From Asanoa ishikariensis (lineage in GTDB: Bacteria; Actinomycetota; Actinomycetes; Mycobacteriales; Micromonosporaceae): a stretch of 64,000 bases of DNA. The stretch is taken from NCBI RefSeq assembly GCF_900107455.1, contig NZ_FNQB01000001.1:2790001-2854000 (forward strand), in the 5' to 3' direction. Of the stretch, positions 1 to 64,000 are shown in pieces. The position numbers were made by a program, and so were the translations under genes. The stretch's first letter is position 1. Each line of letters opens with the position of its first letter. A model generated the notes under the pieces. It worked only from the letters and a program-made list of their open reading frames with translations, had not been told where the DNA came from and did no database searches.

Positions 1-1
1 G

Positions 2-709
2 GAGTCGGCCGTGGTCAGCTCCGGCTGCACCGCCTGGCGCGCGGTCATCCCGTGGTACCGCGCGCCGCAGGACATCGCCGGCCGGGTCGGCGGCGAGACC
101 CTCGGCGCCGGCTACCGGTTCGTGGCCGCCTCACTCGGCGAGCGCGGCTCGTCCGGCGGGTCCACCCGGGGCGGCGTCTACTGGGTCGCCACCGCGGCCG
201 GCGCGCCGCGACCAGAACCCCCGGCCACCCAGCTCGGCCTGCTCCGCCGGTGGTACGCGGGCTGGCCCGCGCCGATCGCCGACCTGCTCGACGCCACCGA
301 GCCCGACGACCTCGTCCAGCAGGAGGTCCGCGAGCTGCGGCCGCTGCCCAAGGCATACGCGTACGCGTCCGGGCCGGGCGGCGTCGTGCTGCTCGGCGAC
401 GCCGCGCACGCCATGCCGCACCACCTCGGCCAGGGCGCCTGCCTCGCGTTCGAGGACGCCGCCACGCTCGCCGGCGCCGTCCGCGACGCGTCGACCGGCC
501 TGCCGCTGCGCCGCGCCATCGAGGGCTACGACCGGGAGCGCCGGCCGCGCGCCGCGACGATGGTCCGGCAGACCCGGCGGATGTCCGCCGTCCTCCAGAC
601 CCGCGGCCGGCTCGCCCTGCGCGCCCGCGACGCGGCCCTCGGCCAGATCACGCCGCGGCTGCTCGGCAGCGCCGCGAGCACCGCCGCACAGTGGCGACCC
701 CCCGCGTGA
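2..709 (+). CDS. FAD-dependent monooxygenase, C-terminal part (5' end outside window)
   Basis: The frame is open from the first bases, so the N-terminal Rossmann FAD motif lies outside the window. About 235 residues remain. They contain the second FAD-binding signature of the PHBH/aromatic hydroxylase family, GDAAHAMPHHLGQGACLAFED, near residue 135, where the Asp contacts the FAD ribityl chain. A C-terminal helix with the basic segment YDRERRPRA follows. The family uses NAD(P)H and O2 to hydroxylate aromatic or polyketide-like substrates in the cytoplasm; the substrate cannot be read from this fragment. A SARP-type regulator starts 105 bp downstream on the same strand, so this could be the last gene of a regulated secondary-metabolism or catabolic unit (inference). 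Confidence 0.85.
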   Translation, partial: ESAVVSSGCTAWRAVIPWYRAPQDIAGRVGGETLGAGYRFVAASLGERGSSGGSTRGGVYWVATAAGAPRPEPPATQLGLLRRWYAGWPAPIADLLDATEPDDLVQQEVRELRPLPKAYAYASGPGGVVLLGDAAHAMPHHLGQGACLAFEDAATLAGAVRDASTGLPLRRAIEGYDRERRPRAATMVRQTRRMSAVLQTRGRLALRARDAALGQITPRLLGSAASTAAQWRPPA

Positions 710-813
710 CCGAGTGGTAAGCGGCCGAGCAACCCGATCGAGGGGGCCGAACGTGCCATGACCATCGGGCGGATTGGCGGGCAGACTACCGGCTACCGGA
801 CAGGGGGTCTTGC

Positions 814-3800
814 GTGGGCGACGACGGGTCAACGGCGGTCGACGGGCAGCGCCCGGTACGCGCCGAGGCCTGCCTGCTCGGTCCCGTGCGGCTGCTCGCC
901 GACGGTGTCGAGGTGCCGTTGCGGCCGTCCGCCCGCGACCTGCTCGGCCTGCTCGCGCTCCGTCCAGGTGAGACGGTGCCGACCGACCAGATCGGCACAG
1001 CACTGTGGACGGTTCCCCGGCAGCGCGGTGCGGGCGCCGGCGACCGACTCACGGAGGCCACCGACGCGCTCGCCGCGGCGCTGACCGGCGCGGGCTGCCC
1101 ACAGACGCTCGGCCGGATGCCGGACGGCCTGGTGCTCCGACTACCCGGCCGGGCCGTCGACGCCAGCCGGTTCGGCCACCTGTTGCGCCGGGCCCGCGAG
1201 CTGATGACCGACGGCGACCTGGCCGGCGCGTCCGCCCGGTTCGCCACCGGGCTCCGGCTCTGGCAGGTCGACTTCGACGGCGACCCGCTGGCGGGCAGCA
1301 CCGTCAACCCGCTGGGCTGGGTCCAGGCCGAGCGCACCCGACTGGTCCAGATGCGGGCCGCCGCGACCGAGGACCGCTGGGAGTGCCTGCTGCGCCGGGT
1401 CGCCGCGGCGCTGACCGCGGCCGGTGCGCCGGCCGCCGACCCGGACGCGGTCGCCGCGGGCACGGCCGCCCTCGCCGCCGCGGGGGAGGCGGTCACCGAG
1501 CTCGAACGCGCCGTGGGCCGCCACCCGCTCCGTGAGCGCCTCTGGGAACTGCTGCTCACGGCCACCGCGTTCGCCGGCGGCCGGAGCGCGGCGGTGCGGG
1601 TCTACGACCGGGCGGTGCTGGCCATCGCCGACAACCTCGGCGTCGAGCCCGGCCGGCGGCTCGGCGAGATCGCCGCCCTGGTCCGCTCCGGTGGCCTGGC
1701 CACCTGGTGGGAGCAGCCCGAACCGTGCCCGCATCCGCCGCCGGCGACCACGCCGGCGCGCACCGGACTGCCCGTGCCCCTGACGCCGCTGATCGGCCGC
1801 GACCGGCTGGCCGCCCGGGTCGTCGGGCAGCTCGCCGACCACCGGCTGGTGACGCTGACCGGGCCGGGCGGCAGCGGCAAGACCCGGCTCGCCGTCGCGG
1901 TGGCCGCCGGCCACGCCCCGGTCTGGTTCGTCGACCTGAGCGTCGTCGAGGACCCGGCGCGGGTGGCGGTGGCCGTTGCCGGCGCGCTCGGTGTCCGCGA
2001 CGAGCCGGGGCGGGCGATCGCGGACACCCTGGCCGACGCCCTCGGCGCCGGCGACGGGCTGCTGCTGCTCGACAACTGCGAACACGTCCTCGGCGGTGCC
2101 GCCGAGCTGGTCACCGTGCTCCTCGACCGCTGCCCGATGGTGCGCGTCCTGACCACGAGCCGGGTCGCGCTGCGGCTGCCCGCCGAGGTGACCGTGCCGG
2201 TGCCGCCGCTGCCCGGTCCGGCGCTCGACGGCGAGCACACGATCGCCGGGTTGGCCGCCCATCCGGCCAGCCGGCTGTTCCTGGAGCGCGCACGGGCCAG
2301 GTCCGGCCGCCCGGTGCCGGAGTCCGACGCCGGCGCGGTGGCCCAGCTCTGCGCCGAGCTCGACGGGCTGCCGCTGGCCATCGAGCTCGCCGCCGCGCGT
2401 ACCCCCGTGTTGTCCGTGCCGGAGATCGTGGCCCGCCTGCGTGCCGACCACAGCGTGCTGCGCAGCCCGGACCCGACCGCACCGGCCCGGCACCGCACGG
2501 TCGCGGCCGCCGTCGAGTCCAGTGTGGACCAGCTCGACCCGGCCGCCCGGCGGCTGTTCGACCGGCTCGCCGTGTTCGCCGGCGGGTTCGACGCCGAGGC
2601 GGCCACCGCCGTCGCCGGCCCGACCGCCCCCGACGGCCTGGCCGCGTTGGTCGAAGCCTCGCTGGTCGAGCGGCAGCGGCCGGGCGGCGACGCCCGCTAC
2701 CGGATGCTGGTGCCGATCCACCGGCACGCGCTGGCCCGGTTGCGCGGCGCGGGTGGCGAGAACGACGCCCGGCTGGCGCATGCCCGGCATTTCCTGACGC
2801 TGGCCGAGCGTGCCGACGGCGGGCTGCGGGGCTCGGCGCAGGGCTGGTGGCTGGGTCGCCTCCGGCGCGAGGCGGCCAACCTGCGCGCCGCGATGAGCTG
2901 GCTGGCCGGGCCGGGTGCGGCCGACGACCCGCACGGCGACCTGCGGCTGGCCGGCGCGCTGGCCAACTACTGCCGGCTGGAGGGCTACTACCGCGACGGC
3001 CGGAGGTGGCTGGTCGACGCGCTCGCCCGGCACCCGGACGCGCCCGCGGTGCTGCGCGCCCGCGCGCTGGCCGGCGCCGCGATGCTGGCCATGCTGCTCT
3101 GCGACTACCCGGCCGCGGCCGGCGACGCGGCGGCGGCCCGCAGCGCCTGCCGGGCCTCCGGCGACCCGCTCGGCGAGGCCAGGGTCGAGCTGACGCTGGG
3201 CTCGGTGGCACGGGAGCGAGCGGAATACAAGGCATCCGCGGCGCACCTCGACGCCGCCGCCCGGCTGTACGACGTGCACGGCGACACCTGGGGCATCGCC
3301 CAGTCGGCCATGCTGCGCGGCTTCACCGCCTGGCTGGCGACCGACCTCGACCGCGCGGAGGCGAAGCTGCGCGTGGCCCTCGACGGCTTCGAGCGGCTCG
3401 GCGACCCCGAGGCGGCGGCCACCGCGCTGATGAACCTCGGCGCGGTCGCCCTCTACCGGGGTGACGGCGACCGGGCGGCCTCGCTGCTCGACACCGCCCT
3501 CGACCGGTTCACCGCGCTGGGCTTCCCGGAAGGACTGGGCTGGGCGCACAACCTGCGTGGCCTCGTCGAGCTGCGTGCCGGCCGGACCGGCCTGGCCGTG
3601 TCCCACCTGATCCGCAGCCTGGCGACCCACCGCCAGGTCGGCGACCGCTGGCGCACGGCCAGCGTGCTGGAGGCGTTGGCCGAGGCGGCCCGGGTCGTCG
3701 GCGCGGCCGAGCGCGGCGCCGCGTTGCTCGGCGCCGCGGCGACGATCCGTACCGAGCTCGGCACCCCGGTGCCGGCCTGCGAGCTCTACGACCTGGCCGC

Positions 3801-3966
3801 GACGGCCGCCGGCCTGCGCACCCTGCTCGGCGCGGAGGCGTACGCGCAGGCGCACGGCGAGGGGCAGACGGCGAGCCTGGACACCCTGGTCAGCACGCCC
3901 GTGGAGGCGGCGGTGCCGGCGCTGCCCAGCGCCGCTACGGCAGGCCCGGCGGCAGAGCCCAGCTGA
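814..3966 (+). CDS. SARP/AfsR-like regulator: winged helix, BTAD, NB-ARC ATPase, TPR
   Basis: A 1,050-residue cytoplasmic transcriptional regulator of the AfsR type. Residues about 20-110 resemble an OmpR-like winged helix (LLGPVRLLADGVEVPLRPSA), and 115-290 a bacterial transcriptional activation (BTAD) domain rich in Ala and Leu. A P-loop ATPase follows with Walker A GPGGSGKTRL near residue 350, Walker B LLLLDNCEH near 415 and an NB-ARC-type LTTSR sensor. The C-terminal 400 residues are TPR-like helices. The GTG start at 814 is chosen because CAGGGGG at 801-807 is a good ribosome site at 6 nt. Such proteins activate antibiotic or catabolic clusters, with ATPase and TPR parts sensing a signal. 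The 3' end overlaps the convergent HEAT gene by 32 bp. Confidence 0.9.
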   Translation: MGDDGSTAVDGQRPVRAEACLLGPVRLLADGVEVPLRPSARDLLGLLALRPGETVPTDQIGTALWTVPRQRGAGAGDRLTEATDALAAALTGAGCPQTLGRMPDGLVLRLPGRAVDASRFGHLLRRARELMTDGDLAGASARFATGLRLWQVDFDGDPLAGSTVNPLGWVQAERTRLVQMRAAATEDRWECLLRRVAAALTAAGAPAADPDAVAAGTAALAAAGEAVTELERAVGRHPLRERLWELLLTATAFAGGRSAAVRVYDRAVLAIADNLGVEPGRRLGEIAALVRSGGLATWWEQPEPCPHPPPATTPARTGLPVPLTPLIGRDRLAARVVGQLADHRLVTLTGPGGSGKTRLAVAVAAGHAPVWFVDLSVVEDPARVAVAVAGALGVRDEPGRAIADTLADALGAGDGLLLLDNCEHVLGGAAELVTVLLDRCPMVRVLTTSRVALRLPAEVTVPVPPLPGPALDGEHTIAGLAAHPASRLFLERARARSGRPVPESDAGAVAQLCAELDGLPLAIELAAARTPVLSVPEIVARLRADHSVLRSPDPTAPARHRTVAAAVESSVDQLDPAARRLFDRLAVFAGGFDAEAATAVAGPTAPDGLAALVEASLVERQRPGGDARYRMLVPIHRHALARLRGAGGENDARLAHARHFLTLAERADGGLRGSAQGWWLGRLRREAANLRAAMSWLAGPGAADDPHGDLRLAGALANYCRLEGYYRDGRRWLVDALARHPDAPAVLRARALAGAAMLAMLLCDYPAAAGDAAAARSACRASGDPLGEARVELTLGSVARERAEYKASAAHLDAAARLYDVHGDTWGIAQSAMLRGFTAWLATDLDRAEAKLRVALDGFERLGDPEAAATALMNLGAVALYRGDGDRAASLLDTALDRFTALGFPEGLGWAHNLRGLVELRAGRTGLAVSHLIRSLATHRQVGDRWRTASVLEALAEAARVVGAAERGAALLGAAATIRTELGTPVPACELYDLAATAAGLRTLLGAEAYAQAHGEGQTASLDTLVSTPVEAAVPALPSAATAGPAAEPS

Positions 3967-6283
3967 GCGCCGGGTCCGGGGTCAGGACCAGCCTGGCCGG
4001 CACCTCGGCGCGGGTGCCACAGGCCGGGCAGGTGCCGGCGAGCGTGCCCGCGAACCACTGCTCGATCGGCCCGTAGGAGTCGTCGTCGACGTGGCTCCAG
4101 CCGACGGCTCCCTCGACCGGGACGTCGCCGCCGCACGCGCCACACCGCGCGGCGCGCCCGGCCCGTTCCGGCCAGGCGCGGCCGGACACCGGGGTCGGGC
4201 GACCGGGCATGAGCGCGACGACTTGCCCGTCCGACATCCGGGCCACGAGCCCGGACGGCCATGGCCGATCGAGCGGGCGGCCGGGGTCGCGCAGGTCCGG
4301 GCCGAGCGGGTCGGTCCGGGCCGGTGGGTCGCCGGCCAGGACGGCCCGGGCGAGGTCGCGATGCCAGTCCGCCGCCCGGGTCGCGGCTATCAGCCCGAAC
4401 AACTGCTCGAGGTCGGTGGCCTGACCGTACGGGAGGGCGGCCAAGCGGCGCAGGAGATCGTCGGCCGGGCCGCGGCGGACCGGGCCGGTCGGGCGGCCGT
4501 CGCGCAACCAGACCACCGCGCGGTCCAGGGCGTAGGGCCACGCGCGGCCGGGCACGAAACGGGGCCGGGGACCGTCGGGCCCCGGCGCGAACGACAACGG
4601 TGCCCGGTCGTCGTCGGTGAGCGCGCGCAGCCACGCCCGTGCGGCCCGGCGGGCGCGGTCGACGATGCGCCGTTCGACGGTCTCCGGCAGGTCGGGGTCC
4701 TCGGGTAGGGCATTGCCGGGCACCGCCGCCGCCAGTGCCGCGCGGTAGGCGGCCTCCTCGGCCGGACGCATCGCCAACCGCAGCAGCCTGGGCCAGGCGT
4801 CCGGGGGCAGCGTCTCCCGGACCTCCTCGACCAGGTCCTCGCCCGCGCGGACCAACTGGAGCAGCGGGCCTGGCGGGGGTGCGTCGACACCGGCCCGCAC
4901 CAGGTCCGCGAGCAGGCGGTGGACGACCCCGGTGAGCGAGACGGCCCGCCGCGCCGCGACGATCGGCCCGCGTTCCGGGTCGATGGCGACCGCCGCCGGG
5001 TCGCGCCGGCCCTGCTCGGCCGCGGCGGCGAGACCGACCCGACGCGCCCAGTCGAGGTCGCGGGCCAGCGCGGCGCCGGCACAGTCCCAGGCGGCCCCGA
5101 TCTTGATGGCGTGCGGGTCGGTGTGCCAGAGGTTCTCCTCGCCGTCGAGGGCCCTCCGGAGCAGGTCGTCGTGTCCTCCGGCGAGCCAGTGGCGGACCAG
5201 GTCGAGCGCGTCCGACTCGCCGTTGTCGTAGGCCGCGGCGACCACCGGCTCGAGGGCGGCCACCGCCCAGCGCAGCACCTCGCGGAGCAGCCGGTCGGTG
5301 TCGGCCGGGTCGGGGCCGGCGGGCGGGACGGGGCTCTCCGGTGCGGCCAGCGCCCGGTCCAGCGACCACCGCTCGCCGTCATTGAGGGGGTGGCGCCGCC
5401 AGCGGAGCAGCGGCTCGCGCAGCTCCGGGACGTGGGCGAGCAGCTTCTTGTGTGCCAGCAGGCCCGACAGCGCGGCGTCGTCAGGCTCGACCAGCATCCG
5501 CAGGCCGATCGCCGCGGCCACCTCGGGATCGTCCACGTCGGTCAGCGCCTGGGCGGCGTCCCGGCGCAGGTAGCCGGCGGGCTCGCCCAGGAAACCGACG
5601 AGGGCGACCCGGTTGTCCCGGTCGTGCCGGCGCCGTGCCAGGCAGGACAACAGCATCGCCCGGGCGGCCGGGTCCCGTTCGACGTCGGCCGCCGCGATGA
5701 AGGGCCCGCTGCCGACGTGTGGTGCGAACCGCAGCGCCCGCGCCGCCACGAGCCGGACCTCCGGCGCCGGGTCGTCGCGGAGGAGACGCAGGCACAGGTC
5801 CCGGTCGGGGCGTGGCCCGCGCAACCCCTCGACCCGAACCGCCGGATCCGGATCGACCAGGAGCGCGGACGTCAGCTCTTCCGGCCGATGGCCGGACAGC
5901 ACCGCCCGGGCCGCGCGCAGCCTCAGCCGGCCCTCGGTGCTCGCGGCCAGCTCCCGGCGCAACGGCTCGTACGGGCCGCCGAGGTAGTAGAGCAGCGTGG
6001 CGACCCGGTCGTCGTCGTTGGCGAGGTCGGTGACGGCGGCCCGGACGCGCGGGTCGAGCTCGCTGCGGCGGCGCAGGATCCGGCCCAGCGCCTCGGCCGC
6101 CGCGTCGCCGACGTGCTCGTACACCTCGGCCATCCCGCCCTCGGTGCGCACCTCGCTGCTGTCGTGCAGCGCGAGGTCGAGCAGGTCCTCGAACAGCCCG
6201 ACCTCGCCCGAGGTCGAGGCCCGCCGGACGGCGGCGAGCCGGGCCGCGTCGTCCGGGTCGTTCAGGCGCTCACGCAGCGACAT
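3935..6283 (-). CDS. HEAT-repeat protein with C-terminal zinc ribbon
   Basis: A 782-residue soluble protein. The first 300 residues are Ala/Leu/Arg-rich helical pairs with repeated DPDPAVR- and DDPAPEVR-type turns, typical of HEAT/PBS-lyase repeats that act as protein-binding scaffolds. The middle is also helical. The last 80 residues carry two Cys pairs, CGACGG and CPACGT, about 40 residues apart, a plausible zinc ribbon. No enzymatic motif was seen, so function is unknown. The ATG at 6283 begins MSLRERLNDPDD. The GNAT gene lies 33 bp upstream on the same strand, so the two are probably co-transcribed. Its end overlaps the end of the SARP gene by 32 bp, an unusual convergent overlap that may cause mutual antisense interference. 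Confidence 0.8.
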   Translation of the reverse strand: MSLRERLNDPDDAARLAAVRRASTSGEVGLFEDLLDLALHDSSEVRTEGGMAEVYEHVGDAAAEALGRILRRRSELDPRVRAAVTDLANDDDRVATLLYYLGGPYEPLRRELAASTEGRLRLRAARAVLSGHRPEELTSALLVDPDPAVRVEGLRGPRPDRDLCLRLLRDDPAPEVRLVAARALRFAPHVGSGPFIAAADVERDPAARAMLLSCLARRRHDRDNRVALVGFLGEPAGYLRRDAAQALTDVDDPEVAAAIGLRMLVEPDDAALSGLLAHKKLLAHVPELREPLLRWRRHPLNDGERWSLDRALAAPESPVPPAGPDPADTDRLLREVLRWAVAALEPVVAAAYDNGESDALDLVRHWLAGGHDDLLRRALDGEENLWHTDPHAIKIGAAWDCAGAALARDLDWARRVGLAAAAEQGRRDPAAVAIDPERGPIVAARRAVSLTGVVHRLLADLVRAGVDAPPPGPLLQLVRAGEDLVEEVRETLPPDAWPRLLRLAMRPAEEAAYRAALAAAVPGNALPEDPDLPETVERRIVDRARRAARAWLRALTDDDRAPLSFAPGPDGPRPRFVPGRAWPYALDRAVVWLRDGRPTGPVRRGPADDLLRRLAALPYGQATDLEQLFGLIAATRAADWHRDLARAVLAGDPPARTDPLGPDLRDPGRPLDRPWPSGLVARMSDGQVVALMPGRPTPVSGRAWPERAGRAARCGACGGDVPVEGAVGWSHVDDDSYGPIEQWFAGTLAGTCPACGTRAEVPARLVLTPDPALSWALPPGLP

Positions 6284-6316
6284 GCCGCCACGATAGGCAG
6301 CGCTGTCGATGGCGCT

Positions 6317-7156
6317 CTAGAGCGCTGGGACCGCGGCGGGCTCGGCGATGCAGGCGGTGGCGATCCGGCGGAAGCCGACGCTCAGGTAGACCCGGGCCAC
6401 GTCGTTGTCGCTGGCCGACAGGAACACCAGCCCGGCGCCCGAGTCGAGCGCGTGCCGGGCCAGCGTCAGGGTCAGCGCCGCGCCGAGGCCGCGACGGCGG
6501 AACGTGGGCAGGGTCGCCACGCCGGCGATCTCCACCACGTCGCCCGCGCGCATGCCGATGCCGCTGGCCACCGGCCCGGCGTCGGCGAGCTCGGCGACGG
6601 CGGTGAACCGGCGACCCTCGCGGATCGCCTGGCGCTCGCCCTCGACCGAGCCAGGGTCGGCCTCGACCCGGACGGCGTCGCGCTCGGCGGGGCCGCCCGC
6701 GCCCCGGTCCGTGCCCGGTGTGCCGAAGCCCACCTGCGCGACCGCGCGGGACAGCTCCAGGTCGGCCGCGAAGGCGTCCGACGCCGGGTCGAGCAGCCGC
6801 ACCCCGGCCGCCGGCTGCGCGGGCAGCGCGGCGGGGTCGAGCACCATCAGCGGTGCCTCCAGCACGGCCAGCCCGGCCGAGCGCGCGACCGCGAGCAGAT
6901 CGGGGGTCGTCTCGTGGACCCACTCGAACGCCTCGGGAAGGCCCAGGTCACGCTGCCGCTCGCGGGCGGCCATGATGTCGGCCGCCGACGGGGGGTCGCC
7001 GCCGTCGAGGCGGGGACGGGCGTAGAACGGCCAACCCGCACCCTCGCGGACGAACAGGACAAGACCGCCGAAGTCTTCAGCTCGCGCCGTGAACCGGGGC
7101 AACGCGTCGTAGAACGTCTCTAGGCGGTTCAGGAGGGCAGGATCGGGGGTGGTCAT
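6317..7156 (-). CDS. GNAT-family N-acetyltransferase
   Basis: About 279 residues. The C-terminal half shows the acetyl-CoA-binding pattern VATLPTFRRRGLGAALTLTL (motif A, R-x-x-G-x-G/A type) followed by GLVFLSASDNDVARVYLSVGF, where the late Tyr/Phe segment is typical of GNAT motif B. The N-terminal 130 residues are an extra, poorly conserved domain. The ATG at 7156 (MTTPDP) is preferred to an upstream frame extension at 7171 because a TACTCT box lies just 6 nt before it, predicting a leaderless message. The substrate is unknown. It is divergent from gltB, with 149 bp between starts, and upstream of the HEAT gene. Confidence 0.85.
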   Translation of the reverse strand: MTTPDPALLNRLETFYDALPRFTARAEDFGGLVLFVREGAGWPFYARPRLDGGDPPSAADIMAARERQRDLGLPEAFEWVHETTPDLLAVARSAGLAVLEAPLMVLDPAALPAQPAAGVRLLDPASDAFAADLELSRAVAQVGFGTPGTDRGAGGPAERDAVRVEADPGSVEGERQAIREGRRFTAVAELADAGPVASGIGMRAGDVVEIAGVATLPTFRRRGLGAALTLTLARHALDSGAGLVFLSASDNDVARVYLSVGFRRIATACIAEPAAVPAL

Positions 7157-7162
7157 CGCGCG

Positions 7163-7168
7163 AGAGTA
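7163..7168 (-). promoter_or_regulatory. Candidate -10 box of a leaderless promoter for the GNAT gene
   Basis: On the minus strand TACTCT is followed by six bases and then the ATG at 7156. This spacing places transcription initiation at or next to the start codon. No clear -35 was seen, which is common in actinomycetes. The same 149-bp gap must hold the gltB promoter on the plus strand; TAAACT at 7230-7235 is a weak candidate for it. Confidence 0.4.
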
Positions 7169-7305
7169 CACATCTCAAATCCTGGGCGTGTGATCAATAC
7201 GTCCTGGCGGATGAGGGCCGCTATTCACGTAAACTCGGAAGACCCAGCAGGGCCGACGTCGTCCCGAACCTGAAACAAGTGTGACTAGACGACCGTGGAG
7301 GCCCA

Positions 7306-10300
7306 GTGGCGTTCCCGCATCCCCAGGGTTTGTACGACCCGGAGAACGAGCGCGACTCCTGTGGTGTCGCGTTCGTAGCCGACCTCGCCGGCCGCCGTTC
7401 CCACGATGTCGTGGCGAAGGGGCTATCGGCGCTGGTCCGGCTCGACCACCGGGGCGCGCGGGGCGCGGAGCCCAACACCGGTGACGGCGCCGGCATCATG
7501 ATCCAGGTGCCCGACGAGTTCCTCCGGGCAGACGTCGACTTCACCCTTCCGCCGGCCGGCTCGTACGCCACCGGCCTGGTGTTCCTGCCCACCGAGGACG
7601 CCGAGGCCGCCCAGGCGGTCACGGTGATCGAGAAGTACGCCATCGTCGAGGGCGCCGAGGTGCTCGGGTGGCGGGACGTGCCCGTCGAGCCCGACGGCCT
7701 GGGCGCGACCGCGGAGCTGGTCCGGCCGAGGATCCGCCAGGTGTTCCTGGCCGCGCACCGGCTGCACGACGGCCCCGACGGCCCCGCCGGCACCCCGGTC
7801 AGCGATCTCGACCTCGACCGGGTCGCCTTCTGCGTCCGCAAGCAGGCCGAGCGGGAGACCGCCGAGCGGGGCATACCGGCCTACTTCCCGAGCCTGTCCG
7901 CCCGCACCATGGTCTACAAGGGCATGCTCACGCCCGACCAGTTGCCCGCGTTCTTCCCGGACCTGACCAACCGCCGGGTACGCAGCGCGATCGCACTGGT
8001 CCACTCCCGGTTCTCGACGAACACGTTCCCGTCGTGGCCGCTGGCCCACCCGTACCGCTTCATCGCCCACAACGGCGAGATCAACACCATCCGGGGCAAC
8101 AAGAACTGGATGAACGCCCGCGAGGCGCTGCTGTCCTCGCCGAAGCTGCCGGGCAACATCCGCCGGCTGTTCCCGGTCTGCACGCCGGCCGCCTCCGACT
8201 CGGCCAACTTCGACGAGGTGCTGGAGCTGCTGCACCTGGCCGGCCGGGACCTGCCGCACGCCGTGCTGATGATGATCCCGGAGGCGTGGGAGAACGACAC
8301 CGCGATGGACCCGGCCCGCCGGGCGTTCTACCGCTTCCACGCCAGCCTGCTCGAGCCCTGGGACGGCCCCGCCAGCGTCGCGTTCACCGACGGCACGCTG
8401 GTCGGCGCCGTGCTCGACCGCAACGGCCTGCGCCCGGGCCGCTGGTGGCGCACCGAGGACGGGCTGGTCGTGCTCGGCAGCGAGGCCGGCGTCCTCGACC
8501 TCGACCCGACCACGGTGGTCGCCAAGGGCCGGCTCCAGCCGGGCCGGATGTTCCTGGTCGACACCGCCGAGGGCCGGATCGTCGAGGACGACGAGATCAA
8601 GGCCGAGCTCGCCGCCGCGCACCCGTACGACGACTGGCTGCACGCCGGCCTGATCGACCTGCAGGACCTGCCCGTCCGCGAGCACATCGTCTACACGCAC
8701 GACTCGGTGCAGCGCCGGCAGCAGACCTTCGGCTACACCGAGGAAGAGCTCAAGATCCTGGTCGGGCCGATGGCCCGCAGCGGCGCCGAGCCGCTGGGCT
8801 CGATGGGCACCGACACCCCGATCGCGCCGTTGTCGACGCGGCCGAGGCTGCTCTACGACTACTTCCACCAGCTCTTCGCCCAGGTGACCAACCCGCCGCT
8901 GGACGCGATCCGCGAGGAGCTGGTCACCAGCCTCTCCTCGACCATCGGGCCCGAGGGCAACCTGCTCGAGCCGAACGCGGCGAGCTGCCGGCAGATCGTG
9001 CTGCCCCGGCCGGTGATCGACAACGACGAGCTGGCCAAGCTGCTGTCCGTCGACGACGACGGCGACCTGCCCGGCTTCAAGGCGGTCCGGGTCTCCGGCC
9101 TCTACCCGCTGCGCAACGGCGCCGCCGGCATCAAGGCCCGGCTGACCGAGATCTGCCGGCACGTCTCCGAGGCGATCGAAGACGGCGTGCGGATCCTGGT
9201 GCTCTCCGACCGGGACTCGACGGCCGGCCTGGCGCCGATCCCGTCGCTGCTGCTCACCGCCGCCGTGCACCAGCACCTGGTGCGCGAGCAGACCCGCACT
9301 CAGGTCGCGCTGGTGGTCGAGTCGGGCGACTGCCGCGAGGTGCACCACGCGGCACTGCTGATCGGCTACGGCGCCGCGGCGGTCAACCCTTATCTGGCCT
9401 TCGAGTCCGCCGAGGACCTGATCGCGACCGGTGCGCTGACCGGCGTGGCCCCGGCCGACGCGATCCGCAACTACGTCAAGGCGCTCAGCAAGGGCGTCCT
9501 GAAGATCATGTCCAAGATGGGCATCTCCACCGTCTCGTCGTACTGCGGAGCCCAGGTCTTCGAAGCGGTCGGCCTGGACGCCCGGGTGGTGCAGCGCTAC
9601 TTCGCCGGCACGCCGGCCAAGATCGGTGGTGCTCGGCTGGCCGACATCCACACGGAGGTCGCCGCCCGGCACGCCCGCGCCTACCCGGCCAACGAGGCCG
9701 AGCGCAGCCACCGCAAGCTCGACGTGGGTGGCGAATACCAGTGGCGCCGCGAGGGCGAGCTGCACCTGTTCAACCCCGAGACGGTGTTCCTGCTCCAGCA
9801 CGCGACCCGCAGCCGGCGGGAGGACATCTTCGCCCGCTACACGTCCACCGTGGACAAGCTGGCCGCCGAGGCGGGCTCGCTGCGCGGGCTGTTCCAACTC
9901 CGCACCGGCGACCGCCCGGCCGTGCCGATCGACGAGGTCGAGCCGGTCAGCGCGATCGTCCGGCGGTTCGCCACCGGCGCGATGTCCTACGGCTCGATCT
10001 CCGCCGAGGCGCACGAGACCCTGGCGATCGCGATGAACCGGCTGGGCGGCAAGTCCAACACCGGTGAGGGCGGCGAGGACGTCGAGCGGCTCTACGACCC
10101 GGAGCGCCGGTCGGCCGTCAAGCAGGTGGCCAGCGGACGGTTCGGGGTCACCAGCGAATACCTCGTCAACGCCGACGACATCCAGATCAAGATGGCGCAG
10201 GGTGCCAAGCCCGGCGAGGGTGGCCAGCTACCCGGCAACAAGGTGTGGCCGTGGATCGCGAAGACCCGGCACGCCACGCCGGGCGTCGGGCTGATCTCGC

Positions 10301-11862
10301 CGCCGCCGCACCACGACATCTACTCGATCGAAGACCTGGCGCAGCTCGTACACGACCTCAAGATGGTCAATCCCGCCGCCCGGGTGCACGTCAAGCTGGT
10401 CTCCGAGGTGGGCGTCGGCACGGTCGCGGCCGGCGTCGCGAAGCTCAAGGCCGACGTCATCCTGATCTCGGGACACGACGGGGGTACGGGCGCCAGCCCG
10501 CTCAACTCGCTCAAGCACGCGGGCACCCCGTGGGAGCTGGGGCTGGCCGAGACGCAGCAGACGCTGCTGCTCAACGGTCTCCGCGACCGGGTCACCGTGC
10601 AGGTCGACGGCCAGCTCAAGACCGGCCGGGACGTCATCGTCGCGGCGCTGCTCGGCGCCGAGGAGTTCGGCTTCGCCACCGCGCCGCTGATCGTCTCGGG
10701 TTGCGTGATGATGCGGGTCTGCCACCTCGACACCTGCCCGGTCGGCATCGCCACCCAGAACCCGAAGCTGCGCGAGAAGTTCACCGGCAAGCCGGAGTTC
10801 GTCCAGACGTTCTTCGAGTTCCTCGCCGAGGAGGTCCGCGGCTACCTGGCCGAGCTGGGCTTCCGCACCATCGACGAGGCGATCGGCCACGCCGAGCTGC
10901 TCGACCTGGTGCCGGCGATCGACCACTGGAAGGCCAACGGGCTCGACCTCTCGCCCGTGCTGCACGTGCCGGACCTCCCGGACGGCGCCGCCCGGCGCAA
11001 GATCCAGGAGCAGGACCACGGCCTGGCCAAGGCGCTCGACAACGAGCTGCTGAAGCTGGCCGAGCCGGCCCTGCACGACGGCACTCCGGTGCGCGCCACC
11101 GTCGCGGCCCGCAACGACCAGCGCAGCGTGGGCGCGATGCTGGGCGGTGCGGTCACCCGGCGGTTCGGCGGCGAAGGGCTGCCCGACGACACCATCGAGC
11201 TCGACCTGGTCGGCACCGGTGGCCAGTCGTTCGGCGCGTTCCTGCCGCGCGGCGTGACCATCCGCCTGCACGGCGACGCCAACGACTACGTCGCCAAGGG
11301 GCTCTCCGGCGGCCGGGTCGTCGTGCGCCCGCACCTCGACGCGCCGTTCGTGGCGGAGCAGCAGATCATCGCCGGCAACACGATCCTCTACGGCGCGACC
11401 GGCGGCGAGCTGTTCCTGCGCGGCCGGGTCGGCGAGCGGTTCGCGGTCCGCAACTCCGGCGCGACCACAGTGGTGGAGGGCGTCGGCGACCACGGCTGCG
11501 AGTACATGACCGGCGGCACCGTCGTGGTGCTCGGTTCGACCGGCCGCAACTTCGCCGCCGGCATGTCCGGTGGCACGGCCTACCTCTGGAAGGCCGACCC
11601 CGCTCGCGTCAACTCCGAGCTGGTCGAGCTGACCCCGCTCACCGACGACGAGCAGGTCACCGTGCAGGCCCTGGTGCAGCGGCACTTCGCGGAGACCGAC
11701 TCGGCCGTCGCCGAAGACCTGCTCAAGCGCTGGCCGGAAGCGGCCCGCGAGTTCACCGCCGTCGTGCCGCGCGATTACAAGCGCGTCATGGCGGCGATCA
11801 GGGCCGCCGAGGCTGCCGGCCATGACGTCGACGAGGCGGTCATGGAGGTCGCACGTGCCTGA
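7306..11862 (+). CDS. gltB: Glutamate synthase (NADPH) large subunit
   Basis: 1,518 residues, the full length of bacterial GltB. It transfers the glutamine amide nitrogen to 2-oxoglutarate, giving two glutamates. Domains in order: N-terminal class-II glutamine amidotransferase with the nucleophile Cys19 ([11 protein letters not shown]) that should become the mature N-terminus after an 18-residue propeptide is removed; central domain; FMN-binding TIM-barrel synthase domain with [11 protein letters not shown] and [10 protein letters not shown]; [3Fe-4S] cysteines in [13 protein letters not shown]; and a C-terminal beta-helix of Gly-x-x-Gly repeats. The GTG at 7306 has GGAG at 7297-7300. It overlaps gltD by 8 bp, so the two are translationally coupled. 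Confidence 0.98.
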
Positions 11863-13330
11863 TCCACAGGGTTTCCTGCACCACGAGCGGCGGCTCCCGG
11901 AGCGGCGGCCCGTGCCGGTGCGCATCCAGGACTGGCGCGAGGTCTACCCGTCCGCCGACGACGGGCTGATCCGCGAGCAGGCCAGCCGCTGCATGGACTG
12001 CGGCATCCCGTTCTGCCACCAGGGCTGCCCACTCGGCAACCGGATCCCGGACTGGAACGACCTGGTCCGCACCGGTCAGTGGGCCTCGGCCGCGGAGTCG
12101 TTGCACGCGACCAACAACTTCCCGGAGTTCACCGGGCGGCTGTGCCCCGCGCCGTGTGAGGCCTCCTGCGTGCTCAGCATCGCCGGCGGCGCGTCCGTGA
12201 CCATCAAGCAGGTCGAGGTGGAGATCGCCAACCGGGCGTTCGACCTCGGCCTGGTCACGCCGCAGCCGGCCGGGCACGCGTCCGGCAAGCGGGTCGCGGT
12301 GGTCGGCTCCGGCCCCGCCGGCCTGGCCGCGGCGCAGCAGCTCGCCCGGGCCGGGCACGCGGTCACCGTGTTCGAGCGCGACGACCAGGTCGGCGGTCTG
12401 ATGCGCTTCGGCATCCCCGACTTCAAGCTCGAGAAGTCCCACATCGACCGGCGGCTCGCGCAGCTCGAGGCCGAGGGCGTGGTCTTCGAGACCGGCGTCA
12501 ACGTCGGCGTCGACGTGACCGCCGACCAGCTCCGCGCCGAGTTCGACGCGGTGCTGCTGGCCTGTGGCGCCCTGCTGAGCCGGGACACCCCGGCGACTCC
12601 GGGGCGCGGGCTGCGCGGCGTACACCTGGCCATGGAGCACCTCGTGCCCGCCAACCGGGTGGCCGCCGGGCTGCAGTCTCAGTCCCCTGTGGACGCCGCC
12701 GGCAAGCACGTCGTGATCATCGGTGGCGGCGACACCGCGGCCGACAGCCTCGGCGTCGCGCACCGGCAGGGCGCGGCGGCGGTCTACCAGCTCGACCTCT
12801 ACCCCGAGCCACCCGCGATCCGTGACGAGGCGCGCGACCCGTGGCCCACGTGGCCCTGGATCCTGCGCAACTACCCGGCGCACGAGGAGGGCGGCGACCG
12901 CGACTTCGCCGTCGGCGTGCAGGAGTTCGTCCACGACGGCACCGGAGCCGTGCGCGCCGTGCGGATCGCCGAGGTCGAGGTGACCAAGGTGGACGGGCAC
13001 CGGCGGATCCACGTGAAGCCGGGCAGCGAGCGGGAGCTGCCGGCCGACCTGGTGCTGCTGGCGATCGGCTTCGACGGCACCGAGCCGCAGCCGGTGCTGG
13101 ACCAGCTCGGCGTCGAGCGCAACGGCCGTGGCGCCATCGACGCCCGCCCGGACTGGCAGACCGGCACCGACGGCGTGTTCGTGGCCGGCGACATGCACCG
13201 CGGCGCATCGCTGATCGTGTGGGCGATCGCCGAGGGCCGGGCGGCCGCGGCCGCGATCCACTCGTACCTCGGCGGCGAGGGCGAACTGCCCACCCCCGTC
13301 GATCCCGCGGCAGTCCCACTCGCGGCCTGA
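11855..13330 (+). CDS. gltD: Glutamate synthase (NADPH) small subunit
   Basis: 491 residues; it passes electrons from NADPH through FAD and two [4Fe-4S] clusters to the GltB FMN. The N-terminus holds the cysteine cluster [20 protein letters not shown] and a second set in [12 protein letters not shown] binding is [11 protein letters not shown] near residue 150 and NADPH binding is GGGDTAADS near 290. The end motif [19 protein letters not shown] is typical of the FAD site. The GTG start at 11855 overlaps the gltB stop and has GGAGG at 11844-11848. A longer frame beginning at 11822 lacks a ribosome site and adds unrelated residues, so it was rejected. A strong hairpin terminator follows at 13339. 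Confidence 0.98.
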
Positions 13331-13338
13331 CGAAGCAA

Positions 13339-13376
13339 GGGACCCTTGTTATCGCTTTCCGGATAGCAAGGGTCCC
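13339..13376 (+). terminator. Hairpin terminator after gltBD
   Basis: Arm GGGACCCTTGTTATC (13339-13353) pairs with GATAGCAAGGGTCCC (13362-13376), one G-U pair, loop of 8 nt. It begins 8 bp after the gltD stop. No T-tract follows, as is usual for actinomycete terminators. The AAGGG/CCCTT arms match the adjacent repeat pair in composition. Confidence 0.75.
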
Positions 13377-13402
13377 GTATTAACGGTGGTCAACGGACAG
13401 GT

Positions 13403-13450
13403 GTTAACAAGGGGCCCTTCCTATGCGAAATCCGTTAACAAGGGGCCCTT
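13403..13450. repeat. Two direct copies of a 17-bp intergenic element with a palindromic core
   Basis: GTTAACAAGGGGCCCTT occurs at 13403-13419 and again at 13434-13450, 31 bp apart. The centre AAGGGGCCCTT is a near-perfect palindrome. From memory, similar TTAACAAGGGGCCCTT elements are scattered between genes in Micromonosporaceae genomes, which supports the taxonomic guess but was not checked. They sit between the gltBD terminator and the pyk promoter. Confidence 0.75.
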
Positions 13451-13583
13451 GCTTCGGGTTCCGGGCGGGCGCGAGTAGGCTCGCTCACGGCTCACTGGCG
13501 GGTGACAAGGCTGGTGGGCGGCAACTGTTCGGATTCCCGACAGAAGCCGGTTACGAGGACGATCCGGGAAAGAGACTAGCCTC

Positions 13584-15035
13584 ATGGGCGTGACACGCCG
13601 CGCGAAGATTGTCTGCACTTTGGGCCCAGCCACCTCCTCGCCGGAGCGCATCCGTGGCCTTGTGGACGCCGGGATGGACGTGGCACGGCTCAACTTCAGC
13701 CACGGTGACCACGCCGACCACGAGGCGGTCTACAAGCTGGTCCGCGAGGCCGCCGACGCGGCCGGCCGGGCCGTCGCGATCCTGGCCGACCTGCAGGGCC
13801 CCAAGATCCGGCTCGGCCGGTTCGCGGACGGCCCGCACGACTGGCGCACCGGCGACTCCGTGGTGATCACCAGTGACGACATCATCGGCACGGCCGACCG
13901 CGTCTCCTGCACCTACAAGAAGCTGCCGCAGGAGGTCATGCCCGGTGACCGGCTGCTGATCGACGACGGCAAGGTCGCGGTCGAGGTCACCGAGGTCACC
14001 GGCAACGACATCCGCGTCCTGGTCATCGAGGGCGGCCCGGTCTCCAACAACAAGGGCGTCTCGCTGCCCAACGTCGCGGTGAGCGTGCCGGCCATGTCCG
14101 AGAAGGACACCGAAGACCTGCGCTTCGCGCTGCGCCTCGGCTGCGACCTGGTGGCGCTGTCGTTCGTCCGCTCGCCCGACGACGTCAAGCTGGTCCACGC
14201 GATCATGGACGAGGTCGGCGTGCGCCGCCCGGTGCTGGCCAAGGTGGAGAAGCCCGAGGCCGTCGAGCGGCTCGAAGAGATCGTGGACGCGTTCGACGGC
14301 ATCATGGTCGCCCGCGGCGACCTGGGCGTGGAGCTTCCGCTCGACCAGGTTCCGCTGTGGCAGAAGCGGGCCGTGCAGATGTGCCGCGAAGACGCCAAGC
14401 CGGTCATCGTCGCCACCCAGATGCTCGACTCGATGATCGAGAACGCGCGCCCGACCCGCGCCGAGGCCTCCGACGTGGCCAACGCGGTGCTCGACGGCGC
14501 CGACGCCCTCATGCTCTCCGGCGAGACCAGCGTGGGTAAGTACCCCGTGCTCACGGTCAGCACGATGGCGAAGATCATCTCGACGACCGAGGCCGGCGGC
14601 CTGGCGATCCCGCGGCTGCAGCACGACCCGCGCACCCACGGCGGCGCGCTCACCATCGCGGCGTCCAACGTCGCGCGGGCCGTCGGCGCCAAGGCGCTGG
14701 TCGCGTTCTCGCAGACCGGCGACACCGTCCGCCGGCTCGCCCGCCTGCACTGCGAGCTCCCGCTGCTGGCCTTCACCCCGGTCTCCGAGGTGCGCGCCCA
14801 GCTCGCGCTGAGCTGGGGTGTGGAGACCTTCCACATGCCGTTCGTGCAGCACACCGACGACATGTTCCGCCAGGTCGACCAGGCGCTGCTCGGCCTCGGC
14901 CGCGCCGAGCCCGGCGACTACGTGGTCGTCGTCGCGGGCAGCCCGCCCGGCACGCCGGGCTCGACCAACACGCTGCGGGTGCACCTGATCGGTTCGCTGG
15001 TCGACCCGGCCAGCGTGCCGCGCCAGACCCCGTGA
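13584..15035 (+). CDS. pyk: Pyruvate kinase
   Basis: 483 residues, normal length. Converts phosphoenolpyruvate and ADP to pyruvate and ATP, the last step of glycolysis. Visible motifs: N-terminal RRAKIVCTLGPATSS and ARLNFSHG; ADLQGPKIRLG; the active-site lysine in VLAKVEKPEAV; the Mg-binding ARGDLGVELP; ATQMLDSMIENARPTRAEASD; and the C-terminal allosteric domain with ALVAFSQTGDTVRRLA. The ATG at 13584 gives MGVTRRAK, with a purine-rich GGGAAAGAG about 10 nt upstream. The stop overlaps the tesB start by 4 bp (GTGA), so pyk and tesB form an operon, an order also found in other actinobacteria. Confidence 0.98.
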   Translation: MGVTRRAKIVCTLGPATSSPERIRGLVDAGMDVARLNFSHGDHADHEAVYKLVREAADAAGRAVAILADLQGPKIRLGRFADGPHDWRTGDSVVITSDDIIGTADRVSCTYKKLPQEVMPGDRLLIDDGKVAVEVTEVTGNDIRVLVIEGGPVSNNKGVSLPNVAVSVPAMSEKDTEDLRFALRLGCDLVALSFVRSPDDVKLVHAIMDEVGVRRPVLAKVEKPEAVERLEEIVDAFDGIMVARGDLGVELPLDQVPLWQKRAVQMCREDAKPVIVATQMLDSMIENARPTRAEASDVANAVLDGADALMLSGETSVGKYPVLTVSTMAKIISTTEAGGLAIPRLQHDPRTHGGALTIAASNVARAVGAKALVAFSQTGDTVRRLARLHCELPLLAFTPVSEVRAQLALSWGVETFHMPFVQHTDDMFRQVDQALLGLGRAEPGDYVVVVAGSPPGTPGSTNTLRVHLIGSLVDPASVPRQTP

Positions 15036-15916
15036 CCTCAGCCATGCCCGAGGGAGGGCAGTCGGCGGTCGACTATCTCGTCCAGATGCTCGACCTCGAG
15101 CGGCGTGACGAGAGCACGTTCGTCGGCACCACGCCGGTGATCGGCCTGCAGCGCGTCTACGGCGGCCATGTCGCCGCCCAGGCGCTGGTGGCCGCCGGCC
15201 GCACCGTCGACCCGTCGCGCACGGTGCATTCGCTGCACGGCTACTTCGTGCGGCCGGGGGAGTCCGGCGCGCCGATCGAGTACCACGTCGAGAACATCCG
15301 CGACGGTCGGTCCTTCTCGGTGCGCCGCTCGGTCGCCGTGCAGAACGGGAAGACGATCTTCTTCATGTCGGCGTCGTTCCACCGGCAGGAGGAAGGCCTC
15401 GACCACCAGGCGCCGCTGCCCCTCGACGTGCCCGGCCCCGACGAGGTGCCGACCATGCGGGAGCGGCTGTCCGCGTACCCGGAGCGGCTCGGTATCTGGA
15501 AGTCCGTCCCGTGGTCGCTCGACGTCCGCTACGTCGGCGAGCCCGGCTGGGTCCCGCCCGGCGACCGGCGCGCGGACCCGCACCAGCGGGTGTGGATGCG
15601 GATCGACGGCAAGCTGCCGGACGACCCGCTGCTGCACGCCTGCGCGCTGACCTACGCGTCGGACATGACGCTGCTCGACTCCGTGCTGTCCGTGCACGGT
15701 GAGGTCTGGGGGCCGGGCGGGGTGATCGGGGCCAGCCTCGACCACGCGCTGTGGTTCCACCGCCCGTTCCGGGCCGACGAGTGGTTCCTCTACGACTGCT
15801 GGAGCCCGACCGCCTCCGGCGGCCGTGGCCTGGCCACCGGCCGGATGTTCACGGTCGACGGCGCCAACATCGCCACCGCGGTCCAGGAGGGTCTCCTCCG
15901 CCGCGTGGGTGCATGA
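15032..15916 (+). CDS. tesB: Acyl-CoA thioesterase II
   Basis: 294 residues from the GTG at 15032; ATG at 15044 (MPEGGQ) is an alternative start 12 bp later. Hydrolyses fatty acyl-CoA to fatty acid and CoA. It has the double hot-dog layout of TesB: first hot dog with VYGGHVAAQALVAAG and SLHGYFVRPG, second with SDMTLLDSVLSVHG, ASLDHALWFHRPFRADEW and the terminal AVQEGLLR. The Asp, Thr/Ser and Gln positions of the TesB active site are present. It is coupled to pyk by a 4-bp overlap. No terminator is evident before the Rrf2 gene, which appears to have its own promoter. Confidence 0.95.
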   Translation: MTSAMPEGGQSAVDYLVQMLDLERRDESTFVGTTPVIGLQRVYGGHVAAQALVAAGRTVDPSRTVHSLHGYFVRPGESGAPIEYHVENIRDGRSFSVRRSVAVQNGKTIFFMSASFHRQEEGLDHQAPLPLDVPGPDEVPTMRERLSAYPERLGIWKSVPWSLDVRYVGEPGWVPPGDRRADPHQRVWMRIDGKLPDDPLLHACALTYASDMTLLDSVLSVHGEVWGPGGVIGASLDHALWFHRPFRADEWFLYDCWSPTASGGRGLATGRMFTVDGANIATAVQEGLLRRVGA

Positions 15917-15939
15917 TCCTTTCGCGTCTACGTACCCGA

Positions 15940-15945
15940 TAGGCT
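15940..15945 (+). promoter_or_regulatory. Candidate -10 box of a leaderless promoter for the Rrf2 gene
   Basis: TAGGCT is followed by seven bases and then the ATG at 15953. No Shine-Dalgarno sequence is present before that ATG, so a leaderless transcript is the simplest reading. Confidence 0.45.
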
Positions 15946-15952
15946 TAGTGGC

Positions 15953-16420
15953 ATGCGACTGTCCGCACGGGTCGACTACGCACTACGCGCGATGGCTGAA
16001 CTGGCCGCGGCCGCCGACCAGCACAGCGACGGACCGGTGCCGATGACCGCCGAGCAGGTGGCCAAGGCACAGGACATTCCGCCGAAGTTCCTGGAGAGCA
16101 TCCTGCTCCAGACCCGCCGGGCCGGCCTGGTCCACGCCCAGCGTGGCCCTGAGGGTGGCTACTGGCTGGCCCGCCCGGCCCGGGAGATCACGCTGGGGCA
16201 GGTGATAAGGGCGATCGACGGTCCGCTGGCCAACGTCCGCGGCCAGCGCCCGGAGGATCTGGGCTACCAGGGCGCGGCGGCGGCACTCCAGGACGTGTGG
16301 ATCGCGCTGCGGGCCAGCGAGCGCGAGATCCTCGACCTGGTGTCGATCTACGACGTGGCCACGGGCAAGCTTCCCGACCGCGTGCGTGACCTCACCGCGG
16401 ATCCGGCCGCCTGGGCCTGA
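15953..16420 (+). CDS. Rrf2-family transcriptional regulator without cluster cysteines
   Basis: 155 residues with the Rrf2 winged helix: MRLSARVDYALRAMAELA, then the recognition segment AEQVAKAQDIPPKFLESIL, the wing RGPEGGYWLARPA and the dimerisation helix. IscR, NsrR and RsrR use three cysteines (or Glu/His) to hold an Fe-S cluster; this protein has no cysteine at all. It is therefore more like CymR-type members that sense through a partner protein or small molecule (inference). The target is unknown. It lies just downstream of tesB and convergent with the decarboxylase gene. Confidence 0.88.
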   Translation: MRLSARVDYALRAMAELAAAADQHSDGPVPMTAEQVAKAQDIPPKFLESILLQTRRAGLVHAQRGPEGGYWLARPAREITLGQVIRAIDGPLANVRGQRPEDLGYQGAAAALQDVWIALRASEREILDLVSIYDVATGKLPDRVRDLTADPAAWA

Positions 16421-16445
16421 GCGCCCTTCGTGGTAAGGCCCACGA

Positions 16446-16471
16446 CGGTCCGGAGGTCGCATCTCGGACCG
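16446..16471. terminator. Small inverted repeat in the gap after the Rrf2 gene
   Basis: CGGTCCG (16446-16452) and CGGACCG (16465-16471) form a 7-bp stem with a 12-nt loop, 25 bp beyond the Rrf2 stop. It could end the Rrf2 transcript or serve both convergent genes. The rest of the 272-bp gap to 16692 shows nothing I recognise. Confidence 0.35.
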
Positions 16472-16692
16472 CCGCGGGTACGGACATCGAACCATCTTCA
16501 GCCGCGCTCCGATCCGGAACGGACGCCTGCGACTGATCGACCCAGTTGCGCCGGACGTCCCCGGCGTCCCGTTTGCTCCGCACCCGGATACCCACCACCC
16601 CTGGTCGGGGGCGGTGCGTACAGGGGTGCAGAGCAAAGGCGCGCGGAACTGTCGCCTTTCGGCGCGGCTCTCGCGCGCGACGGCTTTCGCGT

Positions 16693-18126
16693 TCAGCGGA
16701 CCAGGTCGTCGGCCGTCGTCGAGATGAGCGACCAGGCGTCGTCCAGGTGGAGTTCGGTGGTCTGCGGGGAGCCGACCGCGAGCCGCAGGACGTAGTCGCC
16801 GTTGACCCGCGTGTGGGTCAGATAGAAGCGGCCGGTCGCGTTGACCCGTGCCAGCAGCGCCTCCGAGGCGGCGTCGCCGGCCTTCAGGCGGAAGCAGACC
16901 AGCGAGAACGGGTGCGGTGCGGCGATCTCGAAGCGGTCGTCGGCGGCCACGTTGGCCGCGAAGCGCTGGGCCAGCGCGACTCCGGACCGGATGTGGTCGC
17001 GGAGTCCGGCGGCCCCGTACCAGCGCAGCACGAACCAGAGCTTGAGCGACCGGAAGCGGCGACCGAGCGGCACGCCCCAGTCGCGGTAGTCGATCACCGC
17101 GCCCGACTCGGTGGCCACGTTGCGCAGGTATTCCGGCATGACCGTCAGGGCGGCGACGAGGGCCTCGCGGTCGGCGACCCAGAACGCGTCGCAGTCGAAG
17201 CCGGTCAGCAGCCACTTGTGCGGGTCGAAGCAGTAGGAGTCCGCGTATTCCAGCCCCGCGTGGCTCCAGCGCAGCTCCGGGCAGACCGCCGCCGCGCCCG
17301 CGTAGGCCGCGTCGACGTGCAGCCACACCCCGAACTCCTGGCAGATCCGCCCGATCTCCGCCAGCGGGTCGACCGCTGTGGTCGAGGTGGTGCCGATCGT
17401 GGCCACGACGACCGCCGGCCGGGCACCGGCCGCCACGTCGGCGGCCAACGCGGCCCGCAGCGCCTCCGGCCGCATCGCCAGACTGGCGGGGTCGACCTCG
17501 ATCTGCCGGACCCCCGCGTCGCCGATGCCGGCGATGCGGGCCGCCTTCTCGATCGACGAGTGACCCTGGGTCGAGGTGTAGACCGTGTAGCGGGTGTCAC
17601 CGATCCCGGACGTGCGCCAGGCTCCGCCGCCGGCCCGGTGCAGGCCGGCCAATGTGGCGACCAGCGCCGCCGAGGAGGCCGAGTCCTGGATCACGCCGCC
17701 ACCGGTCGAGGTGGACCGGAACCGCGCCGGCAGGTCGAGCAGCTCCGCCAGCCAGTCGAGCATGACCGTCTCGACCTCGGTCGCGGCCGGCCCGGTGGCC
17801 CAGAGCATCCCCTGCACACCGAGCCCGGCACCGACCAGGTCGCCGAGCACGCTCGGGCCCGAGGTGTTGGCCGGGAAGTACGCGAAGAAGCCCGGGTGCT
17901 GCCAGTGCGTCATGCCGGGCAGCACGACCTCGTCGAGGTCGGCCCGCAGGCCGGCGAAGCCGTCACCCTCGTCCGGCGGACCCGCCGGGAGGCGCGCGGC
18001 CACCGCACCGGGTGGGTCCGTCGGCCGCACCGGGAGCGAACCGACCGACTCCCAGTAGTCGGCCACCCAGTCGACCAGATCGTGCCCGTGCCGGCGGAAC
18101 TCGTCGGCGGTCATGTGCCCTGCCAT
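16693..18126 (-). CDS. PLP-dependent aromatic-L-amino-acid decarboxylase family protein
   Basis: 477 residues, fold type I group II decarboxylase. It removes CO2 from amino acids such as Trp, Phe, Tyr or dopa. The PLP lysine is in DPHKWLLTGFDCD near residue 305; the cofactor Asp/Ala motif is HVDAAYAGAAAVCPE near 265; the N-terminus (ADEFRRHGHDLVDWVADYWES) and LPGMTHWQHPGFFAYFPAN are typical of the family. The start is ATG 18126, with another in-frame ATG at 18114. The epoxide-hydrolase gene ends 12 bp upstream on the same strand, so the two are likely one transcript. The exact amine product cannot be told from the sequence. Confidence 0.93.
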   Translation of the reverse strand: MAGHMTADEFRRHGHDLVDWVADYWESVGSLPVRPTDPPGAVAARLPAGPPDEGDGFAGLRADLDEVVLPGMTHWQHPGFFAYFPANTSGPSVLGDLVGAGLGVQGMLWATGPAATEVETVMLDWLAELLDLPARFRSTSTGGGVIQDSASSAALVATLAGLHRAGGGAWRTSGIGDTRYTVYTSTQGHSSIEKAARIAGIGDAGVRQIEVDPASLAMRPEALRAALAADVAAGARPAVVVATIGTTSTTAVDPLAEIGRICQEFGVWLHVDAAYAGAAAVCPELRWSHAGLEYADSYCFDPHKWLLTGFDCDAFWVADREALVAALTVMPEYLRNVATESGAVIDYRDWGVPLGRRFRSLKLWFVLRWYGAAGLRDHIRSGVALAQRFAANVAADDRFEIAAPHPFSLVCFRLKAGDAASEALLARVNATGRFYLTHTRVNGDYVLRLAVGSPQTTELHLDDAWSLISTTADDLVR

Positions 18127-18138
18127 GCGTCGAGTCGA

Positions 18139-19305
18139 TCAATCAGCACCCCCTTCGCGCAACACGGTCCCGAAGAACTCCGCTATGTCTCGCGCCACCA
18201 GGTCGGGCTCCTCGACCGCGGCGAAGTGCCCGCCGCGCGGGAACACCGTGCGCCGCCGCACGTCGTAGAGCCGCTCCGCCCAGGAAGGCGGCGGCACCCC
18301 CTCGGGCACGAACTCGTTGGCGAACACCGCCGTCGCGGTCGGCACGGTGACCCGGTCCGCGGGGCCAGGAGCGGACCCGTGCCAGCGGTTGTCGTAGTAG
18401 TCGCGGATCGACGTCGTGATCGAGCCCGTCGCCCAGTAGACGGTCAGCAGGGTGAGCAGGAAGTCGCGGCCGAGCCGGCCGTCGACGTCGCCGCCGGTGT
18501 CGCCCCAGGCCCGCCACTTCTCCACGATCCAGGCGGCCAGCCCGGCGGGGGAGTCGGTCAGCCCGTAGCCCAGCGTCTGCGGCCGGGTGCTCTGGATCGC
18601 CGTGTAGCCGCGCTCCGTGCTGTCCCAGGCCGCCAGATGGTCGACGTAGGCCTGCTCCGTGGGCGTCAGCGGCGCCGAACCGGGCCCGAGGTAGGGCCAG
18701 ACCTCCGGAGTGGTCAGGTGGACGCCGGTGACCCGCTCCGTGGCCGTCAGCGCCATCCAGGTGGCGACCCCGGCGCCGAAGTCACCGCCCTGCGCGCCGT
18801 AGCGGGGATAGCCCAGCGCGGCCATCAGCCCGTGCCAGAGGCCCGCGACGTAGCGCGTGGTGACGCCGGTGTGCGCGGGACGCGCGGTGAAGCCGTAGCC
18901 GGGGAGGGAGGGCGCCACCACGTCGAACGCCGGGCCGTCGATGCCGTGCGCCGCCGGATCGGTCAGCCGGGACACGAGCGGCAGGAGCTCGACCCAGGCG
19001 CTCGGCCACCCGTGCGTCAGCACCAGCGGCAGGCCACCGCCCCCGGCCGCCCGCTGGTGCACGAAGTGAATCGGAACCCCGTCGACCACCTCGACGAACT
19101 GGGGATAGCTGTTGAGCCGGCGCTCCGCGGCCCGCCAGTCGAACCCGTCGGCCCAGAACGCGACCAGCTCGCGCAGGTAGGACAGGTCGGTGCCCTGCTC
19201 CCACGCCGCACCGGGCGCGGGGGACGGCCACCGGGTGGCCCGGAGCCGGGCACGCAGGTCGTCGAGCACCTCGTCGGGGACATCGACGAGAAAAGGCCGA
19301 GTCAT
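18139..19305 (-). CDS. Epoxide hydrolase, EHN/juvenile-hormone-hydrolase type (alpha/beta hydrolase)
   Basis: About 388 residues. The N-terminal EHN domain (FLVDVPDEVLDDLRARLRATRW, WRAAERRLNSYPQF) is typical of microsomal-type epoxide hydrolases. The alpha/beta hydrolase core has the oxyanion motif HGWPSAW, the nucleophile elbow GGDFGAG with the catalytic Asp, and the terminal His in FPRGGHFAAVEEPD. It opens epoxides to diols. No signal peptide is seen, so it is cytoplasmic. The ATG at 19305 (MTRPFLVD) is preferred to the upstream 19335 extension. It is first in a two-gene unit with the decarboxylase; a joint pathway is possible but unproven. Confidence 0.92.
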   Translation of the reverse strand: MTRPFLVDVPDEVLDDLRARLRATRWPSPAPGAAWEQGTDLSYLRELVAFWADGFDWRAAERRLNSYPQFVEVVDGVPIHFVHQRAAGGGGLPLVLTHGWPSAWVELLPLVSRLTDPAAHGIDGPAFDVVAPSLPGYGFTARPAHTGVTTRYVAGLWHGLMAALGYPRYGAQGGDFGAGVATWMALTATERVTGVHLTTPEVWPYLGPGSAPLTPTEQAYVDHLAAWDSTERGYTAIQSTRPQTLGYGLTDSPAGLAAWIVEKWRAWGDTGGDVDGRLGRDFLLTLLTVYWATGSITTSIRDYYDNRWHGSAPGPADRVTVPTATAVFANEFVPEGVPPPSWAERLYDVRRRTVFPRGGHFAAVEEPDLVARDIAEFFGTVLREGGAD

Positions 19306-19322
19306 GCCCGGGACGCTACTTC

Positions 19323-19328
19323 TAGGGT
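19323..19328 (+). promoter_or_regulatory. Candidate -10 box of a leaderless promoter for the GNAT-SDR pair
   Basis: TAGGGT lies six bases before the ATG at 19335. The overlapping in-frame GTG at 19329 would start only one base after this box, so the ATG is the better start if this is the promoter. AGGG within it could alternatively be read as a weak ribosome site. Confidence 0.4.
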
Positions 19329-19334
19329 GTGACA

Positions 19335-19817
19335 ATGCCGGTCGTCCTCACCCCGCTCGACGACGCGCTCATCGAGCGCCTCCTCGCCGTGGCCGTCGCG
19401 GACGCCACGCCGGAGGAGGTCATGCCCCCGGTCGACGGTCCGGCCGGCTGGACGCCGGCCCGGCAGGAGTTCTTCCGCGCGTTCCACCGCGAGCGGAGCC
19501 CCGGCCTCGCCGGCCCGCTGCGCACCGTGATGTACGCCGTCCACGCGGACGACGACCTGGTCGGCATGATCCGCCTGACCCTGGAGCACGACGAGGCCGA
19601 GACCGGCATGTGGCTGGCCCGCGCGGCCCGCGGCCGGGGGCTGGCCGCACCAGCCCTACTGGCACTCCTGGAGCAGGCCCAGCGAGCCGGCGCGCGTACC
19701 GTCAGCGCCGAAACGACGCCCGGCAACCGGGCTGCCCAGGCGACGCTGAGCCGCTGTGGCGCGGTGCTGGACCACCAGGGCGACAAGGTCTACGCACGGT
19801 TGGAGCTCGACGCGTGA
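19335..19817 (+). CDS. GNAT-family N-acetyltransferase
   Basis: 160 residues. The acetyl-CoA motif is [20 protein letters not shown] near residue 100 (R-G-R-G-L-A), and AETTPGNRAAQATLSRCG near 130 is the asparagine-containing motif B of RimJ-like members. The middle strand DDLVGMIRLTLEHDEAETGMW fits the GNAT central sheet. Substrate unknown. Its stop overlaps the GTG start of the SDR gene by 4 bp, so the two are coupled. Confidence 0.9.
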   Translation: MPVVLTPLDDALIERLLAVAVADATPEEVMPPVDGPAGWTPARQEFFRAFHRERSPGLAGPLRTVMYAVHADDDLVGMIRLTLEHDEAETGMWLARAARGRGLAAPALLALLEQAQRAGARTVSAETTPGNRAAQATLSRCGAVLDHQGDKVYARLELDA

Positions 19818-20545
19818 AGGTCACCATCGTCACCGGCGGATCTCGCGGCATCGGTGCCGCCACCTGCCTGCGCCTCGCCGCGGCGGGGCATGCCGTCGCG
19901 GTCGGCTACCGCAGCGACGCCGACGCGGCCGCAGCGGTGGTCGACGAGATCGCCGCGAGCAGCGGGACCGCACGGGCGATCGCCGTCGAGACCGCCGACG
20001 CCGCCCAGGTCTCGAAGCTGTTCGCGGAGGCGGCCGAGGTGCTCGGCCCCGTCACCGGCCTGGTCAACAACGCCGGCGTCGGCAGCCGGATCGGCCGCTT
20101 CGTCGACCTCGACGACGAGGACCTGCGCCGCGTGGTCGAGGTCAACGTGGTCGGCGCCATCTTCTGCGCCCGTGAGGCCGCCCGGCGGATGACCTCCGGC
20201 GGCGCGATCGTCAACGTCTCCTCGGCGGCCGCGACGCTGGGCAGCCCGTTCGAGTACCCCCATTACGCGGCGAGCAAGGCCGCTCTGGACGCGTTGACGC
20301 TGGGATTGTCGAAAGAGCTCGGGCCTTCCGGAATTCGTGTCAACACGGTCCAGCCCGGCATTATCTACACGGATTTCCACGGCACTCAGAGCGGCGAGGC
20401 CGGCCGCCCGGACCGGCTCGGGCCGGGCTCTCCGCTGGGGCGGGCGGGCCAGCCCGACGAGGTCGCCGCGGCCATCGCGTGGCTGCTCAGCGACGACGCG
20501 TCCTATGTCACCGGTGCCACGATCAGAGTCGCGGGTGGACGGTAG
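19814..20545 (+). CDS. SDR-family NAD(P)-dependent oxidoreductase
   Basis: 243 residues, classical short-chain dehydrogenase. NAD(P) binding is VTGGSRGIGAATCLRLA at the N-terminus, then NNAGVGS, catalytic Ser in VNVSSAAATLG, and the Tyr-Lys pair in YAASKAAL (YxxxK). The end matches FabG-like proteins (DEVAAAIAWLLSDDASYVTGATIRV), which reduce 3-oxo or similar carbonyl groups. The GTG at 19814 overlaps the GNAT stop (GTGA). The longer upstream frame is a shadow of neighbouring genes and was not used. Confidence 0.93.
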   Translation: MKVTIVTGGSRGIGAATCLRLAAAGHAVAVGYRSDADAAAAVVDEIAASSGTARAIAVETADAAQVSKLFAEAAEVLGPVTGLVNNAGVGSRIGRFVDLDDEDLRRVVEVNVVGAIFCAREAARRMTSGGAIVNVSSAAATLGSPFEYPHYAASKAALDALTLGLSKELGPSGIRVNTVQPGIIYTDFHGTQSGEAGRPDRLGPGSPLGRAGQPDEVAAAIAWLLSDDASYVTGATIRVAGGR

Positions 20546-20640
20546 TTACTAAAACGTTATATGCAAATACATCGCGCAAGACTTGTCTTTGCCTTGATCC
20601 ACAAGAGTTAATCGTCTGGCAGCGATCATCCAACCTGGCT
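20546..20640 (+). promoter_or_regulatory. AT-rich leader upstream of the large secreted protein
   Basis: About 95 bp of clearly lower GC than its surroundings (it opens TTACTAAAACGTTATATGC) between the SDR stop and the GTG at 20699. The composition suggests a promoter or regulator-binding region. I could not assign a convincing -35/-10 pair. Confidence 0.4.
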
Positions 20641-20698
20641 GCTCAGTCTTCGGCGAGCTGAGCGACCGGGCCAATTCCGCTTGCGGAGGAGTGCCTTC

Positions 20699-23600
20699 GT
20701 GTCCGTCCATCGCCGTTTGCTCAAAAACAGGTTCAGACCCCTGATCACCCTCGCATCCAGCCTCGCCCTCGTGCTCGGCGTGCTCGTGGCCGGCCCCGCG
20801 CCCGCCAACGCCGCCGCGGCAGCACCCGGCGACCCGTACAACGTCCTGGTCTTCTCCAAGACCGCCGGGTTCCGGCACGACGCGATCCCGGCGGGCATCG
20901 CCGCGATCCAGCAGCTGGGCGAGGACCACAACTTCTCGGTGACCGCCACCGAGGACGCGGCCGCGTTCACCGACGCCAACCTGGCCAACTTCGCCACCGT
21001 GGTCTGGCTCTCGACCACCGGCGACGTCCTCAACACCGACCAGCAGGCGGCCTTCGAGCGGTACGTCAGGGCCGGCGGCGGATACGTGGGTGTGCACGCG
21101 GCCTCCGACACCGAGTACGACTGGGCCTGGTACGGCCAGCTCGTCGGCGCGTACTTCTCGGCGCACCCGAGCAACCAGAACGCGACGATCAAGGTCGAGG
21201 ACCCGGCGCACCCGTCCACCGCGGGCCTGCCGGCGGAGTGGAACCGCTTCGACGAGTGGTACAACTTCCGCACCAACCCGCGCGGCACCGTGCACGTGCT
21301 GGCCAGTCTCGACGAGACCAGCTACGCACCGGGCTCCGGCGCGATGGGTGCGGACCACCCGACCGCGTGGTGCCAGGACTTCGACGGCGGCCGCTCCTGG
21401 TACACCGGTAGCGGGCACACCCAGGAGTCGTACGTCGAGCCGAACTTCCTCAACCACCTGCTTGGCGGCATCGAGACCACTGCGGGCGTGGTCGACGCCG
21501 ACTGCTCGGCCAGCAAGACGAGCAGCTTCGAGAAGGTCACGCTCGACAGCAACACGCAGAACCCGATGGAGCTCGACATCGCGCCCGACGGCCGGGTGTT
21601 CTACGCGGAGCGCGACGGGCGGCTGCAGGTCATCTCGCCGACGACGGGCCTGACCACGACGGCGGCGACGCTGGACGTGTTCACCGGCAACGAGGACGGC
21701 CTGATCGGCGTACGTCTGGACCCGGACTTCGCCACCAACAACTGGATCTACCTGTACTACGCGCCGGACGGCGGGGCGCCGCGCAACTACCTGTCGCGGT
21801 TCACGGTCTCCGGCAACACCGTCGACCTGGCCACCGAAGAGGTGATCCTGCAGGTCGACACCCAGCGCAACACGTGCTGCCACGCGGGCGGCAGCATGGT
21901 CTTCGACAGCGCCGGCAACATCTACCTGGCGACCGGAGACAACACCAACCCGTTCGAGTCCAACTCGTTCAACCCGATCGACGAGCGCGCGGGCCGGCAG
22001 GACTTCGACGCCCAGCGGTCGAGCGGCAACACCAACGACCTGCGCGGCAAGATCCTGCGGGTCCACCCCGAGGACGACGGCTCGTACACGATCCCCTCGG
22101 GCAACCTTTTCCCGGCCGGCACCGCGCTGACCCGGCCCGAGATCTTCGCGATGGGCTTCCGCAACCCGTTCCGGATCGGCATCGACCCGAAGACCGACAC
22201 GCTGGTCGTCGGCGACTACGGTCCGGACGCCGGTGCCGCCGACCCCAACCGGGGTCCGGAGGGGACGGTCGAGTGGAACATCGTGAACCAGCCCGGCTTC
22301 TACGGCTGGCCCTACTGCCACGGCAACAACTACGCGTACAACGACTACACGTTCCCGAGCGGGCCGAGCGGGGCGAAGTTCAACTGCGCCGCGATCGTCA
22401 ACAACTCGCCGAACAACACCGGTCTGCAGAACCTGCCGCCGGCGATCGCGCCCACCATCGACTACGACTACAGCGGCAACCCGCTGTTCCCGGAGATCGG
22501 TGGCGGCGGTGCGCCGATGGGCGGCCCGGTCTACCGGTACGACGCGGCCAGCACCTCTGACCGCAAGTGGCCCGCCTACTACGACGGCAAGGCCATCTTC
22601 GGTGAGTGGAACCAGAACAAGATGTACGCGTTCCAGCTCGCAGCGGACGCGCACAGCCTGGTCGACATCAACCAGTTGCTCACCGGGATGAGCTTCCTGC
22701 GTCCGATGGACTTCGAGTTCGGCACCGACGGCGCGCTCTACCTCATCGAGTGGGGTAGCGGCTTCGGCGGCAACAACGACAACTCGGGGATCTACCGGAT
22801 CGACTACGTGGCGGGCGACCGTGCCCCGATCGCGGTCGCGTCGGGCACGCCGACCTCGGGTCCGTCACCGCTGACCGTCCAGTTCTCCAGCGCCGGGTCG
22901 CGTGACCCGGACGAGGAGGAGATCACCTACGCCTGGGCGTTCGGCGACGGCGCCACCTCGACCGAGGCCAACCCGAGTCACACGTACGCTGCCGCGGGCA
23001 ACTACACCGCCCAGCTCACCGTGTCCGACCCGGGTGGACGCACCGCGGTGGCCAACGTGCCGATCACCGTGGGCAACACCGAGCCGACCGTGTCGATCTC
23101 GTTCCCGCCGGACGGTGGCTTCTTCAACTGGGGCGACCAGGTCGAGTACACGGTCACCGTGACCGACCCGGAGGACGGCGACATCGACTGTTCCCGGGTC
23201 AAGCTCCAGTACTACCTGGGTCACGACGAGCACGCCCACCCGCTGCAGAGCCAGCAGGGCTGCACGGGCAGCATCCAGACGTCGCTCGCCTCCGGGCACG
23301 GCGCTGACGCCAACGTGTTCGGCGTGTTCGAGGCGACCTACACCGACGACGGCGGTGCCGGCGGGTCCAACCCGCTGACCGGTCGCGACATCGAGCAGCT
23401 CCAGCCCAAGCGCAAGCAGGCGGAGTACTTCTCGGCGACCGGGCGGGCACCCGACGGCGTCGGCGGCGGCGACCCGGGCGTGCAGCGGGAGACCACCGGT
23501 GACACGCAGGGCGGCTTCCAGAACATCGGCTTCATCGAGGACGGTGACTACTGGACGTTCGACCCGGCCAACCTGACCGGCATCACCAGCCTGCGGTTCC

Positions 23601-26512
23601 GGGCTGCCTCGGCGGTCAACGGCGGCCGGATCGAGGTCCGGTCCGGTGCGGTCGACGGCGCCGTGGTCGGCACGGTCGACGTGCCCGGCACGGGTGGCTG
23701 GCAGTCCTACGTGGACGTCACCCTGGCGTTGGACAACCCACCGACCGCCAGCGGGCCGCTGTTCTTCATCGCCCGGAACCCGGCCGGCACCACCGGCCAG
23801 GGCTCGGTGTTCAACGTCAACTGGGTCGACTTCCTCGGCCGCGGCGTGACCGACAACGCGCCTCCGGTGGTCACCGCGTCCGCCAACCCGACGACCGGCA
23901 CCACGCCGTTGGTCGTCGAGTTCAGCGGCAACGGGACCGACGAAGAGGGCGACAACCCGCTGACGTACGCCTGGGACTTCGGTGACGGCACGACGGCCGA
24001 CACGGCCAACGCGTCGCACACCTACACCACGCCCGGCACGTTCACGGCGACCCTGACCGTGACCGACTCCCGCGGCGCGGCGGCGTACGCCACCGTCCCG
24101 ATCCGGGTCGAGGCGCCGAACACGTCCTGCTTCGGGGCGCGCTCGGACAACTTCGACGGCACGGCGCTCGACCGTGACCGGTGGAGCACGATCGTCCGGG
24201 AGAACCAGACGTACTCGGTGGCCGGTGGGGCTCTGCGCCTGCCGACCCAGGCGGCTGACCTCTACGGCACCCGTGCCGACGCCGGCAACATCGTGCTCCA
24301 GCCGACACCGGCCGGTGCCTGGCAGGCCACCACCAAGGTGACCCTGCCGCTGACCGGCAACTACCAGCAGGCCGGCCTGATCCTCTACGGCGACGACGCC
24401 AACTGGGCCAAGCTCGACCTGCTGTTCGCCGACTACAAGCGGGTGGAGTTCATCCGCCAGACGGCCAGCGTGCCGCGCAACGAGGCGGCCGACAGCGTCC
24501 GGGCGGACACCGACTCGGCGTTCCTGCGGCTCACCTCCGACGGCACGAACCTCACCGCCGCCTTCTCCACTGACGGTGTGACGTTCACGCCGGCCGGTCG
24601 CTCGGCCGCGCTGGCCGGGATCAACAACCCGAAGATCGGCCTGTACGCGGTCAACGGTGGCCAGGCGTCCCCGGTGGTCAACGCCGAGTTCGACTGGTTC
24701 CAGATCACGCCGGACGAGGCCGGTGGCGAGGTCACGCCGTCCGACGAGTTCGACGGCGCGGCGCTCGACAAGTGCCGGTGGGACGCGGTCGTCCGCGAGG
24801 ACGCCACGGCCTACCAGGTCGCCGGTGGCTCGTTGACCATCGACGTGCCGAACGGTGACATCTACACCGGCAACAACACCGGACCGACGAACTTCATCCT
24901 GCAGAACGCTCCGGCGGGCGACTGGACGATCGAGACCAAGGTCGACGGCAGCCAGCTCAACGAGCAGTACCAGCAGGGCGGACTGATCGTGTACGCCGAT
25001 GACGACAACTATCTGAAGTTGGACTTCATCGCCGACAACACGGCGGGCCAGCCGGTCTCGCGACGGATCGAGTTCCGCAGCGAGATCGCCAGCGTGGTGC
25101 AGAACCCGCAGCCACAGGTCACCAACCTCACCACTGCGGTGTGGTTCCTGCGGCTGGCCAAGGTGGGCGACACCTACACGGCGTCGTACTCCGCGGACGG
25201 GACCACCTGGACCACGTTCCCGGAGGCGCTGACCAACGCGGCGGTCGCCGCGGACACCAAGGTCGGCGTGTTCAGCCTCGGCGCGGCACAGCAGGCGTCG
25301 AAGCCGGTGTCGTTCGACTACTTCCACCTGTCCTCCGGTCCCTCGGAGCCGGACGACACCACGGCGCCGGTGACCACCGCCGCTGTTTCGGGCACCGCGG
25401 TCGGTGGCTGGTACACCGGCCCGGCGACGGTCACGCTGACGGCGGCGGACGAGGCCGGCGGCAGCGGGGTGGCGAGCACCGAGTACCAGCTCGACGGTGC
25501 GACCACGTGGTCGCCGTACACGGCGCCGGTTGTCGTCTCTGGTGACGGGTCGCACGAGGTGCGGTTCCGCTCCACCGACACGGCGGGCAACGTGGAGGCG
25601 GGCAAGTCGGTCGCAGTGAAGATCGACTCCACGGCGCCGGTCACGGCGGCGACGTTCGCACCGGCGACCGACGACGGCTGGCACAACGGCGCCGTCCCGG
25701 TCACGCTGGCGGCGACCGATGCGGGTTCGGGGGTGTCCAAGGTCGAGTACGCGCTCGACGGCGGCGCCTGGACGCCGTACACGGCGCCGGTCGACGTCAC
25801 CGGCAACGGCCAGCACGAGCTGCTCTACCGCGCGACCGACACGGCCGGCAACGTGGAGACGCTCAAGTCGGCGATCATCAAGATCGACGGCACGAAGCCG
25901 ACGGTGATCATCGGCGGGCTGGCCGACGGCCAGCTCTACGGTGACAGCCAGGACGTCCGCGTGACGTACCAGGCGGTCGACCCCACCTCCGGCCTCAAGA
26001 GCGTCGTCGGCACCCTGGACGGCGCGGCGTACCCGGCCAACAAGCTGCAGGCCATGTTCGAGCTCTCGCTCGGCCTGCACGAGCTGACCGTGACCGCGAC
26101 GGACAAGGCCGGCAACGTCACCGCGACGTCGGTCCGGTTCTACGTGGCCACGTCGTTCCGCGACATGCAGTTCCTGCTGGACCGCTTCAAGGCGACCAGT
26201 TGGCTGACGCAGAAGGCACACAAGCAGCTCGGAGCCAAGCTCCAGGCGGCGCGTGACGCCGAGGCGAAGGGCAACGACACCAAGGCGATCAAGCAGTTGC
26301 GCGAGCTCATCACCCTGGCCAACGACACCAAGCTGGTGCCGAACGCCGAGGTGCGCGACGTCGTGATCCGCGACGCCAACGCGATGATCGTCCGCCTCGG
26401 CGGCGAAGCCAGCGCGGCGGCGAAGGCGGCCAACGGAGGCAAGCCGCTGAAGGGCACCGGCCGAGTGCCGGGCGACCCGGCGCGGCAGGTCGCCGGCGGA
26501 CCGCTGAAGTAA
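20699..26512 (+). CDS. Secreted multidomain protein: ThuA, sugar dehydrogenase, PKD, CBM6, ConA-like, OmpL47, FIMAH
   Basis: 1,937 residues, far longer than usual for either enzyme family. Order: signal peptide (hydrophobic run, then GPAPANAAAA) to about 42; ThuA-like domain 45-270 (VLVFSKTAGFRHDAI, GGGYVGVHAASD); a glucose/sorbosone dehydrogenase-type beta-propeller 280-705 (GLIGVRLDPDF, AMGFRNPFRIGID); PKD 710-795; CBM6-like module 904-1047 ending in NVNWVDFLG; second PKD 1054-1137; two concanavalin-A-like (DUF1349-type) modules 1144-1337 and 1347-1543; two OmpL47-type repeats 1554-1727 (SxYQLDG/YRATDTAGNVE); C-terminal helical FIMAH-like domain 1817-1900. The GTG at 20699 has CGGAGGA 8 nt upstream. 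It probably oxidises or binds extracellular polysaccharide sugars. The following small gene starts 13 bp later. Confidence 0.9.
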   Translation: MSVHRRLLKNRFRPLITLASSLALVLGVLVAGPAPANAAAAAPGDPYNVLVFSKTAGFRHDAIPAGIAAIQQLGEDHNFSVTATEDAAAFTDANLANFATVVWLSTTGDVLNTDQQAAFERYVRAGGGYVGVHAASDTEYDWAWYGQLVGAYFSAHPSNQNATIKVEDPAHPSTAGLPAEWNRFDEWYNFRTNPRGTVHVLASLDETSYAPGSGAMGADHPTAWCQDFDGGRSWYTGSGHTQESYVEPNFLNHLLGGIETTAGVVDADCSASKTSSFEKVTLDSNTQNPMELDIAPDGRVFYAERDGRLQVISPTTGLTTTAATLDVFTGNEDGLIGVRLDPDFATNNWIYLYYAPDGGAPRNYLSRFTVSGNTVDLATEEVILQVDTQRNTCCHAGGSMVFDSAGNIYLATGDNTNPFESNSFNPIDERAGRQDFDAQRSSGNTNDLRGKILRVHPEDDGSYTIPSGNLFPAGTALTRPEIFAMGFRNPFRIGIDPKTDTLVVGDYGPDAGAADPNRGPEGTVEWNIVNQPGFYGWPYCHGNNYAYNDYTFPSGPSGAKFNCAAIVNNSPNNTGLQNLPPAIAPTIDYDYSGNPLFPEIGGGGAPMGGPVYRYDAASTSDRKWPAYYDGKAIFGEWNQNKMYAFQLAADAHSLVDINQLLTGMSFLRPMDFEFGTDGALYLIEWGSGFGGNNDNSGIYRIDYVAGDRAPIAVASGTPTSGPSPLTVQFSSAGSRDPDEEEITYAWAFGDGATSTEANPSHTYAAAGNYTAQLTVSDPGGRTAVANVPITVGNTEPTVSISFPPDGGFFNWGDQVEYTVTVTDPEDGDIDCSRVKLQYYLGHDEHAHPLQSQQGCTGSIQTSLASGHGADANVFGVFEATYTDDGGAGGSNPLTGRDIEQLQPKRKQAEYFSATGRAPDGVGGGDPGVQRETTGDTQGGFQNIGFIEDGDYWTFDPANLTGITSLRFRAASAVNGGRIEVRSGAVDGAVVGTVDVPGTGGWQSYVDVTLALDNPPTASGPLFFIARNPAGTTGQGSVFNVNWVDFLGRGVTDNAPPVVTASANPTTGTTPLVVEFSGNGTDEEGDNPLTYAWDFGDGTTADTANASHTYTTPGTFTATLTVTDSRGAAAYATVPIRVEAPNTSCFGARSDNFDGTALDRDRWSTIVRENQTYSVAGGALRLPTQAADLYGTRADAGNIVLQPTPAGAWQATTKVTLPLTGNYQQAGLILYGDDANWAKLDLLFADYKRVEFIRQTASVPRNEAADSVRADTDSAFLRLTSDGTNLTAAFSTDGVTFTPAGRSAALAGINNPKIGLYAVNGGQASPVVNAEFDWFQITPDEAGGEVTPSDEFDGAALDKCRWDAVVREDATAYQVAGGSLTIDVPNGDIYTGNNTGPTNFILQNAPAGDWTIETKVDGSQLNEQYQQGGLIVYADDDNYLKLDFIADNTAGQPVSRRIEFRSEIASVVQNPQPQVTNLTTAVWFLRLAKVGDTYTASYSADGTTWTTFPEALTNAAVAADTKVGVFSLGAAQQASKPVSFDYFHLSSGPSEPDDTTAPVTTAAVSGTAVGGWYTGPATVTLTAADEAGGSGVASTEYQLDGATTWSPYTAPVVVSGDGSHEVRFRSTDTAGNVEAGKSVAVKIDSTAPVTAATFAPATDDGWHNGAVPVTLAATDAGSGVSKVEYALDGGAWTPYTAPVDVTGNGQHELLYRATDTAGNVETLKSAIIKIDGTKPTVIIGGLADGQLYGDSQDVRVTYQAVDPTSGLKSVVGTLDGAAYPANKLQAMFELSLGLHELTVTATDKAGNVTATSVRFYVATSFRDMQFLLDRFKATSWLTQKAHKQLGAKLQAARDAEAKGNDTKAIKQLRELITLANDTKLVPNAEVRDVVIRDANAMIVRLGGEASAAAKAANGGKPLKGTGRVPGDPARQVAGGPLK

Positions 26513-26525
26513 AGGGAGTACCGGG

Positions 26526-27053
26526 ATGAGCGTCATTCGGTTTGTGGCGGCCTTGTTCGCCGCAGCACTGCTGGCGCTCGTCCCGGGCCTACCCGCCTAC
26601 GCACACGACGGACCCGTCACGCTCGACGTCGCCAGCGACGGCGCGGGGGGCGTGACGGTCCGGGCGATCTACACGAAGGACAAGCACCCGGTCGAGCAGG
26701 CGGTGGGACTGGTGCTGAACGCGACCGGCGAAGGCGGCCGGTCGGTGGGACCGATCCAGCTCAACCCGTCAGCCGAAGGGCGCGGCTTCTACACCTCCGG
26801 ACCGGTGCTGACGCCGGGTGAGTGGGCGGTCTCGGTGACGGCGCCGGACCCGCACCCGGGCAAAGCCCAGGTCAAGATCGAGGCCAAGGTCGCACAACAG
26901 ATGCCCCCGGCGGCTGCGGCCGACCTCGACGCCGGGACGAGCCTGGCGGACCGCCTCAGCTGGCTCTGGTGGCTCGGCGGCGCTGTCCTGGTGATTTTCG
27001 TGCTGGGCGCCATCGCCCAGAACCGCACCACCCGCTCGAAGAACCCCACCTGA
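26526..27053 (+). CDS. CopC/YtkA-like exported protein with C-terminal membrane anchor
   Basis: 175 residues. A signal peptide (FVAALFAAALLALVPGLPAYA) is followed directly by HDGPVTLDVAS; a His right after cleavage recalls the CopC copper site, but no other metal ligand set is obvious. A beta-rich domain of about 100 residues follows (VRAIYTKDKHPVEQAV, YTSGPVLTPGEWAVSV). Near 145-165 a membrane helix (LWWLGGAVLVIFVLGAIA) leaves a short basic tail. It is therefore an extracytoplasmic domain tethered to the membrane. AAGGGAGT lies upstream of the ATG at 26526. It is 13 bp behind the sugar-dehydrogenase mosaic and likely co-transcribed; copper delivery or a periplasmic-like scaffold are both possible. 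Confidence 0.75.
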   Translation: MSVIRFVAALFAAALLALVPGLPAYAHDGPVTLDVASDGAGGVTVRAIYTKDKHPVEQAVGLVLNATGEGGRSVGPIQLNPSAEGRGFYTSGPVLTPGEWAVSVTAPDPHPGKAQVKIEAKVAQQMPPAAAADLDAGTSLADRLSWLWWLGGAVLVIFVLGAIAQNRTTRSKNPT

Positions 27054-27142
27054 ACGATCCCGTTCATCCGCCTGACGGTGGACTTTGCCGGCAGAGGGCG
27101 ACATGGCATTCTGCCCACTGTGGTGGGATCGGTGCGCCGAGC

Positions 27143-27487
27143 ATGACTCTGTGGTGGGTTGCCGCGATCCTCGGTGGGCTGGGCGGCGCCGTGGCGGACG
27201 GCTCACGACTCGCCTCCACCATGCTCTCGTCTCGGAAGTGGCCGTGGTCCCGCCGCGAGCAACGGATGCCGATCGTGGTCGCCCTCGTCGTGCGGACCGG
27301 CATCGCCGCGATCCTCGCCGGTGTGGTCTCCGCCCAGCAGGCGGTCGGCTGGTCCGACCAGCCGCTGATCCTGTTCCTGCTCGGCCTGGCCGCCCCGACG
27401 GTCGTGCAGGGCGGAGCAAAGATCGGGCGGGTCGCGTTCAAGGCCATCGCCGGCGAGGTCGTCGGAGGTGGCGGTGGCGTCGCCTGA
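27143..27487 (+). CDS. Small membrane protein of unknown function, coupled to VWA gene
   Basis: 114 residues from the ATG at 27143. Hydrophobic segments are visible at about 3-20 (LWWVAAILGGLGGAVADG), 43-62 (PIVVALVVRTGIAAILAGVV) and 72-90 (LILFLLGLAAPTVVQGGA), with a basic loop SSRKWPWSRREQR between the first two. This fits two or three membrane helices. It is not recognised as a family member. Its last 14 bp overlap the VWA gene start, so the two are translationally coupled and probably act together at the membrane. Confidence 0.65.
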   Translation: MTLWWVAAILGGLGGAVADGSRLASTMLSSRKWPWSRREQRMPIVVALVVRTGIAAILAGVVSAQQAVGWSDQPLILFLLGLAAPTVVQGGAKIGRVAFKAIAGEVVGGGGGVA

Positions 27488-29255
27488 GGCCGGGTTCGGG
27501 CGACGCCTTCTCGATGCTCTCGCCGGCGACTGGGGTGAAGACTGTTCGCGACTCGCGACAACCGCGCGTCCCGCATTCTGGCGGCGCCTCGTGGACGCGC
27601 TCGCAGGCGACTGGTCCGGCGTCGCTCCCGCACCGGTGGCGGCGACGCACAGGCAGGCCGCCGCCATGACCGTTGTCGGAGATCCGACGGTTGAGGGAGA
27701 ACGGCCGATCCCATGGCGACCCGTACGTCCGAGGCCACTGCTGGTCGTCCTGCGATTCGCGTCGGTCGTGGTCGCTGTCGCTCTGCTGATCCTCGCTGTG
27801 GACGCGGGCGCGGGGTTGGTTCGCCGGGACACCGGTCGGAACGACGCGCTTCCCGGCCTGACGGTCGACGAAGGCGCCTCGGTGCCGGCGTCGCCGGGTG
27901 AGGTGTTCACCGGCCTGAGCGGCAGGGTCGCCGCTCGCTACGTCATTCTCGTCGACACCTCGCAGTCGATGGCTGAGTCCGGCCGCTACGACGCCGCGCT
28001 GGACGCACTTCGAAAGCTCGTGTCCGGGCTCGCCGCGACGGACGACATAGCGTTGATCGCCTTTGGTGAGGCCGCAAGGGTCGTCTACAGCGGACCGGCG
28101 GGCCGTACCCCGGCAGAGGTCGTCGACCTGTTGCCGGCCAACCCAGGGGACTCTCGCACCGACATCGGCCAGGCACTCGACAGGGCAGTGTCCGCGTTGG
28201 CGTCGCCGCCGGTAGCCGCCGTCAACGCCGTGGTCCTGCTGACCGACGGTGGGCACGAACCGGCGGCGGGCAGCCCGTACCCGTTTTCCGCGGGGACGGC
28301 GTGGACCAGGTTGCGTGACCGGGCTGCCGCCATTCCCGACGTCGTGGCCATGGGCCTGCCACTGGCTCCCGGCGCGGTGGCCGGCGCGAATCTGCTCGAA
28401 ACCGTCTTCCCAGGCGCGGTCATCGCGGCGCCCGAATCGACCACCACCCTCACGGACCGCATCGAGGCCGAGGCCGTCGCCGTGCTGGCCCGCAAGGCCG
28501 GCATGATCGCGGCCTCGGTGACCGTCGTGTGGCCCGACAAGCTGCGTCTGCGGCCGGGTGCGCAAACCGTCGAGGTGACGGTCGACGCCAGCGCCTCGCA
28601 GGTGCCCGTGACGTTGTCGAACCTCGCCCTACGCACCGACTGTCCCGACGTCACGGCTGCGCTGCCGACCGCCGCGCTCACGCTCGACCCCGGGCAGGCG
28701 CGGCCGCTCGCCGTCGAGGTGCGGTGGAATCCATCGATGGACGATCGCTTGACACCGGTGCGGCTTCGCTGTGGTGTGGCCCTTGACGGCACGGTCGGGT
28801 CGCCGTGGTCGGCCGTCCTCGCCCAGAGCCTGGACAGCCCGCTCAAGCTCGACGTCCGCGGCGCCCGCACCGAGGTGACCGTGGCCGGTGTGCTCGGGGC
28901 GCCGTCGGTAATTGGCTCGGCCGTGACGCTCGCTCTGCTCGCGCTGGTCGGTTGGTGGTGGTGGCGTCGCTTGCCGGTGCTCCGCGGCACCCTTGTGGTC
29001 TCCACCGACGGCCAGCACAACCGCGCCGCGGTGCCGCTGCGTGGGCGGCGCACCCGCGTCACCCTGAACGACGGACCGACATCGCGGCAGATCCTCGCCC
29101 GGCCTGCGGCGGACGGGCGGCGGCTGGTGCTGTCGATCGACCGGACGACCAGAATCTTGGATCGCCATGTGCCAACTCGGGTGAGCGGCGTCAGCGTCGA
29201 ATGGGACGCCACCGAGGGGCCGGCGACGGAAGATGCGCCGGATACGAGGCCGTAG
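27474..29255 (+). CDS. VWA-domain membrane protein with N-terminal tandem LDALAGDW motif
   Basis: 593 residues. The GTG at 27474 is chosen because GGAGG ends 5 nt before it. The cytoplasmic N-terminus contains two copies of a motif, RRLLDALAGDW (10-20) and RRLVDALAGDW (37-47). A membrane helix lies near 89-110 (VVAVALLILAVDAGAGL). A von Willebrand A domain follows at about 153-340 with the MIDAS start DTSQS and a later LTDGGH; the conserved Thr position may be the T of SRTDIGQAL. A beta-rich segment follows, then a second helix near 479-499 (VTLALLALVGWWWWRR) and a cytoplasmic C-terminal domain of about 95 residues. The VWA domain should therefore face outward, binding a protein through a divalent metal ion. 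Partner unknown; the overlapping small membrane protein is the best candidate. Confidence 0.85.
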   Translation: MASPEAGFGRRLLDALAGDWGEDCSRLATTARPAFWRRLVDALAGDWSGVAPAPVAATHRQAAAMTVVGDPTVEGERPIPWRPVRPRPLLVVLRFASVVVAVALLILAVDAGAGLVRRDTGRNDALPGLTVDEGASVPASPGEVFTGLSGRVAARYVILVDTSQSMAESGRYDAALDALRKLVSGLAATDDIALIAFGEAARVVYSGPAGRTPAEVVDLLPANPGDSRTDIGQALDRAVSALASPPVAAVNAVVLLTDGGHEPAAGSPYPFSAGTAWTRLRDRAAAIPDVVAMGLPLAPGAVAGANLLETVFPGAVIAAPESTTTLTDRIEAEAVAVLARKAGMIAASVTVVWPDKLRLRPGAQTVEVTVDASASQVPVTLSNLALRTDCPDVTAALPTAALTLDPGQARPLAVEVRWNPSMDDRLTPVRLRCGVALDGTVGSPWSAVLAQSLDSPLKLDVRGARTEVTVAGVLGAPSVIGSAVTLALLALVGWWWWRRLPVLRGTLVVSTDGQHNRAAVPLRGRRTRVTLNDGPTSRQILARPAADGRRLVLSIDRTTRILDRHVPTRVSGVSVEWDATEGPATEDAPDTRP

Positions 29256-29372
29256 CCCATCTGCGCCGAAGCGGGCTAGCATCGAGTTCCGGGTCCCGGG
29301 CTTGGCTGGCGCGCGGGCGCTCTCGTGGTGTTACTCAGCAATGGAGTGAGATCGATCCGAGTCCGTCGGCCC

Positions 29373-29549
29373 GTCGCGGCGTCGGCCGAGATCGCGTTCG
29401 TCTCGGCCGCCAGGGAAGGCGAGCGCCTGACCGCGACCGCCGTCGAGCGGCACCGCGCGGGCAAGTCCGGAATCTACGACGTCACAGTCCGCTGCGGCGA
29501 CCGCCTGCTGGCCGAGTTCCGCGGCCTGAGCCGCACGCTCTCAGGTTGA
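29373..29549 (+). pseudogene. Truncated copy of the 3' end of paaI
   Basis: The frame encodes the last 58 residues of a hot-dog thioesterase and matches the C-terminus of intact PaaI at 37605-37991 in all but about five residues (shared: FVSAAREGERLTATAVERHR). Nucleotide identity is roughly 90 percent by eye. Homology starts abruptly at 29373; upstream sequence is unrelated and the N-terminal half with the active site is missing. The orientation is opposite to the intact gene 8 kb away. A frame from 29325 could be translated but lacks the catalytic part, so I call it a remnant. Confidence 0.85.
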
Positions 29550-29568
29550 TTCTCACGGAGACGACGGT

Positions 29569-30723
29569 TCACAGGTAACCCGGAACTGACGTTCTCCGAT
29601 GGATCGACCACGTCTCCCCTTCCAGCCCCGTACACGTCATGTCCAGATCGAATAGATTCGCCTTCAGTCCCATCCATGCCCCTAGATGCAGCCGCAACTT
29701 GAGCGTGTCGCCGGGGTTGGTTCGGCCGCGGCGGACCGTCCCACCCAGTCGACCGTCGCGGCCCACAAATGCCACCGTGCCGTGCAGGTTGGAGACATGC
29801 GCCTCGATCGAGGCCAAGGGCCAGAGTGAGTCAAGACGCAGGACGAGTACGTGCCCGGCACCCTCCCGCTCCAAGCTGACTGAGAAGTCAGGGTGTCCAG
29901 CGGTCAGGAGGTCATCCGGAATCGCGACGTGCGCCTGAAGATCCCATCTCTCGCCGTTCCGCCCGCGACTCTTGATCGCCACCAGGATCTCGTCGGAATG
30001 TGCACTCACCACCTTCACCGGCCAGCGCGCCATCGACCCGGGCGACAGGTCATGCCATCTGGCGATGGATCCGTCGGCCGACGTCGAACCGCCTGCCGCC
30101 AGAAACCGCACGCCGTGTCCACGCTGGATCGACAACTCGACGAAGGCCAGCGCTTCCAGCGACTTGAGCTTGAGCGTCAGATGGTGCGGGAGCGGGTACG
30201 AAGGCTCCAGCTCGACCACCACCACGGGCTTCCGGCGGGCGAGCTCAGGGAAGACGGGCACGTCGAGCACGAGGACCCACTGGTCCTGCCCGGCCTCGCC
30301 CTCGCACACCACTTCGAGTTTGACGTCGGTCGGCGGCGGATCGCCTACCGCGACCCAGCGCTGGATTGACTCGCCGGGCCGCAGCGCACGAGCCGTGACC
30401 TCACCCTCGGGAAGATCCAACAGCTCGACACCGACGTTGCCGACCAATCGCTCTCTGACAACGGATACGGGCTTCTGCGAGTGCAGATGCAGCCGGAGCG
30501 CGTGTCCGGACGCACTGACGAACTCGACGACACCGGTGATCGTCGGGGTTCGCTCGGTCACCCACCGCCGACGCTCGATCTCGAGGGCGCTGGTCGCAGC
30601 CCCGGCCTGTTCGACGGCGGCGTCGGCCTGGAGTTTCGCCGCTTTGACCTGACGGTAGGCGAAGACCCCGGTGACCACCGACACCGCAAGCGCGGACGAC
30701 GAAACGATCGTTGAACCGTCCAT
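29569..30723 (-). CDS. Unknown protein with N-terminal membrane anchor and coiled coil
   Basis: 384 residues from the ATG at 30723 (MDGSTIV); an earlier in-frame start at 30759 is possible. Residues 5-22 form a single hydrophobic helix (IVSSSALAVSVVTGVFAY). An Ala/Gln/Glu-rich coiled-coil stretch follows at about 24-52, then WVTERTPTITGVVEF opens a long beta-rich region with no cysteine cluster or enzyme motif that I recognise. The architecture (short anchor, coil, beta-sandwich-like body) suggests a cytoplasmic domain held at the membrane. Codon use is slightly less GC-rich than the core genes. It lies inside the paaI-tail bracket, ending 19 bp from the truncated copy. Confidence 0.65.
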   Translation of the reverse strand: MDGSTIVSSSALAVSVVTGVFAYRQVKAAKLQADAAVEQAGAATSALEIERRRWVTERTPTITGVVEFVSASGHALRLHLHSQKPVSVVRERLVGNVGVELLDLPEGEVTARALRPGESIQRWVAVGDPPPTDVKLEVVCEGEAGQDQWVLVLDVPVFPELARRKPVVVVELEPSYPLPHHLTLKLKSLEALAFVELSIQRGHGVRFLAAGGSTSADGSIARWHDLSPGSMARWPVKVVSAHSDEILVAIKSRGRNGERWDLQAHVAIPDDLLTAGHPDFSVSLEREGAGHVLVLRLDSLWPLASIEAHVSNLHGTVAFVGRDGRLGGTVRRGRTNPGDTLKLRLHLGAWMGLKANLFDLDMTCTGLEGETWSIHRRTSVPGYL

Positions 30724-30813
30724 CACCAAATGGTGCATTCCCTGCGGGCAGGTGGCCATAGTCCGGCGAGTCGCTCCGGTTGTCGGCCCCGGGCTGCGCG
30801 ACGCAGGCGGCTC

Positions 30814-31626
30814 CTACTCGGCCCAGTTGCCGAGGCTCAGTGGGCCGGTGAGCGCGCCACCGTCGACCGGCAGCACCACTCCGGTGATCCAGGACGCGTC
30901 GTCCGACGCGAGGAACGCGACGGCCGCCGCGATGTCCTCCGGCTCGCCGACCCGACCCGCCGGGTAGCGGCCGGCCAATCTGTCCAGTGTCGCCAACCCG
31001 TCCGGCCCGGACCTGGTCCAGGCCGCCGTGCGGACGGTGCCCGGCGCGACCAGGTTGAACCGGACCCCCCGCGAGGACGAGCCTTGGCGCTGGAGCTCCC
31101 GACGCGAATACAGGGTGGCCAGGTTCTGGTTGAGGCTGACCAGTCCGGCCTTGGCCGAGGAGTAGACGACGTCTCCGAAGGCGGCCAGCCCGTTCACCGA
31201 GCCGATGCTGACCACGCAGCCGCCCGCGGGTGAGGCGAGCAGGTGGGGCAGCGCTGCCTGGATGCAGCTGACCGCGCCGTGCAGGGTCGGCCCGACCTGG
31301 TCCTGCCACGCCGCTTCGTCGATGTCCTCGAACGGTGTGGCCGCAGAGACGCCGACATTGTTGACGAGTACGTCCAACCGTCCGTGACGAGCGACGACGG
31401 CGGCGACCGTAGCAGCCACGGCCACGCGATCGGTCACGTCGCACACCATCGGCAGCGCCTCGCCGCCCGCGGCCGCCAACTCACTCGCGGACGCGACGAC
31501 CGCGTCCGCGTCGAGGTCGGCGAGGGCCACCGCGGCACCCTCGTCGACGAGCCGGGCGGCGATCGCCCGGCCGATGCCCCGCGCCGCTCCGGTCACCAAC
31601 GCCACGCGCCCATCGAACCGTCGCAT
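30814..31626 (-). CDS. SDR-family oxidoreductase
   Basis: 270 residues from the ATG at 31626 (MRRFDGRVALVTG). Motifs: VTGAARGIGRAIAARL for NAD(P), DLDADAV after strand 2 (an Asp there favours NAD over NADP), NNVGVSA, catalytic Ser in VVSIGSVNG, and YSSAKAGL (YxxxK). The C-terminus FLASDDASWITGVVLPVDGG is standard. About 15 extra residues (SRRELQRQGSSSRGVRF) sit before the VAPGTVRT loop. The substrate is unknown. The in-frame extension upstream of 31626 is proline/arginine-rich and non-homologous and was dropped. It is divergent from the subtilisin gene. Confidence 0.92.
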   Translation of the reverse strand: MRRFDGRVALVTGAARGIGRAIAARLVDEGAAVALADLDADAVVASASELAAAGGEALPMVCDVTDRVAVAATVAAVVARHGRLDVLVNNVGVSAATPFEDIDEAAWQDQVGPTLHGAVSCIQAALPHLLASPAGGCVVSIGSVNGLAAFGDVVYSSAKAGLVSLNQNLATLYSRRELQRQGSSSRGVRFNLVAPGTVRTAAWTRSGPDGLATLDRLAGRYPAGRVGEPEDIAAAVAFLASDDASWITGVVLPVDGGALTGPLSLGNWAE

Positions 31627-31946
31627 GCCCGTGATCCTCGATGGTGATCGCCGTCGGCGCCACCCGGGTCCCGATGGCAGCCGGCCGATCCCGGCCCACA
31701 CGCGGGACAGGCACGGGTCGTCGGCGGAGTCGGTGGGCCGACCACCTTCGCGGCGGCCTGTAGGTCGGGCGAGGCTGTGCACACCGTGGCCCGTCCCATA
31801 AACAGTTTTGACGTTACGAGTCGTCGACGGCTGTTAACGGCACTGCCGGTGCGGGGCCGCCGCTTCTAGGTTCGGCGGCACCCCTTCGTGGTCGGTGTCG
31901 TCCGGACCCGGCCGCGAAATGGGTATCTCTTGGGAGGAGAGAAGCC
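31627..31946. promoter_or_regulatory. Divergent intergenic region with candidate promoter for the subtilisin gene
   Basis: 320 bp between the SDR start and the TTG start at 31947. TTGACG at 31808-31813 and TGTTAA at 31832-31837, 18 bp apart, make a plausible plus-strand promoter in a locally AT-richer patch. GGGAGGAG at 31932-31939 is the subtilisin ribosome site. No open frame here looks real. Confidence 0.45.
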
Positions 31947-33887
31947 TTGCGCCACAAACTGACCCCCCTCGGCGTCGCCGGCCTCGTCGTGGCCGCCGCC
32001 GTGCTGGGTTTCGGCGGCCCGGCCAGCGCCGATCCCAGCTCACCCCTCCGGTACGCCGACAGCCCGAACGCTGTTGCCGGCCGCTACATCGTCGTCCTCA
32101 AGGACACCGCGGCCGACGTCGGTGGCAGGGCCCGTGACCTCAGCGCCCGCTTCGGCGGGCAGACAAGGCACCTCTACACGGCCGGCTTCCGCGGCTTCGC
32201 CACGGCGATGTCCGAGCAGCAGGCGCTCAAGCTGGCCGCCGACCCGGCCGTCGCGTCGGTCGAGGCGGTGCAGCGCATCGGTGTGCTGGACACGCAGAAC
32301 AACCCGCCCAACTGGGGTGACGACCGGATCGACCAGGCGAGCCTGCCGCTGAACCAGGCGTACACCTATCCGGCCAACCCGGGTCAGGGTGCGACGGTCT
32401 ACGTGCTGGACACCGGTCTCAACGCCAGCCACGTCGACTTCACCGGGCGCGTCAAGCAGGGCACCGACATGGTCGACAGCGACAGCAACCCCGCTGACTG
32501 CCATGGCCACGGTACGCACGTGGCCGGCACCGCTGTCGGCACCAGCTACGGTGTGGCCAAGAAGGCGAGCGTGGTGGCCGTACGCGTGCTGAACTGCCAG
32601 GGCAGCGGCACCAACGACGACCTGATCGCCGGTATCAACTGGGTGCGCACCAACGCGCAGAAGCCGGCGGTCGTCAACTACAGCATCGGGTGCCAGAGCC
32701 GGTGCAGCAGCCAGGCGATGGACAGCGCGGTGTCGAGCCTGATCTCGTCCGGCGTGCAGTTCGTCCAGGCGGCGGGCAACTCCTCCGACGACGCCTGCTA
32801 CTACAGCCCGCAGGCGGTCGCGGCGGCGGTCACGGTCGGCAACACCGCGAGCTCCGACGCCCGCAACAGCAGCAGCAACTACGGCACGTGCCTGGACATC
32901 TTCGCGCCGGGTACGAGCATCGTGTCGGCCTCGTACTCCAGCAACACCGGCAGCGCGACGATGACCGGCACCTCGATGGCCTCGCCGCACACGGCCGGCG
33001 CGGCGGCCGTCTACCTTGGACTCAACCCCAGTGCGACACCCGCTCAGGTACGGGACGCGCTCGTCAACAACGCCACCACCGGCAAGGTGACGAGCCCCGG
33101 GACCGGGTCGCCGAACCGGCTGCTCTACACGGGCTTCATGAACGGTGGGACCAACCCGAACAACCCGTCGGTCACGAACCCGGGCAACCAGAGTACGGCC
33201 GTCGGTGCGTCCGTGAACCTCCAGTTGCAGGCGTCCGGCGGCACCACGCCGTACACGTGGAGCGCTTCTGGTCTGCCCGCGGGTCTGTCCATCGGCTCCT
33301 CGACGGGGCTGATCACGGGTAGCCCGACCACGGCCGGCACGTCCAACGTGACCGTGACGGTGCGGGACAACGCGGCGCGGACCGCGACGGCCACGTTCAC
33401 CTGGACGGTGACCTCCGGTGGTGGCGGTTGCACGCCGGCGCAGGTGGTCGGCAACTCCAGCCTGGAGAGCGGCACGACGCCGTGGTCGTCCAACTCGGGC
33501 GTGATCGGTGCTTGGTCTTCTTATGGGTACCCGGGTCGCACCGGCACCCGTAGCGCCTGGCTCGGCGGTCAGGGTCAGAGTCACACGGACTACATCTCGC
33601 AGTCGGTGACGATCCCGGCGTCCTGCACGAGCGCCGTGCTGCGGTACTGGACGCGGATCACGACGGCCGAGAACGACGGTCAGGTCTGGGACCGGCTGAC
33701 GGTGACGCTGGGCAGCACGACGGTCGCCTCCGCGACCAACCTGAACGCCTACTCGTCCTATGTGGAGAAGGTGGTCGACGTCAGCCAGTTCCGCGGGCAG
33801 ACGGTGACCCTGCGATTCAACGGGGTCGAGGACCAGTCGCTGCAGACAAGCTTCGTCATCGACGACGTGACGCTCAGCGTGTCCTGA
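31947..33887 (+). CDS. Secreted subtilisin-like serine protease (S8) with Ig-like and jelly-roll domains
   Basis: 646 residues. The TTG start at 31947 has GGGAGGAG 7 nt upstream. A signal peptide ([19 protein letters not shown]) covers residues 1-28. An inhibitor I9 propeptide runs about 47-115 (GRYIVVLKD). The S8 catalytic domain (130-395) has Asp155 (VLDTGLN), His188 (HGTHVAGT) and Ser343 (GTSMASPH), with four or more cysteines suggesting disulfides as in aqualysin/proteinase K types. A putative Ig (He_PIG) domain lies at 405-490 ([19 protein letters not shown]), and a C-terminal beta-jelly-roll at 497-646. It is a secreted endopeptidase. A perfect 13-bp hairpin follows the stop. Confidence 0.96.
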
Positions 33888-33895
33888 GGGTGTGT

Positions 33896-33925
33896 GCTGG
33901 GAGTGGGATCACTCCCACTCCCAGC
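33896..33925. terminator. Perfect 13-bp hairpin shared by convergent genes
   Basis: GCTGGGAGTGGGA (33896-33908) and TCCCACTCCCAGC (33913-33925) are exact inverted repeats around TCAC. It lies 9 bp after the subtilisin stop and covers the stop codon and last codons (RWEWE) of the convergent XRE regulator, so it can stop transcription from both sides while being partly coding. Confidence 0.8.
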
Positions 33926-34847
33926 GCATGCCGACGATGCCGGGCGGGACGTCCGCGGCCACGAGATGAGCGCCGTGCGTCGACCCGATCCAGACTTCGC
34001 GTACGCCCTGGTCGGGCGCGTGCAGCCCACGACGCTCGAAGCGATGGCAACGAGCCGGCACGGCGTCGTGGTCGAACTGCACCTGGAGCACGTACTCGCC
34101 GACGGGCGTGGAGAAACCGTGGTAGTAGTTGTCGGTGGCGACGGTGGAGTTGCTCCCGAACTCGTACTCGATGAACGCGGTGTCGCCCTGAGCCAGCATC
34201 CGGTCAAAGATTATTTCGGTCGCCAGGAGCCCGGTCCCGGGGTCGGACCGCACCCGCCCGATGCGACAGTTCCGCCGCGGATGCACGCTGACGGGCGCGC
34301 CCGGGTCGTCGGTGTGAAAGATCCCGACGGTCCGGGAGACGCGGTCGATGTTGGCCCGGAGCACCTGCCGGCAAACAAGCCCACGCTCCTGCCTGTCAGG
34401 CCCGACCAGGTAGAGGTCGTGCATGCTGACGCGGCTGAGCTCGTGGTACATCCAACGATCGAGCTCACTCATGATTTTGGAGACGCTGGCCCCGTTCTCG
34501 AAGAGCCGGTCGATGTCGATGGTGCCTGGGGCTTGGTTGAGCCAACGGCCTCTGGGGCGGCGGGGACCGAGTTGGGCGATCAGTGACTCGGCGGGCAGGT
34601 TCAGGATCTCTTCCATGAGCCGCACGGCCCGCATGGACTCGGGCCGCTCGGGCCGGCTGCGACCCCGTCGCCAGTAGCTGAGGGTCGCGAGGCTGACGCT
34701 GACGCCGGCGGCGGACAGTCGCGTCTGGATCTCCTCGGGCCGAATACCCCGATCCTCGATGGCCAGATGCAGAGCAGCGGAGAACGGCCCGGTCCGCAGC
34801 GCATGCGCCAGGTCCCGGCCGACGGTCTGGGATCGAGCCTTTTCCAT
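33909..34847 (-). CDS. XRE-like helix-turn-helix regulator with large C-terminal domain
   Basis: 312 residues. Residues about 20-95 look like an HTH domain: ALHLAIEDRGIRPEEIQTRL, SLATLSYWRRGRSRPERPES and a following helix MRAVRLMEEILNLP. The remaining 215 residues are a mixed alpha/beta region containing DLYLVGPDRQERGLVCRQVL and a beta-rich end (GEYVLQVQFDHDAVPARCHRFERRG in part) that could be a ligand-binding domain; I do not recognise the family. The ATG is at 34847. It lies 76 bp downstream of the HTH-OtsA reading frames on the same strand, so it may be co-transcribed with them. Confidence 0.7.
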   Translation of the reverse strand: MEKARSQTVGRDLAHALRTGPFSAALHLAIEDRGIRPEEIQTRLSAAGVSVSLATLSYWRRGRSRPERPESMRAVRLMEEILNLPAESLIAQLGPRRPRGRWLNQAPGTIDIDRLFENGASVSKIMSELDRWMYHELSRVSMHDLYLVGPDRQERGLVCRQVLRANIDRVSRTVGIFHTDDPGAPVSVHPRRNCRIGRVRSDPGTGLLATEIIFDRMLAQGDTAFIEYEFGSNSTVATDNYYHGFSTPVGEYVLQVQFDHDAVPARCHRFERRGLHAPDQGVREVWIGSTHGAHLVAADVPPGIVGMRWEWE

Positions 34848-34923
34848 GGCTGAGTATCACCAGCACCAGGGTGTGGCCGCTAGTCATGCGCAGAGGCCAG
34901 CGCCGGCGACTCACGCGGGGAGG

Positions 34924-36018
34924 TCACAGCGTGGGTCCCAGGCCCCGGCCCGTGGTGGCGTCCGACCGCTGGATCCGCTGAGGGGGCACGTCGGCTCTAT
35001 GGAGGAGTTTCAAGAACGAGTTGGCCCACGTCGGCAGGTCGTGACTTCGTAAATGCGATCGCATCGCATCCATGCGGCGTCGTTGTTCGGCCGCGCTCAT
35101 GGAAAGCGCAACCAGCACGGCCTGTTTCAGTTCGTCGGCGTCGTTTGGATTGACGATAAGAGCCTCAGCCAGTTCCGCCGCTGAGCCAGCGAACTCACTC
35201 AAGATCAGCACTCCGCTGTTATCGAGCCGGCTGGCTACGTACTCCTTGGCGACCAGATTCATTCCGTCCCGCAGCGGTGTTACGAGCATGATGTCTGCTG
35301 CGGCGTACAGGGCGACTAGTTCCTCCACCCCTGGCAGCTGATTCGTATAGTGCACGACAGGGCTGCCCGCACGTCCGTACACGCCATTGAGGTGGCCTGC
35401 CAGGCGTTCCACCCGTTGGCGCAGCCTCGCGTACTGGCCGACCTGCTCGCGGGTCACCGTTCCAACTTGGATGAATATCGCGTCCTCTGGTCGGATCTTG
35501 CCCTCCTCCAGGAGCTCGCCGTATGCACTCAAGCGTTGCTCGATGCCTTTCGTGTAGTCCAAGCGATCGACACTGAGCAGGATTTTGCGGCGTCCGCCAA
35601 GCTCCCCGCGGATCTGTTCTGTCCGGCGACGGACGCCTTCGCGACGTACCAGCCGCTCCACGTCGTCGACGTCGACTGATATCGGGAAACTGTCCGCGAC
35701 TACTTGGCGACCGTCTACGAGTACGACGTTCCCACTCCTTTGAAGCCGGAGCCGCTGCCGCACCAGTTGTAAGAAGTTCTGTGTCGACAGACTTTGTTGG
35801 AATCCCACGACATCCGCCCCGAGTATTCCTCGGAGGATGTCATCTCTGCATGGAAGTTGCGCGAACACCTCGGGCGCTGGTAGTGGGATGTGGAGGAAGA
35901 AGCCGATCCGCAGATCGGGACGACGGTGTCTAACCATCTCGGGGAGCAACTGAAGGTGATAGTCGTGTATCCAGACCGTCGCATTGGGGCGCGGCGAGAT
36001 CAACAACCTTGTCGGCAA
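34924..36018 (-). CDS. otsA: Trehalose-6-phosphate synthase, catalytic part (frameshifted from upstream half)
   Basis: 364 residues from a TTG at 36018. It covers the part of OtsA (GT20) from WIHDYHLQLLPEM to the C-terminus and keeps the key residues: HDYHL, GFFLHIPLP, the phosphate/UDP-binding SVDRLDYTKGIE (Arg and Lys), LRDGMNLVAKEYVA and LSEFAGSA. OtsA makes trehalose 6-phosphate from UDP-glucose and glucose 6-phosphate in the cytoplasm and is normally 460-500 residues. The missing 110 residues lie in the overlapping upstream frame, one base out of register. The TTG has no good ribosome site, so independent initiation is unlikely. It is a pseudogene, a frameshifted gene or a sequence error. 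Confidence 0.8.
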   Translation of the reverse strand: MPTRLLISPRPNATVWIHDYHLQLLPEMVRHRRPDLRIGFFLHIPLPAPEVFAQLPCRDDILRGILGADVVGFQQSLSTQNFLQLVRQRLRLQRSGNVVLVDGRQVVADSFPISVDVDDVERLVRREGVRRRTEQIRGELGGRRKILLSVDRLDYTKGIEQRLSAYGELLEEGKIRPEDAIFIQVGTVTREQVGQYARLRQRVERLAGHLNGVYGRAGSPVVHYTNQLPGVEELVALYAAADIMLVTPLRDGMNLVAKEYVASRLDNSGVLILSEFAGSAAELAEALIVNPNDADELKQAVLVALSMSAAEQRRRMDAMRSHLRSHDLPTWANSFLKLLHRADVPPQRIQRSDATTGRGLGPTL

Positions 36019-36751
36019 ACTTCTGGTTCAATCTTCGATTGAGATCACGCCATTCCGTGCGGAACTCCGGTTGCTCGATCGAGTAGTGGTACAGCGGCCA
36101 GATGCTTGAGCTGCAGTAACCCTCGTAATGTCGGGTGACGTCCGACGGGGCGGCCTGGACGGTTTCGACAGCCAAACCCTGAGGAAAGGGCGGCGAAGGG
36201 TCAGCGGTCTCGTCCGGTGTTAGGCCAAGCCATGCGCCGTTCAGGTTCATAACCAGTCTGCTGAGGATCGGTGCGGATCCGAATATCTTCCACTCGGGCT
36301 GGCTGGCAACACCAACCGTCGTCGTCCGTGTCGCGAGAGGCAATCGGTAGCTCACCATCAGGAACGGATATGACGGTGGCGTCGTTGTTGGCGACGAACT
36401 CGCCTGTGTCGCGCCGTTCTGTTGACGGTCGTGCGGGCCCGATTCGGCCGAGCGGGCGGCCGTCCAGAGCGTATGGAAGCGCCCGACATCGCCTCCCAGT
36501 TGTAACACGATCAGCCTGAGCGTCGGCCACTTCGGCACCTGGGGTCCCTTGAAGACATTGTGGACGGTCGTGTAGCTCGGGCCGTGTACCCCAGTCCCAC
36601 GCGCGATCTGCCGTAGACCCGGCTCACCGGCCTGGAGGTGCAGCTCGTGTAACTGGTCGAACAGCTCGCGGACCGGTCCGGACGCCGTCGGTTCTCGCTT
36701 CAATGCCAACTGTTGCCTCCACGTGCCAGCCGTGGCGTTCAATTTTGTCAA
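35930..36751 (-). CDS. HTH domain fused to N-terminal part of OtsA (frame ends after a shift)
   Basis: 273 residues. Residues 25-100 are an actinobacterial XRE-like HTH (VRELFDQLHELHLQAGEP, LRQIARGTGVH, TVHNVF, WPTLRLIVLQLGG). A 35-residue linker leads into an OtsA N-terminus: MVSYRLPLA, GAWLGL, HYEGYCSSSIWPLYH and FADKVVDLAAP. The final 18 residues after LAAP are out of frame. OtsA normally has an SPGGL-type loop for glucose 6-phosphate; here it reads SAPILSRL, so the paired glycines are absent, and the usual SNR is SYR. Activity is therefore doubtful even if the frame is restored. The start could also be an internal TTG (residue 15). Confidence 0.75.
   Translation of the reverse strand: MTKLNATAGTWRQQLALKREPTASGPVRELFDQLHELHLQAGEPGLRQIARGTGVHGPSYTTVHNVFKGPQVPKWPTLRLIVLQLGGDVGRFHTLWTAARSAESGPHDRQQNGATQASSSPTTTPPSYPFLMVSYRLPLATRTTTVGVASQPEWKIFGSAPILSRLVMNLNGAWLGLTPDETADPSPPFPQGLAVETVQAAPSDVTRHYEGYCSSSIWPLYHYSIEQPEFRTEWRDLNRRLNQKFADKVVDLAAPQCDGLDTRLSPSVAPRDG
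35986..35989 (-). other. Single-base frameshift site (C run) between the HTH-OtsA halves
   Basis: On the minus strand the sequence reads GCGCCCCAATGCG. Removing one C joins LAAP directly to NATVWIHDYHL, which matches OtsA proteins without a gap. The site is a four-C run at a CCC proline codon, where sequencing errors, mutation and +1 ribosomal slippage can all occur. Confidence 0.85.
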
Positions 36752-37490
36752 GAGTCAACGCGTGATCACCAGTGGTTGCGCTCGGCAAGATCCGCTTGTG
36801 TCCGATGTGGTTCATCTTTGGGGTGCCTCGTCATGCGAACCGACTTTGAACGCTTGGAGGTCAACAATTAGCGCAAGCATTCAACTAGGGAGGCCCGGAT
36901 GACTAACATGACGCCGTGGTGGATATGGTTGGTTCCTGCTGCCAAGCCGCTCGCAAGCTTCGTGCTGTGTCTTCTGTTTTCGCGCTTGCACCAGCACACG
37001 CGGCGTTGTTGGCCAACGCCCGACGATTACTTTGCGCCTCGCGGCGGGCCACGACGTCCGTCAGTCGCATTAGTCCGCGCGGCGGCCTCGGCTCGTTCTA
37101 TGCGAAGAGCAACACCGCACGGCCTTGCATCCAGCGCAGACACACCGAGAGCAAAGTCGAGTCGAAGGCGTCGTGTCATCAGGAAGTCTTGGGCAGCAAC
37201 GGGCTGCCCACAGCGGCCTGAATGTCCCGGGGGCCGCGGCGCCACGAGGTAATGCCTGGTCTACGGGGCATCGGCAGGGCGGCTCGGGTGGTAGGCCAGG
37301 CGCGTGGGCAGCTCAACAGATCGGGTGGGCGGCGTGCCCTGCTGACGTCGCCCATTGTTCGCGCGAAGGTGCCTTGCCCGAACACGACCTCGTCTTCTAT
37401 CTAGCGGGGCAGGCGAGCTGAGGCTCAGGCAGCCACCCGAATGACCTGCGCCCTGACGTCGGGTCCCTTCGTCAGTCGACGCCGTCAGAA
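36752..37490. other. Poorly coding, lower-GC intergenic stretch
   Basis: About 740 bp between the HTH-OtsA start and the degenerate paaI tail. GC is visibly lower than the window average, especially 36720-36960. No homologous coding frame was seen apart from one doubtful short frame at 36899. The stretch marks the inner right edge of the segment bracketed by paaI tails. Confidence 0.6.
36899..37252 (+). CDS. Doubtful small membrane-anchored ORF
   Basis: 117 residues. The ATG at 36899 has a good ribosome site, AGGGAGG, 5 nt upstream. The first 30 residues include a hydrophobic helix (WWIWLVPAAKPLASFVLCLLF). The rest is Arg/Pro/Ser-rich and looks unselected, and third positions are not strongly GC-biased as in real genes nearby. 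It is probably a short leader-type or decayed gene. Confidence 0.3.
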   Translation: MTNMTPWWIWLVPAAKPLASFVLCLLFSRLHQHTRRCWPTPDDYFAPRGGPRRPSVALVRAAASARSMRRATPHGLASSADTPRAKSSRRRRVIRKSWAATGCPQRPECPGGRGATR

Positions 37491-37587
37491 CGAGAGAGTC
37501 CGGCTCAGGCCGTGTCACTCGGCCACCAGGCGTTCACCGATTTGTAGGCCGGACTTGCCCCGCGCAGTGGCGTTCGACCACGGTCGA
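37491..37587 (-). pseudogene. Degenerate second copy of the paaI 3' end
   Basis: Plus-strand sequence from GAGAGAGTCCGGCTCAGGCC to CGTTCGACCACGGTCG parallels the last part of intact paaI (37609 onward) with scattered substitutions and a deletion of about 23 bp in the middle. It lies 17 bp downstream of the intact paaI stop, in the same orientation, forming a tandem of gene ends. Confidence 0.75.
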
Positions 37588-37604
37588 CCGTGCCCACCCC
37601 GCGG

Positions 37605-37991
37605 TCACGCGGAGAGGGTGCGGCTCAGGCCGCGGAACTCGGCCACCAGGCGGTCGCTGCAGCGGACCGTGACGTCGTAGATGCCGGACTTGCCCGCGCG
37701 GTGCCGCTCGACGGCGGTCGCGGTCAGGCGTTCGCCCTCGCGCGCTGCCGAGACGAAGAAGATGTCGGCCGACGCCGCGACCGTGACCGCGCCCGGGTAG
37801 TTGCACGCGCCGGCGAAGGCCGAGTCGGCCAGCAGGAACACAAAACCGCCGTGGGCGATTCCGTGGCCGTTGACCATCAGGTCCGTCACCGTCATCTCCA
37901 GCACGGCGCGGCCGGGCTCGAGCTTCACGACCGACATCCCGAGCGACTGCGAAGCCCTGTCCCGGGCGAACATCTCGGCGGCACCGTCCAT
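37605..37991 (-). CDS. paaI: Hot-dog thioesterase, PaaI type
   Basis: 128 residues, full length for PaaI. Hydrolyses (hydroxy)phenylacetyl-CoA and related aryl-CoA esters in the phenylacetate pathway. The active-site stretch is VNGHGIAHGGFVFLLADSAF: HGIAHGG is the HGG motif and the Asp of LADSAF is the catalytic acid. It begins MDGAAEMFARDRASQSLG. No other paa gene is in the window, so its role may be CoA salvage. Two partial copies of its 3' end exist in this window. A GATAACGTTATC palindrome lies 41 bp upstream of the start. Confidence 0.93.
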   Translation of the reverse strand: MDGAAEMFARDRASQSLGMSVVKLEPGRAVLEMTVTDLMVNGHGIAHGGFVFLLADSAFAGACNYPGAVTVAASADIFFVSAAREGERLTATAVERHRAGKSGIYDVTVRCSDRLVAEFRGLSRTLSA

Positions 37992-38031
37992 GCCCGCACC
38001 CTATGCGCATTCAGGCATCAAGGACAGCGCG

Positions 38032-38043
38032 GATAACGTTATC
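38032..38043. promoter_or_regulatory. 12-bp palindrome identical to the core of the LacI-family operator
   Basis: GATAACGTTATC is identical to the centre of the 16-bp palindrome at 39503-39518 in front of the sugar-uptake operon. Here it stands upstream of paaI and beside remnants of a LacI gene end, so it may be a relic of an older operon or a second working site. Confidence 0.6.
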
Positions 38044-38050
38044 GCCAATT

Positions 38051-38258
38051 CGGCCCGCAGGCCGATCTCATGCCGGCAGGCAGGTCGTCCGAACCCAGGC
38101 GATGAACTCAAGCGAGAGCCGGCCAGCCTCATGCCGGCGGGGAGTTTGCCAAGTCGGCCCGCAGGCCGGTCTCATGCCGGCGGGGCAGGTCGCCCGAACC
38201 GGGGCGATGAGTTCGAGCGGGAGCCGGCCAGCCTCATGCCGGAGGGGAGTTCGCCCGA
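38051..38258. repeat. Two tandem ~104-bp units resembling the 3' end of the LacI gene
   Basis: The unit starts CGGCCCGCAGGCC at 38051 and again at 38155. Each contains, on the minus strand, a segment matching the end of the intact lacI-type gene (38402-38455): codons for ELIA followed by a Gly/Pro-rich end and a TGA. For example GGCGATGAGTTCGAGCGGGA parallels GGCGATGAGCTCGACCGGGA in the gene. The units look like decayed gene ends. The rest of the gap to 38399 shows no gene. Confidence 0.7.
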
Positions 38259-38399
38259 GCTCCGCTCCTCCCGGGCCGGCGGCCGGGGTCAGAGGCCCGC
38301 GCCGTCAGTTCAGCCAGCCGGTCTCGAGCCAAGGCCAGCGCCAATGCGAGCACGTCCGCGACGAACCAGTCGCGGACGGCCGCGGGCACGCTTGAGGGC

Positions 38400-39422
38400 T
38401 CACACCGGAGGCGGCAGCTCGCCCGAGCCCCGGGCGATGAGCTCGACCGGGATCGTCACCGTCTGGACCGGGCGGCCTGGGTCCGCGGCCCGCGCCGTCA
38501 GCAGGTCGATCGCCGTCCGACCGATCTCCGCGCTGTTCTGCGCGACCACCGTCAACGCCGGCCGCAGGATGTCCGCCAGCGTGAAGTCGTCGAACCCGAC
38601 CAGTGCCAACCGCCCCGCATCAGCACCGAGATACCGCAACGCCTCGATCGTCGTCGCCACGTTTCCGGTGATCAGCGCCGTCGCAGGCGAGGGCCCGGAC
38701 AACACAGAAGCCAGAGCCGAAGCCACCCGCGACGAGGTCACCACCCCCGGGTGGACCATCCCCGACAGCGGCCCACCGCTGGCCGCCACGCAGGCCCGGA
38801 ACGCCGCTGCCCGCTCGCGACCAGTGAAGATCCGCTCGTCGTCCCCGATGTAGGCGATCCGCCGGTGACCATGAACGGAAAGCTGCCGGTACGCCATCCC
38901 TATCCCGGCGGCATTGTCCGACAGCACGGCATCGGCCTCGACCCCACCGCACGGGCGGTCGACCGCCACCAGCGGCAGACCGCCGGCGAGCTCGGCCGAC
39001 AGGTAGTCGTGTGACGTCCCGATCGGCTCGATGACGATCCCGTCGACGCGGCGGCCGCACATCGACATGACGGCTTCGCGCTCGCGGGCCTCGTCATCTT
39101 CCGTCGACATCGCCAGTACGGCCAGGCCGTGGGAACGCGACGCCATGTCGACCGCGGACAGCACCGGGTGTGCGTCTGCCAGGTTGCGTACCGCTGCCCC
39201 GATCGTGCCGCTCGTCCCGCGCCGTAGCTGCTGGGCGCGCTCGTCCGGTGCGTAGTCAAGCGCGGAGATGGCCGCCTGGACCCGGCTGACCAGATGCGCA
39301 CCGACCGTGGGATCGGAGTTGACCACCCTGGACACGGTGCGCAGCGCTACACCGGCCTCGCGGGCCACGTCCCGCATGGTCGGGCGTTTCCGCCTCACCC
39401 CGCCGCCCAGCCGATCGGTCAT
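38400..39422 (-). CDS. LacI-family transcriptional repressor of the adjacent sugar operon
   Basis: 340 residues. N-terminal HTH and hinge: TMRDVAREAGVALRTVSRVVN (positions 15-35), then YAPDERAQQLRRG with the hinge region. The periplasmic-binding-like core follows (GIVIEPIG, VAVDRPCGGVEADAV, RRIAYIGDD, TALITGNVATTIEAL, LALVGFDDFTLADIL). It should bind a sugar and release DNA. The ATG at 39422 has AGGAGG 8 nt upstream. It is divergent from the transporter operon; the palindrome at 39503-39518 lies between and probably gives both autoregulation and operon control. Confidence 0.95.
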   Translation of the reverse strand: MTDRLGGGVRRKRPTMRDVAREAGVALRTVSRVVNSDPTVGAHLVSRVQAAISALDYAPDERAQQLRRGTSGTIGAAVRNLADAHPVLSAVDMASRSHGLAVLAMSTEDDEAREREAVMSMCGRRVDGIVIEPIGTSHDYLSAELAGGLPLVAVDRPCGGVEADAVLSDNAAGIGMAYRQLSVHGHRRIAYIGDDERIFTGRERAAAFRACVAASGGPLSGMVHPGVVTSSRVASALASVLSGPSPATALITGNVATTIEALRYLGADAGRLALVGFDDFTLADILRPALTVVAQNSAEIGRTAIDLLTARAADPGRPVQTVTIPVELIARGSGELPPPV

Positions 39423-39472
39423 CGCCTGATCCTCCTCTTCGGACGCTCCTGCCGAGCATCCCCATCACACTC

Positions 39473-39500
39473 TTGACACCGGAGTGAAACTTCCTATGCT
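39473..39500 (+). promoter_or_regulatory. Consensus-like promoter of the sugar-uptake operon
   Basis: TTGACA at 39473-39478 and TATGCT at 39495-39500 are 16 bp apart. The predicted start of transcription falls at about 39507, inside the operator palindrome, so repressor binding would block initiation. Confidence 0.75.
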
Positions 39501-39502
39501 TC

Positions 39503-39518
39503 GGGATAACGTTATCCC
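39503..39518. promoter_or_regulatory. LacI-family operator, perfect 16-bp palindrome
   Basis: GGGATAACGTTATCCC is a perfect palindrome with the central CG typical of LacI/GalR operators. It sits immediately after the -10 box and 48 bp before the TTG start of the binding-protein gene, and 81 bp upstream of the regulator start on the other strand. Confidence 0.85.
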
Positions 39519-39565
39519 ACACTGATCAACTTGACTAGCCCAACCCCTGTCCCCAGGAGGACCCC

Positions 39566-40843
39566 TTGATACGGAAGCCGCTGCTCGCGGCAGGCGTCGC
39601 CGGTCTCCTCGCCCTCACCGCGGCCTGTGGAAGCGGCGACGGCGGAGGGAAGGAAAGCGGCGAGACCGCGCTGACCTACCTTGTCTTCGAGACCCCGAGC
39701 CTCGACGCGAAGTTCTGGGACGACTCGATCACCGCCGCCACCACGCAGACCCCCGGCGTGAAAATCAACAAGATCGTCGCACCGAGCACCGACCGCGACG
39801 GGTACGCCAAACAGCTCCAGCAGTCGGGCCAGTTCCCCGACCTGCTGCAGTCGATCACGCCGTCCAACTTCGTCGGCGCCGGCCTCCTCAAGCCGTACGA
39901 CAAGACCTGGATCGACGCCAACTTCCTGCTGCCCTCGGCCAACTCGCTCAAGGGCGAGGTCTACATCCCGCCGACCAACTCGCAGATCGTCCCGCAGGTC
40001 TACTACAACAAGAAGCTCTTCACCGACGCCGGCATCACCACAGCACCGAAGAACTGGCAGGAGTTCCTCGACGCCTGCGCCAAGCTCAAGGCCAAGGGCA
40101 TCAACCCGATCGAGCTAGGCGGCGCCGACCCGTTCGCGGCGTCGATGCCGCTCGTCGGCATCATCTCCGCCGACATCCTCGGCAAGAACAAGAACTGGCT
40201 CCAGGACCGCTACGCCGACAAGGTGAAGTTCGCCGACGCCGACATGGTCACCGCCGTGAACAAGTACCGCACCCTCGTCACCAGCGGCTACTTCGACAAG
40301 GGCGCCCTCGGCGTCAAGTACGCGGACTCCATCACCCGCTTCACCACAGGCAAGTCCGCGATGTATCCCATGGGCAGCTGGTTCCTGGGCTCCGTACCCA
40401 AGGACACCGCCGACAACTTCGGCTCGTTCCCCTGGCCGACCGACAGTGGCGACGTCGTCGTGCCGTTCGTCGGCGGCGGCTCCATGGCCATCTCCGCCAA
40501 GGCCAAGGACACCGCGCTCGCCGAGAAGTTCGGCCAGGCCTGGTCGCTCAACCCGGCCAACCTCAAGGCGCTCATCGAGACCGACGGCGCGTTCCCGATG
40601 ATCAAGGGTAAGACCCTCGAGGACTACAACGTCACGGTCACGAAGGTCTTCGAGGAGTCGTACGCCTACGTCGGCCAGGACAACAACAAGGTCAGCGCGA
40701 TCGGCTGGGCGACCAACGACGACGCGCTCCCGGCCGGGCTCAACGACGCCTTCTACGCCGCCGCACAGGCCCTGTTCACCAAGGACGACGTGGCCGGCGA
40801 GCTCAAGAAGCTCGACGAGGCATGGAAGACCGCCGCACAGTGA
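39566..40843 (+). CDS. Sugar ABC transporter substrate-binding lipoprotein (CUT1)
   Basis: 425 residues. The TTG start at 39566 has CAGGAGG 5 nt upstream. Lipoprotein signal with lipobox LTAAC (Cys21). The mature part is an extracellular solute-binding family 1 protein: VYYNKKLFTDAGI, NWQEFLDACAKLKAKGI and FTTGKSAMYPMGSWFLG are typical. It captures an oligosaccharide or sugar outside the membrane and hands it to the two permeases. First gene of a five-gene operon under the LacI-type repressor; the gene stop overlaps the first permease start. Confidence 0.95.
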   Translation: MIRKPLLAAGVAGLLALTAACGSGDGGGKESGETALTYLVFETPSLDAKFWDDSITAATTQTPGVKINKIVAPSTDRDGYAKQLQQSGQFPDLLQSITPSNFVGAGLLKPYDKTWIDANFLLPSANSLKGEVYIPPTNSQIVPQVYYNKKLFTDAGITTAPKNWQEFLDACAKLKAKGINPIELGGADPFAASMPLVGIISADILGKNKNWLQDRYADKVKFADADMVTAVNKYRTLVTSGYFDKGALGVKYADSITRFTTGKSAMYPMGSWFLGSVPKDTADNFGSFPWPTDSGDVVVPFVGGGSMAISAKAKDTALAEKFGQAWSLNPANLKALIETDGAFPMIKGKTLEDYNVTVTKVFEESYAYVGQDNNKVSAIGWATNDDALPAGLNDAFYAAAQALFTKDDVAGELKKLDEAWKTAAQ

Positions 40844-41721
40844 GGAAAAGGAATTCCGGCGAGCGGGGCCTGGCCCTGCTCGCCGCCCTCGCTCTCGGGC
40901 TCTACCTGGTCTTCCTCGTGCTGCCGTTGCTGCTGAGCCTGCGCAGCAGCTTCACCAACGAGAACCCGCTGAAGGCACAGAACGACTTCATCGGGCTGGC
41001 CAACTACACCGAGATGGCCGGCGACGACCAGCTCCGGGCCAGCCTGACGTTCACGCTGATCCTCGCGTTCGGCGTGACCATCGCCGCCAACGCGCTCGGC
41101 GTCGGCTTCGCGCTGCTGCTCAACCGGACGAGCCTGAGCTACCGCGTCATGCGTACCGTCGCGTTCCTGCCCCAGGTCCTCTCGGGTGTGATCGTGGCCT
41201 TCGTCTGGCAGACGATCCTGACCCAGAACGGCCTGCTGAACACCGCACTCGTCAACCTGCGGATCCTCGACGAGCCGTACCCCTGGCTCGGCAGCCCGCA
41301 CGCCGCCCTGTTCTCCATCGGCCTCGTCGTGACCTGGGTGATGAGCGGCTTCACCACGGTCGTCTACCTGGCTGCCCTCCAGAGCATCCCGCTCGAGCTC
41401 CACGACATGGCGAGCCTCGACGGCGTCCGCGGCACGCAACGGTTCCGCAAGATCACCTGGCCGATGCTCGCACCGGGCACCACGATCAGCGTCACCATCT
41501 CGCTGATCACCGTGCTGAAGCTCTACGACATCATTACCGTGCTCACCGGCGGCGGCCCGGCCAACTCCACCCAGTCGACCGCCCTCTACATCGTCAAGCT
41601 GGCGTTCACCAGCGACCGGGTCGGCTACGCCAGCGCCGTCGCGATGCTCCTGCTCGGGATCTCCGCGCTGGTCGCCCTCACCGTGACCGGCGCCCTGCGC
41701 CGCCGGGAGGTCTCCCTATGA
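40840..41721 (+). CDS. Sugar ABC transporter permease, MalF/UgpA type
   Basis: 293 residues from the GTG at 40840, which overlaps the lipoprotein stop (GTGA); an in-frame ATG at 40822 would overlap by 22 bp and is the alternative. Six membrane helices are apparent, starting with GLALLAALALGLYLVFLVLPLLL. The EAA loop that contacts the ATPase reads IPLELHDMASLDGVRGTQRF. It pairs with the next permease. No ATPase gene is in the operon, so a shared MsiK-type ATPase elsewhere is expected (known for CUT1 systems in actinomycetes). Confidence 0.94.
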   Translation: MRKRNSGERGLALLAALALGLYLVFLVLPLLLSLRSSFTNENPLKAQNDFIGLANYTEMAGDDQLRASLTFTLILAFGVTIAANALGVGFALLLNRTSLSYRVMRTVAFLPQVLSGVIVAFVWQTILTQNGLLNTALVNLRILDEPYPWLGSPHAALFSIGLVVTWVMSGFTTVVYLAALQSIPLELHDMASLDGVRGTQRFRKITWPMLAPGTTISVTISLITVLKLYDIITVLTGGGPANSTQSTALYIVKLAFTSDRVGYASAVAMLLLGISALVALTVTGALRRREVSL

Positions 41722-42629
41722 CAACCATTTCCAGGGATACGCGCGACCGCCCGACCGCAGGCGGAAGGAGCACGCTGACACCCCCGCCGCACACCCGGCC
41801 CCGTCGGCGGCTCAGCACCAGGCTGAGAGTCGCAGTCGCGGCCGCCGTCACGCTGGTCTTCGTCGCGCCGATCTACCTGATGCTGGTCAACGCGTTCAAG
41901 CCGCAGGAGAAGATCCTCGCCAACCCGCTCGCGCCGCCCTGGCCGCCGACGCTCGACAACCTCACCAAGGCGCTGACCCGGCCGGACAACCTGATCCCGC
42001 TCGGCCTGCGCAACTCGCTGATCGTCGCGGTGATCTCGGTGGCGCTGATCGTCCCGCTCGGCTCCGCGTTCAGCTTCTACATCTCCCGGAAGAGCGGAAA
42101 GACAAAGGCGGTCATCCTGCTCGTGCTGTCCGCCGGTCTGATGATCCCGCCGCAGGTGATCCTGTTGCCGACCATCCGGATCCTCACCTGGGTCGGCCTC
42201 GACCACAGCTACCCGGGCCTGATCCTGGCGAACCTCGGCGGCGGCTACCTGTCGTTCGCGGTCTTCGTCTACGTCGGCTTCATGCGCTCGGTGCCCGACG
42301 AGATCATCCAGGCGGCCCGCCTCGACGGCGCCGGCGGCCTGCGGATCTGGTGGCAGATCGTCATGCCGCTGGTCCGCCCGGCCACCGCCACCGTGGTCAT
42401 CTTCCTGACGCTGTGGATCTGGAACGACTTCCTCAACCCGCTGTTCATCCTCGGCCCGCTCCAGGGCCAGACCATCACGACCGGCCTCTACCTGACGATC
42501 GGACAGTACTCAGTGGACTACGGCCAACTCTTCGGCATCATGTTCCTGGCCGGCGTCCTGCCGGTGATCGGCTATCTCACGGTGCAGAAGCAGTTCGTCG
42601 CCGGCCTGACCTCGGGCTCGGCCAAGTGA
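41718..42629 (+). CDS. Sugar ABC transporter permease, MalG/UgpE type
   Basis: 303 residues from the ATG at 41718, overlapping the previous stop (ATGA). A basic N-terminal tail of about 35 residues is followed by helices beginning VAVAAAVTLVFVAPIYLMLV. The EAA loop is VPDEIIQAARLDGAGGLRIWW followed by IVMPL. The C-terminal QKQFVAGLTSGSAK is the usual family ending (FVxGLTxGAVK). It is coupled by a GTGA overlap to the following glycosidase-like gene. Confidence 0.95.
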   Translation: MTTISRDTRDRPTAGGRSTLTPPPHTRPRRRLSTRLRVAVAAAVTLVFVAPIYLMLVNAFKPQEKILANPLAPPWPPTLDNLTKALTRPDNLIPLGLRNSLIVAVISVALIVPLGSAFSFYISRKSGKTKAVILLVLSAGLMIPPQVILLPTIRILTWVGLDHSYPGLILANLGGGYLSFAVFVYVGFMRSVPDEIIQAARLDGAGGLRIWWQIVMPLVRPATATVVIFLTLWIWNDFLNPLFILGPLQGQTITTGLYLTIGQYSVDYGQLFGIMFLAGVLPVIGYLTVQKQFVAGLTSGSAK

Positions 42630-45241
42630 CCGGGGTTCCCGCGCTCGACGACGTCGCGGGGGAGTGGGTCGCCGCCGGCGACCTGGGCCACCTGCCGTCG
42701 CTGCGCAACCAGCGCGGCCAGGCGCACGTCAACCACGACCTCACGAGCGTCTCCTGGCTGGCCGCACCGCCGTTCGCGCTGGGCTACCACACCGGTGTGT
42801 TGCGGGTCGACGGCGTCGTGCCGGGCGTCCAGCACTACCGCTGGAAGCCCTGGGGCACCCGGCGCACCTACCGCGACGCGCACGTGTCGGTGGCCACGGA
42901 CACGAGCCTCGGCTACGACGCGGACCGGCTGCTCTGGCGGGTCGAGGTGACCAACACCCGGGCGGAGCCGGCCACCGTCGAGCTGAGCCAGGACCTGTTC
43001 GCGCCGGTCGGACACAGCGAGACCGGGTGGGGCTGGCTGCACACGGTGCCCTGGAACGCCTCCGGCGAGCACGACTACCACGCGCTGGAGCGGATCCGGG
43101 ACACCACCCGACCGGGCGCGCAGGGTGCGCCGTACCTGCTCGGGCCCGGCCCCCGCCGGCTGCGGCTCGGCCGCCCGCGGCCGCCGGGCATCCAGCGGGA
43201 CGAGGACAGCGCGCCGATGCTGCTGGAGTACGAGCTGCCCCGGCACGTCAGCGCGGACTGGGTCTACCCGCACACGAGCTCCGTCCGCGGCACCGTGCGC
43301 GGCCTGACCACCAGCACCGGCCTCACCTTCGCCGGCCCGGCGGTGCTCGACGACGGCGTCGAACTGGCGCTGGACGCGTTCGAGCTGGTCCCGGGCACCG
43401 AACTGGAGCTCGAGTTCCGCACCACCGACCCGGACCACGACGGCGTGCTGCTGACCCACGGCAACCACCCCGACTCGCTGCAGCTCGGCGTCTCCGGCGG
43501 CCGGCTCTGGCTGGGCATCTGCGGCGAACGCGAGACCGCACAACGCCCGCTCGTAGCCGGCCGCTGGCACCGCGTCCGCGTCACCGTCGACGCGCACCAG
43601 GCCCGCCTCGTCCTCGACGGCGCCGAGGTGGCCCGCACCGGCCACTGGACCCGTCCGAGCCGTTGGCGGTCCACGGTGGACCGGGACAGCGTCACGGTCG
43701 TCGACACCAGGTCGAGCGCCCGCGCCACCTACACCTTCGCCGTACCCCCGGACGAGCTGTCACCGCACGGTGCCGGCGCCCGCGCGACCTGGCGGCTCGC
43801 GCTCGCAGCCGGCGAGACGGCCGTGGTCGGCTTCGCCCTCGCCTGGGGCACCGAAGCCACTGCGCCGGCCGCCACCGGGCTGGACCAGGAGCTTTCGGAC
43901 ACGGCCGACGCGTGGCGCCGCCTCTGGGCGCACGCCTTCACCCCCGGCAACCCCGACTTCAGCGGCCACCTGCCCACCCTGCGCACGGACCACGACGACC
44001 TCGCCCGCGCGTACTACATGGGCGCGCTGCTCGTGCTCTACATGCGCAACATCCGGGTCGGCCGCACCGGGCCGGTGTTCCTCACCGGCGGCCCGCGGCT
44101 CGGCGCCACCACGACGTTCTTCTGGGACCACACCGAGTGGAGCCGGATGTACGCCATGCTCGACCCGGCCGGCCTGCGCGCGTGGCTGCTGGCGGGGCTC
44201 GCCGGCCCGTACCACGAGTCCTTCGGGTACGACGTGCGCGGCGGCGGACCGCTCGGCAACTACTACATCTCCAACGAGTACGCGCTGTTCCGGCTGATCG
44301 AGCACTACGTGGGCGTGACCGGCGACGTGGCGTTCCTGTCCGAGTCGGCCGGCGGGCGGACGGTGCTCGAGCACGTCGAGCGCCTCGCCTACGGGGTCGC
44401 CGGCCGGCTCGGCACCAAAGAGGGGCTCGCCGACTTCGGCCCCGACGCGTGGCGGGTACTGGAGTGCGTGCCCAACTACGTCGACGCCATGGCCTCGTTC
44501 AACGCGGCCTACGTCGGCATGCTCCGGTCGTACGCGGCCCTGCTGCGCTTCCTCGGAGGCCGGGACGCCGACGCCGAGCGCGCAGACGCCGACGCCGGTG
44601 GGCTCGCCAAAGCGGTGCTCGACCTCTACGCGGGCGACGGCCGCTGGGCGATCCTGCACCCGGACGGCCGCGACACCATCGGGCACGTCCTGGACTTCGG
44701 CCTGGTCGCGGCGGAGCTGGCCGGCGACCTGACCGCGGACCAGCGCGCCGAGATGGTCACGTTCGTGGTCGACAAGCTGCTGGCCGGCCCGTGGCTGCGG
44801 GCGCTGGCGGCCGACGACCCGATCGCGCCGTTCTCCGACCGGCCGGACCACGGTGCCGGCGGGGCGTTCGGCGCCTGGCCCGGCGTCACCGCGTACGGGC
44901 TGGCCAAGCTCGGCCGCCCGGACCTCGCGGCCGGCGTGCTCGGCCGGACACCACGGGCCGCCTCCGGTGGCCTGTGGGGACAGGCGATGGAGATCTTGAC
45001 AGGAGACGCCGAGCCGCGCGTGCGCGTGGCCGGCCGCGGCGTCGCCAACCGGGACTCCATCGCGGGGGCGGCCATCGCCGAGGCGGTCATCGCCGGCCTC
45101 TTCGGCGTGGAGCCCGGCTACACCGCACTGCGTTGCTCCACCCCCCGTTCCGATCAGGTCACCGCACCCGTAGGCACGCTGGAGAACCTCAACCTGCGTC
45201 CGGCTCCCGAGCCGGTGGGAACGGTGGCCCCACCGCACTAG
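42626..45241 (+). CDS. Cytoplasmic glycoside-hydrolase-like protein with LamG-like insert
   Basis: 871 residues, GTG start at 42626 overlapping the permease stop. No signal peptide, so it should act on imported sugar. The N-terminal 200 residues form a beta-sandwich. About 240-350 resembles a concanavalin/LamG module (LELEFRTTDPDHDGVLLTHG, GRWHRVRVTVDAHQARLVLDG). The C-terminal 420 residues look like an (alpha/alpha)6 toroid: ARAYYMGALLVLYMRN, TTTFFWDHTEWSRMYAMLDP, YYISNEYALFRLIEHYVG and GPDAWRVLECVPNYVDAMASFN, with Trp/Asp/Glu residues placed as in GH63/GH65/GH95-clan enzymes. I cannot assign a known GH family. Catalytic acids are probably among D of FWDHTEW and E of VLECVPN (inference). Confidence 0.75.
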   Translation: MTGVPALDDVAGEWVAAGDLGHLPSLRNQRGQAHVNHDLTSVSWLAAPPFALGYHTGVLRVDGVVPGVQHYRWKPWGTRRTYRDAHVSVATDTSLGYDADRLLWRVEVTNTRAEPATVELSQDLFAPVGHSETGWGWLHTVPWNASGEHDYHALERIRDTTRPGAQGAPYLLGPGPRRLRLGRPRPPGIQRDEDSAPMLLEYELPRHVSADWVYPHTSSVRGTVRGLTTSTGLTFAGPAVLDDGVELALDAFELVPGTELELEFRTTDPDHDGVLLTHGNHPDSLQLGVSGGRLWLGICGERETAQRPLVAGRWHRVRVTVDAHQARLVLDGAEVARTGHWTRPSRWRSTVDRDSVTVVDTRSSARATYTFAVPPDELSPHGAGARATWRLALAAGETAVVGFALAWGTEATAPAATGLDQELSDTADAWRRLWAHAFTPGNPDFSGHLPTLRTDHDDLARAYYMGALLVLYMRNIRVGRTGPVFLTGGPRLGATTTFFWDHTEWSRMYAMLDPAGLRAWLLAGLAGPYHESFGYDVRGGGPLGNYYISNEYALFRLIEHYVGVTGDVAFLSESAGGRTVLEHVERLAYGVAGRLGTKEGLADFGPDAWRVLECVPNYVDAMASFNAAYVGMLRSYAALLRFLGGRDADAERADADAGGLAKAVLDLYAGDGRWAILHPDGRDTIGHVLDFGLVAAELAGDLTADQRAEMVTFVVDKLLAGPWLRALAADDPIAPFSDRPDHGAGGAFGAWPGVTAYGLAKLGRPDLAAGVLGRTPRAASGGLWGQAMEILTGDAEPRVRVAGRGVANRDSIAGAAIAEAVIAGLFGVEPGYTALRCSTPRSDQVTAPVGTLENLNLRPAPEPVGTVAPPH

Positions 45242-45252
45242 GAGGACACCCC

Positions 45253-48027
45253 GTGCCAACCCGACCGTCCCGCCGGGTACTCGCCGGAGCCGTCATCGCC
45301 TCGGTCGTCGCCGCCGGGCTGAGCGTCACCGCCAGCCCGGCCGGCGCCGCGGCACCCACCCCCGCCCAACAGTGGGCGGCGGTCCAGTCGCTGCTCGCGA
45401 ACATCAAGGGCCGTTGGACCGACCAGTCCTATGTGAACTCCATCGTCAACGGCATGCCCAGCACCGCCCTGCTCGGCAACGGTGACATCGGCGTCACCTC
45501 GTCCGGCAGCACCGGCGTCAAGACGTTCCTGGTGTCGAAGGGCAACTTCTGGCGCGGCAACCCCGGCCCGGCGGTCGCGCCGGTCGGCGGGGTGACGCTG
45601 ACCGCGGTCGGCGGGGGCGGCGGCTCGACCAACCTCGCCCTCGGCGCCACCGCCACCGCGACCAGCTCGCACCCGTCGTTCCCGCCGTCGCGGGCCGTCA
45701 GCGGCCAGTGGGGCTCCGGCTACGAGGGCTGGGTCTCCGCCGTCGGTAAGCCACAGACCCTGACCCTCGACCTCGGCAGCAGCAAGACGTTCACCCGCTA
45801 CCTCGTCCGGCACGACAGCGCCGCCCGGCCGAACGAGACGGCCAACAACACGAAGAACTTCCAGGTGCTGACCTCGACCGACAACCAGAACTGGTCGGCC
45901 TGGGACACGGTCACCGACAACACGGCCGCGGTCACCGACCGCACGCCCGGGTCGCGTACCGCCCGCTGGGTCCGGCTCGTGGCCAGCGAGCCGACCCAGG
46001 GCACGACGGCCGACTCGCAGCAGAACCCGCGGGCCCGGATCGGGCAGTTCGAGCTGTACGGCGCGGGCGGCGGGCCGGGCGGCCCCGGCGGCACGTTCGT
46101 CGAGGAGCAGAACATCCTCAACGGCGAGGTCGACACCACCATGAGCCTCGGCGGGCAGCCGGTGGTGCTCAAGACCTGGGTCGCGGCCAACGACAACCTG
46201 CTGGTCACCCAGGTCCGCGGGACCGGCAGCACCGCGGTCCGCCTGGAGGCGCAGACCTGGTCGGGCGCGACCTCGCCGATGGGCGGTTTCACCCAGACCG
46301 CCGGCGTCTCCGGCAGCACCACCTGGGCCGCCCGCGCCACGCCGACCGGGTCGCGCTGGGTGTCCCGCGCGGCGCTGGCCAGCCGGCTGGTCGGTGCCAC
46401 CCCGTCGACGCCGACCGCCGCGGGCAACACCGCCCGGTTCCAGTTCGACCTGGCTCCCGGGCAGACGCTGCGGCTGGTGACGGCGGTCGCGGGCGGCGGT
46501 GCCAACAACGCCGACCCGGCCCCGGGCGCGCGGTCGCTGGCCGAGGCGCAGACCGGCACCGCGCTCGACGGGCTCTACACCGGGCATCTCGACTGGTGGA
46601 AGCAGTACTGGCTGCGGTCCTACGTGGACCTCGACGACGACGTGCTGGAGCGGTTCTACTACGCGGCTCAATATTTCCTGGGGTCGGCCAGCCGCAACGG
46701 CAAGACCGCACCCGGGCTGTACGGGCTGTGGACCACCAAGGACGACCCGTACTTCTCCGGCGACTACCACCTCAACTACAACTTCGTCGCCAACTTCTAC
46801 GGTGCGTACTCGTCGAACCGGGCCGACCTGGCCATGCCGATGATCGACGCCGTCATCTCGTACCTGCCCGAGGCCCGCCGTCGCTCCACCCAGGAGCTCC
46901 AGCAGGTCAAGTCCGACTACGTGACACCGAGGTTCGGCACGGGTGGCATCGCCGGCGGCGTGCTGTTCCCGGTCGGGATCAGCCCGTTCGGCGGCACCCC
47001 GGACGGCAACTACTGGCAGCAGGTGAGCAACTCGCTGTTCAACGTGGTCGAGTTCATCGCCTACTGGGACTACACCCGGGACCGCACGTACCTGCAGGCG
47101 AAGGCGTACCCCTTCATGAAGGAGGTCGCGACGTTCTTCAGCCGATGGATGGAGTACGACGCGGCGACCGGCCGCTACACCACCTGGGGCGGCCCGCACG
47201 AGGGCACCTGGGCGCGCAACCCGAGCCTCGACGTCGGCATACTGCGGTATCTCCTGACGTCGCTGCTCGCCGCCAGCACCGAGTTGGGCCTCGACGCGGG
47301 TTCCCGTCCGCTCTGGCAGCAGATGCTCAACGGTCTGCCGCCGATAGCCACGACGACCTACAACGGCAAGTCCGTGTACGCGTTGGGCGACCCGGGCACG
47401 GTCTCCGACGGCCGGGCCATCCGCCCGGGCGACAACACGGTCAACCTGGAGTTCATCCACCCGGGCGAGGGCCTCGGCCTGAGCTCGTCGGCGGCCGACC
47501 GGCAGAGAGCGATCGACACGCTGGACGCGATGAACTCCTGGGGCCAGGACAACAGCTTCCCGAAGGTGTTCACCCAGGCGGCCCGGGTCGGCTATCCCGC
47601 GCAGAGCCTGATCGACAAGCTGAAGGCCCAGATCACCGCCAAGTCGGACCCGAACCTGCGGATCCGGGACCAGTGGCACGGCCTGGAGAAGTCCGGCGCC
47701 ACCGAGGCGGTCAACAACCTGCTGCTCCAGAGCGACGACGGCGTCGTCCGGGTCTTCCCGGTCTGGCCGGTGTCGAAGAACGCCAGCTTCGTCAACCTCC
47801 GCGAGAAGGACGCGTTCCTGGTCTCCAGCGCACTGTCCGGCGGCCGGGTGTCCTATGTCGACGTCACCAGCGAGGCGGGTCGGCAGCTCCGCCTGCGCAA
47901 CCCGTGGCCGGGCAGCCCGGTCGTGGTCACCCGCGTCGGCGGCGGCACGGTCACCCCGACCGTCAGCGGCGACGTCATCTCGTTCGCCACGCAGGCGGGA
48001 GCGACCTACACGGTCACCTCGCCGTAG
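45253..48027 (+). CDS. Secreted GH95-like glycosidase with inserted F5/8-type C (discoidin) domain
   Basis: 924 residues. GTG start with AGGAGG 7 nt upstream. Signal peptide AGAVIASVVAAGLSVTASPAGAA (part) to about 34. The N-terminal super-sandwich begins with the GH95-like ALLGNGDIGVTSSG, then is interrupted by a discoidin domain at about 130-275 (TNLALGATATATSSHPS, IGQFELYG) in a Gly-rich frame. The (alpha/alpha)6 part has GLYGLWTTKDDPYFSGDYHL followed by NYNFVANFYG, which matches the GH95 H-x-N-x-N pattern, and GGPHEGTWARNPSLDVGILR. GH95 enzymes remove alpha-L-fucose or L-galactose from glycans; here the sugar is uncertain. It probably releases the sugar that the operon imports. Confidence 0.8.
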   Translation: MPTRPSRRVLAGAVIASVVAAGLSVTASPAGAAAPTPAQQWAAVQSLLANIKGRWTDQSYVNSIVNGMPSTALLGNGDIGVTSSGSTGVKTFLVSKGNFWRGNPGPAVAPVGGVTLTAVGGGGGSTNLALGATATATSSHPSFPPSRAVSGQWGSGYEGWVSAVGKPQTLTLDLGSSKTFTRYLVRHDSAARPNETANNTKNFQVLTSTDNQNWSAWDTVTDNTAAVTDRTPGSRTARWVRLVASEPTQGTTADSQQNPRARIGQFELYGAGGGPGGPGGTFVEEQNILNGEVDTTMSLGGQPVVLKTWVAANDNLLVTQVRGTGSTAVRLEAQTWSGATSPMGGFTQTAGVSGSTTWAARATPTGSRWVSRAALASRLVGATPSTPTAAGNTARFQFDLAPGQTLRLVTAVAGGGANNADPAPGARSLAEAQTGTALDGLYTGHLDWWKQYWLRSYVDLDDDVLERFYYAAQYFLGSASRNGKTAPGLYGLWTTKDDPYFSGDYHLNYNFVANFYGAYSSNRADLAMPMIDAVISYLPEARRRSTQELQQVKSDYVTPRFGTGGIAGGVLFPVGISPFGGTPDGNYWQQVSNSLFNVVEFIAYWDYTRDRTYLQAKAYPFMKEVATFFSRWMEYDAATGRYTTWGGPHEGTWARNPSLDVGILRYLLTSLLAASTELGLDAGSRPLWQQMLNGLPPIATTTYNGKSVYALGDPGTVSDGRAIRPGDNTVNLEFIHPGEGLGLSSSAADRQRAIDTLDAMNSWGQDNSFPKVFTQAARVGYPAQSLIDKLKAQITAKSDPNLRIRDQWHGLEKSGATEAVNNLLLQSDDGVVRVFPVWPVSKNASFVNLREKDAFLVSSALSGGRVSYVDVTSEAGRQLRLRNPWPGSPVVVTRVGGGTVTPTVSGDVISFATQAGATYTVTSP

Positions 48028-48043
48028 ACCCCTGGGTAGGGGA

Positions 48044-48991
48044 TCACCGCCGGTCCGGCTCCTCGCCGGGCCGGCGGTCCTGCGGTGCCTCCTCGACGGC
48101 CGCGGCCACGTTGCGGCGCAGTTCGAGGGGGATCAGCTCGAGGAGTTGGTCCGGGCGCAGCGGCAGGTCGAGCAGGCTGAGGCGCACGCGGCTGCGGTTC
48201 GCGTAGTCCCGGGGGGACAGGCGGACGACCTGCGCCGCGTCGGGCCGCAGCGCGACGGTCAGGGCGTCACCCTCGGCGAGCGGCACCGCGCCCGTGCCGT
48301 CGGGGTCGACCGTGAGCATGCCGGTGGCGTGGAACGAGACGCGGTCGTCGCCGCCTAGCACCACCGGGCGGCTGATGCCCGACATCGGCGCGACCGGGGT
48401 GACCACCATCGCGTGCGACGACGGTGAGAGCACCGGCCCTCCGGCGGAGTAGTTGTAGGCCGTCGAGCCGGTGGGTGTGGCGAGGATGACCGCGTCGGCG
48501 CGGTAGTAGCCGTAGTGCACCTCGTTGACCGTCAGGTCGACGTCGGTCGTGCGCCCCGGACCGGTCCGGCCGAGGACGATCTCGTTGAAGGCGCACCTGG
48601 TCGCCGCGCCGATGTGCACCTCGAGGCCGGCGTGCTGCTCGATCGTGTACTCGCCGGCGGCCAGGCGGCTCAGGGCGGCCGGCAGGCCCGACGGGGTGAC
48701 CTCGACGAGGAACCCGAGGTTGCCGTGGTTGACGCCGAGGATCGGCACGGGCCGCTCGACCATCAGGCGCATGGCGCCGAGCATCGTGCCGTCGCCGCCG
48801 AGCGCGACGATGCCGTCGACCCCGTCGGGGAACTCCGCGTCGGGGATGAGGTCGACCCCGTCCGGGACCCGCGAGCGGTCGGACTCGCGTGCGGCGACCC
48901 GCACCGCGTCGTCGCGCGCGGAGCTGACGATCAGGCGCAGCGACTGGTCGATCGGTTTCGTGGGGTGAAGCACCAGGCCGACGGTGATCAC
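48044..48991 (-). CDS. nadK: NAD kinase
   Basis: 315 residues, typical length. Phosphorylates NAD to NADP using ATP. It shows GLVLHPTKP at the N-terminus, the signature GGDGTML near residue 65, GVNHGNLGFLVEV near 92, the NE/D motif in FNEIVLGR and SGSTAYNYSAGGPVLSP near 180. The start is GTG at 48991 with GGTGG just upstream. It is convergent with the GH95-like gene, 16 bp apart. The SnoaL-like gene ends 9 bp upstream on the same strand, so the two are likely one transcript with glyQS. Confidence 0.95.
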   Translation of the reverse strand: MITVGLVLHPTKPIDQSLRLIVSSARDDAVRVAARESDRSRVPDGVDLIPDAEFPDGVDGIVALGGDGTMLGAMRLMVERPVPILGVNHGNLGFLVEVTPSGLPAALSRLAAGEYTIEQHAGLEVHIGAATRCAFNEIVLGRTGPGRTTDVDLTVNEVHYGYYRADAVILATPTGSTAYNYSAGGPVLSPSSHAMVVTPVAPMSGISRPVVLGGDDRVSFHATGMLTVDPDGTGAVPLAEGDALTVALRPDAAQVVRLSPRDYANRSRVRLSLLDLPLRPDQLLELIPLELRRNVAAAVEEAPQDRRPGEEPDRR

Positions 48992-49000
48992 CTGTCCACC

Positions 49001-49383
49001 TTATTGCCGGAAGTAGTCCCGCAGGTGGCTGATCAGCCCATCCCGGACCCGGAAGATCTGCACCAGCGACATCGACGTGTCCGACATCAGGGTCGTGTCG
49101 ATCTCGGCGACGAAGACGTCCGGGTCGGCGGTGGCGTGCAGCGTGAACGACGTGCGGATCGGGTCCACCGGGTCGTCGTCCGCCGCCGGCATGCGCGCGT
49201 ACGCCGTCGCCATGCCGGCCCGGATGGCCGCGCGCCCGGCCAGCCGCCGCGGGAACGGGTCGCCCGGACCGGCGAGCGGCGCCTCGTAGACGCCGTCCTC
49301 GGTGAACAGCGCGGCGAGCGCGTCAGGATCCCGGCTCAGCGCGCCCGCGTACACGTACCGCTGGAAGATCTCTTCTCGGGTGC

Positions 49384-49387
<4 letters not shown>
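49001..49387 (-). CDS. SnoaL/NTF2-like small protein
   Basis: 128 residues with the cone-shaped NTF2 fold pattern: EIFQRYVYAGALSRDPDALAALF, EDGVYEAPL, GRAAIRAGMATAYARM and terminal beta strands DVFVAEIDTTLM and SLVQIFRVRDGLISHLRDYF. Members are polyketide cyclases, isomerases or ligand binders; no specific activity can be assigned. The GTG start at 49387 overlaps the glyQS stop by 4 bp (GTGA), so it is coupled to the synthetase. Confidence 0.88.
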
Positions 49388-52347
<2,960 letters not shown>

Positions 52348-52440
52348 CGATGACTCCTTGATGGGGATTTGTCCCGAGTCTACGCAGCGACCGCGTTTGC
52401 CCCTTGCGGGGCGGGCGACCAGCGGGACGCCTGGGGCGAG

Positions 52441-52516
52441 TGGTGCCCCCGGTCGGATTCGAACCGACACTGTCGGAGGTTTGAGCTCCGTGCCTCTGCC
52501 ATTGGGCTACGGGGAC
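52441..52516 (-). tRNA. tRNA with anticodon CAA (Leu codon UUG), short variable loop
   Basis: A complete 76-nt cloverleaf with encoded CCA: acceptor GTCCCCG/CGGGGGC (one G-U), D arm GCC/GGC with GG in the loop, anticodon stem CGGAG/CTCCG, loop CTCAAAC with anticodon CAA, 5-nt variable loop ACAGT, T arm GTCGG/CCGAC with TTCGAAT, discriminator A. CAA reads UUG, a leucine codon, and A73 agrees with leucine. Bacterial tRNA-Leu normally has a long class-II variable arm, which is absent. It lies 93 bp upstream of the glyQS start, same strand, and divergent from the ANTAR regulator. Confidence 0.93.
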
Positions 52517-52625
52517 CGCGGACCTAAGGCACCGCGAGGATGAAGCGCACTCAGCCTACCTACTACGCTAAGGAGCGCGACACCGGACAGGCCGGTCGCG
52601 GATTGCACACCTGGGGAGAGGCTTC

Positions 52626-53258
52626 GTGGGCGAGTCGTCGGAGACTGCCGAACGTCGGCGCGTGCTCATCGCCGAGGACGAGGCCCTGATCCGGCTCGAC
52701 CTGTCGGAGATGCTCACCGAAGAGGGTTACGACGTCGTCGGCGAGGCCGCCGATGGCGAGACCGCGGTGCGGCTGGCCGAAGAGCTCAAGCCCGATCTGG
52801 TCATTCTCGACATCAAGATGCCGATCATGGACGGCCTCGCCGCCGCCGAGCGGATCGCCGCCGGCCGGATCGCGCCGGTCGTCATCCTGACGGCGTTCAG
52901 CCAGCGCGACCTGGTCGAGCGGGCGCGCGCCGCGGGCGCGATGGCCTACCTGGTCAAGCCGTTCCAGAAGAGCGACCTGGTGCCGGCGATAGAGATCGCG
53001 CTGTCCCGCTATTCGGAGATGGCCTCGCTCGAGTCGGAGGTCGCGGGCCTCGCGGACCGGCTGGAGACGCGAAAGAGCGTCGAGCGGGCCAAGGGCGCGC
53101 TGATGACGACGTACGGGATGACCGAGCCGCAGGCGTTCAAGTGGATCCAGCGCACCGCGATGGACCACCGGATGACCATGCGCGAGGTCGCCGACCGGAT
53201 CGTCGCCGAGGGTGCCGGAGGCGCGGCGGCCCCCGAGCCTCCGACCGACGCGGGCTAG
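52626..53258 (+). CDS. pdtaR: ANTAR-domain response regulator (PdtaR-like)
   Basis: 210 residues. Receiver domain with acidic pocket AEDEALIRLD, phospho-acceptor Asp62 in LVILDIKMP, and YLVKPF lysine. Residues about 140-195 are an ANTAR RNA-binding domain (RKSVERAKGALMTTYGMTEPQAFKWIQRTAM), which binds paired hexaloop hairpins in mRNA leaders and causes antitermination. The C-terminal 20 residues are Ala/Pro-rich. The GTG at 52626 has GGAGAG 5-6 nt upstream of the spacer. The cognate kinase (PdtaS type) is not in this window. It is close to polA, as its mycobacterial relative is (from memory). Confidence 0.94.
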   Translation: MGESSETAERRRVLIAEDEALIRLDLSEMLTEEGYDVVGEAADGETAVRLAEELKPDLVILDIKMPIMDGLAAAERIAAGRIAPVVILTAFSQRDLVERARAAGAMAYLVKPFQKSDLVPAIEIALSRYSEMASLESEVAGLADRLETRKSVERAKGALMTTYGMTEPQAFKWIQRTAMDHRMTMREVADRIVAEGAGGAAAPEPPTDAG

Positions 53259-53266
53259 CCCGCGGC

Positions 53267-54457
53267 ATGCGCACACCGGCCAGGTTCGCGCTCGCGTTGC
53301 TTCTTCTTGTCCTGGCCGCGTGCGACCAGGCACAGCCGGCCCCTACGCCTGTGGTCAATCCACAGTGGAAGTCCGTCGAGCTGCCCCTGCCGCCCGGCCC
53401 CGCCGGCCGGGTGCTGGCCCGCGACGTGACCCGGTGCGGTGACCGGTGGTACGTCGGCGGCGGCGTCGGCACTCCGGCGGGTGACACCCGGCCCGCGCTC
53501 TGGTCGACCACCGACCCGGCCGGCGCGACCGGGTGGGCGCCGGTGCCCCTGGACACCGCCAGCGACTACTACGCGATCCGCAGCGTGCTCTACGCGCTCG
53601 GCTGCCAGGACGGTCGGGTCGCCGCGATCGGCGCGAAGAGCGGTGGCGCGCACGGCAACCCGCGGGTGCGCACCTTCTACTCCCGCGCCGACGGCACGCT
53701 CGTCGCGGTGCCGTCCCGGGACTTCGAGCTCTACGGCGGCGGCAGGCAGGTCAGCGTCAACCGGATCGCGGCCGGGCCGGGCGGGTGGCTGATCGCGGGC
53801 AACCGGGCCGGCGGCGCGACGGTGTGGACCTCGCCGGACGCCACCGCCTTCACCATTCACGAAGACCTGCCGACGCTGGCCAACTCGCCGGACCTGAGCA
53901 CGTTCGCGTCCGACCTCGCCCGGCTGCCGGCCGGTTGGTTGGTGGTGGGCGGCGGGCGGCTCGCCGGGCGAATTGACCGTGATCCCTATGTTTGGACCTC
54001 GGCCGATGCGAATGTCTGGAACCGCGTCCCACTACCTGGAACACCGGACGACGAGACGGCGCAACGGGTGGCGCGTACCGCCGACGGCCTTGTTGCTTTG
54101 GGCGTCGCCGGCACGGCGTTCGCGGCCTGGCACGGCGACGCGGCCGGCGCGACCGGTGCCTGGTCCGGTGCGACGCGGTTCGGTGCGACAGGAACGGGCG
54201 CCGTGGCGGCCGTCGACGGCGTCGCCGTGCTGGAAACGGCTTCCCGCCTGGTGGTTTCGACCGTCGGCGCCGACGGCCATCGGTTGTGGACAGCGGATCT
54301 CGCCGGTAAGGGATGGCAGAGCATGACCACCCCTGTCCAGGTCGGACCCGGCGGAAACACAGCCGTAACAGTCGGGGGAGCGGGCGACACCATGCTGTTG
54401 CTGACCGACGACGGCACAGCCGGTGGCCTGTGGGCCAGCCAATTTCCGCGAGCGTGA
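53267..54457 (+). CDS. Putative lipoprotein, beta-propeller-like, unknown function
   Basis: 396 residues. Lipoprotein signal: MRTPARFALALLLLVLAAC with lipobox LAAC at Cys19. The mature protein has repeated motifs of the kind WxSxDxxxW (VWTSPDATAF, VWTSADANVWNRVP, ALWSTTDPAGATGW) alternating with GGWLIAGN and GWLVVGGG, consistent with a six- or seven-bladed propeller of the BNR/sialidase-like type without a catalytic signature. Two extra cysteines may form a disulfide. The ATG at 53267 lies only 8 bp past the ANTAR gene stop, so the two are probably co-transcribed. Exported and anchored to the outer membrane face. Confidence 0.8.
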   Translation: MRTPARFALALLLLVLAACDQAQPAPTPVVNPQWKSVELPLPPGPAGRVLARDVTRCGDRWYVGGGVGTPAGDTRPALWSTTDPAGATGWAPVPLDTASDYYAIRSVLYALGCQDGRVAAIGAKSGGAHGNPRVRTFYSRADGTLVAVPSRDFELYGGGRQVSVNRIAAGPGGWLIAGNRAGGATVWTSPDATAFTIHEDLPTLANSPDLSTFASDLARLPAGWLVVGGGRLAGRIDRDPYVWTSADANVWNRVPLPGTPDDETAQRVARTADGLVALGVAGTAFAAWHGDAAGATGAWSGATRFGATGTGAVAAVDGVAVLETASRLVVSTVGADGHRLWTADLAGKGWQSMTTPVQVGPGGNTAVTVGGAGDTMLLLTDDGTAGGLWASQFPRA

Positions 54458-54663
54458 CCTCGGCGGACGACCGTCGACTGTGACACCCACAGGGCCAATT
54501 CCGACACCCTAAGTAACGGTTGCGTCAACGCGCCTAGCGAGGCCTTACGTTGGTCGCTGTAGTGGGATAACGTCCCGCCCCAGACCGGGTGAACGGTCCG
54601 GTTCGTCGTTGCAACCTCCCGGCCCGCGACGGCGGGCTGATGGACGGAGAGAGGGCTTCAGCC

Positions 54664-55833
54664 TTGAGGCAGATTTTTGTACGCGCTATCGGCGGGGTCG
54701 CGCTTGCGGCACTCGTCATGGGCGGCGCGGCCGCATGTAAGCAGGACGAGGGCGGTTCCGGCAGCGACACGGCCGGCGCCAAGGTGTGCGACCTAAAGAT
54801 CGGCTTCTTCGGCGCGCTCTCGGGCGCTGACGCCGGTCTCGTGACGCCGGGCCAGCAGGCCGCCAAGATGGCAATCAACCAGTACAACGCCGAGCACGCC
54901 GACTGCAAGGTGTCGCTCCAGGAGTACGACTCGCAGGGCAAGCCCGAGCTCGCCGGTGGTCTTGCCACCAGCGCCGTCAACGACGCCAAGGTCGTCGGGA
55001 TGGTCGGCCCGGCGTTCTCCGGTGAGTCCGAGACCGCGAACCCGACCTTCCAGCAGGCCGGCCTTCCCGTGATCAGCCAGTCGGCCACCCGGCCGAGCCT
55101 GTCCGAGCAGGGTTGGAAGATCTTCCACCGCGGCGTCGGCAACGACTTCTCGCAGGGTCCGGCGGCGGCTGCCTACATCAAGGGCCTCAACCCGGCCAAG
55201 GTCTTCGTCGTCGACGACCAGTCGGCCTACGGCGCGGGTCTCGCGGACGAGGTCAAGAAGGCCCTCGGCCCGCTGGTCACCGCCTCCGACAAGGCGACGG
55301 ACAACCAGCAGGACTTCAGCGCGATCGTCACCAAGGTGACCGGGAGCGGCGCCACCGCGCTGTTCTACGGTGGTTACACCGAGGAGGCGAGCCCGTTCCT
55401 CAAGCAGCTTCGGGCCGGTGGCTACAAGGGCACCTTCGTCGGCGGCGACGGCATCTACGACGCCAACATGCTGTCCGTGACCGGCAACGCCGACGTCGAG
55501 GGTGCGGTCGCGACCTGCCCGTGCGCCCCGGCCACCGAGGCCAAGGGCACCTTCGTCGCGGACTTCCAGAAGGAGTACAACGCCGCTCCGGGTGTGTACG
55601 CCGACGTTGCCTACGACCTCACCAAGATCTTCCTCGAGGCCATCGGCGAGGGTAAGTCCACCCGCGCCGACATCCAGGCCTTCCTGACCAGCTACAGCAA
55701 GGCCGGCGCGGCCACTGGTGTCACCTACAAGTGGACCGACAAGGGCGAGCTCGACCCCGCCCAGGTCCGCGTGTGGGCCTACGTGGCCAAGAACGGCCAG
55801 TGGGCGCCTGACAAGGAGATCCCGAAGGCCTGA
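54664..55833 (+). CDS. livK: Branched-chain amino-acid ABC transporter substrate-binding lipoprotein
   Basis: 389 residues from the TTG at 54664, with GGAGAGAGGG upstream; an in-frame ATG at 54640 is the alternative. Lipobox GGAAAC leaves a lipid-anchored protein. The periplasmic-binding fold type I shows IGFFGALSGADAGLVTPGQQ, VVGMVGPAFSGES, FHRGVGNDFSQG and VFVVDDQSAYGAGLADEVKK, typical of LivJ/K. It binds Leu/Ile/Val or related amides outside the membrane. About 206 bp upstream are free of genes and should hold the operon promoter, though no convincing boxes were found. A hairpin follows 8 bp after the stop. Confidence 0.95.
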   Translation: MRQIFVRAIGGVALAALVMGGAAACKQDEGGSGSDTAGAKVCDLKIGFFGALSGADAGLVTPGQQAAKMAINQYNAEHADCKVSLQEYDSQGKPELAGGLATSAVNDAKVVGMVGPAFSGESETANPTFQQAGLPVISQSATRPSLSEQGWKIFHRGVGNDFSQGPAAAAYIKGLNPAKVFVVDDQSAYGAGLADEVKKALGPLVTASDKATDNQQDFSAIVTKVTGSGATALFYGGYTEEASPFLKQLRAGGYKGTFVGGDGIYDANMLSVTGNADVEGAVATCPCAPATEAKGTFVADFQKEYNAAPGVYADVAYDLTKIFLEAIGEGKSTRADIQAFLTSYSKAGAATGVTYKWTDKGELDPAQVRVWAYVAKNGQWAPDKEIPKA

Positions 55834-55841
55834 TCGTGGTA

Positions 55842-55871
55842 AAGCCGGCCCGATACCTCTCGGGCCGGCTT
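55842..55871 (+). terminator. Intra-operon hairpin between livK and livH
   Basis: AAGCCGGCCCGA (55842-55853) and TCGGGCCGGCTT (55860-55871) are exact inverted repeats with a 6-nt loop, followed by CTCC rather than a T run. It begins 8 bp after the livK stop and 104 bp before livH. It likely terminates part of the transcripts, giving more binding protein than permease and ATPase. Confidence 0.8.
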
Positions 55872-55975
55872 CTCCATCAGGCACGACGGTCGCGTAAAAC
55901 CCCATGCCGGTGCGGCCGGGCCTCAACAAGCCCGGCCGCTCCTGCCTTGACTGAGGGATCTCCCGGGAGAACCTG

Positions 55976-56926
55976 TTGCAATTCAACGATCTGATAAATG
56001 GTTTCCCGGTGCTGACGGTCACCGGGCTGACCCAGGGCGCGATCTACGCACTGATCGCCCTCGGATACACGCTCGTCTACGGCGTCCTGCGCCTGATCAA
56101 CTTCGCGCACTCGGACGTCTTCATGATCGGCACCTTCGGTGCCATCTGGACCTGGTCGGCGTTCGGCTTCGACGCCAACTCTCCCCGGCCTTCCGTCGGT
56201 GAGGCCCTCGGTTTGATCGCCTTGGCGATCGTGGTGGCCGCGCTCCTGTGTGGATTCTTCGCGATGCTCGTCGAAGTGACCGCGTACAGACCACTGCGGG
56301 CGCGCAACGCTCCACCCCTGGCCTTCCTGATCACCGCCATCGGCGCGTCGTTCGTGCTCTCCGAGGGCATGGGCGCGTTCACCAACCGCCGCCAGTTCGG
56401 CGTGCCGGCGATGCTGCCGACCGAGCCGGTCGTCAGCCTCGGTGGGTGGTCGCTCACCCCGCTGCAGATCTCGACGCTCGCGGTGGCTGTCATCGCGATG
56501 GTCGCGCTCGACTGGTTCGTCCAGCGCACCCGGTTCGGCCGGGGCATCCGGGCGGTGGCGCAGGACTCCAACACCGCCGCGCTGATGGGTGTCAACAAGA
56601 ACCGCGTGATCCTGCTGGTCTTCCTCATCGGCGGCCTGATGGCCGGTGTAGCCGCGGTGATGTCCGACATGAAGGCGGCCAGCACCCGGTTCAACGTCGG
56701 CTTCCTGATCGGCCTCAAGGCATTCGCGGCCGCCGTGCTCGGTGGCATCGGCAACCTGCGTGGCGCCGCTCTCGGCGGCATCCTCCTCGGCCTGGTGGAG
56801 AACTACGGCTCGGCGGTGTTCGGCACGAACTTCCGTGACTTCATCGGATTCCTCGTGCTGATCCTGCTTCTGATGTTCCGCCCGACCGGACTGTTGGGCG
56901 AGTCGCTCGGGAGGGCACGCGCATGA
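55976..56926 (+). CDS. livH: Branched-chain amino-acid ABC transporter permease LivH
   Basis: 316 residues from a TTG at 55976, with CGGGAGA 5 nt upstream. It shows the LivH pattern: GLTQGAIYALIALGYTLVYGVLRLINFAHSD near the N-terminus (eight or so membrane helices in total), IRAVAQDSNTAALMGVNKNRV (the ATPase-coupling loop) and AAVLGGIGNLRGAALGG near 250. It forms half of the channel with LivM. The 3' end overlaps livM by 4 bp. Confidence 0.95.
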   Translation: MQFNDLINGFPVLTVTGLTQGAIYALIALGYTLVYGVLRLINFAHSDVFMIGTFGAIWTWSAFGFDANSPRPSVGEALGLIALAIVVAALLCGFFAMLVEVTAYRPLRARNAPPLAFLITAIGASFVLSEGMGAFTNRRQFGVPAMLPTEPVVSLGGWSLTPLQISTLAVAVIAMVALDWFVQRTRFGRGIRAVAQDSNTAALMGVNKNRVILLVFLIGGLMAGVAAVMSDMKAASTRFNVGFLIGLKAFAAAVLGGIGNLRGAALGGILLGLVENYGSAVFGTNFRDFIGFLVLILLLMFRPTGLLGESLGRARA

Positions 56927-58116
56927 CCGACGTCCGTACCCGGTGGCGCGACTTCCGCCACGGCGTGAGCCAGCGTTGGGACCGACTGCCGAAGGCCAGC
57001 CGGATCGGCATAATCCTGGTCTTCGTGGTGTTCCTCTACGCCCTGCCCAACAAGGGCTTCTACGAATACCTGGGCCTGCCGGTCGGTGAGTACATCCCGC
57101 TCTACACCACGCGCAACGACATGGCGACGGTGCTGTTCCAGTGCGGCTACTACATCCTGCTCGCGCTCGGCCTCAACATCGTGGTCGGCTACGCCGGCCT
57201 GCTCGACCTCGGCTTCTTCGGCTTCTTCGCCGTGGGTGCCTACACGGTCGCGACGCTCACGTCGCCGCAGAGCAAGATCTTCACGGAGTACAACTGGCTG
57301 GAGAGCCCGTGGCCGTGGTTGGCCGCGCTCCCGTTGGCGATCGCCCTGTCGTTCGCGGCGGGGGTGATCCTGGGTTTCCCAGTTCTTAGATTGCGCGGTG
57401 ACTACTTAGCGATCGTGACGCTCGGCTTCGCCGAGATGATCCGCATCGTCGCGCAGCAGAACGACTGGATCTTCAACGGTGACCGGGGCATCCCGAACAT
57501 CGGCCGCCCGCCCGGCACCAACTCCGACGGGTCGGCGATCTTCCAGTTCGACGCCAAGCCGTACTACTGGCTGATCCTCACCGTGATCATCGGAATGGTC
57601 TTCCTGATCCGGAACCTCGTGCGCAGCCGGGTCGGTCGGGCCTGGATCGCGATCCGCGAGGACGAGGACGCGGCCGAGCTCATGGGCGTGCCCACGTACA
57701 AGTTCAAGATCTGGGCGTTCGCGATGGGCGCCGGCATCGGCGGCTTCTCGGGTGCGCTGTGGGCCGGTCAGATCGGCTTCGTCAACGCGTCGACGTTCAA
57801 GCTGGAGCAGTCGATCCTGGTGCTCGCCGCGGTGCTGCTCGGCGGCGCCGGCAACATCTTCGGCGCGATCCTGGGTGGCTTCCTGGTCATCTACGTGCCC
57901 GAGTGGCTGCGGTCGGTCGGCGACGTGTTCGGCCTGCCGGAGCAGGTCCGGATCGCCGGCGAGCCGTACGACATCAGCGCGACGAACCTGCGTTATCTGT
58001 TCTTCGGCATCATCCTGATCGTGGTCATGATCTTCCGACCACAGGGATTGTGGGCCAACCGGCGGCGTGCCGCCGAGCTCAAGGATCGCGAGAAGGAGGC
58101 GATGGTCGGTGCCTGA
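56923..58116 (+). CDS. livM: Branched-chain amino-acid ABC transporter permease LivM
   Basis: 397 residues, ATG overlapping the livH stop (ATGA). About nine membrane helices; characteristic stretches are LLALGLNIVVGYAGLLDLGF, FPVLRLRGDYLAIVTLGFAE, WIAIREDEDAAELMGVPTYK and AVLLGGAGNIFGAILGGF. The N-terminal 30 residues are basic and cytoplasmic. It completes the channel with LivH. Its last codons overlap the livG start by 8 bp, and AAGGAGG at 58093-58099 within it is the livG ribosome site. Confidence 0.95.
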   Translation: MTDVRTRWRDFRHGVSQRWDRLPKASRIGIILVFVVFLYALPNKGFYEYLGLPVGEYIPLYTTRNDMATVLFQCGYYILLALGLNIVVGYAGLLDLGFFGFFAVGAYTVATLTSPQSKIFTEYNWLESPWPWLAALPLAIALSFAAGVILGFPVLRLRGDYLAIVTLGFAEMIRIVAQQNDWIFNGDRGIPNIGRPPGTNSDGSAIFQFDAKPYYWLILTVIIGMVFLIRNLVRSRVGRAWIAIREDEDAAELMGVPTYKFKIWAFAMGAGIGGFSGALWAGQIGFVNASTFKLEQSILVLAAVLLGGAGNIFGAILGGFLVIYVPEWLRSVGDVFGLPEQVRIAGEPYDISATNLRYLFFGIILIVVMIFRPQGLWANRRRAAELKDREKEAMVGA

Positions 58117-59032
58117 GACGCCTCCCGAGCCGCAGGACGCTCCCGAGCGCGACGCCACCAGCGAGCGCGACGCGGCGCCTGACGCCCGTACCACGGTGGG
58201 TGTGCCCCCTTCGGCGCCCACCGGGTCGGTGACGTCGTCGCCTTCGCCTTCTGTGGACGGCCGCAAGGCTTTGCTCGAGGTCGACAACGTGACGCTCCGC
58301 TTCGGTGGCGTCGTCGCCCTCGACAAGGTCAACTTCAATCTGTACGAGGGCGAGATCCTCGGTCTGATCGGCCCCAACGGTGCCGGCAAGACCACCTGCT
58401 TCAACGCCATGACCGGCGTCTACACCCCGACCTCGGGCGAGATCCGGTTCCAGGGCCAGAAGCTGAGCGGCCGCGCCCGCTACAAGATCACCAAGATGGG
58501 CATCGCCCGGACGTTCCAGAACATCCGGCTGTTCCCTGAGATGACCGCCCTGGAGAACGTCATGGTCGGTGCCGACGCGCACCACAAGACCAGCGTGCCC
58601 AGCGCACTGCTGCGCCTGCCCCGCTACTGGCAGGAAGAGCGCAGCGGCCGGGAGCGGTCCCGCGAGCTGCTCGACTTCGTCGGCATCAGCCGGCACGAGG
58701 AAGCGGCCCGCAACCTCTCCTACGGCGAACAGCGCCGGCTCGAGATCGCCCGCGCGCTGGCGACCAAGCCGACGATGCTCTGCCTCGACGAGCCGGCGGC
58801 CGGTTTCAACCCGGCCGAGAAGGACTCGCTGCTCCAGCTCATCCGCGACATCCGCGACACCGGCGTGACCGTGCTGCTCATCGAGCACGACATGCGCCTG
58901 GTCATGGGCGTCACCGACCGGATCGTGGTGCTCGAGTTCGGCAAGAAGATCGCCGAGGGTTCGCCGGCCGAGGTCCGCGAGGATCCGAAGGTGATCGCGG
59001 CTTACCTGGGGGTGCCCGCAGATGCTGCTTGA
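58109..59032 (+). CDS. livG: Branched-chain amino-acid ABC transporter ATPase LivG
   Basis: 307 residues from the GTG at 58109. The first 50 residues are an Asp/Pro/Ala/Ser-rich tail not found in typical LivG (about 255 residues); the ABC domain begins at KALLEVDNVTLRFGGV. Walker A GPNGAGKTTCFN, Q-loop region, signature LSYGEQRRLEIARAL, Walker B MLCLDEPAAGFNP and the switch His in LIEHDMRLV are all intact. It hydrolyses ATP to drive uptake through LivHM. The gene overlaps livF by 11 bp. Confidence 0.95.
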   Translation: MPETPPEPQDAPERDATSERDAAPDARTTVGVPPSAPTGSVTSSPSPSVDGRKALLEVDNVTLRFGGVVALDKVNFNLYEGEILGLIGPNGAGKTTCFNAMTGVYTPTSGEIRFQGQKLSGRARYKITKMGIARTFQNIRLFPEMTALENVMVGADAHHKTSVPSALLRLPRYWQEERSGRERSRELLDFVGISRHEEAARNLSYGEQRRLEIARALATKPTMLCLDEPAAGFNPAEKDSLLQLIRDIRDTGVTVLLIEHDMRLVMGVTDRIVVLEFGKKIAEGSPAEVREDPKVIAAYLGVPADAA

Positions 59033-59735
59033 GATCGACAACATCACGCTGCTGTACGGGCGGATCCAGGCGCTCCACGGCATCTCCGTCAACGTCGCGC
59101 AGGGCGAGATCGTGGCCCTGATCGGCGCGAACGGCGCCGGCAAGACCACCACGATGCGCGCGGTCTCGGGGCTGCGCGCGGTCTCCAGCGGCCGAGTCCG
59201 CTTCGACGGCGTCGACATCACCCGGATGCGCGCTGACCTGCGGGTCATCCAGGGGATCTGTCAGTCACCGGAAGGCCGGGGTGTCTTCCCCGGTATGTCG
59301 GTGAAGGACAACCTGGAGATGGGCGCCTACACCCGCCGCGACACCGCGAACATCGCCAAGGACATGGAACACGTCCTGGAGCTGTTCCCGCGGTTGCGCG
59401 AGCGGTTCAAGCAGGCCGGCGGCACCCTCTCCGGAGGCGAGCAGCAGATGCTGGCGGTAGGGCGCGCCCTGATGAGCCGCCCGAAGCTGCTGCTGCTGGA
59501 CGAGCCGTCGATGGGTCTGGCACCGATGCTGATCCAGCAGATCTTCGAGATCATCACGGAGATCAACGAGCGCGACGGCACGACCATCCTCCTGGTCGAG
59601 CAGAACGCCCAGCAGGCGCTGTCCCGCGCCCACCGGGCGTACGTGCTGGAGACGGGCAAGATCGTGAAGGAAGGCTCCGGCCGGGACCTCCTGGACGACC
59701 CCGCGGTCAAGGACGCCTACCTCGGCGTCGCCTGA
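59022..59735 (+). CDS. livF: Branched-chain amino-acid ABC transporter ATPase LivF
   Basis: 237 residues, usual length. Walker A GANGAGKTTTMRA, GRGVFPGMSVKDNLEMG, signature LSGGEQQMLAVGRAL, Walker B LLLLDEPSMGLAP, switch LLVEQNAQQALS, and the ending GSGRDLLDDPAVKDAYLG are standard LivF. It is the partner ATPase of LivG. The ATG at 59022 lies inside the livG 3' end. A strong hairpin terminates the operon 14 bp after the stop. Confidence 0.96.
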   Translation: MLLEIDNITLLYGRIQALHGISVNVAQGEIVALIGANGAGKTTTMRAVSGLRAVSSGRVRFDGVDITRMRADLRVIQGICQSPEGRGVFPGMSVKDNLEMGAYTRRDTANIAKDMEHVLELFPRLRERFKQAGGTLSGGEQQMLAVGRALMSRPKLLLLDEPSMGLAPMLIQQIFEIITEINERDGTTILLVEQNAQQALSRAHRAYVLETGKIVKEGSGRDLLDDPAVKDAYLGVA

Positions 59736-59748
59736 GCAGTTCAAGGTC

Positions 59749-59782
59749 GAGGCCCGGTCCCGCTACGGCGGGGCCGGGCCTC
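59749..59782 (+). terminator. Terminator of the liv operon
   Basis: GAGGCCCGGTCCCGC (59749-59763) pairs with GGCGGGGCCGGGCCTC (up to 59782) around a short TAC loop, with one bulge. It is very GC-rich and starts 14 bp after the livF stop. Confidence 0.85.
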
Positions 59783-60018
59783 ACCCGTTGGCTGGCGTTT
59801 CCCCTGAGTCGGGCACCCTCCTGGGGCCGCTCTTGCCGCTACGAATGCCAGGTCCGCGGTGCACGCGGGCGGCGACCTCGCACGCGCTCCGCTGTCCCGG
59901 AGTGATCATGGCCGCCGTCGATCGACGGATCCTCGGGCCACCAAGCAGATGATCTTGGCGAGGTTCTGGAGTAGCGTCTGAGTGGATCTTCACCAGGCGC
60001 GACGCGGGAGGTAAAGGT
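59783..60018. other. Intergenic stretch before the DUF1737 gene
   Basis: 236 bp without a convincing gene. GGGAGGTAAAGG just before 60019 is the ribosome site of the next gene; TAGCGT at about 59973 is a possible -10. Nothing else was recognised. Confidence 0.4.
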
Positions 60019-60204
60019 ATGGCGGAGGGCCCACCGAACGGTTTGCCGCGATATCGCGTGCTAACCGGACCCGACGACGAGAGATTCTGCCGCCGCGTCA
60101 GCGAGGTGCTCGACCTAGGCTTCCGGCTCCACGGCAGCCCGACCGTAACGTTCAACGGCGAAAACGTCATCGTTGCTCAAGCCCTGGTCTGGCTGGACGC
60201 CTAG
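60019..60204 (+). CDS. DUF1737 domain-containing small protein
   Basis: 61 residues. It matches the DUF1737 pattern as I remember it: RYRVLTGPDDERFCRRVSEV, LDLGFRLHGSPTVTFNGENV and the ending VAQALVWLD. Function of the family is unknown; members are small soluble alpha/beta proteins. The ATG at 60019 has GGGAGG 7-8 nt upstream. It stands alone between the liv terminator and the tandem repeat array. Confidence 0.85.
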   Translation: MAEGPPNGLPRYRVLTGPDDERFCRRVSEVLDLGFRLHGSPTVTFNGENVIVAQALVWLDA

Positions 60205-60440
60205 CCAAGCGTGGCGGCGCTCCGGTCCGGTCCGGCAGGGCCGCAGGAATCGCGCCGAAGAAACCTCCACGCGTTGGGCGGCTGAGTTTTGCGCCTGGGC
60301 GCACGCTCGGCAGGCGGACGCCAACCAGTGACTGAACCTTGCAGCAACTCGGCAGCGCGCACCTGGCGGGGCAACCTCCACTCCGGCGCGCAATCTCCCG
60401 CGACCGCCGGCCGCGGCGAGCGCGCCCAGACGCTGCCTGG
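60205..60440. other. Gap between DUF1737 and the tandem repeats
   Basis: 236 bp. Frames here are Arg/Ala-rich without homology or ribosome sites. Nothing recognised. Confidence 0.4.
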
Positions 60441-60583
60441 CCCAACCCACGACGCGGGCCTAACCCGCGGCGCGGGCCTAACCCACGACGCGGGCCTAAC
60501 CCGCGGCGCGGGCCTAACCCACGACGCGGGCCTAACCCACGACGCGGGCCCAACCCACGACGCGGGCTAAGCCACGACGTGGG
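60441..60583. repeat. 18-bp tandem repeat array, about eight units
   Basis: Seven full units of 18 bp (CCTAACCCACGACGCGGG and the variant CCTAACCCGCGGCGCGGG, partly alternating) run from 60441 to 60566, followed by a degenerate eighth unit. Each unit contains an imperfect CCC-GGG palindrome, so transcripts could form a row of small hairpins. It lies in the gap between the convergent DUF1737 and UvrA-like genes. Confidence 0.9.
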
Positions 60584-60664
60584 ACCTGATTGCCGACGTG
60601 GGTCTGGGCGGGAAGCCTTTCAGGCGGGCGCGGACAGATCGGTGTGGTCGCCGGCGGCGGCGGT

Positions 60665-63046
60665 TCAGCCGCCGATGTAGGCCGCCAGGTGTTCGCCGGT
60701 CAGGGTTGAGCGGTCGGCTACCAGGTCGGCGGGCGTGCCCTCGAAGACGACCAGGCCGCCGTCGTGGCCGGCTCCTGGGCCTAGGTCGATGAGCCAGTCC
60801 GCGTGAGCCATCACGGCCTGGTGGTGTTCGATGACGATGACCGACTTGCCGGCGTCTACCAGGCGGTCCAGTAGGCCGAGGAGTTGCTCCACGTCGGCCA
60901 GGTGTAGGCCCGTGGTTGGCTCGTCGAGGATGTAGACCCCGCCCTTTTCGCCCATGTGGGTGGCTAGTTTCAGGCGTTGGCGTTCTCCGCCCGAGAGGGT
61001 GGTCAGGGGTTGGCCCAGGCGTAGGTAGCCGAGGCCTACGTCGGCCAGGCGGTCCAGGATCTTGTGGGCCGCGGGGGTGTTCGCCTCGCCTGCCGAGAAG
61101 AACTCTTCCGCCTCTGTCACCGACATCGCCAGGACCTCGCTGATGTCGCGGCCGCCCAGGTGGTATTCGAGGACCGAGGCCTGGAAGCGTTTGCCTTCGC
61201 ATTCCTCGCAGGTCGACTCGACCGTGGCCATGACGCCTAGGTCTGTGTAGATCACGCCGGCGCCGTTGCAGGTGGGGCAGGCGCCTTCCGAGTTGGCGCT
61301 GAACAGGGCCGGTTTGACGCCGTTGGCCTTCGCGAAGGCCTTGCGGATCGGCTCCAGCAGGCCCGTGTAGGTGGCCGGGTTGCTGCGGCGTGAGCCGCGG
61401 ATGCCGGTCTGGTCGATCGTGACCACGCCATCGCCGCCGGAGACCGAGCCGTGGATCAGGGAGCTCTTGCCCGAGCCCGCCACGCCCGTCACCACGACCA
61501 GGACGCCCAGCGGGATGTCGACCGAGACGTCGCGGAGGTTGTGGGTGTTCGCGCCGCGTACGGGCAGCGTTCCGGAGGGCTTGCGCACCGTTGGCTTCAC
61601 CGAAGCTCGGTCGTCGAGGTGGCGGCCGGTCAGTGTGTCCGACTTGCGCAGGCCTTCGAGCGAGCCTTCGAAGACGACCTCGCCGCCGAAGCTGCCGGCG
61701 CCCGGGCCCAGGTCGACCACGTGGTCGGCGATCGCGATCGTCTCGGGCTTGTGCTCGACGACCAGCACCGTGTTGCCCTTGTCGCGCAGGCGCAGGAGCA
61801 GGTCGTTCATCCGCGCGATGTCGTGGGGGTGCAGGCCGATGGTGGGCTCGTCGAAGACGTAGGTGACGTCGGTCAGCGCGGAGCCCAGGTGGCGGATCAT
61901 CTTGGTGCGTTGGGCCTCGCCGCCGGACAGGGTGCCGGCCGGGCGGTCCAGCGAGAGGTAGCCCAGGCCGATCTCGGCGAACGAGTCGAGGAGGTGCTGG
62001 AGGCCGGTGAGTAGCGGCGCCACCGATGGCTCGTCCAGGTCGCGGATCCAGTCGGCCAGGTCGCTGATCTGCATCGCGCAGACGTCGGCGATGTTCTTTC
62101 CCTTGATCTTCGACGATCGGGCCTCGGGGGCCAGCCGGGTGCCGTCGCAGTCGGGGCAGGTCTGGAACGTGACCGCCCGCTCCACGAACGCGCGTAGGTG
62201 CGGCTGGAGGGCGTCGACGTCCTTCGACAGGATCGACTTCTGGACCTTCGGGATCAGCCCCTCGTACGTCAGGTTGATGCCCTCGACCTTGATCTTGGTC
62301 GGCTCCTTGTGCAGGAGGTCGTGCAGCTCGCGCTTGTTGTATTTGGCGATCGGCTTGTCAGGGTCGAAGAAGCCCGAGCCCCGGAAGATCCGGCCGTACC
62401 AGCCCTCCATGCTGTAGCCCGGCACCGTGAGCGCGCCCTCGTTGAGCGACAGGCTGGCGTCGTAGAGCGCGGTCAGGTCGAAGTCGGTGACCGAGCCCAT
62501 GCCCTCGCAGCGCGGGCACATGCCGCCGAGCCGGTTGAAGGTCGCCTTCTCCGCCTTGGTCTTGCCGCCGCGCTCGACGGTGATCGCGCCGCTGGCCCGC
62601 ACCGACGGGACATTGAAGGAGTATGCGTTGGGCGAGCCGATGTGTGGCGTGCCGAGCCGGCTGAACAGGATGCGCAGCATCGCGTTGGCGTCGGTGGCGG
62701 TGCCGACCGTGGAGCGGGGGTTGGCACCCATCCGCTCCTGGTCGACGATGATCGCGGTGGTCAGGCCGTCGAGCAGGTCGACCTCGGGCCGCGACAGGTT
62801 GGGCATGAAGCCCTGGACGAACGCGCTGTAGGTCTCGTTGATCATCCGCTGCGACTCGGCGGCGATCGTGCTGAACACGAGCGAGCTCTTGCCCGAGCCG
62901 GAGACCCCGGTGAACACCGTGAGCCGGCGCTTCGGGATCTCGATGGTCACGTCCTTGAGGTTGTTCTCGCGCGCACCCTGCACGCGGATCAGGTCGTGGC
63001 TGTCGGCGACGTGCGACCGGGTCTGCGACCTCGAGGCCGTGCTCAT
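60665..63046 (-). CDS. UvrA-like ABC ATPase (UvrA2/excinuclease paralogue)
   Basis: 793 residues against about 950 for housekeeping UvrA. Two ABC modules: Walker A GVSGSGKSSLVF near residue 45 and GVAGSGKSSLIH near 475; signatures LSGGEAQRTKMIRHLG and LSGGERQRLKLATHMG; Walker B VFDEPTIGLHP and ILDEPTTGLHLADV. Cys pairs CPRCEG, CPDCDG, CPTCNG and CEECEG mark zinc-binding sites. The shorter length fits UvrA2-type proteins lacking the UvrB-binding insert, often linked to DNA damage or drug tolerance. ATG at 63046 (MSTASRSQ), with GGAG upstream; the longer frame to 63133 crosses a hairpin. The VOC gene lies 91 bp upstream on the same strand. Confidence 0.93.
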   Translation of the reverse strand: MSTASRSQTRSHVADSHDLIRVQGARENNLKDVTIEIPKRRLTVFTGVSGSGKSSLVFSTIAAESQRMINETYSAFVQGFMPNLSRPEVDLLDGLTTAIIVDQERMGANPRSTVGTATDANAMLRILFSRLGTPHIGSPNAYSFNVPSVRASGAITVERGGKTKAEKATFNRLGGMCPRCEGMGSVTDFDLTALYDASLSLNEGALTVPGYSMEGWYGRIFRGSGFFDPDKPIAKYNKRELHDLLHKEPTKIKVEGINLTYEGLIPKVQKSILSKDVDALQPHLRAFVERAVTFQTCPDCDGTRLAPEARSSKIKGKNIADVCAMQISDLADWIRDLDEPSVAPLLTGLQHLLDSFAEIGLGYLSLDRPAGTLSGGEAQRTKMIRHLGSALTDVTYVFDEPTIGLHPHDIARMNDLLLRLRDKGNTVLVVEHKPETIAIADHVVDLGPGAGSFGGEVVFEGSLEGLRKSDTLTGRHLDDRASVKPTVRKPSGTLPVRGANTHNLRDVSVDIPLGVLVVVTGVAGSGKSSLIHGSVSGGDGVVTIDQTGIRGSRRSNPATYTGLLEPIRKAFAKANGVKPALFSANSEGACPTCNGAGVIYTDLGVMATVESTCEECEGKRFQASVLEYHLGGRDISEVLAMSVTEAEEFFSAGEANTPAAHKILDRLADVGLGYLRLGQPLTTLSGGERQRLKLATHMGEKGGVYILDEPTTGLHLADVEQLLGLLDRLVDAGKSVIVIEHHQAVMAHADWLIDLGPGAGHDGGLVVFEGTPADLVADRSTLTGEHLAAYIGG

Positions 63047-63097
63047 CGTGTCTCCATCCTCATCAGGCGGTGTCGTGGGCTCGGGCAGGTCAGTCAA

Positions 63098-63131
63098 GGT
63101 ACCCGTGGGGTACGACACCCCACGGGGCACC
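63098..63131 (-). terminator. Hairpin between the VOC gene and the UvrA-like gene
   Basis: GGTACCCGTGGGGT (63098-63111) and ACCCCACGGGGCACC (63117-63131) are near-perfect inverted repeats around a 5-nt loop. It starts 6 bp after the VOC stop in the direction of transcription, so it probably terminates or attenuates VOC transcripts before the UvrA-like gene. Confidence 0.7.
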
Positions 63132-63137
63132 AAGTCG

Positions 63138-63479
63138 TCAGCTGTCCTGCAACAGACCGAGCACGTTGCCGTCCGGGTCGGTGAAGGTGGCCACCAGGCG
63201 ACCGCCGCCGACGTCGCGTGCGGCCTCGTTCACGGTCGCGCCCGCGGCGGTCACCTCGGCCAGCTTCGCCTCGATGTCGGCCACGTGCCAGTAGGCGACG
63301 GGACCGGCCGTGGTGCGGCCCGGCACCAGGCCGATGTGCTGGCCCTCGACGTCGTAGCCGACGTAGTACGGCGCGTCCGCCTGCGGCTCGATGCCGAGCA
63401 GGGCGGTGTAGACCTCTTTGGCCTTGGCCAGGTCGGAGACGGGGTGCAGCACGGTCTTGATCCCCTGTGTGGAACTCAT
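63138..63479 (-). CDS. VOC-family (glyoxalase/bleomycin resistance-like) protein
   Basis: 113 residues, one VOC unit with paired beta-alpha-beta-beta-beta motifs: VLHPVSDLAKAKEVYTALLG, PYYVGYDVEGQHIGLVPG, VAYWHVADIEAKLAEVTAAG and ATFTDPDGNVLGLLQ. The metal ligands of true glyoxalases (His/Glu) are only partly matched (H near the start, H in YWHV), so it may bind rather than convert a ligand. Possible roles are small-molecule binding or resistance, in line with the UvrA-like neighbour. Confidence 0.9.
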   Translation of the reverse strand: MSSTQGIKTVLHPVSDLAKAKEVYTALLGIEPQADAPYYVGYDVEGQHIGLVPGRTTAGPVAYWHVADIEAKLAEVTAAGATVNEAARDVGGGRLVATFTDPDGNVLGLLQDS

Positions 63480-63822
63480 TCGTCACTCCTGAAGTCGTCG
63501 TTCGGTTCGACCTCGACGCTAACCGTGACACCCTGGCCAGGGCTTCTCGAATCCTGACCGGTACGCCGGCGGGCCGCGAACGGGTGAGGTCCAGCCTTCG
63601 GTCGTGTGTCGCGGACCTGGCAGCGAAGCGAAGCGAGCGGTCCCCGGCGGGAGCGACGGTCCGGACCATCGCGGACCCGGGAGAATCTGATCTTGATCGG
63701 GCTCTTGATCTGGCTCGCCGGACGGGTTCGTTATCGACAGGGTTTGGTGATCCGGACAACCGGGGCCAAACTGCTCGGGTCCGGTCGGCATCTTGTCGGA
63801 CCCGGCGACTAGCATCGCTCGG
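63480..63822. other. Divergent intergenic region with leaderless polA promoter
   Basis: 343 bp between the VOC start and polA. TAGCAT at 63810-63815 lies seven bases before the polA GTG, the leaderless spacing seen elsewhere in this window. A patch of lower GC around 63690-63760 fits promoter DNA. No gene was seen; frames here are shadows. Confidence 0.5.
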
Positions 63823-64000
63823 GTGAGCGACCAGCCCCGGATCCTGCTGCTTGATGGCCACTCGTTGGCCTACCGTGCGTTTCACGCCCTGCCGGTGGAG
63901 AACTTCTCCACCGCGACCGGGCAGTCGACGAACGCGGTGTTCGGGTTCACGTCGATGCTGATCAACATGCTGCGCGACGAGAAGCCGACGCACATCATCG
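63823..64000 (+). CDS. polA: DNA polymerase I, N-terminal start (continues beyond window)
   Basis: 59 codons from the GTG at 63823. The translation begins VSDQPRILLLDGHSLAYRAF and continues HALPVENFSTATGQSTNAVF and GFTSMLINMLRDEKPTH, the typical N-terminus of the 5'-3' exonuclease domain of actinobacterial Pol I; LLDGHSLAYRAF contains the first metal-binding Asp. No ribosome site is present before the GTG, which fits a leaderless message. The rest of the gene lies outside the window. Confidence 0.93.
   Translation, partial: MSDQPRILLLDGHSLAYRAFHALPVENFSTATGQSTNAVFGFTSMLINMLRDEKPTHII

Follow-up and report, generated by a model that had tools for sequence, protein, structure and literature searches.

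A minus-strand gene in the window, the 64,000-nucleotide stretch of Asanoa ishikariensis DNA analysed here, encodes an N-terminal HTH domain followed by an OtsA-like GT20 enzyme. It carries a single lesion, a one-base change of frame, retains active-site residues of the enzyme and is absent from the loci of relatives with which it was compared (Table 1). With a probability of roughly two in three, the sequence evidence points to a rare accessory HTH-enzyme fusion gene, probably foreign to the genus, that was recently broken or contains a sequence error.

Table 1. Features of the HTH-OtsA gene and its locus, in window coordinates
Feature	Position	Strand	Basis
Likely ribosome-binding site GGAGG and start codon TTG	36720-36716; 36709-36707	minus	sequence; gap of six bases; homologue starts nearby
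N-terminal HTH domain	36440-36709	minus	actinobacterial family, partners here NB-ARC, AAA/STAND, WD40 and DnaB_C
Linker, ~25 residues	36365-36439	minus	sequence
Acceptor-side lobe (N-lobe) of OtsA, which diverges fast; G158 at the position of the catalytic Gly	35987-36364	minus	profile and alignments
CCCC run, site of the one-base frame change	35986-35989	minus	sequence, read-through, profile
Remaining GT20 domain, including nucleotide-sugar residues	34924-35985	minus	Pfam and alignment
End of the zero-frame product: out-of-frame tail and stop	35930-35986	minus	sequence
Stretch to which ten loci of relatives show no DNA match	34868-37486		DNA comparison

The HTH and the N-terminus of OtsA are encoded by the ORF 36751-35930, and the catalytic part runs on to 34924, one base out of frame. 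Pfam GT20 recognises both pieces above its cut-off of 32.5 bits (residues 133-254 of the first on profile positions 6-139, 40.4 bits; residues 10-340 of the second on positions 139-472, 371.5 bits), and the two matches abut at position 139, which bears out the arrangement described in the earlier note. The second frame had been given as 36018-34924; its continuation to 34924 holds, but the TTG start at 36018 is no more than a product of mechanical ORF calling. Similarly, the proposed length of about 608 residues is that of a read-through with one four-letter step counted from 36751, but the likely start at TTG 36709, which is preceded by a Shine-Dalgarno site and lies near the point where several HTH homologues begin, shortens the protein to ~594 residues. 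The joined protein scores 428 bits against GT20, above the same cut-off, and the 608-residue version matches a profile built in the present analysis from the OtsAs of the host's family as one domain (residues 118-587, 597.5 bits). When the first region was compared with the OtsA profile frame by frame, positions 9-146 were matched in one frame and 145-173 in the next, the third being without match, so that one frame change suffices to explain the layout. Neither part contains an in-frame stop, and the openness of the frame exceeds chance, as 241 codons remained open in only 28 of 20,000 sequences simulated with a first-order Markov model of the gene's composition. The reading frame of the OtsA part is nevertheless not uninterrupted, since it shifts at the CCCC run. 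The linker has no in-frame ATG, GTG or TTG until Met132, within the first OtsA strand; the OtsA part thus lacks a separate ordinary start, and the whole reads as one gene.

By sequence similarity, the HTH is a member of an HTH_31-like actinobacterial family that is promiscuous in its partners. It shares 41-54% identity with 14 homologues. HTH_31 was matched by 10 of the 15 family members at E up to 0.1, and the window copy itself matched no HTH family in Pfam or NCBIfam at the same threshold. Searched against the PDB, the HTH profile found weak matches only, mostly to designed proteins, and the host genome contains one more, weak relative (E 4.2e-6). In four loci scanned with Pfam, the same N-terminal HTH family precedes an unrelated domain, namely NB-ARC and TPR (L010), AAA_16/NACHT-like (L016), WD40 (L068) or DnaB_C (L069); further partners were judged by eye. 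The partner in the window differs from these in being a glycosyltransferase of central metabolism. The range of partners of this HTH, here NTPase, WD40 and DnaB-like domains, thus extends to a central-metabolism enzyme with active-site residues retained. In L069 (G089), the family is joined to a DnaB-like helicase C-terminal domain scoring 136.9 bits.

The earlier note had called for a search for HTH-OtsA fusions in other genomes. No second fusion was found in the genomes searched from the class, the family and another order or in plasmids; these sets share genomes, and such searches may miss a fusion that has diverged. The N-terminal query was run against 61 genomes including the host's own (E 1e-3), 394 sampled genomes of the class (E 1e-19), all 354 genomes of the family (E 1e-17) and, among the matches listed, 391 sampled genomes of another order (E 1e-14). 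None of 14 plasmid records covered 80% of the query. A peptide-pattern scan of genome contigs returned 12 loci, all with Bacteroidota OtsA-type genes, and none of 31 pattern matches in viral contigs was confirmed. Among 1,932 ORFs of 141 loci, the HTH and OtsA profiles occurred jointly in five loci only, in each case in the window gene itself. Long matches extending upstream of OtsA in L012 and L138-L141 proved to be unrelated sequence; G101 and G958 are among the upstream-extending matches left out of this reading. No published HTH-OtsA fusion was found among the literature entries searched. Effectors of conflict systems include glycosyltransferase and HTH domains, and the available part of that survey (PMC7159879) does not name an HTH-OtsA fusion.

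The active site was assessed with residue numbers from the available part of PMC6879718, which were mapped through the alignment to M. thermoresistibile OtsA (PDB 5JIJ) and whose residue letters agree at the positions used. Fifteen contacts were selected, His168 and those that the source describes as conserved or as backbone contacts, and 14 of them are retained in the window protein: Arg18, Gly39, Tyr90, Asp144, His168, Arg286, Lys291, Arg324, Asp385, Gly386, Met387, Asn388, Leu389 and Glu393 (M. thermoresistibile numbering). The sole change, Gln146 to His, is also found in other aligned OtsA chains. Beyond these fifteen, Tyr145 and Arg384 are retained, and Arg35, the first loop Gly, His199, the allosteric Arg213, Leu319, Val363 and Arg365 are altered; the last three are mapped donor contacts that the consulted text of PMC6879718 does not term highly conserved. 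Gly39, described in the same source as absolutely conserved among functional OtsAs, corresponds to G158 in MAFFT, phmmer and profile alignments alike. The glycines of the glucose-6-phosphate loop had been thought replaced. The first of the pair is indeed Phe157, and the residues preceding it are altered too, but the catalytic Gly is present. Loss of both glycines was ruled out by the spacing of G158 to the Gly of GAW, which at 14 residues is the same as for the catalytic Gly in 5JIJ. In a predicted structural model a helix starts at residue 159, directly after G158, in a part of low confidence (pLDDT below 50 over residues 1-123, 137-161 and 179-229). The protein thus resembles 5JIJ in its two-lobe GT20 domain (425.2 bits) and its contacts, and differs from it by the N-terminal HTH, the diverged N-lobe, the Phe in place of the first loop Gly and the one-base frame change. 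A 738-residue OtsA-like protein from a Bacteroidales MAG (L056, 5989-8202) seemingly lacks the GG loop motif that its relatives have, as judged by eye.

Judged from these residues, the GT20 part very probably kept trehalose-6-phosphate synthase chemistry for most of the history of the gene. The idea of a sensing regulator made from a synthase had been based on the loss of the GG loop; this basis fails, and a still-working synthase is at least as likely. A catalytically dead sensor, in which the GT20 domain would only bind sugar ligands and control the HTH by analogy with ROK repressors, appears unlikely. ROK repressors are built on sugar kinases; like other enzyme-derived regulators, they join an HTH to a sugar-enzyme fold, but the window protein derives from another enzyme family and its catalytic residues look retained. 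Divergence does peak in the N-lobe, including the surroundings of the acceptor loop, as a dead sensor might lead one to expect, but the acceptor contacts Arg18, Tyr90, Asp144 and Arg324 and the catalytic Gly39, as mapped from the consulted part of the OtsA study, have kept equivalents.

The extent of this divergence was measured against 52 OtsAs of the family. Mean identity is 0.33 in the N-lobe and 0.56 in the rest, a ratio of 0.59 (largest 0.67); in none of 91 pairs of ordinary OtsAs that are about as identical in the C-part did this ratio fall below 0.81. Of the near-invariant positions, 24 of 49 are altered in the N-lobe against 26 of 150 in the rest. So strong a divergence may mean that the enzyme activity has been altered or lost. 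A tree of the later enzyme part placed the protein, without resolution, within the actinobacterial OtsAs; its end branch measures 1.28 changes per site (median 0.12), and the position of so long a branch is unsure. Preservation of the active site on this branch argues for long purifying selection, and the enzyme part was probably under selection for most of its history. Against NCBIfam trehalose_OtsA, the two pieces score 44 and 383.3 bits and the joined protein 442.9, below the equivalog cut-off of 564.85; the two ordinary OtsA genes of the host genome, which are without stops, also fall below it (535.3 and 501.0), and a Psychroflexus protein lies above (580.8). No relatives of the OtsA C-part closer than those of the family were found among 394 class genomes at E 1e-120, and no donor lineage for the gene was found.

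An old pseudogene, that is, an OtsA copy long in decay to which the HTH was joined by chance, might show such a fast N-lobe together with the frame break, the low G+C content and the rearranged neighbourhood described below, and the failure to find a homologous fusion would fit it as well. We regard it as improbable, since there is a single lesion in ~595 codons, 14 of the 15 mapped contacts survive on a branch of 1.28, a Shine-Dalgarno site stands ahead of the HTH and the linker lacks a start codon. Decay of the gene, as suggested earlier, is possible but then only as a late event, given that there is one lesion and that the active site has survived on a long branch.

The frame change itself had been proposed to be a programmed +1 slippage at a proline codon that tunes the yield of the full-length regulator. 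A proline tRNA at CCC could re-pair after a +1 shift inside CCCC. Beyond this run of four, however, nothing supports the proposal, which did not hold up and is now highly improbable. An in-frame CCC codon followed by C is ordinary nearby: eight neighbouring genes, 2,775 codons in total, contain it seven times, and the gene's own first part once more. The codon that follows is CAA, and the site itself has no stop, the first one in the zero frame lying 18 codons on. No stimulatory sequence or structure was seen by eye, and the genome and plasmid searches yielded no homologous fusion in which conservation of the slip site could be compared.

There remain a recent mutation and an error of one C in the sequence or assembly, in which case the gene would be intact and would encode the full HTH-OtsA protein. 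The latter is plausible but not favoured: the lone lesion lies within a homopolymer, everything else is open and the active site is retained, but the run is merely four bases long and the host assembly is 99.96% complete in 11 contigs. Moreover, seven conserved neighbouring ORFs, which were chosen as open ORFs (two more long mechanical ORFs matched partially and were excluded), align to those of relatives without a frame break, which favours a real mutation over a poor assembly. A recent mutation is therefore somewhat more likely than a sequence error at the CCCC run.

According to the reading that we favour, a recently broken or misread accessory fusion, the gene would have been acquired from outside the genus and would consist of an HTH of a promiscuous actinobacterial family, a short linker and an OtsA-like GT20 enzyme. 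Over most of the gene's existence, its product would have been a single protein of ~594 residues that combined trehalose-6-phosphate synthase chemistry with a capacity for DNA binding. The HTH might tether or regulate the enzyme; alternatively, closure of the two lobes on substrates might control DNA binding, and the GT20 part would make or sense trehalose-6-phosphate. The frame would change between the lobes either because a recent mutation has inactivated the gene or because the sequence contains an error. Should the break prove real, translation in the zero frame from TTG 36709 would yield a fragment of ~259 residues that comprises the HTH and most of the acceptor lobe and lacks the donor lobe. 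A more specific version, tentative and rather doubtful, is that of a working DNA-binding synthase in which the frame change is an error or very recent and the GT20 domain, by closing around its nucleotide sugar and glucose-6-phosphate ligands, controls the HTH; if true, one protein would both make and sense trehalose-6-phosphate. Intact copies, should they exist elsewhere, would allow a direct test of whether transcription control and trehalose metabolism are coupled in one protein.

The surroundings of the gene are consistent with a foreign origin. It lies inside a ~2.6-kb stretch of low G+C content (0.58-0.66 over 35001-37400), and GC3 at the locus is 0.69-0.77 compared with 0.85-0.95 in five neighbouring genes. 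The stretch lacking DNA matches was defined at E 1e-5 against ten loci (five same-genus genomes and G021), and on either side of it same-genus genomes match in DNA over the blocks 31797-34867 and about 37607-46000. From 37487 onward, the 3' end of a 4HBT thioesterase gene gives short DNA matches. This end occurs three times in the window: within the gene (37612-37781), inverted over 170 bases at about 29372-29541 (91%) and once more, over 48 bases, at about 37492-37539 (83%). Relative to the flank at 24-27 kb, the block 31797-34862 is inverted in G003 and G004 and has the window orientation in G005, and relative to the thioesterase gene G001 is ordered as the window. The block order thus varies among relatives, which indicates a rearrangement-prone place, and an inversion breakpoint specific to the host genome, which had been considered, was dropped in view of G005 and, on the thioesterase side, G001. 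Rfam gave no match over 33800-38000. The gene downstream (33909-34847, minus strand) encodes a 312-residue protein whose N-terminus looks XRE-like by eye and which has no Pfam or NCBIfam match; it is 86-96% identical in five same-genus genomes and has relatives in 23 of the 61 genomes including the host.
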